Assembly (NCBI GenBank): GCA_013288945.1
Contig: JABDAZ010000026.1
Coordinates: 1 to 42,700, forward strand
Direction: 5' to 3'
From: Bacteroidota bacterium
Lineage (GTDB): Bacteria; Bacteroidota; Bacteroidia; Chitinophagales; Chitinophagaceae
Length of the DNA: 42,700 bases
Both the position numbers and the translations under genes were made by a program. How positions within the stretch are numbered: position 1 is the stretch's first letter; every line of letters starts with the position of its first letter. Shown here one piece after another: positions 1 to 42,700 of this stretch. The notes beneath the pieces were generated by a model that searched no databases, was not told the DNA's origin, and was given only the letters and a program-made list of their open reading frames with translations.

Positions 1-831
1 CGCGGCAGGGTAATAGAAATATACGGGCCTGAATCTTCTGGTAAAACAACAATTGCAACGCATGTAATTGCCGAGGCACAGAAAAAAGGCGGCATGTGCG
101 CTATAATAGATGCAGAACATGCATTTGACAGTGCGTATGCGCAAAAGCTTGGCGTTGATATTGATAATTTATTAATCTCTCAGCCAGATTATGGCGAGCA
201 GGCTTTGGAAATTGCAGATCGCCTAATATTATCAGGCGCGTTGGATGTTGTAGTAATTGATTCGGTTGCTGCACTTGTTCCAAAAAGTGAACTGGAAGGA
301 GAAATGGGCGATAGTAAAATGGGATTGCATGCACGTTTAATGTCGCAGGCATTAAGAAAATTGACAGCCACCATTAGTAAAACAAATACCATTTGCATTT
401 TTATTAATCAGTTGCGTGAAAAAATCGGTGTAATGTTTGGCAACCCGGAAGTAACAACCGGCGGTAATGCTTTGAAATTTTATGCATCTGTTCGGTTAGA
501 CATTCGCCGCATGGCGCAAATAAAAGACGGCGATGAAGCCGTTGGAAACCGTGTAAAAGTAAAAGTGGTAAAAAATAAAGTAGCGCCGCCTTTCCGTACA
601 GCAGAATTTGATATTGTTTTTGGCGAAGGCATTTCCAAAGTAGGTGAAATCGTAGATATGGGTGTTGAGTTGGGCGTTGTTCAAAAAAGCGGAAGCTGGT
701 TCAGTTACGGAACGGATAAATTAGGCCAGGGCCGTGATACCGTTAAACAATTGCTTCATGATAATCCTGAGTTAGCTACAGAAATTGAAGCAAAAATCCG
801 GGCTAAAATTAAAGAAATGGCTGAGGCTTAA
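1..831 (+). CDS. recA: RecA recombinase (5' end outside window)
   Basis: RecA forms filaments on single-stranded DNA, drives homologous strand exchange and stimulates LexA-type self-cleavage in the cytoplasm. The frame is open from base 1, so the gene is cut by the window edge: 276 residues are visible against about 340-350 usual, leaving roughly 65-70 N-terminal residues missing. Visible landmarks are the Walker A motif GPESSGKT at visible residues 9-16, the segment IDAEHAFD, the Walker B strand [10 protein letters not shown], the L1/L2 region with GEMGDSKMG, and [17 protein letters not shown] followed by TTGGNALKF. The C-terminal domain ends in a Lys/Glu-rich stretch. The ATG at 94 is internal and should not be used as a start. 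A strong terminator follows. The recA regulator gene recX lies far downstream at 39271-39747, so the two are not cotranscribed here. Identification is certain. Confidence 0.98.
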
Positions 832-866
832 AATAGTTAGTTGGTTTAAATGGGTTAGTAAGTAAA

Positions 867-902
867 ACGGCCGCGATATTTATCGTGGCCGTATTTTTTT
901 TT
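867..902 (+). terminator. Rho-independent terminator of recA
   Basis: ACGGCC pairs with GGCCGT and the inner CGAT with ATCG (one G-T wobble between them) around a short loop, followed by nine T. It starts 36 bases after the recA stop. Confidence 0.9.
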
Positions 903-923
903 ATATAGTTCAGAACATTATTA

Positions 924-964
924 AAATAAAAAAGGGGCCAGAATAGAAATTCAACCCCGTTTTA
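924..964 (-). terminator. Possible terminator of the T9SS cargo gene
   Basis: Read on the minus strand, an A-rich run and GGGG pair with CCCC followed by six T. The stem is short and lies about 100 bases beyond the stop at 1064, so this is a weak call. Confidence 0.35.
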
Positions 965-997
965 AAATCCAATATCCTATGAAAAACCGAGGTAAAG

Positions 998-1019
998 ATA
1001 ATTGATAGGAATCAATTAT
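998..1019. repeat. Perfect 9-bp inverted repeat, 4-nt loop
   Basis: ATAATTGAT and ATCAATTAT flank AGGA. It lies 45 bases beyond the stop of the minus-strand T9SS cargo gene and has no T run. It may be a 3' stem-loop of that transcript or a protein-binding dyad; the sequence alone does not decide. Confidence 0.5.
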
Positions 1020-1063
1020 GCAATACCCCGGACAGGTAATTTATTTTTTTTATTCACATTCCT

Positions 1064-1693
1064 TCAATTCTTCAAAAGCTGCTCCATTTCATCACGGTTA
1101 TTTTGCTTGTCTTTAATACGCAAGTAATAATTTCCTTTTTCCAAAGTAGAAACATTAATAACCTGCAAGCCAGGTTGCAATTGTTTGCTTATTAATACCG
1201 CGCCAAGCGCACTAATAATTTGCATGTCTGCAGGATGATCAATTTGTACAATCAGTGATTTGTCTACAGGATTTGGATAAAATCTAAACGCGGCGTTTTT
1301 TGAAACTGTAGCCTGCTTTGTTTTAGAATAAATAATGCCACCTGCTTTTCCGGCATATCGTATCCGATAAAAATTGGAACCGCTGAATGGAGCGTTATCA
1401 GTAAGTTCATATTGTAATAAATTGCTCGCGCCTTTTAAAGCACTCAGCGTTTCGAAATGGTCGCCATCGTTGCTGTGCTCAACAACAAAATAATCTTTAT
1501 CATCAATGCTGTCGGTTTTCCATTGCAATAAAATTTTGTGTTCTTCTTTTACAATGCAAACAAAATCTGTAAACAATATTTTACCAACAGATGAATCTTG
1601 CTGCATGGTTTGCACAGAATCATTTTGCTGTTGCGCGGTTGCAGCAACAGCCAATAGAATGATTAATGAGGTAAGCAAAAATGGTTTGTTCAT
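1064..1693 (-). CDS. Secreted protein with type IX sorting domain
   Basis: A 209-residue exported protein of unknown function. The start chosen is the ATG at 1693, because it begins a clean signal peptide (MNKPFLLTSLIILLAVAATA, then QQQ); a longer frame exists upstream but adds 15 residues that hide the signal. After a short Gln/Ser linker, residues of about 35-130 form a beta-rich segment with YFVVEHSNDGDHFETL and NFYRIRY, a fibronectin-III/Ig-like pattern frequent in Bacteroidota cargo proteins. The last ~75 residues match the Por secretion (T9SS type A) C-terminal domain: FRFYPNPV opening, a middle strand with LISKQLQPGLQVINV, and GNYYLRI near the end. The protein should cross the inner membrane by Sec and the outer membrane by T9SS, where the CTD is removed. 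No catalytic domain is visible, so an adhesive or structural role is possible. Confidence 0.85.
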   Translation of the reverse strand: MNKPFLLTSLIILLAVAATAQQQNDSVQTMQQDSSVGKILFTDFVCIVKEEHKILLQWKTDSIDDKDYFVVEHSNDGDHFETLSALKGASNLLQYELTDNAPFSGSNFYRIRYAGKAGGIIYSKTKQATVSKNAAFRFYPNPVDKSLIVQIDHPADMQIISALGAVLISKQLQPGLQVINVSTLEKGNYYLRIKDKQNNRDEMEQLLKN

Positions 1694-1710
1694 AGATGGT
1701 GCTGGTAATA

Positions 1711-1738
1711 AAAAGGTAAGGAACTCCTTTGCAAACAA
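1711..1738 (-). promoter_or_regulatory. Probable promoter of the T9SS cargo gene
   Basis: On the minus strand TACCTTTT (1718-1711) is one base off the Bacteroidota -7 box TAnnTTTG, and a TTG (1738-1736) sits 17 bases upstream at the -33 position. The start codon is at 1693. Confidence 0.5.
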
Positions 1739-1845
1739 AATGCGTGCCGACAGGCAAACGCATCATTTCACAATAAATTTTTTCAATGATGTTATAATGT
1801 TCTTAAAACTGTATTATCTTTTCTTTATTACTAAAATTTCTGTTC

Positions 1846-2298
1846 ATGCAAATACGAAAATTAAATAGCCGCAAACGCATCGCGTTGGTAGCTCATGATA
1901 ATAAAAAACTGGAACTTATCGAATGGGCGGTATATAATAAAACAGTACTTGCAATGCATAAATTATATGCAACAGGAACTACTGGAAAGATGTTGGAAAC
2001 CGCGCTGGGACAGCCTATCACGAAATTTCTCAGCGGCCCGCTTGGTGGCGATCAGCAAATTGGCGGGCGCATTGCGGAAGGTAAAATTGATGTACTTATT
2101 TTTTTCTGGGATCCAATGGAAGCGCAACCTCACGATCCCGATATTAAAGCATTATTGCGGCTTGGCGTGGTTTGGAATATTCCTTTTGCATGCGACAGAT
2201 CATCTGCAGATTTTATTCTTACATCGCCATTAATGCACCAGGATTATGAATCTATTATTCCTGATTACAGTGCTTATTTAAAAAGAGCGCAACCTTAA
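1846..2298 (+). CDS. mgsA: Methylglyoxal synthase
   Basis: Converts dihydroxyacetone phosphate to methylglyoxal and phosphate, a bypass of lower glycolysis used under phosphate limitation or sugar-phosphate stress; cytoplasmic. The 150-residue product has the usual family length. Landmarks: [11 protein letters not shown] at residues 11-21 (phosphate-binding segment with His17/Asp18), the conserved [13 protein letters not shown] carrying the catalytic Asp69, and [19 protein letters not shown] with His96, matching the active-site His of the family. [18 protein letters not shown] follows as expected. The ATG at 1846 is the only reasonable start. A near-consensus -7 box (TATCTTTT, 1815-1822) lies upstream with no clear -33 element. 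The gene is divergent from the T9SS cargo gene and appears monocistronic. Confidence 0.95.
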
Positions 2299-2431
2299 TT
2301 TGTAATTAGCAAACTAAATAATCATTAATAAATTCTTATTAATAAGATTTTGCAATCGCTTTTTGCAAATGTTTATTTGTAATTTCAATACTTCCATTTT
2401 ATTGCATCTTAAACCAACCAACTACTACACC

Positions 2432-4660
2432 ATGAGAAAAATTTTATTAACCGGCATTGCCGTGTTATCAGCCGTTTTTGGCTGGTCGCAATCCAAAACA
2501 TTATCGGGCTTTAGTGATAGCACTGCAAAAAAAGAATTTGCTGCGGAAGAAAAATTCGACAGTTATTTAAAGGCTTCAAATGTCGATCGGCTTATTAAGG
2601 AAATGTCTGCAAGGCCGCACCACGTTGGTTCTCCGGGCGGCAAGGCTGTTTCTGAATACATCTTTAATAAATTTAAAAGCTGGGGTTATGATGTGCAAGT
2701 AGAAACATTTTATGTTTTGTTTCCAACACCAAAAACACGTTTACTGGAAATGACCGGGCCAACTTCTTATAAAGCAACTTTGGAAGAACCTGCATTAAAA
2801 GAAGATGCGACATCAAATCAAAAAACTGAGCAGTTGCCAACATACAATTGCTGGTCTGCTGATGGCGATGTTACCGGCGAACTGGTTTTTGTAAACTATG
2901 GTTTGCCTGAAGATTATGATCAATTGCAAAGAATGGGTATTGATGTAAAAGGAAAAATCGTGATTGCAAAATATGGCCGTTCATGGCGCGGTATTAAACC
3001 AAAAGTGGCGCAGGAGCATGGCGCAATTGGTTGTATCATTTATTCTGATCCAAAAGAAGACGGTTATTACCAGGGTGATGTTTATCCAAAAGGCGCATAT
3101 AAAAATCAATATGGCGTGCAAAGAGGTTCTGTAATGGACATGCCGATTTATCCCGGCGATCCATTAACACCGGGGGTTGGCGCAACAAAAGATGCAAAAC
3201 GTTTGGATAGAAAAGATGCAACCAACTTATTAAAAATTCCCGTTTTGCCTATAAGTTATCATGACGCAGAACCGTTGCTACGCGCGCTTGAAGGGCCTGT
3301 TGCGCCTGATGATTGGCGCGGTGCGCTTCCTTTCACTTATCATATCGGGCCGGGAAAAGCAATGGTTCATTTGAAATTACAATTCAATTGGGATATAAAA
3401 CCTGTTAATGATATTGTTGCAAAATTGGCCGGCAGTGAAAGACCCGACGAATGGATTATTCGCGGCAATCATCATGATGGCTGGGTTAACGGCGCAAGCG
3501 ATCCATTAAGCGGGCAAGCTGCAATGTTGGAAGAAGCAAGAGCAATAAGCGAACTTGTAAAAACAGGTTGGAAACCAAAACGCACATTAATATTTTGCGC
3601 GTGGGATGGAGAAGAACCTGGATTATTAGGCTCAACAGAATGGGTTGAATTTCATGCGGCGGAATTGCAGCAAAAAGTAGTTGCTTATATAAATTCTGAT
3701 GGCAACGGCCGTGGCTTTTTAGGCGTATCAGGTTCGCATGCACTGGAGCCTTTTATTAATGAAGTTGCAAGAGATGTTACTGATCCCGAAACCGGCATCA
3801 GCATTTTGGACCGCAGGCGATCGCTTGATATTGAAAATACAAAATCAAGCAAAGGCAAAAAAGAATTATTAATGAAAAAAACTATCAGCATTGGCGCATT
3901 GGGTTCTGGTTCTGATTTTTCTCCGTTCTTACAACATGCCGGGCTTGCATCTATTGATTTAGGTTTTGGTGGCGAAGATCCGGGCGGAGAATATCATTCT
4001 ATTTATGATTCTTATGATGATTACAAAAGGTTTAAAGATCCAACTTTTATTTATGGGGTTACATTGGCTAAAACCGCCGGCCGCACTGCATTGCGTTTGG
4101 CTGATGCCGAAGCGTTGCCTTTCGAATTTAAATCTTTATATAAAACGATTAATGGATACGCGGTTGAATTAATTTCATTTGCTGATCAGCTTCGCGAAAA
4201 TACTGCTGTAGAAAATCAATTAATAAAAGAAAAAAATTACAGCTACGCCGGCGACCCAACTATAAAATTATTGCCGCCGACAATTAAAGATGAAGTGCCT
4301 TATTTAAATTTTTCAAGCCTGCAAAACGCATTAACAGAATTGGAAAAAACAACCAATGAATTATCATCTGCATTGGCAAAAGGAAAATTTTCAACTGCAA
4401 AACAGGATGAAATAAATCAATCATTATACAAAGCGGAACAAAAATTATTATCAAACGGATTGCCACGCCGCGAATGGTACAAACATGCAATTTATGCGCC
4501 CGGATTTTATACTGGATATGGTGTAAAAACCTTGCCCGGAATCCGCGAAGCCATTGAACAACGCAACTGGAAAGAAGCGCAGGATCAAATTGAAATTGTT
4601 TCCGCAGTATTAAAAACATTTACAGATTATCTGAATGGCATCACAAAAAATGCACAATAA
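2432..4660 (+). CDS. Secreted M28B metallopeptidase, glutamate carboxypeptidase II-like
   Basis: A 742-residue exported zinc exopeptidase. The start at 2432 is chosen over an upstream ATG at 2363 because it begins a typical signal peptide (MRKILLTGIAVLSAVFGWSQ). The fold order matches glutamate carboxypeptidase II/transferrin-receptor proteins: N-terminal peptidase segment, PA domain (about residues 135-290, with GKIVIAKYGRSWRGIKPKVA), the M28 catalytic core and a helical C-terminal dimerisation region. All di-zinc ligands can be placed: His347 (GNHHDGW), Asp357 (SDPLSG), Glu394/Glu395 (DGEEPG, catalytic base and ligand), Asp423 (NSDGNG) and His522 (EYHSIYDS). Their spacing is nearly identical to that in human GCPII. 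Aminopeptidase or carboxypeptidase action on peptides in the periplasm or outside the cell is likely; the exact specificity cannot be read. It has its own terminator. Confidence 0.93.
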   Translation: MRKILLTGIAVLSAVFGWSQSKTLSGFSDSTAKKEFAAEEKFDSYLKASNVDRLIKEMSARPHHVGSPGGKAVSEYIFNKFKSWGYDVQVETFYVLFPTPKTRLLEMTGPTSYKATLEEPALKEDATSNQKTEQLPTYNCWSADGDVTGELVFVNYGLPEDYDQLQRMGIDVKGKIVIAKYGRSWRGIKPKVAQEHGAIGCIIYSDPKEDGYYQGDVYPKGAYKNQYGVQRGSVMDMPIYPGDPLTPGVGATKDAKRLDRKDATNLLKIPVLPISYHDAEPLLRALEGPVAPDDWRGALPFTYHIGPGKAMVHLKLQFNWDIKPVNDIVAKLAGSERPDEWIIRGNHHDGWVNGASDPLSGQAAMLEEARAISELVKTGWKPKRTLIFCAWDGEEPGLLGSTEWVEFHAAELQQKVVAYINSDGNGRGFLGVSGSHALEPFINEVARDVTDPETGISILDRRRSLDIENTKSSKGKKELLMKKTISIGALGSGSDFSPFLQHAGLASIDLGFGGEDPGGEYHSIYDSYDDYKRFKDPTFIYGVTLAKTAGRTALRLADAEALPFEFKSLYKTINGYAVELISFADQLRENTAVENQLIKEKNYSYAGDPTIKLLPPTIKDEVPYLNFSSLQNALTELEKTTNELSSALAKGKFSTAKQDEINQSLYKAEQKLLSNGLPRREWYKHAIYAPGFYTGYGVKTLPGIREAIEQRNWKEAQDQIEIVSAVLKTFTDYLNGITKNAQ

Positions 4661-4671
4661 AATTTCTTACA

Positions 4672-4700
4672 AACCCGCAAAAAAATTGCGGGTTTTTTTT
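4672..4700 (+). terminator. Terminator of the M28 peptidase gene
   Basis: AACCCGCAA and TTGCGGGTT form a perfect 9-bp stem around five A, followed by T residues to 4700. Confidence 0.93.
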
Positions 4701-4754
4701 CGTTTACTGTCTGTATAATGAGGTAAATTTACAGTTCGAAAAAAACGTATTAAT

Positions 4755-6794
4755 ATGCCGTTCAAAATAAATTCTTCTTACCAGCCCGCAGGCGATCAAC
4801 CACAAGCCATCAGCCAGTTGACGGAAGGATTATTAAATGGTGAAAAATACCAAACCTTACTTGGCGTTACCGGTTCCGGCAAAACATTTACAGTTGCCAA
4901 TGTTATACAAAATGTTCAAAAACCAACATTGGTTCTTACCCACAATAAAACGTTGGTTGCACAATTGTACGGCGAGTTCAAACAATTTTTTCCTGATAAT
5001 GCGGTTGGTTATTTTGTTTCTTATTACGATTATTATCAGCCCGAAGCTTACATGCCGGTGAGCAATGTTTATATAGAAAAAGATTTGTCGATTAATGATG
5101 AACTTGACAAACTCCGCTTGCAGGCAACATCACAATTATTAAGCGGCCGCCGCGATATTATTGTCGTTGCTTCTGTAAGTTGTATTTATGGAATGGGCAA
5201 TCCAACGGATTATGAAAATGGTATTATCCGCATACAAAAAAAACAAATTATTTCGCGCCAGGGATTTTTACATTCATTGGTAAATTCTTTGTATAACCGC
5301 AGCCAGTTTGATTTTACACGCGGCACTTTTCGTGTTAAAGGAGACACAATCGATATTAATCTTCCTTATGCAGATTACGGTTACCGCATAAGTTTTTTTG
5401 GAGATGAAATTGATGAAATTGAAAGTTTTGAATTGCAAAGCGGCAAGCGTATTAAATCAATGGATGATGCCGCAATTTTTCCTGCAAATTTATATATCGC
5501 GCCGAAAGATATGATGCAGCAAGTGCTGAATGAAATTCAGGATGAAATGGGCGCGCAGGTTGATTACTTTAAAAGTGCCGGAAAATTTATTGAAGCCCAA
5601 CGTTTGGGAGAACGTGTGAATTATGATTTGGAAATGATACGCGAACTCGGCTATTGTAATGGCGTTGAAAATTATTCGCGTTTTTTTGACAGAAGAAAAC
5701 CAGGCACGCGGCCATTTTGTTTGCTCGATTATTTTCCAAAAGATTTTTTGTGTTTGATTGATGAAAGCCATCAAACCATTCCTCAAGTGAGTGGCATGTA
5801 TGGCGGCGACAGAAGCCGCAAACTAGTGTTGGTTGATTATGGTTTTCGTTTGCCAAGTGCGTTGGATAATCGACCATTAAATTTTCATGAGTTTGAATCA
5901 TTATTAAACCAAACCATTTTTGTTTCGGCAACACCCGGCGATTATGAATTGGAAAAAACCGGCGGTGTAGTTACAGAACAAGTTGTGCGGCCAACAGGTT
6001 TGTTGGATCCGCCAATTGAAATTCGCCCGAGCTTAAACCAGATTGATGATTTGCTGGATGAAATAGATAAGACAGTTAAGAAAGGCGATCGCATTCTAGT
6101 AACAACGCTTACTAAAAGAATGGCGGAAGAAATGGATAAATATCTTCACCGCATTAATATCAAATCAAAATATATTCATAGTGAAGTAGACACGCTGGAA
6201 AGAATAGAAATTCTTCGGCAATTGCGCTTGGGTGATATCGATGTGTTGGTTGGTGTAAATTTATTAAGAGAAGGTTTGGATCTTCCTGAAGTTTCTCTCG
6301 TTGCAATTTTAGATGCAGACAAAGAAGGTTTTTTACGCAACGAAAGATCATTAACACAAACTGCCGGCCGCGCTGCGAGAAACGTTGATGGAAAAGTAAT
6401 TTTTTATGCAGATAAAATTACGGAAAGCATGCAGCGCACCATTGATGAAACAACACGCCGCCGCGAAAAACAAATTGAATATAATATTGCACACGGCATT
6501 ACGCCAATGACGATTATAAAATCCAAGCAACAGGTTTTTGCACAAACTGCAGTGCTTGATATTAAAGGTTATGATCCGGAAAATCCATATGCACTTGCGC
6601 CTGATGGAGAAATTGTAAATGCTGCCGCAGAAGAGCAAGCAGATTATGTAACCATTCCGCAAGTTGAAAAAGTAATTTCAAGAATAAAAAAAGATATGGA
6701 AAAAGCCGCGCGGGACCTGGATTTCATGGAAGCTGCACGATTAAGGGATGAAATGTTTGCAATGCAAAATAAATTGAGCACGATGAAAGGATAG
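4755..6794 (+). CDS. uvrB: UvrABC excinuclease subunit B
   Basis: UvrB is the damage-verification helicase of nucleotide excision repair; it is loaded by UvrA and recruits UvrC. The 679-residue product has normal length. Visible parts: Walker A GVTGSGKT (37-44), the Tyr-rich beta-hairpin YFVSYYDYYQPEAYMP (about 86-101) that clamps DNA, the Walker B DESH box at 336-339, helicase motifs V and VI (LLREGLDLPEVSLVAILDAD, then QTAGRAARN), and a C-terminal UVR motif (VEKVISRIKKDMEKAARDLD and following residues) that contacts UvrC. uvrA and uvrC are not adjacent. The gene is bounded upstream by the M28 terminator and appears transcribed alone; the upstream TAAATTTA (about 4722-4729) resembles a degenerate -7 box. 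Confidence 0.98.
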   Translation: MPFKINSSYQPAGDQPQAISQLTEGLLNGEKYQTLLGVTGSGKTFTVANVIQNVQKPTLVLTHNKTLVAQLYGEFKQFFPDNAVGYFVSYYDYYQPEAYMPVSNVYIEKDLSINDELDKLRLQATSQLLSGRRDIIVVASVSCIYGMGNPTDYENGIIRIQKKQIISRQGFLHSLVNSLYNRSQFDFTRGTFRVKGDTIDINLPYADYGYRISFFGDEIDEIESFELQSGKRIKSMDDAAIFPANLYIAPKDMMQQVLNEIQDEMGAQVDYFKSAGKFIEAQRLGERVNYDLEMIRELGYCNGVENYSRFFDRRKPGTRPFCLLDYFPKDFLCLIDESHQTIPQVSGMYGGDRSRKLVLVDYGFRLPSALDNRPLNFHEFESLLNQTIFVSATPGDYELEKTGGVVTEQVVRPTGLLDPPIEIRPSLNQIDDLLDEIDKTVKKGDRILVTTLTKRMAEEMDKYLHRINIKSKYIHSEVDTLERIEILRQLRLGDIDVLVGVNLLREGLDLPEVSLVAILDADKEGFLRNERSLTQTAGRAARNVDGKVIFYADKITESMQRTIDETTRRREKQIEYNIAHGITPMTIIKSKQQVFAQTAVLDIKGYDPENPYALAPDGEIVNAAAEEQADYVTIPQVEKVISRIKKDMEKAARDLDFMEAARLRDEMFAMQNKLSTMKG

Positions 6795-7001
6795 CGAAGC
6801 AAGATGATCGTTGGTGGATGGCCGTAATACATTTATTTTTTATACATTTTTTCCTAACTCAATATTTCTAAATTATAATTCGGCAAACGGCAATCGATCA
6901 ACGATCATCGAAATATTTTTTTCTGCAGAAACAATATTCCAAACACACTTCTCGTTTTATAATTGTCAACGCTATTTTTTAAAATCCAATATTCATATAC
7001 G
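6795..7001. other. Intergenic stretch, nothing recognised
   Basis: A 207-base AT-rich gap between uvrB and a small membrane ORF. No clear TAnnTTTG box, strong hairpin or RNA gene was found. Open frames crossing it have no recognisable protein character. Confidence 0.5.
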
Positions 7002-7178
7002 ATGGAAAATCCATACCGTAGGTTATTCAACCTGTTCGCATTTTCAGTTCTTGCATTAGCATTGTACATAAATTTTGTACGCAAAGAAGACGAACCTTCA
7101 TCACAAGGCAAAGCACATTCTTCTTATCAGCAAGCTAAAACAGATTCAAAATCTAAACCAATTGCATTTATAAAATAA
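7002..7178 (+). CDS. Small single-pass membrane protein (hypothetical)
   Basis: A 58-residue ORF starting at the ATG at 7002; an in-frame start 13 codons earlier gives an unconvincing N terminus. The pattern is a short basic head (MENPYRRLFN), one hydrophobic segment (LFAFSVLALALYINFV, about residues 8-23), then a charged, Ser/Lys/Gln-rich tail (KEDEPSSQGK, and KTDSKSKPIAFIK at the end). This N-in topology with a polar tail is common for small inner-membrane proteins; no family is recognised. It is followed by a good terminator, which supports a real transcript. It could also be a chance ORF; there is no neighbour that suggests a role. Confidence 0.5.
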   Translation: MENPYRRLFNLFAFSVLALALYINFVRKEDEPSSQGKAHSSYQQAKTDSKSKPIAFIK

Positions 7179-7248
7179 TTAATTTTTATTCTTTCAAAAG
7201 AAGAAAAGAAATTTTATTTTCTATAAAATTTTTTATTAATAAAAAAAT

Positions 7249-7277
7249 TAAACCACGGTTAATACTGTGGTTTTTTT
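7249..7277 (+). terminator. Terminator before polA
   Basis: ACCACGG pairs with CTGTGGT (one G-T wobble) around TTAATA, with flanking A and T runs ending in seven T. Confidence 0.85.
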
Positions 7278-7335
7278 GTTGCCGCGCGGTGCAGGAATTA
7301 AGTAACTTAGCTGCCACTTATTTTAATAAAAGGCA

Positions 7336-10164
7336 ATGAAAAAAAAATTATTTCTGCTTGATGCAATGGCACTTGTTTTCCGTGCTTATTATGCATTAAT
7401 CCGCAATCCGCGCTTCACTTCAAAAGGACGAAACACCAATGCACAATTTGGTTTTACCAACACGCTTGTTGAGTTGATTAATAACCAAAAACCTACACAT
7501 CTTGCTGTTTGTTTTGATACACTTGCGCCAACCGAGCGCCACACAGATTTTGCGGAATACAAAGCCAACCGCCAGGAAACGCCTGAAGATTTATTAAGCG
7601 CCATTCCAGATATAAAAGCGATTATACGCGGCTTCAATATTCCTGTTGTTGAAATGGATGGTTTTGAAGCTGATGATGTAATCGGCACATTAAGCAAACA
7701 GGCTGCTGCTGCAGGTTACGAAGTTTTTATGGTAACTCCGGATAAAGATTACGGGCAATTGGTTGAAGAGAATATCAAAATTTATAAACCACCATATCAA
7801 GGCGGATCAATTGAAATAATGGGCGTGAAAGAAGTGTGTGAAAAATGGGGCATTAAAGATGTTTCGCAGGTGATAGATATTTTGGGATTAATGGGCGATG
7901 CTGTCGATAATATTCCCGGCATTCCCGGTGTTGGCGAAAAAACTGCAGCCAAACTATTGAATGAATATAATACGCTTGAAAATATTTTAGACAATGCAGA
8001 AAAGATAAAAGGCGCGTTGGGAGAAAAAGTAAAAGCCGGAAAAGATTTGGCAATAATGAGTAAAAAACTGGCAACAATTATCACGAATGTTCCCGTTGAA
8101 TTTCATGAAGAAAATTTTCGGTTGAAAGAATGGAACAAACCTGCATTAATAGAAGCGTTTACAAATTTAGAATTTAAAACACTCGGCAAACGCATACTAG
8201 GCGATGATTTCAACGTGTTTAATAATGCGCCTGAAGGTGTGCAGACAGATTTATTCGGGCAGGTTGTTGTGCAAAAAAAATCAGAAATAAAAGCAGTAAC
8301 GCAACAGGACATTGAAGAAAAAAATGAAACAGGAATTGCTGCAGAAAAAAATATTAATAACACAACACACGATTATATTTTAATTAATGATGCACAAAAA
8401 ATTGATGAATTAATATCAAAATTAATCACGCAAAAAGAAATTTGTTTTGATACAGAAACAACCGGCATTGATGCAAACAATGTTGAGTTGGTTGGTTTAA
8501 GTTTTTCTATTAAAGCCGGCGAAGCATATTATATTCCCTGCCCTGCAAACCAGGATGAAACAAAAAAAATTCTTGATCAGTTTCAAAAATTATTTGATGA
8601 TGAAAAAATAATTTGGATTGGGCAGAATTTAAAATATGATATGCTCGTATTAAAATGGTACGGCGTTGAATTGAAAGGAAATATTTTTGACACCATGCTT
8701 GCACATTATGTAATTGAGCCGGAAGGCAAGCGTGGCATGGATTTGCTGAGCGCACAATTTTTAGGTTATGAGCCAGTGCATATTGTTGAACTGATTGGTA
8801 AAAAAGGAAAAGGCCAGGGAACAATGCGTGATGTAGAAATTGAAAAGATAAAAGATTATGCTGCAGAAGATGCAGATATCACGTTGCAATTGAAACATAT
8901 TTTTTCTCCATTATTAAAAGAAAAAAATGTAGAAAAAGTTTTTAATGAAGTAGAAAATCCGTTGGTAAAAGTATTAACGGACATGGAATTTGAAGGAATA
9001 AAAATTGATGAAAGTTTTTTAAATGATTATTCAAAAGAATTGGATATCGAAGCAAAACGATCAGAAGAAAGTGTGTATACACAAGCCGGCGTTCGTTTTA
9101 ATCTCGCTTCGCCAAAACAATTGGGCGAAGTTTTATTTGAAAAATTACAGCTCGATCCAAAAGCAAAAAAAACAAAAACAGGACAATACGCAACAGGAGA
9201 AGATGTTTTGCAAAAGCTCGCCAATCAAAATAAAATTGTTGAAGACATTTTAATCTATCGCGAACTCACCAAATTAAAATCAACTTATGTAGATGCGTTG
9301 CCATTAATGATTAATAAAAAAACCGGAAGAGTTCATACTTCATATGCGCAAGCGGTTGCAGTCACAGGGCGGCTTTCAAGCAATAACCCAAATTTGCAAA
9401 ACATTCCCGTGCGCACAGAACGCGGAAGGGAAATACGAAAAGCATTTATACCAAGAGATAATAACCACGTGCTTTTATCTGCCGATTATTCTCAAATAGA
9501 ATTGCGGATTGTTGCAGCAATAAGCGGCGATCCGAATATGTGTGAAGCATTTAAATCTGGAAAAGATATTCATACCGCAACCGCTGCAAAAGTTTATACG
9601 ATTGAAGAAATTGATGTAACAAAAGAAATGCGTTACAAAGCAAAGAGCGTAAACTTCGGCATCATTTACGGACAAGGCGCTTTTGGTTTGGCAGATAATT
9701 TGGGCATTAGCCGGGCAGAAGCAAAAGAAATTATTGATAATTATAAAAAGCAATTTTCTTACATACAAAAATATATGGACGATACCATAAATTTTGCGCG
9801 CGAACATGGTTATGTGCAAACATTAATGGGTAGGAAAAGATGGTTGAAAGATATTAACAGCGCCAATTTTACCGTGCGTGGTTTTGCAGAAAGAAATGCA
9901 ATCAATTCACCCATTCAGGGAACTGCTGCGGATATGATTAAACTTGCGATGGTCAAGATTCACGAAGAATTTAAAAAGAATAAATTCAAATCAAAAATGA
10001 TTTTGCAGGTGCATGATGAATTGGTGTTTGATGCAATAAAAGAAGAAGCAGAAATAATAAAACCATTAATACTGGAATGGATGCGGAATGCGTTAATACT
10101 TCCGAACGGCGTGCCAGTAGAAGCAGAAATAGGAATGGGCGAAACATGGCTTGCTGCACATTAA
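7336..10164 (+). CDS. polA: DNA polymerase I, with both exonuclease domains
   Basis: Fills gaps during excision repair and removes RNA primers. The 942-residue product has three domains in order: the N-terminal 5'-3' exonuclease (about 1-290; LLDAMALVFRAYYAL, DGFEADDVIGTL, GDAVDNIPGIPGVGEKTA), a 3'-5' proofreading domain (about 350-530) and the polymerase (about 550-942). The proofreading site looks intact: Asp372 and Glu374 in FDTETTG, GQNLKYDML, and YAAEDAD. Many bacterial Pol I enzymes have lost this site, so its retention is worth noting. Polymerase motif A is SADYSQIELR with Asp717, motif B is RYKAKSVNFGIIYGQG, and motif C is VHDEL (893-897). A possible promoter TTG-N21-TAACTTAG ends at 7310. 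Transcribed alone. Confidence 0.98.
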   Translation: MKKKLFLLDAMALVFRAYYALIRNPRFTSKGRNTNAQFGFTNTLVELINNQKPTHLAVCFDTLAPTERHTDFAEYKANRQETPEDLLSAIPDIKAIIRGFNIPVVEMDGFEADDVIGTLSKQAAAAGYEVFMVTPDKDYGQLVEENIKIYKPPYQGGSIEIMGVKEVCEKWGIKDVSQVIDILGLMGDAVDNIPGIPGVGEKTAAKLLNEYNTLENILDNAEKIKGALGEKVKAGKDLAIMSKKLATIITNVPVEFHEENFRLKEWNKPALIEAFTNLEFKTLGKRILGDDFNVFNNAPEGVQTDLFGQVVVQKKSEIKAVTQQDIEEKNETGIAAEKNINNTTHDYILINDAQKIDELISKLITQKEICFDTETTGIDANNVELVGLSFSIKAGEAYYIPCPANQDETKKILDQFQKLFDDEKIIWIGQNLKYDMLVLKWYGVELKGNIFDTMLAHYVIEPEGKRGMDLLSAQFLGYEPVHIVELIGKKGKGQGTMRDVEIEKIKDYAAEDADITLQLKHIFSPLLKEKNVEKVFNEVENPLVKVLTDMEFEGIKIDESFLNDYSKELDIEAKRSEESVYTQAGVRFNLASPKQLGEVLFEKLQLDPKAKKTKTGQYATGEDVLQKLANQNKIVEDILIYRELTKLKSTYVDALPLMINKKTGRVHTSYAQAVAVTGRLSSNNPNLQNIPVRTERGREIRKAFIPRDNNHVLLSADYSQIELRIVAAISGDPNMCEAFKSGKDIHTATAAKVYTIEEIDVTKEMRYKAKSVNFGIIYGQGAFGLADNLGISRAEAKEIIDNYKKQFSYIQKYMDDTINFAREHGYVQTLMGRKRWLKDINSANFTVRGFAERNAINSPIQGTAADMIKLAMVKIHEEFKKNKFKSKMILQVHDELVFDAIKEEAEIIKPLILEWMRNALILPNGVPVEAEIGMGETWLAAH

Positions 10165-10315
10165 AAAAAATACATTAACATATTCTTTGTAAATAATAAT
10201 ACAACTTTCGTTTTGTTAAACCGTCTTACAAAAGCTGTTTACACTTTTTAAATCGCAGCATGAAAAATTGAATAGTATTTTATTTATTTCACTTCTTAAA
10301 ATTAAATTTTAGCAT

Positions 10316-12559
10316 ATGAAAATTCTCGCTACAATTCTTTCTTTACTTTTTGGCGCGGTGTTTTTTACTGCCAGCGCAAAAACCCAGGAAGATTGGCCCA
10401 AAACAGTTAACGCTTCTGATGGCAGTATTATTAAAATTTATGAACCACAGCCTGAATCTTTCCAGGGAAATATTTTAAAATCAAGATCTGCAATTTCTAT
10501 TTTAGAAAGTGGAAAATCAGATCCAACTTTTGGAACTTTTTGGGAAGTTGCAACGGTTGAAACAGATCGTGATAACCGTCGCATTACTGTTCAGTCTGTA
10601 AAAATTCCGAATGTAAAATTTCCCGGCGATGTAGATGACAGCAGGATAAGTTATATAAAAACTACGCTGGAAACGCAGATACCAACTTTGAATGTTGATT
10701 TCTCATTAGACCAGGTTCTCTCTTCATTAGATATGAATGAAGAAGAAAAAAAGCTTTCGAAAAATTTAAACAACACGGCGCCGAAAGTTTATTATTCTAC
10801 CAAGCCTTCTATTTTAGTTGTTATTGATGGCCAGCCAAAATTGCAACGCAATAATGACTGGAACGTGGATGTTGTTGTTAATACTCCATTTACCATTATA
10901 AAAAATAGTGACGGTAATTTCTACTTGTACGGTGGCAAACATTGGTACACTGCGCCATCAGCAACCGGCCAGTATGCATATGCAAATGATGTTCCGCCGT
11001 CTTTCGAAAAAATTGAAAATGCTATTAATAGCGCCAACACAGATCCGGGATATACTGATTCTGCAGCAGCACAATCAGCCAATACAGTTTCTGATATTAT
11101 TGTAAGCAATACGCCTGCAGAATTAATTCAAACAGATGGCGAACCAAGTTTTACACCTGTGCAGGGAACGAGTTTATCTTTTGTAAGCAATACAGGAAAT
11201 GATATTTTTATGGATCAAACCACGCAGCAATATTATGTGCTGTTATCTGGCCGTTGGTATAAATCTTCACAACTTACTGGTGGCTGGCAATATGTTGCAG
11301 CAAATACTTTGCCTGCAGATTTTGCCAAAATACCGGAAGGTTCTCCGAAAGATAACGTGCTTGCAAGTGTTGCAGGAACTGATGCCGCGAGAGAAGCAGT
11401 GATGGATGCACAAATTCCGCAAACTGCAAAAGTTGACAGAAGAACTGCAACTGCAAACATCAGTTATGATGGCGATCCGAAATTTGAAAATATACAGGGA
11501 ACAAATATGCAATATGCGGTAAACACGCAAGGTTCTGTAATACGTGAAAATGGAAAATATTATTCAGTAGATAATGGTGTTTGGTTTGAAGCAGAAAATC
11601 CTCAAGGCCCGTGGGTTGTTTGTACAGACAGGCCTGATGATGTGGAAACCATTCCGCCAAGTTACCCGGTTTATAATATGAAGTACGTTTACATTTATGA
11701 TGTAACGCCAGATTGGGCTTATATGGGTTATACACCAGGCTATTTGAACACATATATTTATGGGCCAACCGTAGTTTACGGAACAGGTTTTTATTATTCT
11801 CCATGGTATGGCAACTATTATTATCCACGTGCGTGCACTTGGGGTTTTAATATGCATTATAATCCATGGTTGGGTTGGAGCCTTGGTTACGGTTATAATT
11901 ATGGCTGGTTAAATGTTGGTTTTGGTGGCGGTGCCTGGGGCGGATGGCGCGGTGGCTGGTGGGGCCCGTCGGTTTATCATCCTCCGTTTCGTTGGGGTGG
12001 TGGTGGAAGATCACGCTTTGGATACGGCGGAGGTTATTATGGAAACGGTGTGCGTTTTAATGGTAACGTAAACAGGATTAATAATCGTTATACAACCAAT
12101 ATTTATAATAACCGCCGTGGCGTGGCTGTTAATAATCGCCCCATTAATAATGGTTTTAACCGTGGTGGATTTAACAATGCCCGACCTAATAATATGAATA
12201 CTACCGGTGGCCCAGGAAACCGTTTTAATAATAATGGTTCTGCAGGTAATAGGATGGCGCCTAATCAAAACCAGGCGCGCCCAAATAATGTAACTACCGA
12301 CAGGCAGGGAAATGTATACCAGCGCGGAAACCAGGGCCAGTGGCAACAACGCCAGCAAAGGCAATGGCAGCCTGTTAATAATTCTCAGCAGGTAAATAAT
12401 CTGAACAGGCAACAACAAATGCAAAATAGGGGGCAAGTGCGCCAGCAAAATTTTCAGCAGGCAAGGCCTGCGCCAAGCAGTGCTCCGGCACGAAGTAATC
12501 CTGCACCTGCACGCTCAGGCGGCGGAGGCGGAAATGTTGGAAACAGGCATGGAAGATAA
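10316..12559 (+). CDS. Large exported protein with repeats and a Tyr/Gly/Asn-rich tail
   Basis: A 747-residue protein with a signal peptide (MKILATILSLLFGAVFFTAS). Three related modules follow at about residues 185-235, 285-345 and 390-450. Each has a beta-rich pattern ending in an aromatic pair and a Pro-rich turn, for example YYVLLSGRWYKSSQLTGGWQ and YYSVDNGVWFEAENPQGPWV, preceded by a GEPSFTPVQGT or GDPKFENIQGT type lead. Related proteins in proteobacteria have been annotated as carbohydrate-binding family V/XII-like; this is from memory and not verified. From about residue 450 the protein is Tyr/Trp/Gly-rich (WAYMGYTPGYLNTYIYG, then GGGAWGGWRGGWWGP), and from about 590 Asn/Arg/Gln-rich low complexity to the end. 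No lipobox, T9SS CTD or catalytic motif is seen. A cell-surface or matrix role is a guess. It ends at a strong terminator. Confidence 0.8.
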   Translation: MKILATILSLLFGAVFFTASAKTQEDWPKTVNASDGSIIKIYEPQPESFQGNILKSRSAISILESGKSDPTFGTFWEVATVETDRDNRRITVQSVKIPNVKFPGDVDDSRISYIKTTLETQIPTLNVDFSLDQVLSSLDMNEEEKKLSKNLNNTAPKVYYSTKPSILVVIDGQPKLQRNNDWNVDVVVNTPFTIIKNSDGNFYLYGGKHWYTAPSATGQYAYANDVPPSFEKIENAINSANTDPGYTDSAAAQSANTVSDIIVSNTPAELIQTDGEPSFTPVQGTSLSFVSNTGNDIFMDQTTQQYYVLLSGRWYKSSQLTGGWQYVAANTLPADFAKIPEGSPKDNVLASVAGTDAAREAVMDAQIPQTAKVDRRTATANISYDGDPKFENIQGTNMQYAVNTQGSVIRENGKYYSVDNGVWFEAENPQGPWVVCTDRPDDVETIPPSYPVYNMKYVYIYDVTPDWAYMGYTPGYLNTYIYGPTVVYGTGFYYSPWYGNYYYPRACTWGFNMHYNPWLGWSLGYGYNYGWLNVGFGGGAWGGWRGGWWGPSVYHPPFRWGGGGRSRFGYGGGYYGNGVRFNGNVNRINNRYTTNIYNNRRGVAVNNRPINNGFNRGGFNNARPNNMNTTGGPGNRFNNNGSAGNRMAPNQNQARPNNVTTDRQGNVYQRGNQGQWQQRQQRQWQPVNNSQQVNNLNRQQQMQNRGQVRQQNFQQARPAPSSAPARSNPAPARSGGGGGNVGNRHGR

Positions 12560-12580
12560 ACCATAATATTAATCTCTTTT

Positions 12581-12609
12581 AAAGCCGGAAAATATTTTCC
12601 GGCTTTTTT
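12581..12609 (+). terminator. Terminator of the exported repeat protein gene
   Basis: AAAGCCGGAAAA and TTTTCCGGCTTT form a 12-bp perfect stem with a TA loop, followed by T. Confidence 0.95.
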
Positions 12610-12713
12610 ATGTACATGTATTTTGTTAATATATTTAGTAAATTACACTTAGGTTGTTTTTTATTCATATTTTCGTTTTTGTAGTTTATCCTTTACTATG
12701 AAAAATTTAATTT

Positions 12714-14951
12714 ATGCATTTTCTACAACCTTACTCTGCGAAACTGGCCGGCAACTCCTCAAATCAGTTTTACATTATTACCAGCAAAAAAGGAGAAATC
12801 CGCTTTCATAATTTTCACTTTCAAAAAAGTATAAAAAATAGTTTCGTTAATAACCAGGCTAATTTTTTTCACGATTATATATCGGAAAATGAGCGCGAAA
12901 AATATTTTCATACAAAAAATATTTTTTTGCAAAATCCTGAAATTTCAAAAAGTATAGAACTTCATTTTGTTGATGCAAAAAATACTTCCCTCAAAATTTG
13001 CTGGGAAATGACTGCATTAATAAATGAAAACGGCGAGCCGGAAAATATTTGTTTTACAGGCACGAGTATCACTTTTAAAAAAGTTCCGGAAAAAGAAGTT
13101 GCTTATGATTTTCCTAAATTAAATTCTCTTGCTTTATCAAAATCATCTGCGCTTGCGCTCGGCCGAAGCCTCGAATTTTTTCGTTCATTAACAGGAAATT
13201 TTCCTGTAATTGTTTATGAATATATTTTCAAAAAAAATGGATCGCATGGTTTTAAATACATCAGCCCGGCTATAAAAAAAGTGTTCGGTATTTCTGCCGA
13301 TGAATATTTGAGTTATATAAATTCCAATACCGATGAAGCAGAAACCATTTCTAAAAAAAATATTGAGTCGATAGATACAAACGAACCTTTCAATTTTGAA
13401 GGCCATTTTTCTATTCCCGGTAAAGGTGTTATGTGGTTTTCTGCCAACTCCTGTTTTTCTTATTTAACAGGCAACGGCAATAAAATTTTTGCAGGAATTA
13501 TTATTGATATTACAGAAAGAAAAAAAGCTGAAGAGGCGCTTGTAGCAAGTGAAGCGCGTTTTAGAAATATTGCCAAAAGTGTTCCCGGCGTTTTGTATCA
13601 ATGGTGCGAAAATAATGATGGAACTTCCGGCTTTAGTTATATGAGCCCGAAGCTAAAAGAGTATTTTAATATCGAACCTTCGCAACTGTTTTCATTAGAA
13701 CAAATGGTTCACCCTGCTGATAAAAAGAAATGGGATCGTTCTGTAAAAGAAGGATTAAAGAATATAAAACCTTGGGAATTTGAAGGCCGTTTTCTTTCTC
13801 CTGATGGAAGTATAAAATGGTGGCGCGGCACTTCTGCATTGCCGGTAAAAACGGAAAAAGGAAATATTTATAATGGAATTTTAACCGACATCACACAAAT
13901 AATTACTGCAAAAGAAGAACTGGTAAAAAGCAATGAAAGATATGATTACGTTGCCAAAGCAACATCTGATGCAATTTGGGATTGGGATTATAAAACGCAA
14001 AAAATATATCGCGGGCAGGGTTTTGCAAAAATTTTTGGCTACAATAAATCTTTTATTTGGGCCGACGAAAAAGGAGAACGAGTGCATCCGGATGATAGAA
14101 AAAAAATGCTGGAAAGTTTAGAGAATGCCATTCAAAAAAAAGCGGATCGCTGGGAAGCTGAGTACCGCGTTTTGTGTAAAAACAATATTTACAAAACCGT
14201 TATTAATAAAGCTTACTTAGTAAAAGATGACAATAATAATATAGTAAGAATAATTGGTTCGCTACGCGATGTTTCTGCACAAAGAATGCTTGAAAAAAAA
14301 TTAATCGATGACGAAATTCAGAAAAAAAGAGAAATTATAAAAGCAATTATTCAAGCACAGGAACGTGAGCGGGAAGAAATTGCTTATGAACTGCATGATA
14401 ACATAAACCAGGTGCTCGCCACATGTATGTTGCAACTGGATTTGGCTGCAAAAAATCCAGGTCTTGCTTCCGATTATATTCCTAAATGCACTAATAATCT
14501 GCAGCAGGCTATTAATGAAATCCGGGATATTTCCAGGAACCTTACAACATACACTTTAGATAATCTCGGCCTGGTTGCGGCGATAAAAGACATTACCGGA
14601 AAAATAAATGAAACGGATAAAATTTTTCTGAAATTTAACCCTTCAAAAACGCACGATGAAAAAGTAATTCCGAATGAAATTAAATTGTCGGTTCTGCGCA
14701 TCGTTCAGGAAGATATTAATAATGTAATTAAACACGCAAAGGCAACCGAATTAAAAATCAACCTGAGTTTTAATTCAAAAAAATTACGGTTAAAATTAAC
14801 TGATAATGGAAAAGGTTTTGAATCAAAAAAAATAAAGAAAGGTTTGGGCCTTCAAAATATTCAAAGCCGGGTTGAGTATTATCATGGAAAAATGAAATTA
14901 AATTCATCGCCCGGAAACGGCTGCAGTTTGTATATTGAATTTCCTTATTAA
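12714..14951 (+). CDS. Cytoplasmic multi-PAS sensor histidine kinase (HisKA_3/NarX type)
   Basis: A 745-residue kinase without a signal peptide or membrane helices, so it should sense an internal or diffusible cue. Four PAS-like units are visible: about 15-115, 150-270, 285-400 and 410-530. PAS 2 and 3 end in the typical PAC signature (AGIIIDITERKKAEEAL, NGILTDITQ). Then come a coiled coil, the dimerisation/phosphoacceptor helix with His561 in YELHDNINQVLA, and a HATPase domain with N-box VQEDINNVIKHAKA, G1 LTDNGKGF and G2 KGLGLQNI. This H-box places it in the HPK7/NarX-LytS-like group, which usually partners with LuxR-type regulators. No response regulator gene is adjacent, so it is an orphan here. 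A stop codon just upstream in the same frame makes 12714 the first possible ATG. Confidence 0.93.
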   Translation: MHFLQPYSAKLAGNSSNQFYIITSKKGEIRFHNFHFQKSIKNSFVNNQANFFHDYISENEREKYFHTKNIFLQNPEISKSIELHFVDAKNTSLKICWEMTALINENGEPENICFTGTSITFKKVPEKEVAYDFPKLNSLALSKSSALALGRSLEFFRSLTGNFPVIVYEYIFKKNGSHGFKYISPAIKKVFGISADEYLSYINSNTDEAETISKKNIESIDTNEPFNFEGHFSIPGKGVMWFSANSCFSYLTGNGNKIFAGIIIDITERKKAEEALVASEARFRNIAKSVPGVLYQWCENNDGTSGFSYMSPKLKEYFNIEPSQLFSLEQMVHPADKKKWDRSVKEGLKNIKPWEFEGRFLSPDGSIKWWRGTSALPVKTEKGNIYNGILTDITQIITAKEELVKSNERYDYVAKATSDAIWDWDYKTQKIYRGQGFAKIFGYNKSFIWADEKGERVHPDDRKKMLESLENAIQKKADRWEAEYRVLCKNNIYKTVINKAYLVKDDNNNIVRIIGSLRDVSAQRMLEKKLIDDEIQKKREIIKAIIQAQEREREEIAYELHDNINQVLATCMLQLDLAAKNPGLASDYIPKCTNNLQQAINEIRDISRNLTTYTLDNLGLVAAIKDITGKINETDKIFLKFNPSKTHDEKVIPNEIKLSVLRIVQEDINNVIKHAKATELKINLSFNSKKLRLKLTDNGKGFESKKIKKGLGLQNIQSRVEYYHGKMKLNSSPGNGCSLYIEFPY

Positions 14952-14968
14952 CCAATCTTTCAATTAAG

Positions 14969-14976
14969 TAAGTTTG
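14969..14976 (+). promoter_or_regulatory. -7 promoter box of the FrnE/DsbA-like gene
   Basis: TAAGTTTG matches the Bacteroidota TAnnTTTG element exactly, 17 bases before the ATG at 14994. No good -33 TTG is seen at the right distance. Confidence 0.55.
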
Positions 14977-14993
14977 CTTTTTAAAATCTTCAA

Positions 14994-15653
14994 ATGGCAC
15001 TTACTTTATTTTATTGTTATGATGCATACTGCGGCTGGTGCTATGGTTTTAGCCCGGTTATAAAAAAAATTGCAGAAGAATATAAACGCAATTTTCAGTT
15101 TGAAGTACTTTCTGGCGGAATGATTTTGCCTGCAGAACCGCAGCCAATAAGCGCAATGGCAACTTATATTCAAACAGCTTATAAAATTGTTGAGGAACGC
15201 ACAGGCATAAAATTTGGCGAAGATTTTTTATGGCACATTTTTAATCCGGATAAAAGTGATTGGTTTTTAAATTCCGAAAAACCAGCTATTGCTTTGTGTG
15301 TTTTTAAAGATTATTTTCCTTCATTGCAGGTTCAGTTTGCGGGTGATTTACAATATGCATTAAATTATGAAGGAAGAGATTTGTGTGATGATGAAGCTTA
15401 CCGGCATTTGCTTGAAAAATATCACATTAATGATCAGGAGTTTTATACAAAATTGCACAGCGAAGAGTATAAAGAGAAAGCTTATTATGAATTTGCGCTG
15501 GTAAAACAATTGCAGGTCACCGGTTTTCCCGCGGTTTTATTGCAGGTTAATGAATCAAAATTTTATTTGCTTGCAAAAGGTTTTACAGATTATGAAACTT
15601 TAAAAACAAGGATTAATAATTTATTGACGGAACTTTCTGTGGCAGAAAAATAA
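14994..15653 (+). CDS. DsbA-family thioredoxin-fold oxidoreductase (FrnE-like)
   Basis: A 219-residue cytoplasmic protein (no signal peptide) of the DsbA/FrnE group. The redox motif CGWC is at residues 13-16, directly after the first strand (LTLFYCYDAY), with an extra Cys at position 8. A helical insertion occupies the middle and the cis-proline segment is TGFPAVLL near residue 177. FrnE-type proteins act as thiol-disulfide oxidoreductases, and in some bacteria are linked to oxidative stress tolerance; 2-hydroxychromene-2-carboxylate isomerases share the fold but lack CxxC. The natural substrate cannot be read from the sequence. It follows the histidine kinase by 42 bases but has its own -7 box, so it may be independently expressed. 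Confidence 0.88.
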   Translation: MALTLFYCYDAYCGWCYGFSPVIKKIAEEYKRNFQFEVLSGGMILPAEPQPISAMATYIQTAYKIVEERTGIKFGEDFLWHIFNPDKSDWFLNSEKPAIALCVFKDYFPSLQVQFAGDLQYALNYEGRDLCDDEAYRHLLEKYHINDQEFYTKLHSEEYKEKAYYEFALVKQLQVTGFPAVLLQVNESKFYLLAKGFTDYETLKTRINNLLTELSVAEK

Positions 15654-15754
15654 AATTATTTTATTAATAAAAACGGCATTAATCTTCTCAAAAAATCCTG
15701 ATAATTTTTAAACTCTCATTTCCTTTTTTCGTTTTAACTTGCACGTCCTTTATA

Positions 15755-16378
15755 ATGAATAAAATAAATATGGAATACAGTAAAATTATTGCAGTAACAG
15801 GTTTGCCCGGATTGTATGAATTATTAAACAGTAAATCTGATGGCGCCATTGTGCGTTCGCTTGAAGATAAAAGTTCAAAATTTGTGTCTAACAGAATACA
15901 TAACTTTTCTCACCTGGAAAGTATTGAAGTTTTTACAACGCGCGAAAATGCAAATCTTGTTGACGTTTTAAAAGCAATGGATTTAAGCAAAGAAAAATTG
16001 CCTGATGAAAAAGACAGCGCTGCATTAAAAAGTTATTTTCAAAAAGTATATCCTGATATGGATTTCGATCGCGTTTACAGCAGCGATTTGAAAAAGATGG
16101 TAAAATGGTTTTCTGTTTTAAAAAATAATAATATAGAATTTAAAATAGCAGAAGAAGAAACTGTGGAAGAACCAACTCCTGCAATTGAAGAAAAAATTGT
16201 TGAAGCAAAACCGGTTGTTGCAGAAGTTGCTGAAGAAAAACCTGCAGCCAAACCAAAAAAAGCAGCAGCTAAAAAAACAGCAGAACCAAAAGAAATAAAA
16301 GAACCGAAACTGGAAAAAGAAACTACAGAAGAAGTTAAACCAAAAAAAGCGCCGGCAAAAAAGAAAACTAAAGAATAA
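15755..16378 (+). CDS. DUF5606-type protein with a histone H1-like Lys/Ala/Pro tail
   Basis: A 207-residue cytoplasmic protein of unknown function. The first ~130 residues match, from memory, the Bacteroidota DUF5606 family: SKIIAVTGLPGLYELLNSK, then a strand pair around GAIVRSLEDKSSKF and ESIEVFTTRENANL. A second small helical segment follows with YPDMDFDRVYSSDLKKMVKW. From about residue 135 to the end the chain is disordered and highly charged, with repeats such as AKPKKAAAKK and KPKKAPAKKKTKE, like the tail of bacterial HU fusions or histone H1. This suggests nucleic-acid contact (inference). Two starts are possible: ATG at 15755 or ATG at 15770 (MEYSKII); the second resembles the family N terminus better. 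A TAACTTGC element around 15735-15742 may be the -7 box. Confidence 0.75.
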   Translation: MNKINMEYSKIIAVTGLPGLYELLNSKSDGAIVRSLEDKSSKFVSNRIHNFSHLESIEVFTTRENANLVDVLKAMDLSKEKLPDEKDSAALKSYFQKVYPDMDFDRVYSSDLKKMVKWFSVLKNNNIEFKIAEEETVEEPTPAIEEKIVEAKPVVAEVAEEKPAAKPKKAAAKKTAEPKEIKEPKLEKETTEEVKPKKAPAKKKTKE

Positions 16379-16401
16379 ACTATTTGTTATTAATATAAAT
16401 A

Positions 16402-16451
16402 AACCTCCCGTTACGGTTATTAATAAACTGTTTCGCGAGGTTAATTTTTTT
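16402..16451 (+). terminator. Probable terminator of the DUF5606 gene
   Basis: AACCTC (16402-16407) pairs with GAGGTT (16437-16442). The interior is also an imperfect inverted repeat centred on TTATTAATAA, and a T-rich run follows. Confidence 0.6.
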
Positions 16452-16471
16452 ATTTTATAAAATTTTAAACC

Positions 16472-18202
16472 ATGCAATACAGCGCAGATATAAAAAAACC
16501 ACAGCGTCATTTTTTACCTGAAAATTTTGCAATTACCAATTGGGAAACATTAGAACCTTTTTTTAAAGATTTGACAGAAAGAGAAATCAATTCAGGAAAT
16601 GATTTGGAAAAATGGCTGAAAGATATGAGCGAACTGGAAGCTGTTGTAAGCGAAGATGCTTGCTGGCGCCAGATCCGCATGACCTGTGATACAGAAAATA
16701 AAATGTTGGAAGAATCCTTCACGTATTTTGTAATGGAAATTCAACCAAAAATTCAGCCGTATGCATATTTGCTTAACCGCAAATTAATCGCAAACCCGTT
16801 TACCAAAGAATTGGATCAGAAAAAATATTTTACTTATCTGCGTTCCGTTAAAAAAAGTATTGAGCTTTTTCGTGAAGAAAATATTCAGTTGCAGGCAGAG
16901 CTCGGTGTGCTTGGCCAACAGTTTGGCGCCATCTCCGGCAAAATGACCATCGAAGTAAATGGCCACGAATATACATTGCAGCAAGCTGCAAAATTTTTAG
17001 AAAGTGAAGACAGAAATTTGCGCGAAGACGTGTACAGAAAAATTCAGGAAAGAAGATTAATGGATGAAGAAAAATTAAATAATTTATATACTTTATTAAT
17101 CACCAAAAGAAACCAGGTTGCGTTAAATGCAGGTTTCGCCAATTACCGCGATTATAAATTTGTGGAGCTTGGCCGCTTCGATTATACCAAAGAAGATTGC
17201 TTTCAATTTCACGAATCTGTGAAGCAATATATTTTGCCGCTCGTTAATCTTATTAATAAAAATAAAAGAGAAAAATTAAAATTAGAAACGCTTCGCCCTT
17301 GGGATATGGAAGCGGAACCTGCTGGCACAAAACCCTTGCAGCCATTTAATGGAAGCGATGAATTAATAGAAAAAACTGTTGCTGATTTTAATGAGCTAAA
17401 TCCATTTTTTGGCGATTGTTTAATGACGATGAAAAAGATGGGCAGATTGGATTTGGAAAGCAGAAAAGGAAAAGCGCCGGGCGGTTACAATTGCCCATTA
17501 ACAGAAACTGGGGCGCCATTTATTTTTATGAATGCAGCCGGACAAATGGGCGATGTAACAACGATGGTTCACGAAGGCGGCCATGCCATTCATTCTTTTC
17601 TTACACACGATTTGGAGTTGAGTGCATTTAAAGAATATCCAATGGAAATTGCAGAAGTTGCAAGTATGTCTATGGAATTATTCAGCATGGATTACTGGCA
17701 TGTTTTTTTTAATAATGAAGATGATTTGCAAAGAGCAAAAGAACATCAGCTGGAACGTGTGATTACTATTTTTCCATGGATAGCGACGGTTGATAAATTT
17801 CAACATTGGGTTTATGAAAATCCATCGCACACCTTGGAAGAAAGAAAAAATAAATGGATGGAAATTTTGCAGGAATTTTCTTCACCCGAAGTTGATTTTA
17901 GCGGTTTACAAAATTACCGTGAGTACAATTGGCAAAGGCAATTGCATTTATTTGAAGTACCATTTTATTATATTGAATATGGCATTGCACAATTAGGCGC
18001 AATCGGTTTGTGGATGCAATACAAAGAAAATAAAAAAGCTGCGCTCGAAAATTATATCAAAGCATTGAGTTTGGGCGGAACAAAAACATTGCCTGAATTG
18101 TATAATGCTGCTGGTTTACAATTTAATTTTTCAGGCGATTATATAAAACGATTAATGGATTTTGCTGGTAAAGAATTACAGGCTGTTATTTCAAAAAAAT
18201 AA
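16472..18202 (+). CDS. M3-family oligoendopeptidase (PepF-like)
   Basis: A 576-residue cytoplasmic zinc metallopeptidase that trims short peptides. No signal peptide is present. The active-site motif HEGGH lies at residues 367-371 (TTMVHEGGHAIHSFL), and the third zinc ligand Glu follows in the helix EIAEVASMSMELFSM about 25 residues later, as in M3 enzymes. The substrate-binding segment GGYNCPLTETGAPFIFMN precedes the site, and a C-terminal helix pair with YYIEYGIAQLGAIGLW matches the family. Length agrees with the oligoendopeptidase F/M3B group rather than the longer oligopeptidase A. It is bordered by hairpins on both sides and so is probably monocistronic; a role in peptide recycling is inferred. 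Confidence 0.93.
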   Translation: MQYSADIKKPQRHFLPENFAITNWETLEPFFKDLTEREINSGNDLEKWLKDMSELEAVVSEDACWRQIRMTCDTENKMLEESFTYFVMEIQPKIQPYAYLLNRKLIANPFTKELDQKKYFTYLRSVKKSIELFREENIQLQAELGVLGQQFGAISGKMTIEVNGHEYTLQQAAKFLESEDRNLREDVYRKIQERRLMDEEKLNNLYTLLITKRNQVALNAGFANYRDYKFVELGRFDYTKEDCFQFHESVKQYILPLVNLINKNKREKLKLETLRPWDMEAEPAGTKPLQPFNGSDELIEKTVADFNELNPFFGDCLMTMKKMGRLDLESRKGKAPGGYNCPLTETGAPFIFMNAAGQMGDVTTMVHEGGHAIHSFLTHDLELSAFKEYPMEIAEVASMSMELFSMDYWHVFFNNEDDLQRAKEHQLERVITIFPWIATVDKFQHWVYENPSHTLEERKNKWMEILQEFSSPEVDFSGLQNYREYNWQRQLHLFEVPFYYIEYGIAQLGAIGLWMQYKENKKAALENYIKALSLGGTKTLPELYNAAGLQFNFSGDYIKRLMDFAGKELQAVISKK

Positions 18203-18272
18203 ATGCAATACATTGAACGTAGTATTGCAAATATGCTTCAGTCAATTTATATTTGCGAAAACAAAAATAAAA

Positions 18273-18302
18273 TTAAACAGGAAAAAATTTGTGCCTGTTT
18301 TT
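18273..18302 (+). terminator. Terminator of the M3 peptidase gene
   Basis: AAACAGG and CCTGTTT form a 7-bp stem around a 12-base loop, continuing into T; it is 70 bases after the stop. Confidence 0.7.
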
Positions 18303-18332
18303 AAAATAGCTACTAATCAAAGCCTTAACCAA

Positions 18333-18370
18333 ATAGTCCCGATGTTTCTACACCGGGGCTATCTTTTTTT
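18333..18370. terminator. Second hairpin between convergent genes, possibly serving fur
   Basis: ATAG-TCCCG pairs with CGGGG-CTAT (one wobble and one mismatch inside) and seven T follow on the plus strand. It sits about 12 bases past the stop of the minus-strand fur-type gene and could work in both directions. Confidence 0.6.
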
Positions 18371-18382
18371 ATAGAAGAATTT

Positions 18383-18799
18383 TTATTTACATTCCTTGCA
18401 AACTCCGCTCACCACTACTTCTACCTGCGTTGATGTATAACCTTTCGGAAGTTTAATCGAAGGTATGATTACATTATCCAAACAAATTGTACTGCTGCAA
18501 TTGTTGCAAATAAAATGAACATGGTTATCGTGATGATGCCCTTCGGAACAATCATCTTTACACAAAGCATAACGTATGGAATTATCTGCAGTGGGAATAT
18601 TATGTATCACGCCTTTTTCTAAAAATGCCTGCAACGTTCTGTAAACTGTAACGCGATCAAATTTTGACGCGGCCTTTTTTTCAATATCTCCATGAGATAA
18701 AGCGCCGTTATTAACAAGAAATAATTCCAATATTTTTTTGCGGCTGCTTGTTACGCTTAACTGATTTTTTTTTAAAATATCGTCTATGCTTGCTTCCAT
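18383..18799 (-). CDS. Fur-family metalloregulator
   Basis: A 138-residue DNA-binding repressor of the Fur/Zur/PerR family. The start is the ATG at 18799 (MEASIDDILKK); a TTG five codons upstream is less likely. The winged helix is at about residues 10-75 with DRVTVYRTLQAFLEKGVIH. The metal-binding C-terminal half has a His-rich hinge HHHDNHVHF (88-96), a CNNC pair (98-101) and a second CKEC pair (134-137). Two CxxC pairs indicate the structural zinc site. The hinge resembles Zur or Fur more than PerR, but the sensed metal cannot be fixed from sequence. The gene starts 23 bases after sco on the same strand, and merC is divergent beyond sco. This supports control of, or response to, copper, zinc or mercury-type stress (inference). 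Confidence 0.92.
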   Translation of the reverse strand: MEASIDDILKKNQLSVTSSRKKILELFLVNNGALSHGDIEKKAASKFDRVTVYRTLQAFLEKGVIHNIPTADNSIRYALCKDDCSEGHHHDNHVHFICNNCSSTICLDNVIIPSIKLPKGYTSTQVEVVVSGVCKECK

Positions 18800-18822
18800 A
18801 TTTATTGCTTTCAAAAAAAATT

Positions 18823-19485
18823 TTATCCAGGATTATTGCTGAACTGCGAACTTATAAAACGTGCATTTGAAGCATCTTCTTTAAGCAAACTATTAATGTC
18901 GTTTTTTAATTCAGCAATTTCATCTTTCTTTAATCCATCGCAAATTTTGCGAACCCTTCCTGCTTTATCAATCAATGCAAAAAATTGCGTGTGTATAAAT
19001 TGCTGGCTGATGTTTGTGTTATTATTTTTTGGATCATCCAGCAAATAACTGATGCGCGCTGCACTGTATAAACTGTCTTTTCTTCCTGTTAAAAACCACC
19101 ACGTTCTTGAGTTTGCACCAAGTGAATCTGCATAAATTTTCATTCTTTTTACAGAATCAGTTTCCGGATCTACCGTGTGGGAAAGTATTAAAAAACCGGG
19201 TTCGTTTTTATAATCCGTAAACAATTGTTTCATATTATTATTCAGCTTCGGGCAAATGCCTTTGCAGGTTGTAAAAAAATATTCCGCAACGTACACTTTG
19301 CCTGCAACATCTTTTTCTGTAATTGTTTTTCCATCCTGATTAATAAAAGAAAAAGGTTTTACATAACTAAGCACGGGCAATTTTACATCGCCATAACCGG
19401 GAATAATTTTAGTTAATGCAACATAAAAAACCACGAACAACACTACAAAAAAACCAATGTACAACAGCCTTTTTTTTGTTATCAT
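18823..19485 (-). CDS. SCO1/SenC-family copper chaperone or thiol protein
   Basis: A 220-residue membrane-anchored thioredoxin-fold protein. One N-terminal helix (about residues 6-27, LLYIGFFVVLFVVFYVALT) anchors it with the domain outside the inner membrane. The copper-binding motif CKGICP gives Cys74 and Cys78, and the third ligand His165 is in FIHTQFFALID. Strand KVYVAEYFFTTC and the segment SHTVDPETDSVKRM are typical of SCO proteins. Family role: delivery of copper to the CuA site of cytochrome c oxidase, or redox upkeep of that site. No oxidase genes are in the window. It is the first gene of a probable sco-fur operon and faces merC across a 124-base control region with a -7 box in each direction. 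Confidence 0.92.
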   Translation of the reverse strand: MITKKRLLYIGFFVVLFVVFYVALTKIIPGYGDVKLPVLSYVKPFSFINQDGKTITEKDVAGKVYVAEYFFTTCKGICPKLNNNMKQLFTDYKNEPGFLILSHTVDPETDSVKRMKIYADSLGANSRTWWFLTGRKDSLYSAARISYLLDDPKNNNTNISQQFIHTQFFALIDKAGRVRKICDGLKKDEIAELKNDINSLLKEDASNARFISSQFSNNPG

Positions 19486-19507
19486 TTTTTTGTTGATTAA
19501 TAAGTTG

Positions 19508-19515
19508 CAAAGTTA
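19508..19515 (-). promoter_or_regulatory. -7 box for sco-fur
   Basis: On the minus strand TAACTTTG matches TAnnTTTG exactly, 22 bases before the sco ATG at 19485. No clear -33 TTG. Confidence 0.6.
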
Positions 19516-19564
19516 ATGTTTGTAAAAATTATCTGCATTTTAAAATAACCGAAATTTATTTTTC

Positions 19565-19577
19565 GCAACCTTGTTGC
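19565..19577. promoter_or_regulatory. Dyad GCAAC-ctt-GTTGC in the sco/merC control region
   Basis: A perfect 5-bp inverted repeat with a 3-base spacer, extended by TT and AA on the two sides. It lies 8 bases upstream of the merC -7 box, so a bound protein would block that promoter. The neighbouring Fur-type protein is the obvious candidate, but the dyad does not match any metal-box consensus I know. Confidence 0.4.
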
Positions 19578-19585
19578 AAATTATT

Positions 19586-19593
19586 TATCTTTG
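19586..19593 (+). promoter_or_regulatory. -7 box for merC
   Basis: TATCTTTG matches TAnnTTTG exactly. The first ATG (19595) begins one base after the box and would lie upstream of the expected transcription start, which favours the second in-frame ATG at 19610. Confidence 0.6.
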
Positions 19594-19609
19594 AATGCTT
19601 ATTAATAAA

Positions 19610-20008
19610 ATGAATTTAAAAATAAACTGGGATGCTTTGGGTGTTGGAACTTCTGTTGCATGCGCGATACATTGCGCCGTGCTTCCGGTTGTGCTTACCA
19701 GCTTGCCGGTTTTTGGAATAAACATTATTGAGAATAATAAGTTTGAATATTTAATGATTTTTGTGGCGTTCGCAATTGGCGTGTATGCTTTATCGCATGG
19801 TTATAAAAAACATCACCAGCGCGCTTTACCTCTATTGCTATTTGCCGGCGGAATGTTGCTATTGTTTGCCAAACAATACTGGCACCATTATGAGTTATGG
19901 ATTTTGCCGTTTGCAGTTTTAAGTATTGTTTCTGCGCATTTTGTAAATTTCCGCTTTTGCCGCGCTGCGCATCAAAAAGAAACTATTAATAACCATTTTG
20001 CTAAATAG
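19610..20008 (+). CDS. MerC-domain membrane protein
   Basis: A 132-residue integral membrane protein with four predicted helices. The ATG at 19610 (MNLKINWDALG) is preferred to 19595 because of the promoter position. The first helix holds the metal-binding pattern SVACAIHCAVLP (Cys18, His21, Cys22), the hallmark of MerC-type proteins, which move mercuric or related soft metal ions through the inner membrane. The last helix is followed by a short tail with FRFCRAAHQ. In Bacteroidota such proteins are commonly chromosomal and not part of a mer operon; no merA or merR is present here. Divergent position with sco-fur suggests a common metal signal (inference). Confidence 0.88.
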   Translation: MNLKINWDALGVGTSVACAIHCAVLPVVLTSLPVFGINIIENNKFEYLMIFVAFAIGVYALSHGYKKHHQRALPLLLFAGGMLLLFAKQYWHHYELWILPFAVLSIVSAHFVNFRFCRAAHQKETINNHFAK

Positions 20009-20072
20009 TTTTCCCAATTTCAAAAACAAGTAGCCGGAAGATTTGTTATTTTTACATTACAAAGATTTTATT

Positions 20073-20666
20073 ATGATAAAGACAGGCAACCCGGTAATTA
20101 GCATTTATACAGAAATGACGCCCAATCCGGAAACAATGAAATTTGTTGCAAACAAATTATTATACCCCGGTAAAAGCATAGACTTTCCTGATGTGGAAAC
20201 TGCAAAACCATCGCCCTTGGCGATTGAGTTGTTTGGTTTTCCTTTTATAAAAAGCGTTTTTATCGCCAGCAATTTTGTAACGCTTACAAAAACCAACGAT
20301 ACAGATTGGAACGATGTAATCCCTGCTATCCGTTTATTTTTAAAAGAATATCTGGAAGAAGGCAAAGCTGTTATTAATGAAGAAGAAGTAGTGATTGTAA
20401 AAAGCGAAGGCAACACGATTGATGCAGATGATGATGATGTGGTAAAACGCATTAAAGAATTGCTTGAAAACTATGTGAAACCTGCAGTAGAAATGGATGG
20501 CGGCGCGATACAATTTAAAAGTTATGAAGAAGGAAAAGTAAACCTGATGTTGCAGGGAAGCTGCAGCGGTTGCCCATCTTCTATGATTACATTAAAAGCC
20601 GGCATTGAAGGAATGATGAAAAGAATGATACCGGAAGTAACAGAAGTTGTTGCAGAAGCAGAATAA
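20073..20666 (+). CDS. NifU-family iron-sulfur scaffold/carrier (Nfu)
   Basis: A 197-residue cytoplasmic protein that carries Fe-S clusters to apoproteins. The start at 20073 (MIKTGNPVISIYTEMTPNPE) is chosen over a TTG at 20043. It has the two-domain layout of Nfu proteins: an N-terminal Nfu_N domain (about 8-95; EMTPNPETMKFV, LFGFPFIKSVFI) and a C-terminal NifU domain (about 115-190) with the cluster motif CSGCPSS. EMDGGAIQFK before the motif is family-typical. The C terminus is acidic (VTEVVAEAE). It follows merC by 64 bases on the same strand, with a possible TATTTTTA box in between. A terminator follows. Confidence 0.93.
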   Translation: MIKTGNPVISIYTEMTPNPETMKFVANKLLYPGKSIDFPDVETAKPSPLAIELFGFPFIKSVFIASNFVTLTKTNDTDWNDVIPAIRLFLKEYLEEGKAVINEEEVVIVKSEGNTIDADDDDVVKRIKELLENYVKPAVEMDGGAIQFKSYEEGKVNLMLQGSCSGCPSSMITLKAGIEGMMKRMIPEVTEVVAEAE

Positions 20667-20689
20667 AAATTTTCAATGTTATAAATAAA

Positions 20690-20716
20690 GAAAGCTCCAT
20701 TATCTGGGGCTTTTTT
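20690..20716 (+). terminator. Terminator of the nfu gene
   Basis: AAGCTCC pairs with GGGGCTT (one T-G wobble) around ATTATCT, followed by T. Outer A/T runs extend the stem. Confidence 0.85.
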
Positions 20717-20736
20717 ATTTATAAGATATGAAGAGC

Positions 20737-20744
20737 TATTTTTG
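20737..20744 (+). promoter_or_regulatory. -7 box of pnuC-nadR
   Basis: TATTTTTG matches TAnnTTTG exactly and lies 17 bases before the TTG start at 20762. No -33 element is evident. Confidence 0.5.
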
Positions 20745-20761
20745 AAATTCAACCACATCAT

Positions 20762-21391
20762 TTGAGCGCGCACGAAATTTTTCAGCAGTTTATTAATGAA
20801 CTCCAACAAACAACCTGGCTTGAATTTATTGCCGTAATCACAGGCATTGCAAGCGTTTGGTTTTCGCGGCTCGAAAATATTTTGGTTTATCCGGTCGGAC
20901 TTATTAATACCATCATTTATATTTTTCTCAGCGTTAAAGGCCATTTGTTTGGCGAAGCCAGCGTGAATTTATATTACACCATCATGAGTATTTATGGATG
21001 GGTTTTGTGGGCAAAAAAAGATCAGCAAAAACAACCTGTATTATTAATAACTTTTTCATCAGCAAAAGAATGGATGAACCAATTGTTATTTTTTGCTGCA
21101 TTTTATATTGCCATCTTTTTTTCATTGTCATTTCTTAAAACAAACTTTGCGCCCGGCGCCGTTCCGTGGGCAGATGCTTTTGCATCCGCAACTGCATACA
21201 CAGGCATGTGGCTGATGACAAAGAAAAAAGTAGAAAGCTGGTATTGGTGGATTGCAACAAACATTGCATCAGTCCCATTATATTTTGTAAAGCATTATGC
21301 ATTTACAAGTGTTTATTATATTGTATTATTAATACTCGCAATCATCGGGTTAATAAGCTGGCAAAAAAAAGCAAGTAATATTAATGCTTAA
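20762..21391 (+). CDS. pnuC: PnuC-type nicotinamide riboside transporter
   Basis: A 209-residue inner-membrane protein with about seven helices, the PnuC facilitator for nicotinamide riboside. Landmarks: WFSRLENILVYPVGLINTII, NLYYTIMSIYGWVLW, and the C-terminal WYWWIATNIASVPLYFVKHY (binding region with Trp and Asn), then ILAIIGLISW. The start is a TTG (MSAHEIFQQF); no in-frame ATG occurs until deep inside the conserved core and a good -7 box sits just upstream, so TTG is probably real. The stop overlaps the nadR start by 8 bases, a sign of translational coupling. Import by facilitated diffusion and trapping by the adjacent kinase make a complete salvage route. No NAD-responsive riboswitch was recognised upstream. 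Confidence 0.92.
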   Translation: MSAHEIFQQFINELQQTTWLEFIAVITGIASVWFSRLENILVYPVGLINTIIYIFLSVKGHLFGEASVNLYYTIMSIYGWVLWAKKDQQKQPVLLITFSSAKEWMNQLLFFAAFYIAIFFSLSFLKTNFAPGAVPWADAFASATAYTGMWLMTKKKVESWYWWIATNIASVPLYFVKHYAFTSVYYIVLLILAIIGLISWQKKASNINA

Positions 21392-21980
21392 AAAAATCGT
21401 CATCATCGGTCCTGAATCAACAGGCAAAAGCACTTTGTGCGAAATGCTTGCAACACATTTTAATACAAAATGGGTTCCCGAATTTGCAAGAGAATATTTA
21501 TTAAAGAATGGAAATAATTATTCATTCGATAATTTATTAACGATTGCAAAAGGGCAATTGAGTTTGGAAGAAAAAATCACGAAAGAGTTGACGGTTGACA
21601 GTTTACAGTTGACAGGAAATAATAAAAGTATAAAACATACATCTCGTATCCCGAATCACGAATCTCACAAACCTCTTTTCATCGACACTGACATGTACGT
21701 AATGAAAATTTGGTGCGAGTTTGTTTTTAATAATTGCCATCAATGGATTATTGATCAAATTATTTCGCGAAAATATGATTTGTATTTGCTTTGCAATACA
21801 GATTTACCATGGACAAAAGATGAACTGAGAGAATATCCTGATTTGGAAACGCGTGAAAAATTATTTCACATTTATAAAGATATTATGATCAATCAAAATA
21901 CTCCGTGGGTTGAAATTAAAGGAATGAATGAAGAAAGAATTCAATCAGCAATTGCAGCTGTTAATAATATTCTTCAATAA
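21384..21980 (+). CDS. nadR: NadR-like nicotinamide riboside kinase with an in-frame repeat insertion
   Basis: A 198-residue ATPase/kinase that phosphorylates nicotinamide riboside. Walker A is GPESTGKST (residues 9-17), followed by VPEFAREYLL, GQLSLEEKI and the conserved PLFIDTDMYVMKIWCEFVF, then LYLLCNTDLPWTKDELREYP. It matches the kinase part of NadR; the HTH and adenylyltransferase parts of enteric NadR are absent. Residues of about 68-96 form a polar loop (between KITKE and KPLFIDTD) that looks foreign to the fold. Its DNA is made of dispersed-repeat sequence (21587-21615 and about 21644-21668). The frame is kept open, so the protein may still work with a surface loop. Overlap with pnuC by 8 bases shows one operon. 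Confidence 0.9.
   Translation: MLKKIVIIGPESTGKSTLCEMLATHFNTKWVPEFAREYLLKNGNNYSFDNLLTIAKGQLSLEEKITKELTVDSLQLTGNNKSIKHTSRIPNHESHKPLFIDTDMYVMKIWCEFVFNNCHQWIIDQIISRKYDLYLLCNTDLPWTKDELREYPDLETREKLFHIYKDIMINQNTPWVEIKGMNEERIQSAIAAVNNILQ
21587..21615 (+). repeat. Dispersed repeat inside nadR
   Basis: A 29-base segment built from GTTGACAG-like units. It matches the reverse complement of 32758-32786 at 24 of 29 positions. A second, different repeat (two CGAATC units) follows at about 21644-21668. Confidence 0.65.
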
Positions 21981-21990
21981 ATTTATTGAA
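21973..21990. terminator. 18-bp perfect palindrome over the stop codons of nadR and mtgA
   Basis: TTCAATAA and TTATTGAA flank AT. The palindrome contains the nadR stop (21978-21980) and the mtgA stop (21983-21985) of the convergent pair. It may act as a weak bidirectional 3' end. Confidence 0.5.
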
Positions 21991-22684
21991 TTAAATTTTC
22001 GATTTCATCATCATCCTGCAAATGCACCATTTGTATTAATATCCACGGATAGCGCGTTGCCACTCGTTTTGAAAGTGGTTTAATAGTAAATGTTTTCGGG
22101 TTTGGCAAACATGAGGCAATCATTGCAGCTTGCTGCCGCGTTAAATTTTTTGCAGGCACTTTAAAATAATGTTGCGATGCGGCTTCAATTCCAAAAACGC
22201 CTTCGCCCATTTCGCTCACATTTAAATACATTTCTAAAATTCTTTTTTTGCCCCAAATCCATTCAATCATAAAAGTAAAATATACTTCCATCGCTTTGCG
22301 AATCCAGCTTCTTCCCTGCCATAAAAAAACATTTTTTGCAACTTGCTGACTAATTGTACTTGCGCCATGTAATGATTTACTTTTTTGATTATGCTTCATC
22401 GCTTTGTCGATGGATTTAAAATCAAATCCATCGTGGTCGGGAAACAATTGATCTTCCGAACAAATGACAGCAAGCTTTGCGTATGGAGAAATATTTTTCA
22501 TCCCAACATAATCACGCTTCAATCCATAACCGTGAAATACACTGGAAAGTTGCGTTAATGTAATTGGCGGGTTTACCCATTTTAATATCAGGATATAAAT
22601 GAGCTGGAAAAAAAATAAAAAAATAAAAATCCGTTTAATCCATCGCCACGTTCGCGGAACGATGCCTTTAGTTTTGAGAGCCAT
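21983..22684 (-). CDS. mtgA: Monofunctional peptidoglycan glycosyltransferase
   Basis: A 233-residue GT51 enzyme that polymerises lipid II glycan strands at the periplasmic face of the inner membrane. One N-terminal helix (about 13-37, WIKRIFIFLFFFQLIYILIL) anchors it. GT51 motifs are present: the catalytic Glu in ICSEDQLFPDHDGFD, then GASTISQQVAKNVFLWQGR, KKRILEMYLNVSEMGEGVFG, GIEAASQHYF and LTRQQAAMIASCLPNPK. No transpeptidase domain follows, as expected of MtgA. The tail ends in the palindrome shared with nadR. The next minus-strand gene upstream ends 59 bases away, and a TAAATTTT box close to the start may be a promoter. Confidence 0.95.
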   Translation of the reverse strand: MALKTKGIVPRTWRWIKRIFIFLFFFQLIYILILKWVNPPITLTQLSSVFHGYGLKRDYVGMKNISPYAKLAVICSEDQLFPDHDGFDFKSIDKAMKHNQKSKSLHGASTISQQVAKNVFLWQGRSWIRKAMEVYFTFMIEWIWGKKRILEMYLNVSEMGEGVFGIEAASQHYFKVPAKNLTRQQAAMIASCLPNPKTFTIKPLSKRVATRYPWILIQMVHLQDDDEIENLIQ

Positions 22685-22743
22685 CCAAAAAATTTACTGC
22701 CGCAATATACTGCTGAGTTATTAATGTATAAAAATGATGCGTA

Positions 22744-23232
22744 TTATTTTGCACTTAATGCGAGGTATTGAAGTGTAAATTTTTTGCCAAGATGATAGGT
22801 TTTATTAATTGAATGCAACAATAAATAGCCAAGCAATAATAATGCGCCGGAAGTGATATAGCTTGTTGTAGTGTACCACGCGCTTGCCGGGTCATGCCTT
22901 ATTAATCCATTAATCGCGCCGATTAATAATACGCCAGCACCGGCTGTTACCAATATAGCTCCGTCTGCTTCGTAGTTTAAATGTTTCCTGTTTATTTTTA
23001 TTGTTGCAATTTCTTTATAGTTAAAAGCTGTGCCATTAATATAAACCGTATCATTTCTCAAAAAATCTATCGTGCCCTGAAACCATTGCTGGTAAATGGT
23101 TTCAAATTGAATAGAAACTCCTGGGCCAAATGTTTTTACACGTTCGCCATTTTTTTCGAGCATCATCACATCATTTTGCGCGCAGCATTGTAATGCAATA
23201 AAAAAAGAAGAAGCGAGCAGTAATTTTTTCAT
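22744..23232 (-). CDS. Exported or membrane protein of unknown family
   Basis: A 162-residue protein. The start at 23232 (MKKLLLASSFFIALQCCAQND) begins a signal peptide; an upstream GTG would mask it. The signal ends near CCAQ, so it might be a lipoprotein with lipobox LQCC, though AQ after Cys also suits signal peptidase I. A beta-rich part follows with GVSIQFETIYQQWFQGTIDF and NDTVYINGTAFNYKEIATIKI, like small SH3/Lsm-type folds seen in Bacteroidota exported proteins. Two hydrophobic segments come next (about 93-110 and 124-145) and a short C-terminal tail. No function is known to me. It lies between mtgA and a LysE-type exporter on the same strand, with 54-59 base gaps. Confidence 0.7.
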   Translation of the reverse strand: MKKLLLASSFFIALQCCAQNDVMMLEKNGERVKTFGPGVSIQFETIYQQWFQGTIDFLRNDTVYINGTAFNYKEIATIKINRKHLNYEADGAILVTAGAGVLLIGAINGLIRHDPASAWYTTTSYITSGALLLLGYLLLHSINKTYHLGKKFTLQYLALSAK

Positions 23233-23286
23233 GTTGCTACAAGTTATTAAAACCACAGCATTGATGTTGTAAGAATTTTGTTAATG

Positions 23287-23928
23287 CTATTTTATTTTTG
23301 CTGCCAAAAAAATAACGCCCCAAAGCAACACAGCTCCAAAACCAATTAATATTGTTCCGGAAATTTTATTAATGATAGAAAGATTTTTTAAAGTCATGTT
23401 TTTGCGCAGCTTTCCCGCCATTAACACTTTGCCGATATCTGCAGCAATATTTACAAGCAGGCAAACTGAAAAAATAATAATGCGTTGTTCCAACGTGTGC
23501 GTGAGCGATAAAACAGTTGCGTTGCCCAACCAAAAAATTATAACTCCGGGATTAAGCGTATTAATAATAAACCCGGAAGCAAAAATTCTTGCCATATCTC
23601 TTTTGCGGAACCGCGCAATATTTCCTTCGGCACTTGTTGCAAGATGTACTTTTTTAAAAAAAACAAAATATACGCCCATCGCAATTAAAAATATACTTCC
23701 TGCATAGCCAATGTCTCTTTTATATTCGAGCATGGTGGCAACAAATTCAGTAAATACATTGCTTAATGTAACCAGAATAATATCACTGAGCCAAACACCG
23801 GCAACAAAGCTAAAACCGCCGGTGTGGCCATTATTAAGGCTTTGTTTGATGATGGTAAAAATGATCGGGCCAACAGATAATGCAAGAATAAATCCCAGTG
23901 CAAGTCCTTTTAATATGGCTTCAATCAT
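23287..23928 (-). CDS. LysE/RhtB-family exporter
   Basis: A 213-residue inner-membrane protein with six predicted helices, of the LysE/RhtB amino-acid exporter superfamily. The N-terminal helix carries the family signature GFILALSVGPIIFTIIKQSL, followed by GGFSFVAGVWLSDIILV and, after a basic loop, GFIINTLNPGVIIFWLGNA, which is the second conserved region (Asn-Pro in the re-entrant helix). Family members export basic amino acids, threonine, homoserine or cysteine derivatives; the substrate cannot be read here. It is probably not in an operon with the upstream GH3-like gene, because 140 bases with a long inverted repeat separate them. Confidence 0.9.
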   Translation of the reverse strand: MIEAILKGLALGFILALSVGPIIFTIIKQSLNNGHTGGFSFVAGVWLSDIILVTLSNVFTEFVATMLEYKRDIGYAGSIFLIAMGVYFVFFKKVHLATSAEGNIARFRKRDMARIFASGFIINTLNPGVIIFWLGNATVLSLTHTLEQRIIIFSVCLLVNIAADIGKVLMAGKLRKNMTLKNLSIINKISGTILIGFGAVLLWGVIFLAAKIK

Positions 23929-23957
23929 AAATTATAAAAAATTGTTGGACTGAAATA

Positions 23958-24013
23958 TTTACACAATTATTAATAAAAAAATTAAATCTTCAGCCAATAT
24001 TTTGTTGTGTAAA
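23958..24013. repeat. Long-spacer inverted repeat upstream of the LysE-type gene
   Basis: TTTACACAA (23958-23966) and TTGTGTAAA (24005-24013) are perfect 9-bp arms with a 38-base spacer containing ATTAAT. It lies between two minus-strand genes and might be an operator pair or a 3' structure of the GH3-like transcript. Confidence 0.4.
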
Positions 24014-24068
24014 AAGTGAAGTTACAAATGATAACTTATGAAGAAAAGAAAGTGCTATTAATAAGAAA

Positions 24069-25595
24069 TTAAATACTACCGGTTTCTAAAAATTTTTGCC
24101 AGTCTAAAAGCATTTTTCCTTTTAATACGCGCGGAAATTTATGCTGCCCTCCAATTTTTCCTTTCAGTTGCATAAACTCCATAAACTTTGATTCGGGCAA
24201 AACTTTTACAAAAACATCTTTTAATGCATTGTCTCTTTCAACGGCGTAATCGTCATTCAGTTCGCGCAGCTTGGCATCAATTTTTTGTTTTAATATTTGT
24301 GTGTCTGCTTTATCATCGCTTGCCAAATACCATTGGTGCGCAAAAAATAAACCATGCGGAATACCGGCAACCGTAAATTCTGGAATAGAAATATTTAATT
24401 CTTCACTCGCAAGCTGAACAGCCTTGTTCATATTATCAACACTCAAATGTTCACCAACCAAACTCAGGTAATGTTTTGTTCTTCCTGTAATAATAATTTC
24501 ACTGCGTTTTTTATCTGTAAAACGAATCGTATCGCCAATTAAATAACGCCAGGTTCCGGCGCTTGTGCTTATTAATAAAGCATAATCTTTTCCTTCTTCT
24601 ACTTCATTAATCATAAAAACTTCCGGGTTCGCCACAAGATTTCCTTCGTTATCAAAATTGTTATCATCAAACGGAACAAACTCATGAAAGATATGATCGT
24701 TTGTTACCAACCGCATTCCCTTTGCATCCTGCCTGTCCTGATACGCAATAAAACCTTCCGATGCGAGATAAGTTTCTATATAAAGAATTGGCTTGCCCAA
24801 TAATTTTTCAAACCCTTTTTTATACGGTTCAAACGAAACGCCGCCGTGCACAAAAAAGCCAAGGTTCGGCCATATTTCGTGTATGTTTTTTAGCTTGTAA
24901 TGTTCAATGACTTTTTCCATACAAATCTGTATCCACGCGGGCACGCCAACTATAAAACCAATATCCCAGTTGGGCGCTTGCTTTACTACTTCTTCTAATT
25001 TTTTTGTCCAGTCTTTTGTGCGTGCAATTTTTTTTCCCGGCTTATAAAATGGAGAAAACCAGAACGGGACTTTGCGCGCAGTAATGCCGCTGAGGTCACC
25101 AGAATAATATCCCGGCCCTTTCTGCAAGTCAGTGCTGCCGCCGATCATAAGCCATCCTTTGCCAATGCTTTTCATTGGCAAATCATGATAATTTCTTAAA
25201 GAAAGCAATTGCTTAACCATCACCACGCGGTTGCCGCGCAGCAAATCATTTGTTATCGGAATAAATTTACTGCCGGCTTCTGAAGTGCCGGAACTGAGTG
25301 CATAATATTTTATTTTTCCAGGCCAGCAAATGTCGGAACTGCCTTTTAATGTTTTGTTCCACCAGGCAGAATAAATGGTGTTATAATCAAACACCGGAAC
25401 AAGTTCCTGAAACTTTTTTCCTGCATGTTTATTTAATAAAATTTCATCAAAACGATAACGCTGGCCAAACTCTGTGAAGCGTGCTTTTTTCAACAACTTT
25501 TTTAATACTTTCAATTGCTGCCGCCGAGGAGATTTTTGCGGCAATCGCAGTGCTTTAGCAAGTGAGTTAGGAAATTGAATATCAATAAGCGCCAT
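24069..25595 (-). CDS. GH3-family adenylate-forming enzyme
   Basis: A 508-residue cytoplasmic protein of the GH3 group of the acyl-adenylate-forming superfamily. In plants GH3 enzymes conjugate amino acids to auxin or jasmonate; bacterial homologues are widespread in Bacteroidota with unknown substrates. ATP-binding motifs are visible: motif 1 YALSSGTSEAGSKFIP (P-loop), motif 2 around IETYLASEGFIAYQ, and motif 3 STSAGTWRYLIGDTIRF, followed by the hinge IITGRTKHYLSLVGEHLS to the small C-terminal domain. Ending KFPRVLKG is also typical. A -33/-7 promoter lies just upstream. The likely reaction is activation of a carboxylic acid as AMP ester and transfer to an amine; this is inferred from the fold. 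No pathway neighbour clarifies the substrate. Confidence 0.9.
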   Translation of the reverse strand: MALIDIQFPNSLAKALRLPQKSPRRQQLKVLKKLLKKARFTEFGQRYRFDEILLNKHAGKKFQELVPVFDYNTIYSAWWNKTLKGSSDICWPGKIKYYALSSGTSEAGSKFIPITNDLLRGNRVVMVKQLLSLRNYHDLPMKSIGKGWLMIGGSTDLQKGPGYYSGDLSGITARKVPFWFSPFYKPGKKIARTKDWTKKLEEVVKQAPNWDIGFIVGVPAWIQICMEKVIEHYKLKNIHEIWPNLGFFVHGGVSFEPYKKGFEKLLGKPILYIETYLASEGFIAYQDRQDAKGMRLVTNDHIFHEFVPFDDNNFDNEGNLVANPEVFMINEVEEGKDYALLISTSAGTWRYLIGDTIRFTDKKRSEIIITGRTKHYLSLVGEHLSVDNMNKAVQLASEELNISIPEFTVAGIPHGLFFAHQWYLASDDKADTQILKQKIDAKLRELNDDYAVERDNALKDVFVKVLPESKFMEFMQLKGKIGGQHKFPRVLKGKMLLDWQKFLETGSI

Positions 25596-25620
25596 TAAAG
25601 AGCAAGAATTATGATTGCAT

Positions 25621-25649
25621 CAAAATTAAGGTATTAACAACAAATACAA
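25621..25649 (-). promoter_or_regulatory. Promoter of the GH3-like gene
   Basis: On the minus strand TTG (25649-25647) is followed after 18 bases by TAATTTTG (25628-25621), an exact TAnnTTTG box. The start codon at 25595 is 25 bases further. Confidence 0.65.
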
Positions 25650-25733
25650 TGTACCGTTTATTGATTCATTTAGTTTTATAAACGCGCTGTTGTTTTTTAT
25701 TACCTTCGTTTTTTTTATACCCAAAATAAAAAT

Positions 25734-26513
25734 ATGCAAAGAAGAAATTTTGTAAAATCTTCATTAATAGCCGCAACTGCATTAACCGCCGGCAAACCTT
25801 TACAGGCTTCACAAAATCCTGCGCAGCAAAAAGCGTTGCTGGAATTGCGCGAATATGAAATACATTTTGGCGCAAGCGAAAACGATTTGCATAATTATTT
25901 TCAGCATGCATTAATACCTGCATTAAATAAATACGGCGTAAAAAATGTTGGTGTGTTTAAAGAAACCAGCAAATCTGAACCTGCTAAAATTTATTTATTA
26001 ATCACGTATGCTTCGTTCGAAACTTTCCCGGTTATTAATGCGCAAATAAAAACGGATGATGATTTTAAAAAAGCTTCTACCGATTATATGAAACTGCCGG
26101 CAGAAAAAGTTCCGTTCATTCGCTATACAAGTAAATTAATGATTGCGTTTGACGGGCTTACGCAACTTGCCGTTCCTGCAAAAGAGCCGCGCATTTTTGA
26201 ATTGCGCACTTACGAAAGCGCCAACGAAGATGCAGCCGCAAGAAAAATAAAAATGTTTAACGATGAAGAATTTAAAATTTTTTACCGCACAAAACTTACG
26301 CCTGTATTTTTTGGAGAAGTAATTGCTGGAAAAGATTTGCCTTGCCTTACGTACATGATCACTTTTAGCAATATGGAAGAACGCGAAAAAAATTGGGCGG
26401 CTTTTGGCGCAGATGCTGATTGGAAAAGGGTTTCCGCATTGCCGGAATATGCAAACACGGTTTCGCGCATTACCAAAATTTTTCTTGAACCATTGGCATA
26501 CTCACAAGTTTAA
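25734..26513 (+). CDS. NIPSNAP-domain protein with a Tat-like leader
   Basis: A 259-residue protein. The N terminus MQRRNFVKSSLIAATALTAG has the twin-arginine form (RRNFVKSS, hydrophobic stretch, AxA-like end QASQ), so export in a folded state is likely. Two ferredoxin-like NIPSNAP repeats follow: one opening LLELREYEIHFGASENDL and one opening RIFELRTYESANEDAAARKI, each with a paired strand such as IYLLITYASFETF and LTYMITFSNMEER. This ELR-x-Y signature is diagnostic of the NIPSNAP family. Function is unclear in bacteria; the fold resembles dimeric alpha-beta barrel proteins that bind small hydrophobic compounds. A possible -7 box TACCTTCG is at 25701-25708. The following membrane protein starts 43 bases downstream. 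Confidence 0.88.
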   Translation: MQRRNFVKSSLIAATALTAGKPLQASQNPAQQKALLELREYEIHFGASENDLHNYFQHALIPALNKYGVKNVGVFKETSKSEPAKIYLLITYASFETFPVINAQIKTDDDFKKASTDYMKLPAEKVPFIRYTSKLMIAFDGLTQLAVPAKEPRIFELRTYESANEDAAARKIKMFNDEEFKIFYRTKLTPVFFGEVIAGKDLPCLTYMITFSNMEEREKNWAAFGADADWKRVSALPEYANTVSRITKIFLEPLAYSQV

Positions 26514-26556
26514 TTTTACGTTTTAGATACGCCCGTTTAATTATTACATTTTTTTC

Positions 26557-27348
26557 ATGAAAATAAAGTTTTCGTTACCGTATTTAATCAGTTTTTTCTC
26601 GTTGGTTTTTTTAATTCATGAGTTGCGTGACTGGGCAAGTGTGTTAATGAGCCAAAACGTGACGGGCTGCTGGGGAACAAAAACTTTTGGCGCATGGACA
26701 ATGTGCGATCACAGCGAAGTTTCAGGGAATGTACTGGCCTTTGCTTGGCTTGCCGGCCCGTTTATTTCTTACCTTATTTTGTGGATTGGTTACGGCATTA
26801 TTGAATCAAGAAAATCAGTGTCATTAAGGTCCGTTGGTTTTTCATTAATGTTTGCAACGCTGCCGCTAAAACAAATTCTTGCAGCAATAAGAGGCAATAG
26901 TGATGAAACAAATGCTGTGCGCGAATTTTTTCAAACGCCCGATGGAAGCAATCACCGCACAGTTGCAATTGGCGGCTTGCTGCTCGTTTTATTATTAACC
27001 GTTCCCCCGTTAATAAAAGCTTTTAAAATAACCAACGGATTAAAAGATCGGTTATTAATCATTCCGCTTTTTTTATTAATGCCGGTTATTATAGATTATC
27101 TCGTTGTTTCCGTAATCATGCGCAAGTTTCTTTCTAATGATATTATGCAGGAAGAATCTATGCCAGGCACGCCTTTTCTCGTTTTATTATGGGGGCTTTT
27201 TTGTTTAATATTTTTTTTATTTACCTACAAAAGTTTATTAACGCTTTTTAAAAAAGGCGAACACCGCCACAGAAAAAGAAGAAGCCGCAGCAGAACTTCT
27301 GTTAGTAATAATGATGAAGAATCTGCTACTATGGATTCAATGGAATAG
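26557..27348 (+). CDS. Polytopic membrane protein of unknown family with HELRD motif
   Basis: A 263-residue integral membrane protein with about five or six helices and a long basic-then-acidic cytoplasmic tail (EHRHRKRRSRSRTS, then NNDEESATMDSME). The first helix ends in FLIHELRDWASVL (His21, Glu22, Asp25). This position and the following AFAWLAGPFISYLILW (66-76) recall the HExxH and AGPxxN elements of M50 site-2 proteases, with Asp in place of the second His. A Cys pair (CWGTKTFGAWTMC) lies in the loop between. The last M50 motif (NxxPxxxxDG) is not visible, so protease activity is doubtful. A TACATTTT box lies 4 bases before the ATG. The 3' end overlaps the convergent glycosyltransferase gene by 20 bases. 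Confidence 0.75.
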   Translation: MKIKFSLPYLISFFSLVFLIHELRDWASVLMSQNVTGCWGTKTFGAWTMCDHSEVSGNVLAFAWLAGPFISYLILWIGYGIIESRKSVSLRSVGFSLMFATLPLKQILAAIRGNSDETNAVREFFQTPDGSNHRTVAIGGLLLVLLLTVPPLIKAFKITNGLKDRLLIIPLFLLMPVIIDYLVVSVIMRKFLSNDIMQEESMPGTPFLVLLWGLFCLIFFLFTYKSLLTLFKKGEHRHRKRRSRSRTSVSNNDEESATMDSME

Positions 27349-28483
27349 TTTCTCCCATCGCATTTTTTGATCCGCTGCCTGCAACGCTGCCACTTTTATT
27401 TGCATGAATTTTATAGTGAACATTCATTTCATTTTCCTCAAACGCATTAATAATTTGTTTGAAAGAAAAATTGTTTCCTTCACAAAAAATTATTTCATTG
27501 GCTTTATTTTTGTCATCAACAAAACTTCTTTGTGTTGATGATAAATTATTTTTTATAAAATTTTCATCAGCCAAATCACTAACAATAAAAGTTTTAATTT
27601 CTTTATTATTAATCGTAATTTTTTTTGGCTTAAAAAAATTGATTATTAATGAAACGCCCGCCCGCAGCCAGATTGCGCCATCCATTAATAAATTAAATAG
27701 AAAAGAAATGCCGCCTTTATAATGCTTGCGCACAAACTGGCTCATGGCTTTATAAAATAATTTTGTGTATTTCAAATCCCGGCGCGTGCTTTCGCCTTTA
27801 AAATGAATGATGGTTGTTTCTGCCAGATAATAGTTATAATAATTTGCTTTTTGAATACGGAAACTCAAATCAATATCTTCTGCATACATAAAAAATTGTT
27901 CATCAAATCCGCCAATAATATCAATCACTTCTTTTTTAACCATCATGCATGCGCCAGACAAAACATCCACTTCATTATTTTCATTTTCATTTAACTGGCC
28001 AAGATAATAACGCGCAAAAATTTTTGATTTTGGAAACACATTTATTAACCCTGATAATTTATAAAAAGAAACCAACGGCGACGGAAACCCGCGCTTTGAT
28101 TCTTTTAAATAAGAACCAGTTCCATCAATCATTTTCACGCCAATGGCGCCGGCTTTTTTATTGGCTTCAAGAAAAGCAATACATTTTTCAAAACTATCTT
28201 CTGCAACAATTGTGTCTGGGTTTAAAAACAAAATATATTTTCCGCAAGCGTGTATTAATGCCTGGTTATTTGCTTTTGCAAAACCTGAATTTGTTTTATT
28301 AATAACAAATTTTACATCAGGAAATTTTGGTTGTAAATATTCCAGGCTTGCATCGGTTGAATGATTATCAACCACAAAAATTTCCGTTTCAATATTATAA
28401 ATAGCTTTCATTACCGAGCAAAGGCATTGCTCTAAAAAATATTTTACATTATAATTTACGATTATGATAGAAAGCCTTTTCAT
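27329..28483 (-). CDS. Family 2 glycosyltransferase (WbbL/rhamnosyltransferase-like) with C-terminal extension
   Basis: A 384-residue GT-A fold glycosyltransferase. Motifs in order: LSIIIVNYNVKYFLEQCL, EIFVVDNHSTDASLEYL, NSGFAKANNQAL, the DxD-like ILFLNPDTIV, GACMMVKKEVIDIIGGFDEQFFMYAEDIDL (acceptor-binding and ED motif, given here in outline) and HFKGESTRR. This order fits GT2 enzymes that add rhamnose or related sugars to surface polysaccharide. A hydrophobic patch (LMDGAIWLRAGVSLIINFF) may bind the membrane. Residues after about 290 form an extra domain with IKTFIVSDLADENF, NEIIFCEGN and VHYKIHANKSGS, seen in several Bacteroidota GT2 proteins as I recall; its role is unknown. A single copy of the AAATACGAAGTACGAA-type repeat lies just upstream. 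Confidence 0.88.
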   Translation of the reverse strand: MKRLSIIIVNYNVKYFLEQCLCSVMKAIYNIETEIFVVDNHSTDASLEYLQPKFPDVKFVINKTNSGFAKANNQALIHACGKYILFLNPDTIVAEDSFEKCIAFLEANKKAGAIGVKMIDGTGSYLKESKRGFPSPLVSFYKLSGLINVFPKSKIFARYYLGQLNENENNEVDVLSGACMMVKKEVIDIIGGFDEQFFMYAEDIDLSFRIQKANYYNYYLAETTIIHFKGESTRRDLKYTKLFYKAMSQFVRKHYKGGISFLFNLLMDGAIWLRAGVSLIINFFKPKKITINNKEIKTFIVSDLADENFIKNNLSSTQRSFVDDKNKANEIIFCEGNNFSFKQIINAFEENEMNVHYKIHANKSGSVAGSGSKNAMGETIPLNP

Positions 28484-28497
28484 AATTACAAAGTGAG

Positions 28498-28522
28498 AAA
28501 TACGAAGTACGAAGTTTTAATT
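28498..28522 (+). repeat. Solo copy of the TACGAAGTACGAA repeat
   Basis: AAATACGAAGTACGAAG followed by TTTTAATT. It resembles the arms of the IVP cassette at 33575-33606 and 34015-34046, and lies 15 bases upstream of the GT2 start codon. Confidence 0.6.
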
Positions 28523-28589
28523 TTCTGATTAAAATTTATTTACAAAAACATTAATAAACATGCGTGGTTTATTAACAAACTATTTTTTA

Positions 28590-28628
28590 TTGTTATTAAT
28601 AAAGATTGATACATTTGCATTTATCAAT
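28590..28628 (+). promoter_or_regulatory. arsR promoter with overlapping operator dyad
   Basis: TTG (28590-28592), 17 bases, then TACATTTG (28610-28617), an exact -33/-7 pair. A perfect inverted repeat ATTGATA-N10-TATCAAT (28605-28628) covers the -7 box. This is the usual position of an autoregulatory ArsR-family operator. Confidence 0.7.
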
Positions 28629-28637
28629 GTATTTATT

Positions 28638-28922
28638 TTGCCGCTAAGTATCAAACAAATAGAAAAAATTTCAAAAGCTTTAGGCGATTCGAACCGCTTA
28701 AAAATACTTCATTATATTTCTGCCAATAAAGGCGGAAGTGGCGCCTGCGCTGGTTTGCATGCTGTTGTAGATTTGGCGCAACCATCCATTTCCCACCACG
28801 TAAAAATATTAATTGAAGCAGGATTAATAGAACCTGAAAAAGAAGGCCGCCATCATAAATACACTTTAAACAAAGAAATAATTGATGGTTATAAAAAATT
28901 TTTAAACGAATTAAAAGGGTAA
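28638..28922 (+). CDS. ArsR-family transcriptional regulator
   Basis: A 94-residue winged-helix repressor. The frame opens at an ATG at 28560, but the exact promoter/operator at 28590-28628 lies inside that extension, so transcription should start downstream of it. The first in-frame start codon after the promoter is TTG at 28638, giving MPLSIKQIEKISKALGDSN, where family homology begins. Helices and the recognition helix are seen in SKALGDSNRLKILHYI and AVVDLAQPSISHHVKILIEA (about 43-62), with the wing KEGRHHKYTL. The single Cys37 (GGSGACAGLH) takes the position of the ELCVCDL metal motif but is alone, so classical arsenic sensing is unlikely; thiol-based sensing of electrophiles is a reasonable alternative (inference). 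The next gene encodes an Old Yellow Enzyme, a common target of thiol-switch repressors. Confidence 0.88.
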   Translation: MPLSIKQIEKISKALGDSNRLKILHYISANKGGSGACAGLHAVVDLAQPSISHHVKILIEAGLIEPEKEGRHHKYTLNKEIIDGYKKFLNELKG

Positions 28923-28992
28923 AATTTTTATTAATAAAAGAAATATTTATAAAACATAAACAAGTAAATCAACAATAAAAAAAATAAAAATC

Positions 28993-30096
28993 ATGTCGAC
29001 AAAAAAACTATTTACCGCGTATACACTCGGCAAAACAAATTTAAAAAACCGAATCGTTATGGCGCCAATGACACGCTCACGCGCTATTAATAATGTGCCG
29101 AACGAATTAATTGCTGCGTATTATTTGCAACGCGCAGGTGCAGGATTAATAATAACAGAAGGCACTTCGCCATCACCAAACGGGCTTGGTTACGCGCGCA
29201 TTCCAGGTATGTTTAGTAAAGAACAAGTGGAAGGCTGGAAGCTTACAACCAAAGCTGTGCATAATGCAGGCAGTCATATTTTTGTTCAATTAATGCATAC
29301 AGGAAGAATAACACATTCTTTGAATTTACCTGCAGGCGCGAAAGTTGTTGCTCCATCTGCCATACAAGCCGCGGGTGAAATGTGGACCGACAGCGAAGGA
29401 ATGAAACCTAATGATTTGCCAAAAGCATTTACCAGCGAAGAATTGCAACACGCAAAACAAGAGTTTATTAATGCAGCAAAAAATGCAATAGAAGCAGGGT
29501 TTGATGGCATTGAATTGCATGGCGCAAATGGCTATTTGCTGGAACAATTTATTTCTCCATTCAGCAACAAACGCGAAGATGAATATGGCGGAAGCATCGA
29601 AAACCGTATTCGTTTTATAGTGGAAATTGCAACAGACATTGCAAAAGAAATCGGTAAAGAAAAAGTGGGTATTCGTTTATCTCCTTATGGCGCTTTTAAT
29701 GATATGCCAGCGTATGATGAAATCCACGAAACATATACGCAGCTTGCAAAAGCATTAAATAAAATCGGCATCTCTTATATACATGTGGTTGATCACAGCA
29801 GTATGGGCGCACCAATTGTTCCTGTTGAAATTAAACAAATGTTCCGCAAAGAATTTACAAATACATTAATACTTTCCGGCGGGTATAATGAGCAGCGTGC
29901 TGAAGAAGATTTGGAAAAAAACAATGCAGATTTAATTGCTTTCGGCAAACCATTTATTAATAACCCGGATCTTGTTTCGCGGTTTATTAATAACGAGCCG
30001 TTGTCTGAAAACCTTGATATGTCTACGTTCTACACGCCGGGCGAAAAAGGTTTCACAGATTATCCTGCATATAAAGAAGAAACAGTTAATGCTTAA
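28993..30096 (+). CDS. Old Yellow Enzyme-family ene-reductase (NemA/XenB-like)
   Basis: A 367-residue FMN-dependent NAD(P)H oxidoreductase with a TIM barrel, acting on electrophilic alkenes, quinones, nitro compounds or similar. Landmarks: NRIVMAPMTRSRA at the FMN site, GLIITEGTSPSPNGLGY, FVQLMHTGRITH, and GFDGIELHGANGYLLEQFISP with the substrate-binding His-x-x-Asn, followed by NKREDEYGGSIENR. The flavin phosphate site is LILSGGYNEQRAEEDL, then DLIAFGKPFINNPDL. Length and motif set match the classical OYE class. It starts 70 bases after arsR and is probably cotranscribed; regulation by that repressor through 28605-28628 is inferred. The aldo-keto reductase gene follows after two hairpins. 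Confidence 0.95.
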   Translation: MSTKKLFTAYTLGKTNLKNRIVMAPMTRSRAINNVPNELIAAYYLQRAGAGLIITEGTSPSPNGLGYARIPGMFSKEQVEGWKLTTKAVHNAGSHIFVQLMHTGRITHSLNLPAGAKVVAPSAIQAAGEMWTDSEGMKPNDLPKAFTSEELQHAKQEFINAAKNAIEAGFDGIELHGANGYLLEQFISPFSNKREDEYGGSIENRIRFIVEIATDIAKEIGKEKVGIRLSPYGAFNDMPAYDEIHETYTQLAKALNKIGISYIHVVDHSSMGAPIVPVEIKQMFRKEFTNTLILSGGYNEQRAEEDLEKNNADLIAFGKPFINNPDLVSRFINNEPLSENLDMSTFYTPGEKGFTDYPAYKEETVNA

Positions 30097-30107
30097 TAAG
30101 CATTTGA

Positions 30108-30150
30108 TTTGTTGATAAAAGATTTCATAAAAAAATCATTTATCAACAAA
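30108..30150. repeat. Strong stem-loop after the OYE gene
   Basis: TTTGTTGATAAA (30108-30119) and TTTATCAACAAA (30139-30150) are perfect 12-bp arms, with GATTT/AAATC extending the stem inside after one mismatch. There is no T run. The arms contain TTGATA and TATCAA, the same half-sites as the arsR operator, but with a longer spacer. Confidence 0.65.
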
Positions 30151-30192
30151 CATCTTTATAAAAACATAACGTAAAATTTATTGTTACAAAAA

Positions 30193-30225
30193 AAAAGGAA
30201 GTAATTTTATTTCCTTTTCTTTTTT
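30193..30225 (+). terminator. Probable terminator of arsR-OYE
   Basis: AAAAGGAA and TTCCTTTT form an 8-bp AT-rich stem, followed by C and six T. It ends 18 bases before the aldo-keto reductase ATG. Confidence 0.65.
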
Positions 30226-30243
30226 CATTAATAAAATATTTTT

Positions 30244-31233
30244 ATGAAAATAAAACCGTTAGGCAATCAGGGATTACACGCGTCTGAACTTGGTTTGGGC
30301 TGCATGGGCATGAGCGATTTTTATGGCGAACGCAACGATGATGAATCAATAAAAACTATTCACCGCGCTATTGAATTGGGCATTACTTTTTTTGATACAG
30401 CCGATATGTATGGGCCATACATTAATGAAGAATTAGTTGGAAAAGCCATTAAAGGAAAAAGAGAAAAACTAACCATCGCAACAAAGTTTGGAATCGTTCG
30501 TGATGCAAACGATCCGCGCAAGCGTGGCTTTAACGGCAAGCCGGAATATGTAAAAACCTCTGTTGAAGGAAGTTTGAAACGTTTAGGAATTGATGTGATC
30601 GATTTATATTATTTGCACCGCGTAGATAATGATACGCCGATTGAAGAAACCGTTGGAGCAATGGCGCATTTAATAAAAGATGGAAAGATAAAAGGCATCG
30701 GGCTTTCAGAAGTTTCTGCAGAAACTTTGCGCAAGGCAAATGCTGTTCATCCAATAACGGCGGTGCAAACAGAATACTCATTATGGAGCCGCGAACCGGA
30801 AGATGAAATCATTAATGTTTGTAAAGACTTGGACGTTGCTTTCGTTCCGTATAGTCCATTAGGAAGAGGTTTTTTAACAGGGCAATTTAAAAAGTTTGAA
30901 GATTTGGATGCAACAGATTATCGCCGCCATTCGCCACGTTTCCAGGGAGAAAATTTTCAAAAAAATTTAGATCTTGTTACAAAGATTGAACAACTTGCGG
31001 CAAAGAAAAATTGCACTGCTTCGCAACTTGCGCTGGCGTGGGTTTTGGCGCAGGGCGAAAATATTTTTCCAATTCCTGGTACAAAAAGGATTAAATTTTT
31101 AGAAGAAAATATCGGCGCTGTTGATGTTCAATTATCTGAATCAGATTTAAAAGAAATTGATTCTATTGCACCAAAAGGCATTGCTGCAGGTTTGCGTTAT
31201 CCTGCAGAAATGATGGGAAGTGTGAACAGGTAA
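30244..31233 (+). CDS. Aldo-keto reductase (AKR13-like)
   Basis: A 329-residue NADPH-dependent (beta/alpha)8 oxidoreductase. The catalytic tetrad is visible: Asp51 and Tyr56 in [10 protein letters not shown], Lys81 in IATKFG and His125 in YYLHRVD. Cofactor motifs [23 protein letters not shown] and [15 protein letters not shown] match the family, and the start [18 protein letters not shown] is typical of the YakC/AKR13 group. Such enzymes reduce aldehydes and reactive carbonyls, so a detoxification role beside the OYE is plausible (inference). The C-terminal tail ends four bases before the stop of the convergent flavoprotein. A hairpin immediately upstream makes independent transcription likely, although no clear -7 box is seen. 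Confidence 0.93.
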
Positions 31234-31237
31234 TTTT

Positions 31238-32665
31238 TTATTTATTCTCAATACTTTGTTCGTAACGGATTACATTGTTGGGATCATATTTATTTTTTAT
31301 CTGCTGTAGTTTTTTATAATTGCTTCCGTAGTATAAAGAATGATAATTTTTAAAATTAATATCCGGGTAATTACAATACTGCGCATTAATACCATGTTGA
31401 AAAAATATTTGCTGAATGTTTTCAAACTTTTGTATTAATCCATCGTCTTGTTTTTCCTGGTCCCAATACGCTTGTAATTCGGAAATATAAAAAAATCTCC
31501 GGTGCGGAAAAGATGAACCCTTTTCCGCATCTTCATTTTGTATTGCGCCACCAAGTGTATTTATTTGAAAAAGCATCCCGGGAGTTGTAGTTACAATGTC
31601 TAAAACTTTATCAATATACTTTTCAATATCATCAAAACTTTTATACAATCCTGCACATGCATTTTTAAAACGCACCGGATGCTGAATGCCATAAAAAGCT
31701 TTCAATGCCTTTGCCACAGGTTCCGGAACTGTTTCTGTTTTTTTCTCTGTTAATAAAGAAATTTTATCAATAACAATCTGGATATCGCGCGTTACTTTTT
31801 CTGTTGTTGTTAATAAAATATCTATATCATTATTATTTAAAACAAATTCTGAGAAACAACTTAGCGGCAATTTTTTTGTAATCGTAAACCATTCTTTTAA
31901 AATAGATGTTGCTTTTGCGCTGGTAATTTTAGCAGATTGAAAATGGAAACTTTGCATTGCTTCCGGGCTATCATGCACTTTAAATTTCAATTCAGAAACA
32001 ACACCAAAGTTGCCGTTGCCGCCGCCTCTGCAAGCCCACAGCAAATCTTTTTCACTGACAGAATTTCTTATTTTTCCATTGCCATCAACCATGGTAACTT
32101 CTATCAAACTATCGCACGTTAATCCATATTTCCTGCTTATTAATCCGTAGCCGCCGCCAAGTACCAAGCCGCCAATACCAACGCTTCCACAAGATCCGCC
32201 GGGAAGAATTTTATTTTTCGGCAACAAAAAATCATTGAGTTCAGACAGTGTGCATGCTGGGCCAACTTTTACAAATTCATCATCAACCCATTCCATTTTT
32301 TTTAATAAAGAAAGATTAATAACCATTCCATTATTGTTGCATGAAAAACCTTCCATACTATGTCCGCCACTTTTTATAGCAACTGGTAAATTATTTTCCT
32401 TCGCATATTTTAATGCTTCAGCAATTCCATTTTCATTTTTACACAACGCAATTACTGCCGGATATTTTTCGATGCGTGTATTAAACCCTCTTCTTAAAAT
32501 ATCATATTCTTTATCTTCTTTTTTATAGTAAACAACATTGTTTGTTGATGATAAAACCTGCGCAGCATTTTTTTTATTATTAATAGAAAAAGGTTTGGCA
32601 TACAAAGCCAAATTTGCCATTAATGATAGTTTCAAAAACTCTTTGCGGTGATAATTTTTTTTCAT
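31238..32665 (-). CDS. Berberine-bridge-type FAD oxidoreductase, probably bicovalent FAD
   Basis: A 475-residue FAD-dependent oxidase. The N terminus (HRKEFLKLSLMANLALYA) looks like an RK-type Tat leader. The PCMH FAD domain is about 70-235: VIALCKNENGIAEALKYAKE, IKSGGHSMEGFS, GGSCGSVGIGGLVLGGGYG, DLLWACRGGGNGNFGVVSEL. His102 and Cys159 occupy the positions of the two residues that hold FAD covalently in berberine bridge enzyme-like oxidases. The C-terminal BBE motif is YYGSNYKKLQQIKNKYDPNNV, shown here as the start of the motif. Family members oxidise sugars, alcohols or alkaloid-like compounds with oxygen. The gene is tail-to-tail with the AKR gene, and redox chemistry is the only common theme with that cluster. 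Confidence 0.92.
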   Translation of the reverse strand: MKKNYHRKEFLKLSLMANLALYAKPFSINNKKNAAQVLSSTNNVVYYKKEDKEYDILRRGFNTRIEKYPAVIALCKNENGIAEALKYAKENNLPVAIKSGGHSMEGFSCNNNGMVINLSLLKKMEWVDDEFVKVGPACTLSELNDFLLPKNKILPGGSCGSVGIGGLVLGGGYGLISRKYGLTCDSLIEVTMVDGNGKIRNSVSEKDLLWACRGGGNGNFGVVSELKFKVHDSPEAMQSFHFQSAKITSAKATSILKEWFTITKKLPLSCFSEFVLNNNDIDILLTTTEKVTRDIQIVIDKISLLTEKKTETVPEPVAKALKAFYGIQHPVRFKNACAGLYKSFDDIEKYIDKVLDIVTTTPGMLFQINTLGGAIQNEDAEKGSSFPHRRFFYISELQAYWDQEKQDDGLIQKFENIQQIFFQHGINAQYCNYPDINFKNYHSLYYGSNYKKLQQIKNKYDPNNVIRYEQSIENK

Positions 32666-32757
32666 AAAAATTTTACTATCTATAAATGTATGACTTAACC
32701 ATCAACAGAAATATTATGCTCATTTATTAATAAATAAAATGAAAAAAATTATTCCAT

Positions 32758-32786
32758 CTGCCAACTGTTAACTGCCAACTTTCAAC
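32758..32786 (-). repeat. Dispersed repeat upstream of the IMPase gene
   Basis: The reverse complement of this 29-base segment matches the nadR-internal repeat at 21587-21615 at 24 of 29 positions. It ends 4 bases before the -7 box of the IMPase gene. Confidence 0.65.
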
Positions 32787-32790
32787 TTCT

Positions 32791-32798
32791 TATCTTTG
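32791..32798 (+). promoter_or_regulatory. -7 box of the IMPase gene, almost touching the start codon
   Basis: TATCTTTG is an exact TAnnTTTG match and the ATG begins 4 bases later. If used, the mRNA would be leaderless or nearly so. Confidence 0.5.
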
Positions 32799-32802
32799 CG
32801 GC

Positions 32803-33576
32803 ATGTTAAAAAATACTTTATTAAAAGCCACTGAAGCTGGCGCAAAAGTGATGCAGCAATTTTTTCATGGCGAATTTAAAATCTCAAATAAAGATGGCAT
32901 TAATAATTTAGTTACCGAAGCTGATCATGCTTCTGAAAAAGCAATTTTTGATGTTATAAAAAATGATTTTCCCGATCACTTTTTATTGAGTGAAGAAGCT
33001 GGTGAAATTTTTATGGATTCGAATTATAAATGGATTATTGACCCGATTGATGGCACGGTAAATTTTGCGCATGGCATCCCGATTTGTTGTGTTTCCATTG
33101 GCCTTGAACAAAATGGAGAAATGATAATGGGCGCTGTGTATAACCCATTTATTAATGAATTTTATTTTGCACAAAAAGGTTTTGGCGCTTCGCTGAATGA
33201 TAATAAAATTGAAGTCAGTAAAGAAACTGAAGTTGGCAAATCTTGTTTGGTAACCGGTTTTCCATACACTTATCTTGATAATAAAAATGGCCCGCTGGAA
33301 GTTTTTGCAAGATTAATTCGCAAAGGAGTTCCGGTAAGAAGATTAGGATCTGCAGCAATGGATTTATGCTGGGTTGCAGCTGGAAGGTTTGATGGTTTTT
33401 ATGAACATAAATTATCAGCGTGGGACAGTGCCGCAGGTTTTTTAATTGTAGAAGAAGCCGGTGGAAAAGTAACAGATTTTTCAGGAAAATATTATTCGCC
33501 CTATCAACCACACATCGTTGCAACCAATGGAAAAATTCATGATGAATTGTTGTTGTGGATTAATGATGAATTCTAA
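32803..33576 (+). CDS. Inositol monophosphatase family protein
   Basis: A 257-residue Mg-dependent phosphatase of the IMPase/FBPase/CysQ superfamily. The metal-binding motifs are present: LVTEADHASEKAI, LLSEEAGE (Glu ligand), the core WIIDPIDGTVNFAHGIP (two Asp ligands) and SAWDSAAGFLIVEEAGG (last Asp ligand). DPIDGTVNF with Asn at this place suits true inositol monophosphatases or SuhB-like proteins. Substrates could be inositol phosphate or other sugar monophosphates; this cannot be decided. The stop codon overlaps the left repeat of the four-helix-bundle cassette by two bases. thiL follows beyond the cassette on the same strand, so IMPase and thiL may have been direct neighbours before its insertion. 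Confidence 0.95.
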   Translation: MLKNTLLKATEAGAKVMQQFFHGEFKISNKDGINNLVTEADHASEKAIFDVIKNDFPDHFLLSEEAGEIFMDSNYKWIIDPIDGTVNFAHGIPICCVSIGLEQNGEMIMGAVYNPFINEFYFAQKGFGASLNDNKIEVSKETEVGKSCLVTGFPYTYLDNKNGPLEVFARLIRKGVPVRRLGSAAMDLCWVAAGRFDGFYEHKLSAWDSAAGFLIVEEAGGKVTDFSGKYYSPYQPHIVATNGKIHDELLLWINDEF

Positions 33577-33606
33577 ATACGAAGTAAGAAGTACGAAATA
33601 TGAATT
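33575..33606 (+). repeat. Left terminal inverted repeat of the IVP cassette
   Basis: 32 bases, opening AAATACGAAGTAAGAAGTAC. It matches the reverse complement of 34015-34046 at 27 of 32 positions. Confidence 0.75.
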
Positions 33607-33639
33607 TTTTTTGAGATAATAATTTAAAAATTTCGTACT
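33590..33639 (+). repeat. Inner hairpin in the leader of the IVP-family gene
   Basis: AGTACGAAAT (33590-33599) and ATTTCGTACT (33630-33639) are perfect 10-bp arms with a 30-base AT-rich loop, ending 8 bases before the ATG at 33648. It could hide the start region in a folded mRNA. Confidence 0.55.
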
Positions 33640-33647
33640 TGTTACCA

Positions 33648-34016
33648 ATGCCGGATATAAACCTTAAAAAAAGAACCTTTGAATTTGCTGTTGCAATTGC
33701 AAAACTTGCTGTTGATTTACCTTATAATTTAATTAATCGTGCTTATCTTAATCAAATAATCAGAAGTTCATCTTCGGTCGGTGCAAATTATAGAGCTGCC
33801 CAACAAGCAAAATCATCCAATGATTTTATTAATAAATTAAAAATTGTTGAAGAAGAAAATGATGAGACTGTTTATTTTCTTGAACTTCTTTTAGTTTTTA
33901 ATCCGGATCATTCAAACAATATTATTTCATTAATAAACGAAGGAACTGAATTATTAAAAATTATTGTTGCTTCTATTAATACAACAAAAGAAAGGCTCAA
34001 TAATCAAAAAAAATAA
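33648..34016 (+). CDS. Four-helix-bundle protein of the 23S rRNA IVP (S23) family
   Basis: A 122-residue, mostly helical protein. The ATG at 33648 is preferred to a TTG three codons earlier. Family features: the opening helix KRTFEFAVAIAKLAVDLP, then NQIIRSSSSVGANYRAAQQA (the conserved Ser-Ser-Val-Gly-x-Asn turn), KLKIVEEENDETVYFLELLL (Glu/Asp-rich helix) and a last amphipathic helix. Relatives are encoded in intervening sequences of 23S rRNA genes and as stand-alone genes in Bacteroidota; the Avd protein of diversity-generating retroelements has the same fold and binds nucleic acid. No reverse transcriptase, variable repeat or rRNA is near here. Its location in an inverted-repeat unit suggests it travels with that repeat (inference). 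Confidence 0.88.
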   Translation: MPDINLKKRTFEFAVAIAKLAVDLPYNLINRAYLNQIIRSSSSVGANYRAAQQAKSSNDFINKLKIVEEENDETVYFLELLLVFNPDHSNNIISLINEGTELLKIIVASINTTKERLNNQKK

Positions 34017-34046
34017 TTCGTACTTCGTATTTATTATTTCGTATTT
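34015..34046 (-). repeat. Right terminal inverted repeat of the IVP cassette
   Basis: Reverse complement of the left arm with five mismatches. It overlaps the IVP gene stop codon by two bases and ends three bases before the thiL ATG. Confidence 0.75.
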
Positions 34047-34049
34047 ATT

Positions 34050-35081
34050 ATGGAAAGAACAGAAATATCCTCTCTCGGAGAATTTGGATTAATAGATCAT
34101 CTCACCAAAAATATTGAACATCAAAATGCTTCAACCATTTTAGGCGTTGGCGATGATGCGGCGGTGATTGATCATTTCGGAAAGCAAACTGTTGTTACTA
34201 CAGATTTATTAATAGAAGGTGTTCATTTTGATTTGATGTATACGCCGTTAAAACATCTTGGTTATAAAAGTGTAATTGTAAACCTCAGTGATATTTATGC
34301 GATGAACGCTGTGCCAACGCAAATTACCATTGCGCTTGGCATCAGCAACCGCTTTAGTTTGGAAGCGCTGGATGAATTTTATGAAGGTGTTTATGCTGCG
34401 TGCAATAAATATGGCGTCGATTTAATTGGCGGCGATACCGCTTCTTCACAAAAAGGTTTTATTATTTCTATTACTGCCATTGGCGAAGTGGCGCCGGATA
34501 AATTTGTAAAAAGAACTACAGCAAAAAAAGGCGATTTATTATGTTGCAGCGGCGATTTGGGCGCAGCATATTTAGGATTGGTTTTTTTAGAAAGAGAAAA
34601 GAAAATATTTTTAGAAAGCCCTGCCGTAAAACCAGATCTCGAAGGAGAAAAATATGTAATCGGAAGATTATTAAAACCAGAAGCACGAAAAGATATCGTT
34701 GAATTTTTTGAAACGAATGAATTAATGCCAACGTCGATGATGGACATAAGCGACGGATTAAGTTCCGAAATTTTACATATCTGTAAAGACAGTGAACTGG
34801 GTTGCGTTTTATACGAAGAAAAAATTCCGATAGCAGAAGAAACGCGCAGCGCAGCTTTTAAATTTGAACTTGATCCAACAGCATGCGCACTTAGCGGCGG
34901 CGAAGATTATGAATTGCTTTTTACTATTTCGCAGGAAGATCATGATAAACTTGTTTTGAATGAGCATATAAGCGTTATCGGATACATGACTGAACCGGAA
35001 AAAGGTAAAAAAATAATCACCAAAGGTGGCAGTACTTTTGATATAACAGCGCAGGGATGGAACGCTTTTTCGTCAAAATAA
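34050..35081 (+). CDS. thiL: Thiamine-monophosphate kinase
   Basis: Phosphorylates thiamine monophosphate to the active cofactor thiamine diphosphate with ATP; cytoplasmic, PurM-like fold. The 343-residue product has normal length. Landmarks: the start SLGEFGLIDHL, the ATP/Mg segment LGVGDDAAVID, VVTTDLLIEGVHFDL, the paired NLSDIYAMNAVPTQI, LIGGDTASS and the C-terminal ISDGLSSEILHI and SGGEDYELLF. All are diagnostic of ThiL. No other thiamine biosynthesis gene is close. Its start lies 3 bases beyond the cassette's right repeat, so the native promoter or leader may have been displaced; transcription may now come from the IMPase promoter or from within the cassette. Confidence 0.96.
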   Translation: MERTEISSLGEFGLIDHLTKNIEHQNASTILGVGDDAAVIDHFGKQTVVTTDLLIEGVHFDLMYTPLKHLGYKSVIVNLSDIYAMNAVPTQITIALGISNRFSLEALDEFYEGVYAACNKYGVDLIGGDTASSQKGFIISITAIGEVAPDKFVKRTTAKKGDLLCCSGDLGAAYLGLVFLEREKKIFLESPAVKPDLEGEKYVIGRLLKPEARKDIVEFFETNELMPTSMMDISDGLSSEILHICKDSELGCVLYEEKIPIAEETRSAAFKFELDPTACALSGGEDYELLFTISQEDHDKLVLNEHISVIGYMTEPEKGKKIITKGGSTFDITAQGWNAFSSK

Positions 35082-35140
35082 ATAAAGGTTTACCGCGTTT
35101 ATTAATGCGCGCGATTTTGCGGGATAAAATGGATTTAGTG

Positions 35141-36664
35141 ATGAAAGATTTTTTCTGTTCATTTTTGTTAATCATCTCTTTTGTTTGTTTTGCCTGCAAC
35201 GCAAGTAAAAATACTTTCGATCCCGATAAAAAATATTCTTCCCAGCAATTAAAACAGGATTATACTATTTTCAGGAATATCCTGGAAGATTCTCACCCGA
35301 GTTTATATTGGTACACAACAAAAGACAGCCTCAATTATTTTTTTGATAATGGTTATCAAAAAATAAAGGATTCAATGACTGTTCCGGAATTTAGATCGGT
35401 GCTCAGTTATACGATTGCAAAAATTAATTGCGGCCATACTTCTGTTGGTTATTCAAAAGCATTTAATAAATATTTAGATACAGCAAAAATTAAATTGTTT
35501 CCATTAAGCATAAAATTGTGGGGCGATACGATGGTTGTAACTGCAAACATTAATCGCCGTGATCCGATTTTAAAAAGAGGCGTGGTTATTAAAAGTATTA
35601 ATGGAAAAACGCAGCAACAATTGCGCGATTCATTGTTTAATTATATTGTAACAGATGGTTACAGCATGAGTGGAAAATATCAATCATTAAGCAGCGATTT
35701 TACTTTCGGAAGCTGGTATAAAAATATCTTTGGCCTGCCTGCAAATTTAAATATCCGTTACATAGATAGTGCCGGCGAAGAAAAAGAAGTAACCGAACCT
35801 GTGTATGATCCGAAAGCTGATACAATAAAATTCCGCAGGCCGCAGCAGGATGAAAAAAAGTTTAAAAGAGAACACCAGTTTTTTACATCATTATCGCGCA
35901 ACCTGCAATTGGATACTGTTGGCAGCACGGCTTACATGACCGTTAATACTTTTGCAAGAGGTTTTGGTTTAAAAAAATTCTTTAGAAAATCTTTTAAAAC
36001 GATTGATGAAAAACATATACAAAGTTTAGTGATTGATGTGCGATCAAACGGCGGCGGAGATGCAACTAATTCTACTTTATTAACTCAATATCTTATTAAT
36101 AAAAAATTCAAACTCGCTGATTCTTTATATGCAATTAGCCGGCATAGTAAGTATGATAAATACATTGGTAAAAGTTTTTTATACAGGATGCTGATGGTTT
36201 TTGTTACCAAAAAAAGAGATGACGGAAAATATCATTTCGGTTATTTTGAAAGGCATTATTTTAAGCCGGAAAAAAATCATCATTTTAATGGTGATACTTA
36301 TATTTTAATTGGCGGGAATTCTTTTTCTGCAACAACACTATTTGCAGGTTCATTAAAAGGGCAAAAAAATATAACATTAATAGGCGAAGAAACCGGCGGC
36401 GCTTATTATGGAAACACCGCTTGGATGATTCCGGAAGTTACTTTGCCAAATACACAATTGCGTTTTCGTTTACCAAAATTTCATTTGGTTATTAATAAAA
36501 ATTGGGTGAAAGACGGGCGCGGCGTAATGCCTGATGTTGTTGTTATACCAACTACAAAAGCTATAAAAAACGGTATCGATTTTAAGGCAGAAAAAGCACA
36601 CGAATTAATTTTACAACGCAGGGAACAAACACCACAAACCAACGCAAAGAATATTCACAAATAA
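35141..36664 (+). CDS. S41-family peptidase lipoprotein
   Basis: A 507-residue envelope protein. The frame opens at 35057 inside thiL, but the ATG at 35141 (or 35129) begins a signal sequence MKDFFCSFLLIISFVCFAC with a lipobox-like FVCFAC, so a lipoprotein is predicted. A helical N-terminal part (YTIFRNILEDSHPSLYWYT, INCGHTSVG) is typical of the Bacteroidota S41 subgroup. The PDZ region is weak (GVVIKSINGKTQQQL). The catalytic core has SLVIDVRSNGGGD, then the Ser nucleophile region YILIGGNSFSATTLFAG (Ser396 is the best candidate), and GEETGGAYYGNT. Unlike tail-specific C-terminal processing proteases, the Lys partner is not obvious, so activity is probable but unproven. Convergent with nagA. 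Confidence 0.88.
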   Translation: MKDFFCSFLLIISFVCFACNASKNTFDPDKKYSSQQLKQDYTIFRNILEDSHPSLYWYTTKDSLNYFFDNGYQKIKDSMTVPEFRSVLSYTIAKINCGHTSVGYSKAFNKYLDTAKIKLFPLSIKLWGDTMVVTANINRRDPILKRGVVIKSINGKTQQQLRDSLFNYIVTDGYSMSGKYQSLSSDFTFGSWYKNIFGLPANLNIRYIDSAGEEKEVTEPVYDPKADTIKFRRPQQDEKKFKREHQFFTSLSRNLQLDTVGSTAYMTVNTFARGFGLKKFFRKSFKTIDEKHIQSLVIDVRSNGGGDATNSTLLTQYLINKKFKLADSLYAISRHSKYDKYIGKSFLYRMLMVFVTKKRDDGKYHFGYFERHYFKPEKNHHFNGDTYILIGGNSFSATTLFAGSLKGQKNITLIGEETGGAYYGNTAWMIPEVTLPNTQLRFRLPKFHLVINKNWVKDGRGVMPDVVVIPTTKAIKNGIDFKAEKAHELILQRREQTPQTNAKNIHK

Positions 36665-36681
36665 TATTTATTAATAATTTT

Positions 36682-37791
36682 CTATTCGCCTTCAATAATT
36701 ATTTGCTGCAATTTTAATTGATCATCAAGTACAATAAAATCAGCAGTTGTTCCTTTTTTTATATTGCCATATTTATTTTCCAAACCCATCAATTTTGCAG
36801 GATATAATGAAGCCATGCGCAATGCTTCCGGCAAAGTGATACCAACTTTTTCAACGCCATTTTTTACAGCCTTTAGCATCGTTAATGCAGAGCCGGATAA
36901 TGTGCCGTTTGGCAATGTATATCTGTCTTCTTTAAACACATGAACGTAGTCGCCATGCAATACTTCAACAACAGCATCGGTTATAAAAAATAAACGCTCT
37001 TCCATAATTTTTTTGCTGATGCGCACAGATGCAAAATCTACATGCACGCCATCGCAAACAATACTGCTCATCAGTTCATCATGATCATAAATGGCACCAA
37101 CCATTCCTGGTTCGCGGCCTTGCAGTGGAGACATTGCATTAAACAAATGTGTTGCTGCGGGAATGCCTGCATAAAAACTATTAATCGCTTCATCATATGT
37201 TGCATTACTGTGGCCGGCAGAAACGACAATATCATTTTCAAGCAACAGATCAATAACATTTTTATCGCATTGCTCCGGCGCAAGCGTTATCATTTTAATA
37301 ATGCCTTTTCCTTTTTGTATTAATAAATTTACTTCGTCGAGTGTTGGCTTCTTAATATATTTTTCAACGTGTGCGCCTTTTTTAATTGGGTTAATATATG
37401 GCCCTTCCAAATGCAGGCCCAGCAAGCCTTTGCCGCCTGCTGACCAATATTGTTTTACAACTTCAATGCCTGTTAAAAATTTTTCTATAGAATTTGTTGC
37501 CATCGTAATCACAAACTGCGAGCATCCGCCGTGCATGCAATATTCATACGTTGCTTCCAATGATTCGGTGGTTAATTCTGTAGAAAATAATTTTCCGTTG
37601 CCACCATAAATTTGTAAGTCTATTAATGATGGTGCAAGCATGTATGCATTCAAATCTTTAACGCGGTAATCTGCAGGAATTAAATTTTTATCCACCACAT
37701 CAACCACTTTTCCATTTTGCACAAGCACAGCTTTTCCTGTTACTATTTCATGGCCTGTAAAAATTTCGCGTGCAATAAATGCTGTTGACAT
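36682..37791 (-). CDS. nagA: N-acetylglucosamine-6-phosphate deacetylase
   Basis: Deacetylates GlcNAc-6-phosphate to glucosamine-6-phosphate, feeding amino sugars from chitin or cell wall into glycolysis or recycling; cytoplasmic amidohydrolase. The 369-residue product has normal length. Landmarks: APSLIDLQIYGGNG, the metal ligand Glu in GLHLEGPYINPIKKGAH, the His in VSAGHSNATYDEA, the second His in ATHLFNAMSPLQGREPG, VCDGVHVD and the catalytic Asp in FFITDAV. The first HxH motif is replaced, as in E. coli NagA. It begins 10 bases after the omega-amidase gene, so the two form an operon; nagB and a GlcNAc transporter are not in the window. Confidence 0.95.
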   Translation of the reverse strand: MSTAFIAREIFTGHEIVTGKAVLVQNGKVVDVVDKNLIPADYRVKDLNAYMLAPSLIDLQIYGGNGKLFSTELTTESLEATYEYCMHGGCSQFVITMATNSIEKFLTGIEVVKQYWSAGGKGLLGLHLEGPYINPIKKGAHVEKYIKKPTLDEVNLLIQKGKGIIKMITLAPEQCDKNVIDLLLENDIVVSAGHSNATYDEAINSFYAGIPAATHLFNAMSPLQGREPGMVGAIYDHDELMSSIVCDGVHVDFASVRISKKIMEERLFFITDAVVEVLHGDYVHVFKEDRYTLPNGTLSGSALTMLKAVKNGVEKVGITLPEALRMASLYPAKLMGLENKYGNIKKGTTADFIVLDDQLKLQQIIIEGE

Positions 37792-37801
37792 TATTAATAA
37801 T

Positions 37802-38605
37802 TTATGGTTCTATAAAAAATTCATCTGCATCTTTCCAAAAAGGAAATTTCGCGCGCACTTCATCAAGCGTTTCTTTACTTAATGTATATGTAAAAACATC
37901 TTCGTCATTTTCTTTATGATAAATTATTTCACCAAGCGGATTAATGATCATGGAATCTCCGCTGTGATAAATATTATTGCCATCATTGCCAACACGGTTC
38001 ACTCCAACAACATATGATTGGTTTTCTATAGCACGCGCCTGCAATAAAGTTTTCCATGCAATGTTGCGGCGTTGCGGCCAGTTAGCAACATAAATTATCA
38101 AATCAAATTCTAATTTTTTTTCTTCTTCTTTATTAATAGCAGACTGGCGCGACCAGACAGGAAAACGCAAATCATAACAAACCAGTAAATTTATTTTCCA
38201 TCCTTTTACAGAAGCTATTAATCGTTTATTTCCCGCAGTGTATTTTTCATCTTCGCCGGCAAATGCAAAGCGGTGGCGTTTATCGTAATAACCAAATTGT
38301 CCATTTGGCAACATCCAAATTAAGCGGTTAAAATATTTTCCATCTTCTTCAATTATTAAACTTCCGGTAAGGATTATTTTTTTTGTTGATGAAATTTTTT
38401 TCATCCAAGCAACAGATTCTCCATCCATTTTTTCTGCTAACTTTTCTGGTTGCATGCTAAAACCTGTGCTGAACATTTCAGGCAACACAACAATTTCGGT
38501 TTTCTCTTTAATGCCATTAATCTTTTCTTCAAGCAATTGAAGGTTTGCTTTTTTATCTTCCCAAAAAAGATTTGTTTGTATAATGGTGATGATTAATGAA
38601 GACAT
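37802..38605 (-). CDS. Omega-amidase (YafV/NIT2-like nitrilase-family amidohydrolase)
   Basis: A 267-residue C-N hydrolase. The Glu-Lys-Cys triad is visible: VVLPEMFSTGFSM, YYDKRHRFAF and LLVCYDLRFPVWSR. LPEMFSTGF and the KRHRF/YDLRFPVW forms are those of the YafV/NIT2 omega-amidase group, which hydrolyses alpha-ketoglutaramate or alpha-ketosuccinamate formed by transamination. This is a metabolite-repair type function. It is the first gene of an operon with nagA; any link between the two is not obvious beyond nitrogen metabolism. An exact -7 box lies 24 bases upstream of the ATG. Confidence 0.92.
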   Translation of the reverse strand: MSSLIITIIQTNLFWEDKKANLQLLEEKINGIKEKTEIVVLPEMFSTGFSMQPEKLAEKMDGESVAWMKKISSTKKIILTGSLIIEEDGKYFNRLIWMLPNGQFGYYDKRHRFAFAGEDEKYTAGNKRLIASVKGWKINLLVCYDLRFPVWSRQSAINKEEEKKLEFDLIIYVANWPQRRNIAWKTLLQARAIENQSYVVGVNRVGNDGNNIYHSGDSMIINPLGEIIYHKENDEDVFTYTLSKETLDEVRAKFPFWKDADEFFIEP

Positions 38606-38628
38606 AATAATTAAAATGAAGAATACAA

Positions 38629-38636
38629 CAAAGTTA
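38629..38636 (-). promoter_or_regulatory. -7 box of the omega-amidase/nagA operon
   Basis: TAACTTTG on the minus strand is an exact TAnnTTTG match, ending 23 bases before the ATG at 38605. No -33 TTG is found. Confidence 0.5.
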
Positions 38637-38798
38637 ATTGAAGAAATGAAGAAACATCAGCTATAAAATTTTACATTTTTTAACACTTCATCAGCAATAA
38701 TTTTTATCGTTTTTGTACAAGTAAATTGATTCTTTTTATCATTGTTATCGAAACGTTATTCGTTTTTATAAAGTAAACCTTTAGCGTGCTTTTTGCGT

Positions 38799-38817
38799 CT
38801 TATATATAAAATATAAG
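38799..38817. repeat. Inverted repeat CTTATAT-ATAAA-ATATAAG before a small exported gene
   Basis: Perfect 7-bp arms with a 5-base spacer, ending 3 bases before the ATG at 38821. It would lie over the translation start region and could be an RNA hairpin or operator. Confidence 0.45.
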
Positions 38818-38820
38818 ATC

Positions 38821-39201
38821 ATGAAAAAGCTATTAATAATTATGTTATCACTTGGGTTGGTAACGGCCGCTTCTGCGCAACATTTTGTTGGCCGCGTTGG
38901 TGGTTTTTATGGTGGCCCGCGCGTTGGAATTGGTATCGGGTATTCTCCATTTTATAGTCCGTTTTATAATCCTTATTATTATCCTTTTGGTTATCCATAC
39001 GGTTATGGTTATGGCAGCAGGCCAACTAAATTAGGCATGCAAATAGAGGATATTAAAAACGATTATAATGATAAAATCTGGTCGGTAAAACACGATAAAA
39101 GTTTAAGCGGAAAAGAACGCCGCCACCAGGTTCGTTTATTAAAACAGGAAAGGGATAAAGATATTGACAATGCGAAGCTGAATTATTACAAGAGAAATTA
39201 A
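38821..39201 (+). CDS. Small exported Tyr/Pro/Gly-rich protein with charged coil
   Basis: A 126-residue protein. The signal peptide is MKKLLIIMLSLGLVTAASAQ. The next part is low-complexity and aromatic (YSPFYSPFYNPYYYPFGYPY, followed by GYGYGS). The last 55 residues form a highly charged helix (QIEDIKNDYNDKIWSVKHDK, then ERRHQVRLLKQERDKDIDNA). This two-part design of a Tyr-rich segment plus a charged helix recurs in Bacteroidota exported proteins, but no family is known to me. It is probably periplasmic or bound to the outer membrane. A shared bidirectional terminator separates it from the convergent recX gene. The 215-base upstream gap contains only the inverted repeat that I can recognise. 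Confidence 0.75.
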   Translation: MKKLLIIMLSLGLVTAASAQHFVGRVGGFYGGPRVGIGIGYSPFYSPFYNPYYYPFGYPYGYGYGSRPTKLGMQIEDIKNDYNDKIWSVKHDKSLSGKERRHQVRLLKQERDKDIDNAKLNYYKRN

Positions 39202-39245
39202 ATTTCAATATCTCCAAGCCACAAAAGATGTTTACCTCCACGATA

Positions 39246-39270
39246 AAAACCCTGCAAATTGCAGGGTTTT
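39246..39270. terminator. Bidirectional terminator between the small exported gene and recX
   Basis: AAAACCCTGCAA and TTGCAGGGTTTT are a perfect 12-bp stem with one loop base, with A and T runs on each side. Confidence 0.93.
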
Positions 39271-39747
39271 TCATTTATCATCCGTTGCAAATAATGATTT
39301 AATCATTTCATGTTCGTAGCCTTTTTGTAATAAAAAATCCTGTATTTTTTTCTTTCTTATAAAAATATTTTTCTCGCTTTTTAAGGTTTTTAATTTTTCT
39401 GCAGCAAGCTTATTAAATGTTTTTTGATAATCTTCTTCATCAATATCTTTCATTGCTTTTTTAATGCAATAATCACTCACCTGTTTTTGTTTGAGTTCAT
39501 ATTTTATTTTTACGCGGCCCCATTTTTTTTGGCGAAAATGGCCGCCTGCAAAAAGTATCGCAAAGCGTTCTTCATTCAAATAATTTTCTTCTATCAGTTG
39601 CGAAATAATTTCTTCCACATCTTTTTTCCATAGCCCGAGCGAGTATAATTTCTCCTTCACATCTTTGTGGCAACGCTCCTGGTAGCCGCAATAATGTTTC
39701 AGTTTTTGCAGCGCCTGTTCTTTTGTATTGTATTTTTTTGGAATCAT
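39271..39747 (-). CDS. recX: RecX-family regulator
   Basis: A 158-residue helical protein that binds RecA filaments and modulates recombination. The start is the ATG at 39747 (MIPKKYNTKEQALQKL); an upstream TTG is less probable. The three-helix RecX repeats can be followed: CHKDVKEKLYSLGLWKKDVE, then IISQLIEENYLNEERFAILF, and HFRQKKWGRVKIKYELKQKQ, then a more diverged repeat with KTFNKLAAEKLKTLKSEK and RKKKIQDFLLQKGYEHEMI. FAILFAGGHFRQKKWGRVKI is the most characteristic part. It is far from recA and in the opposite direction, so the coupling of recA-recX seen in some bacteria is missing here. Confidence 0.93.
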   Translation of the reverse strand: MIPKKYNTKEQALQKLKHYCGYQERCHKDVKEKLYSLGLWKKDVEEIISQLIEENYLNEERFAILFAGGHFRQKKWGRVKIKYELKQKQVSDYCIKKAMKDIDEEDYQKTFNKLAAEKLKTLKSEKNIFIRKKKIQDFLLQKGYEHEMIKSLFATDDK

Positions 39748-39843
39748 TTTTATCGTGGTTTTCAAAAATAGCCTGTTTATTTATTCTTAGTCACAAGAAA
39801 TTAACAATTAAAAAATCACACCGTTTTGCTTTGTGTTTATCTG

Positions 39844-39873
39844 TTGGGTATTAACCAAAAATCAGTAGTTTCG
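39844..39873 (+). promoter_or_regulatory. Promoter of dnaN
   Basis: TTG (39844-39846), 19 bases, then TAGTTTCG (39866-39873), which fits TAnnTTTG except one position. The start codon is 17 bases further. Confidence 0.55.
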
Positions 39874-39890
39874 CCCCAAAGACACACTCC

Positions 39891-41006
39891 ATGAAGTTTA
39901 TCGTTTCCTCATCGGCATTATTAAAACAACTGCAACAAATCAGTGGTGTAATTAATGCAAATACGGTATTGCCAATTTTAGAAGATTTTTTATTTGAAGT
40001 AGAAAAAAACAAACTAACTGTTGTTGCCACAGATTTGGAAACGGTAATGAAAGTGAACCTGGATGTGGAAGCAAAAGACAATGGCAAGGTTTGTATTCCC
40101 GCAAAAATTTTGATTGATTCCTTAAAAAATATTTCTGACCAGCCGCTTACTTTTAATATTGATAAAAATTTTGGTGTTGAATTAACGAGCGATAACGGCA
40201 AGTATAAAGTGATGGGAGAAAACCCGGATAATTTTCCGAAGGAACCTGTTTCTGATGATACAACTTCTTTTACTACAACATCATCAGCGCTTGTAACGGC
40301 TATTAATAAAACATTGTTTGCAGTAAGCAGTGATGATTTGCGCCCGGCGATGACGGGTGTATTTTTTGAAATGGATAAAAAAGGTTTACAATTTGTTGCA
40401 ACAGATGCGCATAGGCTTGTTCGTTATAAAAGAACAGATGTAAGCTGCCCGAAAACAGATTCATTAATCGTTCCGAAAAAACCTTTGACACTGCTGAAAG
40501 CCGCGCTGCCATTGAATGAAGATGAAATTACCATTAGCTACAACAGCAACCATCTTTTTGTAAAACACGGAACCACGCAAATGAGTTGCCGTTTAATTGA
40601 TGCGCGTTTTCCTGATTACAAAGTCGTTATCCCGCTTGATAATCCATATAAATTAACAGTGAGCCGCAGTGATTTTCAAAGCGCGTTGCGCCGTGTAAGT
40701 ATTTTTAGTAACAAGAGTACAAACCAGGTTGTATTAAATATACAAGGTAGCGAATTGCAATTGGCCGCACAGGATGTCGATTTTTCGTTTGAAGGAAATG
40801 AACGCATGAAATGCCAGTATGATGGTGAAGATTTAGCGATTGCATTCAACGCAAAATTTTTAATTGAAATGCTGAACGCAACAAGTTCTGACGAAATAAA
40901 AATAGAATTGTCAACGCCAACAAAAGCAGGAATTATTAAACCAACAGACAGTGACGAAAATGAAGAATTATTAATGCTGGTAATGCCGTTGATGTTGAAC
41001 AGTTAA
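39891..41006 (+). CDS. dnaN: DNA polymerase III sliding clamp (beta)
   Basis: Ring-shaped processivity factor for the replicative polymerase and partner of repair enzymes. The 371-residue product has normal length with three clamp domains: about 1-120 (MKFIVSSSALLKQLQQISGV, NTVLPILEDFLFEV), 125-245 (FAVSSDDLRPAMTGVFFEMD, FVATDAHRLV) and 250-371 (RRVSIFSNKSTNQVVLNIQG, IAFNAKFLIEMLNAT). The C terminus ends VMPLMLNS, in line with the VMPM(R/L)L consensus that contacts ligands. dnaA and recF are not next to it, so this is not a classical dnaA-dnaN-recF origin region; this is common in Bacteroidota. It has its own promoter and terminator. Confidence 0.97.
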   Translation: MKFIVSSSALLKQLQQISGVINANTVLPILEDFLFEVEKNKLTVVATDLETVMKVNLDVEAKDNGKVCIPAKILIDSLKNISDQPLTFNIDKNFGVELTSDNGKYKVMGENPDNFPKEPVSDDTTSFTTTSSALVTAINKTLFAVSSDDLRPAMTGVFFEMDKKGLQFVATDAHRLVRYKRTDVSCPKTDSLIVPKKPLTLLKAALPLNEDEITISYNSNHLFVKHGTTQMSCRLIDARFPDYKVVIPLDNPYKLTVSRSDFQSALRRVSIFSNKSTNQVVLNIQGSELQLAAQDVDFSFEGNERMKCQYDGEDLAIAFNAKFLIEMLNATSSDEIKIELSTPTKAGIIKPTDSDENEELLMLVMPLMLNS

Positions 41007-41033
41007 TATTATCAATCCTTTATTAAAATAATT

Positions 41034-41057
41034 GCCCCGCTTGTGCGGGGTTTTTTT
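41034..41057 (+). terminator. Terminator of dnaN
   Basis: CCCCGC and GCGGGG pair around TTGT, followed by seven T. It ends 10 bases before the next ATG. Confidence 0.93.
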
Positions 41058-41067
41058 ATTAAATTGA

Positions 41068-41481
41068 ATGATGAATTTTGTACAAATAAATTCTTTTGAT
41101 AATTATATTAATGCAAATATGCAATTGGCTTTATTGCAGGAAGAAGGCATTAATTGTTATTTAAAAGATGAATATACCATAACGATAGATCCTTTGCTGA
41201 GCCCGGCTATTGGCGGAATGAAACTGATGGTTGTGGAAGAACAATCGCAACGTGCAAAACAAATAATTGACCAGGCTGATAAAGAATTTTTATTGGATGT
41301 TAGCTGTGAAGTTTGCGGCGAAAATACACTTGAACACATTATCGAAATAAAAAAACCCGAAGGTTTATTTCAAACCATTTCTTTTTTATTAATAAACGGG
41401 CAAGCGCAGGAAGTAAAAAAATATTATCACTGCAAAAGTTGCGGATCAAATTTTGATGAATTGCCTGAAGAAAGCGAATAA
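41068..41481 (+). CDS. DUF2007 domain protein with C-terminal zinc ribbon
   Basis: A 137-residue cytoplasmic protein. The N-terminal ~70 residues match the small ferredoxin-like DUF2007 domain (VQINSFDNYINANMQLALLQ, then EEGINCYLKDEY and GGMKLMVVEEQSQRAKQIID), sometimes called putative signal-transducing protein. The C-terminal half adds two Cys pairs, CEVC (80-83) and CKSC (122-125), separated by a hydrophobic segment; this suggests one rubredoxin-like or zinc-ribbon site. The combination is frequent in Bacteroidota and usually annotated DUF2007 only. The ATG at 41068 is followed directly by a second ATG, either of which could be used. Function is unknown. Confidence 0.82.
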   Translation: MMNFVQINSFDNYINANMQLALLQEEGINCYLKDEYTITIDPLLSPAIGGMKLMVVEEQSQRAKQIIDQADKEFLLDVSCEVCGENTLEHIIEIKKPEGLFQTISFLLINGQAQEVKKYYHCKSCGSNFDELPEESE

Positions 41482-41512
41482 GAATTTAAAGAGTAGAAAC
41501 ACAAACAATAAA

Positions 41513-42136
41513 ATGAGATTCTTTTTTTTGATCTTACTTTTTTATACTCCAGGCTTGGCTTTGACACAACGTCAAGCATCAGGTATAGGATTCTTTAAAG
41601 TTGGAAAAACGACATTAAAAGAAATGCCTACACTTATAGATACAAATGCAGGGACTTTTTATTATGACAGCTCAAGAAATCAATATTATTCTAACGAATA
41701 CGAAATATCGGCAATTCTTTTTAGTAGACTTAAATTAGACTTTTTTCAAGACACATTATATTCAATAGATTTTAAATCTAGCCCAGAAATAATTGATGCA
41801 TTTAGAGTAAAATATGGAGAACCAAAAAAAAGTATAGTAAGCAAAACTATCAAGTGTCGAACATCCATCAAACATGCTGATGAAAAATTTCCCATTCATG
41901 AATTTGAAGAAAAATCTCAAACGGAATTATATACATACCCATCATTAAAAGGAGTTTCGGTAGTTCACAAACATGAATATAATTATAACAATGAATGTAA
42001 GCTTGTCGAAAGTGAAGACTTTTATATTATTTCTTCTCGCTTTGTAGTTAAATATTTGAAGTCTGAAATAAAAAAAGAGAAGGATATCTTGAAAAGACAG
42101 GATGCAGAAAAACTGAAAGAGTTGAATAATCTTTAA
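41513..42136 (+). CDS. Secreted protein of unknown family
   Basis: A 207-residue protein. The start at 41513 (MRFFFLILLFYTPGLALTQR) begins a signal peptide; an upstream in-frame ATG at 41453 lies inside the previous gene and adds a polar head. The mature part is beta-rich with many Lys, Tyr and Ser (GTFYYDSSRNQYYSNEYEIS, FFQDTLYSIDFKSSPEIIDA) and ends in a charged helix (KSEIKKEKDILKRQDAEKLK). I recognise no domain. Its codon use looks different from the neighbours: fewer GCG/GGC/GCC codons and no ATTAAT words over 600 bases. It may have been acquired separately, but the gene is short. Confidence 0.7.
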   Translation: MRFFFLILLFYTPGLALTQRQASGIGFFKVGKTTLKEMPTLIDTNAGTFYYDSSRNQYYSNEYEISAILFSRLKLDFFQDTLYSIDFKSSPEIIDAFRVKYGEPKKSIVSKTIKCRTSIKHADEKFPIHEFEEKSQTELYTYPSLKGVSVVHKHEYNYNNECKLVESEDFYIISSRFVVKYLKSEIKKEKDILKRQDAEKLKELNNL

Positions 42137-42149
42137 TAATTTTCAAAAA

Positions 42150-42700
42150 TTATTGCTGCTGTTGTTGTTGCTGCATTTCTAAAAATCTCCTGTAAGAATT
42201 TTGTGTTCCGTTTTTTATGGGTTGCGGTGTTAATACAGTTGCGGCTTCATCGCTTGTTCTTCCATCTTCATACACAACTGAAACGCCAACCTCCAATGTA
42301 TGATCTGATGTTCCTTTGTACGTTCCTTTTACCGGTGAGCAATCGCTGAAACTGCGGCCCACGGCAAGTCTTACATGCAAATCGTCTGCAATGCAATTGT
42401 TTGTCGGGTCAAAACCAAGCCATCCATAAAAAGGAATATATGCTTCCACCCACGCATGTGTTGCACCTTCGCCGCGCATTTCATTATTATTGTTCGGGCA
42501 AATATAACCGCTCACATATCGCGCAGGAATATTGATCATGCGCAGCATCACCAATAAAATATGCGCAAAATCCTGGCACACGCCGGCTTTCAGTTTCCAA
42601 ATTTCATCAGCCGTTGTTTCTACAGAAGTAATTCCTTTTATGTATTTAAAATTGTTGAACACATAATCAGTTAATTTTTGCCCGGCTTTTAATGGCGTTA
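42150..42700 (-). CDS. Transglutaminase-like domain protein (N terminus outside window)
   Basis: The C-terminal 183 residues of a transglutaminase-superfamily protein; the frame remains open to the window edge (reading ...LKAGQKLTDYVFNNFKYIKG), so the GTG at 42662 is not a true start. The Cys-His-Asp triad is clear: KAGVCQDFAHILLVMLRMI, GATHAWVEAYIPFYGWLGFD and the following PTNN. This pattern is that of bacterial transglutaminase-like cysteine proteins, often linked with an N-terminal 'bacterial transglutaminase-like N' domain and found beside A-circularly-permuted ATP-grasp and alpha-E genes; such partners may lie outside the window. The chain ends with seven Gln encoded by mixed CAA/CAG codons. 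Confidence 0.9.
   Translation of the reverse strand, partial: TPLKAGQKLTDYVFNNFKYIKGITSVETTADEIWKLKAGVCQDFAHILLVMLRMINIPARYVSGYICPNNNNEMRGEGATHAWVEAYIPFYGWLGFDPTNNCIADDLHVRLAVGRSFSDCSPVKGTYKGTSDHTLEVGVSVVYEDGRTSDEAATVLTPQPIKNGTQNSYRRFLEMQQQQQQQ

What the first reader, a model, noticed from the sequence alone, without database searches (positions are those of the whole stretch)
33575..34046. Self-contained IVP four-helix-bundle cassette inserted exactly between an IMPase stop and the thiL start
Two 32-base inverted repeats (27/32 identical by hand alignment) bound a single gene of the S23/IVP family. The left repeat begins inside the IMPase stop codon, the right begins inside the IVP stop codon and ends 3 bases before the thiL ATG. 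IVP-family genes are known from 23S rRNA intervening sequences bounded by inverted repeats; here the same design stands outside rRNA, at a gene junction. It may be a minimal non-autonomous element that is excised from RNA or DNA, or mobilised in trans.
Basis: partly seen in the sequence, partly recalled or inferred. Interest (0 to 1): 0.7.

Follow-up and report, generated by a model that had tools for sequence, protein, structure and literature searches.

The report
Small gene bounded by matched heptads
A tiny gene of the S23 family sits between two mirror-image runs of a 7-letter DNA repeat, and relatives of the gene with their own matching repeats turn up between and even inside genes of distant bacteria, which looks like an undescribed kind of mobile DNA cassette.

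Summary
In detail: an S23/IVP gene fills the IMPase-thiL junction between inverted arms 33574-33612 and 34009-34047 (85%). The junction is empty in 27 of 28 readable same-genus relatives; G041 has an orthologous cassette.

The arms are inverted arrays of 7-bp units, and this is usual for S23 genes: 56 of 65 same-genus loci, 63 of 80 loci from other genomes (mostly Bacteroidota), 15 of 16 plasmid loci (13 cyanobacterial). Close S23 relatives mostly share a heptad, also at different loci; distant ones do not. Polarity is fixed (55 forward, 0 reverse). The arms change together (4+4 versus 3+3 heptads, S23 365/366 nt identical). Gene-less heptad arrays are frequent in samples of three S23-bearing genomes and nearly absent from four S23-free ones. 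In Nostoc plasmids the cassette lies inside a methyltransferase gene, its left edge on a host copy of the heptad. Neither Y1 transposase nor RVT_1 is common to the carriers; other transposases were not searched.

Best reading: a cassette, coding only S23, whose S23 protein recognises its own heptads (binding inferred). Excision was not shown. Ten paper searches found no link of S23 to heptamers.

The parts
32803..33576 (+). Upstream host gene, IMPase (inositol monophosphatase family)
   Evidence: PF00459 E 5.5e-70; ORF
33574..33604 (+). Left heptad array (TACGAAG TAAGAAG TACGAAA TATGAA), beginning on the IMPase stop codon; inverted partner of the right array
   Evidence: Inverted pair I2; lag-7 segment 33558-33604
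33630..33645 (+). Short inner inverted copy of the left array (pairs with 33584-33599, 94%); could form a local hairpin that competes with the arm-arm pairing
   Evidence: Pair I5
33648..34016 (+). S23/IVP four-helix-bundle protein, 122 aa from ATG (TTG at 33639 also possible)
   Evidence: AlphaFold2 mean pLDDT 95.7, four helices; closest solved structures 2RLD and 2GSC
34014..34047 (-). Right heptad array (reverse complement of the left heptads), spanning the S23 stop codon and ending 2 bases before the thiL ATG
   Evidence: lag-7 segment 34014-34046
34050..35081 (+). Downstream host gene thiL (thiamine-phosphate kinase)
   Evidence: TIGR01379 303 bits vs cut-off 184
28497..28515 (+). Gene-less short array of the same heptad (GAAATACGAAGTACGAAGT) elsewhere in the window
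   Evidence: (28476-28531)

Best explanation
The feature is one copy of a widespread mobile cassette made of an S23 gene and a left and right array of its cognate 7-bp repeat in inverted orientation. SHOWN by comparison: (1) the gene and its arrays form a unit of about 450-500 bp that can be present or absent at a junction or inside a gene; (2) the heptad goes with close kinship of the S23 protein rather than with the locus, and in the window's subfamily has fixed polarity; (3) the two arrays of a cassette change together; (4) heptad arrays without a gene are frequent in the S23-bearing genomes sampled and nearly absent from the S23-free ones. INFERRED: S23, which crystallised with five chains per entry and is related to the DGR protein Avd, binds the arrays, perhaps one heptad per subunit (the commonest array length is 4-5 heptads). 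It acts as specificity factor, while copying is done by host replication or repair through template switching on a hairpin. That would explain matched arms, rewriting of both arms at once, array growth and loss in whole heptads, solo arrays, and landing on a host 7-mer identical to the heptad. It would work like RAYT/REP but without a nuclease of its own.
For: Lineage-specific: 27 of 28 readable same-genus junctions empty, G041 filled. Flank arrays: 56/65 same-genus loci >=24; 63/80 from other genomes >=24 (there 29% of mismatched pairs reach 24 because the heptad is shared); 15/16 plasmid loci >=26 against 12.5% of mismatched pairs, lag-7 0.485/0.441. Gene specificity: on four annotated plasmid stretches 4 of 4 S23 genes score 49-66, against 7 of 159 other genes >=30, 4 of these IS transposases; ORFs >=100 aa in two S23-free genomes 0 of 335. 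Coupling: S23 pairs >=70% identical share the heptad in 9 of 12 (including all four without matching flank genes), pairs <50% in 0 of 1216; different-locus Mantel rho 0.15, 0 of 999 permutations as high; polarity 55 forward/0 reverse/1 both/7 neither. Concert: within-cassette arm match exceeds between-ortholog match in 26 of 27 same-locus pairs; L364/L365 4+4 vs 3+3 heptads with S23 365/366 nt identical. Solo arrays: lag-7 arrays at the stricter threshold are 9, 14 and 6 per 200 kb in G041, G000, G021 and 0 in 600 kb of four S23-free genomes. Insertion: cassette inside a methyltransferase gene in L351, L364, L365, gene whole in L361 and L362, left edge on host CAATTCG.
Against: No binding, excision or transposition was observed. 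The Mantel correlation is small and driven by pairs above 50% identity. Arms were defined by their within-cassette alignment, which favours within over between; the 4+4/3+3 case does not depend on that. Solo arrays match their own genome's cassettes only a little better than the next genome's (25.1 vs 21.6, 26.0 vs 23.0, 20.9 vs 20.5) and cassette numbers per genome differ. The S23+/S23- contrast rests on 200 kb from each of three genomes against 200, 200, 160 and 40 kb from four. Nine of 65 same-genus, 17 of 80 and 1 of 16 plasmid loci fall below the thresholds, among them the one Omnitrophota record (L246). No target-site duplication was seen. The methyltransferase site lost host DNA too, so simple insertion does not describe it. 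Only two enzyme families were checked as movers.
Confidence: 0.58

Rival explanations
1. RNA element: the inverted arrays exist so that the transcript folds into a stem that RNase III cuts, as in rRNA intervening sequences, releasing the S23 message and sparing the host operon.
For: The cassette RNA folds with the arms as terminal stem, -99.6 kcal/mol, z -4.2. The Coxiella IVS with S23 has such a stem and is cut by RNase III in vitro (PMC4990558 passages).
Against: Arm mismatches have no strand bias towards G-U pairs (83 sense vs 84 antisense in 96 cassettes). Some cassettes lie antisense to both neighbours. A stem needs no 7-bp period and no S23-specific heptad.
Confidence: 0.17
2. Binding-site array without mobility: S23 is a DNA- or RNA-binding regulator, the arrays around its own gene serve autoregulation, and solo arrays are its target sites.
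For: Heptad tracks S23 kinship and has fixed polarity. Arrays are mostly intergenic, 11 of 69 midpoints in ORFs against about 80% ORF coverage.
Against: Presence/absence at junctions, position inside a gene that is whole elsewhere, and the same S23 type and heptad at unrelated loci. Both arms changing at once is not needed for regulation.
Confidence: 0.15
3. An enzyme not coded by the cassette (Y1/RAYT transposase, reverse transcriptase or another) moves the arrays and S23 is a passenger.
For: REP elements are moved by RAYTs elsewhere (recalled); both families occur in some carriers.
Against: Y1 not found in 7 of 13 S23+ genomes, including G008 (99% complete); RVT_1 not found in 10 of 13, though several of these genomes are incomplete. 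Their own flanks rarely carry such inverted arrays (1 of 12 each >=26). Other enzyme families were not searched.
Confidence: 0.07
4. The repeats and the gene are independent: heptad arrays are common in these genomes and S23 genes happen to lie among them.
For: Solo arrays are frequent in S23+ genomes.
Against: Controls with other genes, mismatched pairs, polarity.
Confidence: 0.02

Closest known systems
23S rRNA intervening sequences (IVS) with S23 ORF (Coxiella, Leptospira; PMC4990558)
   Same: One S23 ORF between complementary ends, 428 nt in Coxiella, proposed there as a selfish or mobile element
   Different: Here outside rRNA, between or inside protein genes, with ends that are S23-coupled heptad arrays; RNase III cutting unknown. 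Whether rRNA IVS ends carry heptads was not tested.
RAYT / REP (REPIN) systems (recalled)
   Same: A gene flanked by its own short inverted repeats plus gene-less copies scattered between genes of the same genome
   Different: No Y1 transposase in the cassette; S23 has no known catalytic site; the repeat unit is a tandem heptad whose sequence differs between S23 subfamilies
Heptamer direct repeats: TAACTGA repeats of Beggiatoaceae, Cyanobacteria and five Bacteroidetes (PMC4679880); cyanobacterial STRR (recalled)
   Same: Mostly intergenic tandem 7-mers, patchy distribution including the same phyla, no mechanism known
   Different: Described mainly as direct repeats without a protein partner; a text search of that paper for S23, four helix and intervening found nothing. 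Here they form inverted pairs around S23 genes.
Avd of diversity-generating retroelements
   Same: Four-helix-bundle fold related to S23 (4DWL_B, TMq 0.71, Foldseek E 0.11; homology stated in PMC10053308 passages)
   Different: No reverse transcriptase, TR or VR in the cassette; RVT_1 not found in 10 of 13 S23+ genomes

Membership tests
S23/IVP protein family (TIGR02436, PF05635) | Profile match above curated cut-off | tested here: met
   72.2 vs 24 bits; 50.8 vs 33.8 bits
S23/IVP protein family (TIGR02436, PF05635) | Four-helix-bundle fold like 2RLD/2GSC | tested here: met
   pLDDT 95.7; Foldseek TMq 0.75-0.80 to 2RLD, 0.76-0.79 to 2GSC
rRNA intervening sequence element | Lies inside an rRNA gene | tested here: not met
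   Between IMPase and thiL; no Rfam match in the window, none to rRNA in 20 of the 80 related loci; the other 60 were not scanned
rRNA intervening sequence element | S23 ORF between complementary ends | tested here: met
rRNA intervening sequence element | Excised from RNA by RNase III | not testable with these tools
   No RNA data
RAYT/REP | Encodes or depends on a Y1 transposase | tested here: not met
   No Y1 in the cassette; none found in 7 of 13 S23+ genomes
RAYT/REP | Dispersed gene-less short repeats cognate to one resident gene | tested here: inconclusive
   Solo heptad arrays frequent in S23+ genomes; best match to the own genome's cassettes, but by a small margin
IS element / MITE | Inverted ends with target-site duplication | tested here: inconclusive
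   Inverted ends yes; no duplication seen by eye at the nrd site or the methyltransferase site, the latter with host loss
Diversity-generating retroelement accessory (Avd) | Associated reverse transcriptase | tested here: not met
   RVT_1 not found in 10 of 13 S23+ genomes; none in the window cassette
Heptamer tandem repeats (TAACTGA / STRR type) | Tandem 7-mers in intergenic DNA | tested here: met
   Lag-7 peaks and mostly intergenic placement

The most novel reading that the evidence does not exclude
S23 genes with cognate inverted heptad arrays are a separate class of mobile elements without a transposase of their own, found in several phyla. Each S23 subfamily reads its own heptad. The scattered heptamer repeats of Bacteroidota and Cyanobacteria are their gene-less copies, and the S23-coding intervening sequences of 23S rRNA are the same element caught inside an rRNA gene.
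Probability: 0.45. Interest if true: 0.93.

Novelty: categorically new. Interest (0 to 1): 0.85.

Why it matters
The function and origin of S23-coding rRNA intervening sequences are described as unclear more than 25 years after their discovery (PMC4990558 passages). Heptamer repeats in cyanobacteria, Beggiatoaceae and Bacteroidetes were reported as possibly horizontally transmitted with 'no mechanism ... evident' (PMC4679880 abstract). Tying the two together turns both into one testable question: does each S23 protein recognise its own heptad, and does that spread the repeat? It also suggests that S23 genes counted in cas loci (18 in PMC3936711, passages) may be inserted passengers.

Tried and rejected
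Chance repeat: rejected. Y1- or reverse-transcriptase-driven spread: not supported by distribution. RNA-pairing selection: no G-U strand bias. A striking case in L100, where the left flank carries an inverted copy of the downstream gene's start (seen), was dropped because a run of N (scaffold gap) lies beside it. The similar 6-base match in L080 is too short. The IMPase-thiL empty sites are too diverged between species to show duplications. Helicase site L350/L363: too diverged. Rows dropped before counts: one search lists 66 matches; 65 were analysed, the 66th being the other half of a broken gene in L132; some of the 65 are fragments (e.g. L089, L122, L132) and were kept in the count. One search used 52 of 65 (IR >=24, no stop, >=85 aa); one search's Mantel used 50. 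One search analysed 27 of 37 PF13366 matches (three broken pieces with loci and seven matches without loci left out), 12 of 43 Y1 and 12 of 21 RT matches (those with loci). Searches found 28 and 23 plasmid records; 16 regions were analysed. G040, counted as S23+, has only an S23 fragment. Phage records: 2 with a match, not followed. Paper searches found no link of S23 to heptamers; only open-licence PMC papers are held. Papers were seen as passages only or abstract and outline.

Full report
1. The observation. The gene at 33648-34016 is a real S23/IVP four-helix-bundle gene. It stands between an IMPase gene whose stop is 33574-33576 and thiL starting at 34050. Inverted arms of 39 nt (33574-33612 / 34009-34047, 85%) bound it. 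The arms are tandem 7-bp units: left TACGAAG TAAGAAG TACGAAA TATGAA, and the right arm carries such units inverted.

2. Empty and filled sites. Of 29 other same-genus genomes searched for thiL, 28 show the IMPase-thiL junction (G018 has no thiL match). In 27 the two genes adjoin with no S23 gene; G041 has an S23 gene there, 55-58% identical to ours, with its own arms. The two cassettes use related but different heptads (GTACGAA-like here, GTACGAT/GTGAGAT in G041), changed in both arms.

3. Most S23 genes have heptads. The window's own genome has 9 S23 matches; 13 of 30 same-genus genomes, own included, have any. For 65 loci the upstream 200 nt were aligned to the reverse complement of the downstream 200 nt (alignments, statistics). 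The own pair scores >=24 in 56 of 65, mismatched pairs in 6.1%; >=30 in 49 of 65 against 1.6%. Own partner is the best of all in 39 of 65. Lag-7 self-match is 0.37/0.40 against 0.28-0.31 at other lags except 14. In 80 loci found with the window's S23 subfamily in other public genomes (a capped list; mostly Bacteroidota, with one record each labelled Omnitrophota, Verrucomicrobiia and Chloroflexi), 63 reach 24 and lag-7 is 0.376/0.351; 29% of mismatched pairs also reach 24 since the heptad is shared, and the Omnitrophota locus does not reach it. On 16 plasmid loci (13 Cyanobacteriota, one each Chloroflexota, Spirochaetota, Bacteroidota), 15 reach 26 against 12.5% of mismatched pairs, median 48.5 against 18, lag-7 0.485/0.441.

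4. Controls. On four annotated plasmid stretches the 4 S23 genes score 49-66; 7 of 159 other genes reach 30, 4 of these annotated as IS transposases, and two unexplained ones score 102 and 84. Among ORFs of 100 aa or more in sampled genomes, 0 of 140 (G041), 5 of 161 (G000, two of them S23 genes) and 3 of 146 (G021) reach 30, and 0 of 335 in two S23-free genomes. Y1 and RT genes: 1 of 12 each reach 26.

5. Heptad goes with the S23 protein. Among 52 cassettes, pairs at least 70% identical share the heptad (score >=30) in 9 of 12, pairs below 50% in 0 of 1216. Four of the 12 share no matching flank gene (L127/L130, L079/L082, L093/L107, L088/L096) and all four share the heptad, while cassettes at one locus with diverged S23 can have unrelated heptads (L092/L093). 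A permutation test on 1197 different-locus pairs gives rho 0.15, exceeded by 0 of 999; the effect sits above 50% identity. In the window's subfamily the core TACGA/TTAGA/TACTA/TACAA/TACCA stands in forward polarity in the left arm in 55 of 63 loci, reverse in 0, both in 1, neither in 7.

6. The arms change together. In 27 same-locus pairs the within-cassette match exceeds the between-ortholog match in 26, with the caution that arms were defined by the within-cassette alignment. Free of that caution: in Nostoc plasmid loci L364 and L365 the S23 genes are 365 of 366 nt identical, yet one cassette has 4+4 heptads and the other 3+3. L096 and L097 hold one cassette type in opposite orientation at one locus.

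7. Solo arrays. In 200 kb each of three S23-bearing genomes (G041, G000, G021), lag-7 arrays at the stricter threshold number 9, 14 and 6; in 600 kb of four S23-free genomes (200, 200, 160, 40 kb) 0. At the looser threshold 21, 31, 17 against 3 in all. Control lags give at most 3 per genome at the stricter and 7 at the looser threshold. 65 of the 69 lie outside S23 cassettes; 11 of 69 midpoints fall in ORFs against about 80% coverage. Those outside cassettes match the own genome's S23 arms best, but by small margins. Many have an inverted partner nearby without an S23 gene between.

8. Cassette inside a gene. In three Nostoc plasmids the cassette lies inside a DNA cytosine methyltransferase gene that is whole in two others. 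332 host nt between matching points in the latter correspond to 470, 470 and 456 nt in the filled copies, so host sequence was lost too. The left edge lies on a host CAATTCG, identical to the cassette heptad. At the nrd junction an empty Calothrix copy shows no duplication by eye. L368 and L350 carry the same heptad TAATTCG with S23 genes 78% identical (nt) at different loci.

9. Protein. The model has four helices, pLDDT 95.7. The nearest structures are 2RLD and 2GSC, five chains each, then Avd 4DWL at TMq 0.71 with Foldseek E 0.11. The title of the 2GSC paper speaks of five four-helix bundles (reference seen). The commonest array length is 4-5 heptads (29 of 82 arrays; median 31 nt), so one heptad per subunit is possible but speculative.

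10. What moves it. No Y1 match in 7 of 13 S23+ genomes and no RVT_1 match in 10 of 13; several of these genomes are incomplete, so absence is not certain, and other transposase families were not searched. I infer S23-guided copying by host replication. G-U bias, expected if RNA pairing were selected, is absent (83 vs 84), although the RNA does fold with the arms as its terminal stem.

11. A parallel. GxxExxY genes (PF13366) occur in 7 of 30 genomes, 6 of them S23+. 15 of 27 loci have inverted flanks (>=26, against 4% of mismatched pairs), with weak self-match peaks near 8-9 rather than 7.

12. Literature. Passages read: IVS function and origin unclear; heptamers in the same phyla without mechanism; 18 S23-family genes in cas loci. 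No paper linking S23 with heptamers was found in the searches listed in Tried and rejected.

Noticed in passing
window 21587-21615 and 32754-32788: Two more heptad arrays in the window: GTTGACA type within a 198-aa ORF (21384-21980), and CCAACTG type just upstream of the IMPase start. The TTGACAG type is also that of S23 cassette L011 in the same genome.
   Followed up: partly
L135-L158 (GxxExxY loci): GxxExxY (PF13366) genes are bounded by inverted short-repeat flanks of another period (near 8-9) in 15 of 27 loci and occur mostly in S23+ genomes: perhaps a second cassette family.
   Followed up: partly
L342, L343, L352, L354, L366, L367: S23 cassettes lie within or next to CRISPR-cas, DISARM (drmD) and PglX/MmeI genes on cyanobacterial plasmids.
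   Followed up: no
L011, L080, L081, L083, L090, L100: In six genomes an S23 cassette occupies one and the same junction, with different heptads in different genomes.
   Followed up: partly
for example L009, L011, L012, L106, L128, upstream of the S23 start: A motif like AAACCT(N)ACCCT stands just before the S23 start codon in several of the loci printed; seen by eye, not tested.
   Followed up: no
L359:45947-46711 and L357:30475-33603: Two non-S23 genes with very strong inverted flanks (scores 102 and 84), not examined.
   Followed up: no
L340 plasmid NZ_CP054697.1 near the cassette: One search lists DUF5615 PIN-like and DUF433 proteins under the matched stretch; such pairs are often toxin-antitoxin systems (recalled).
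   Followed up: no
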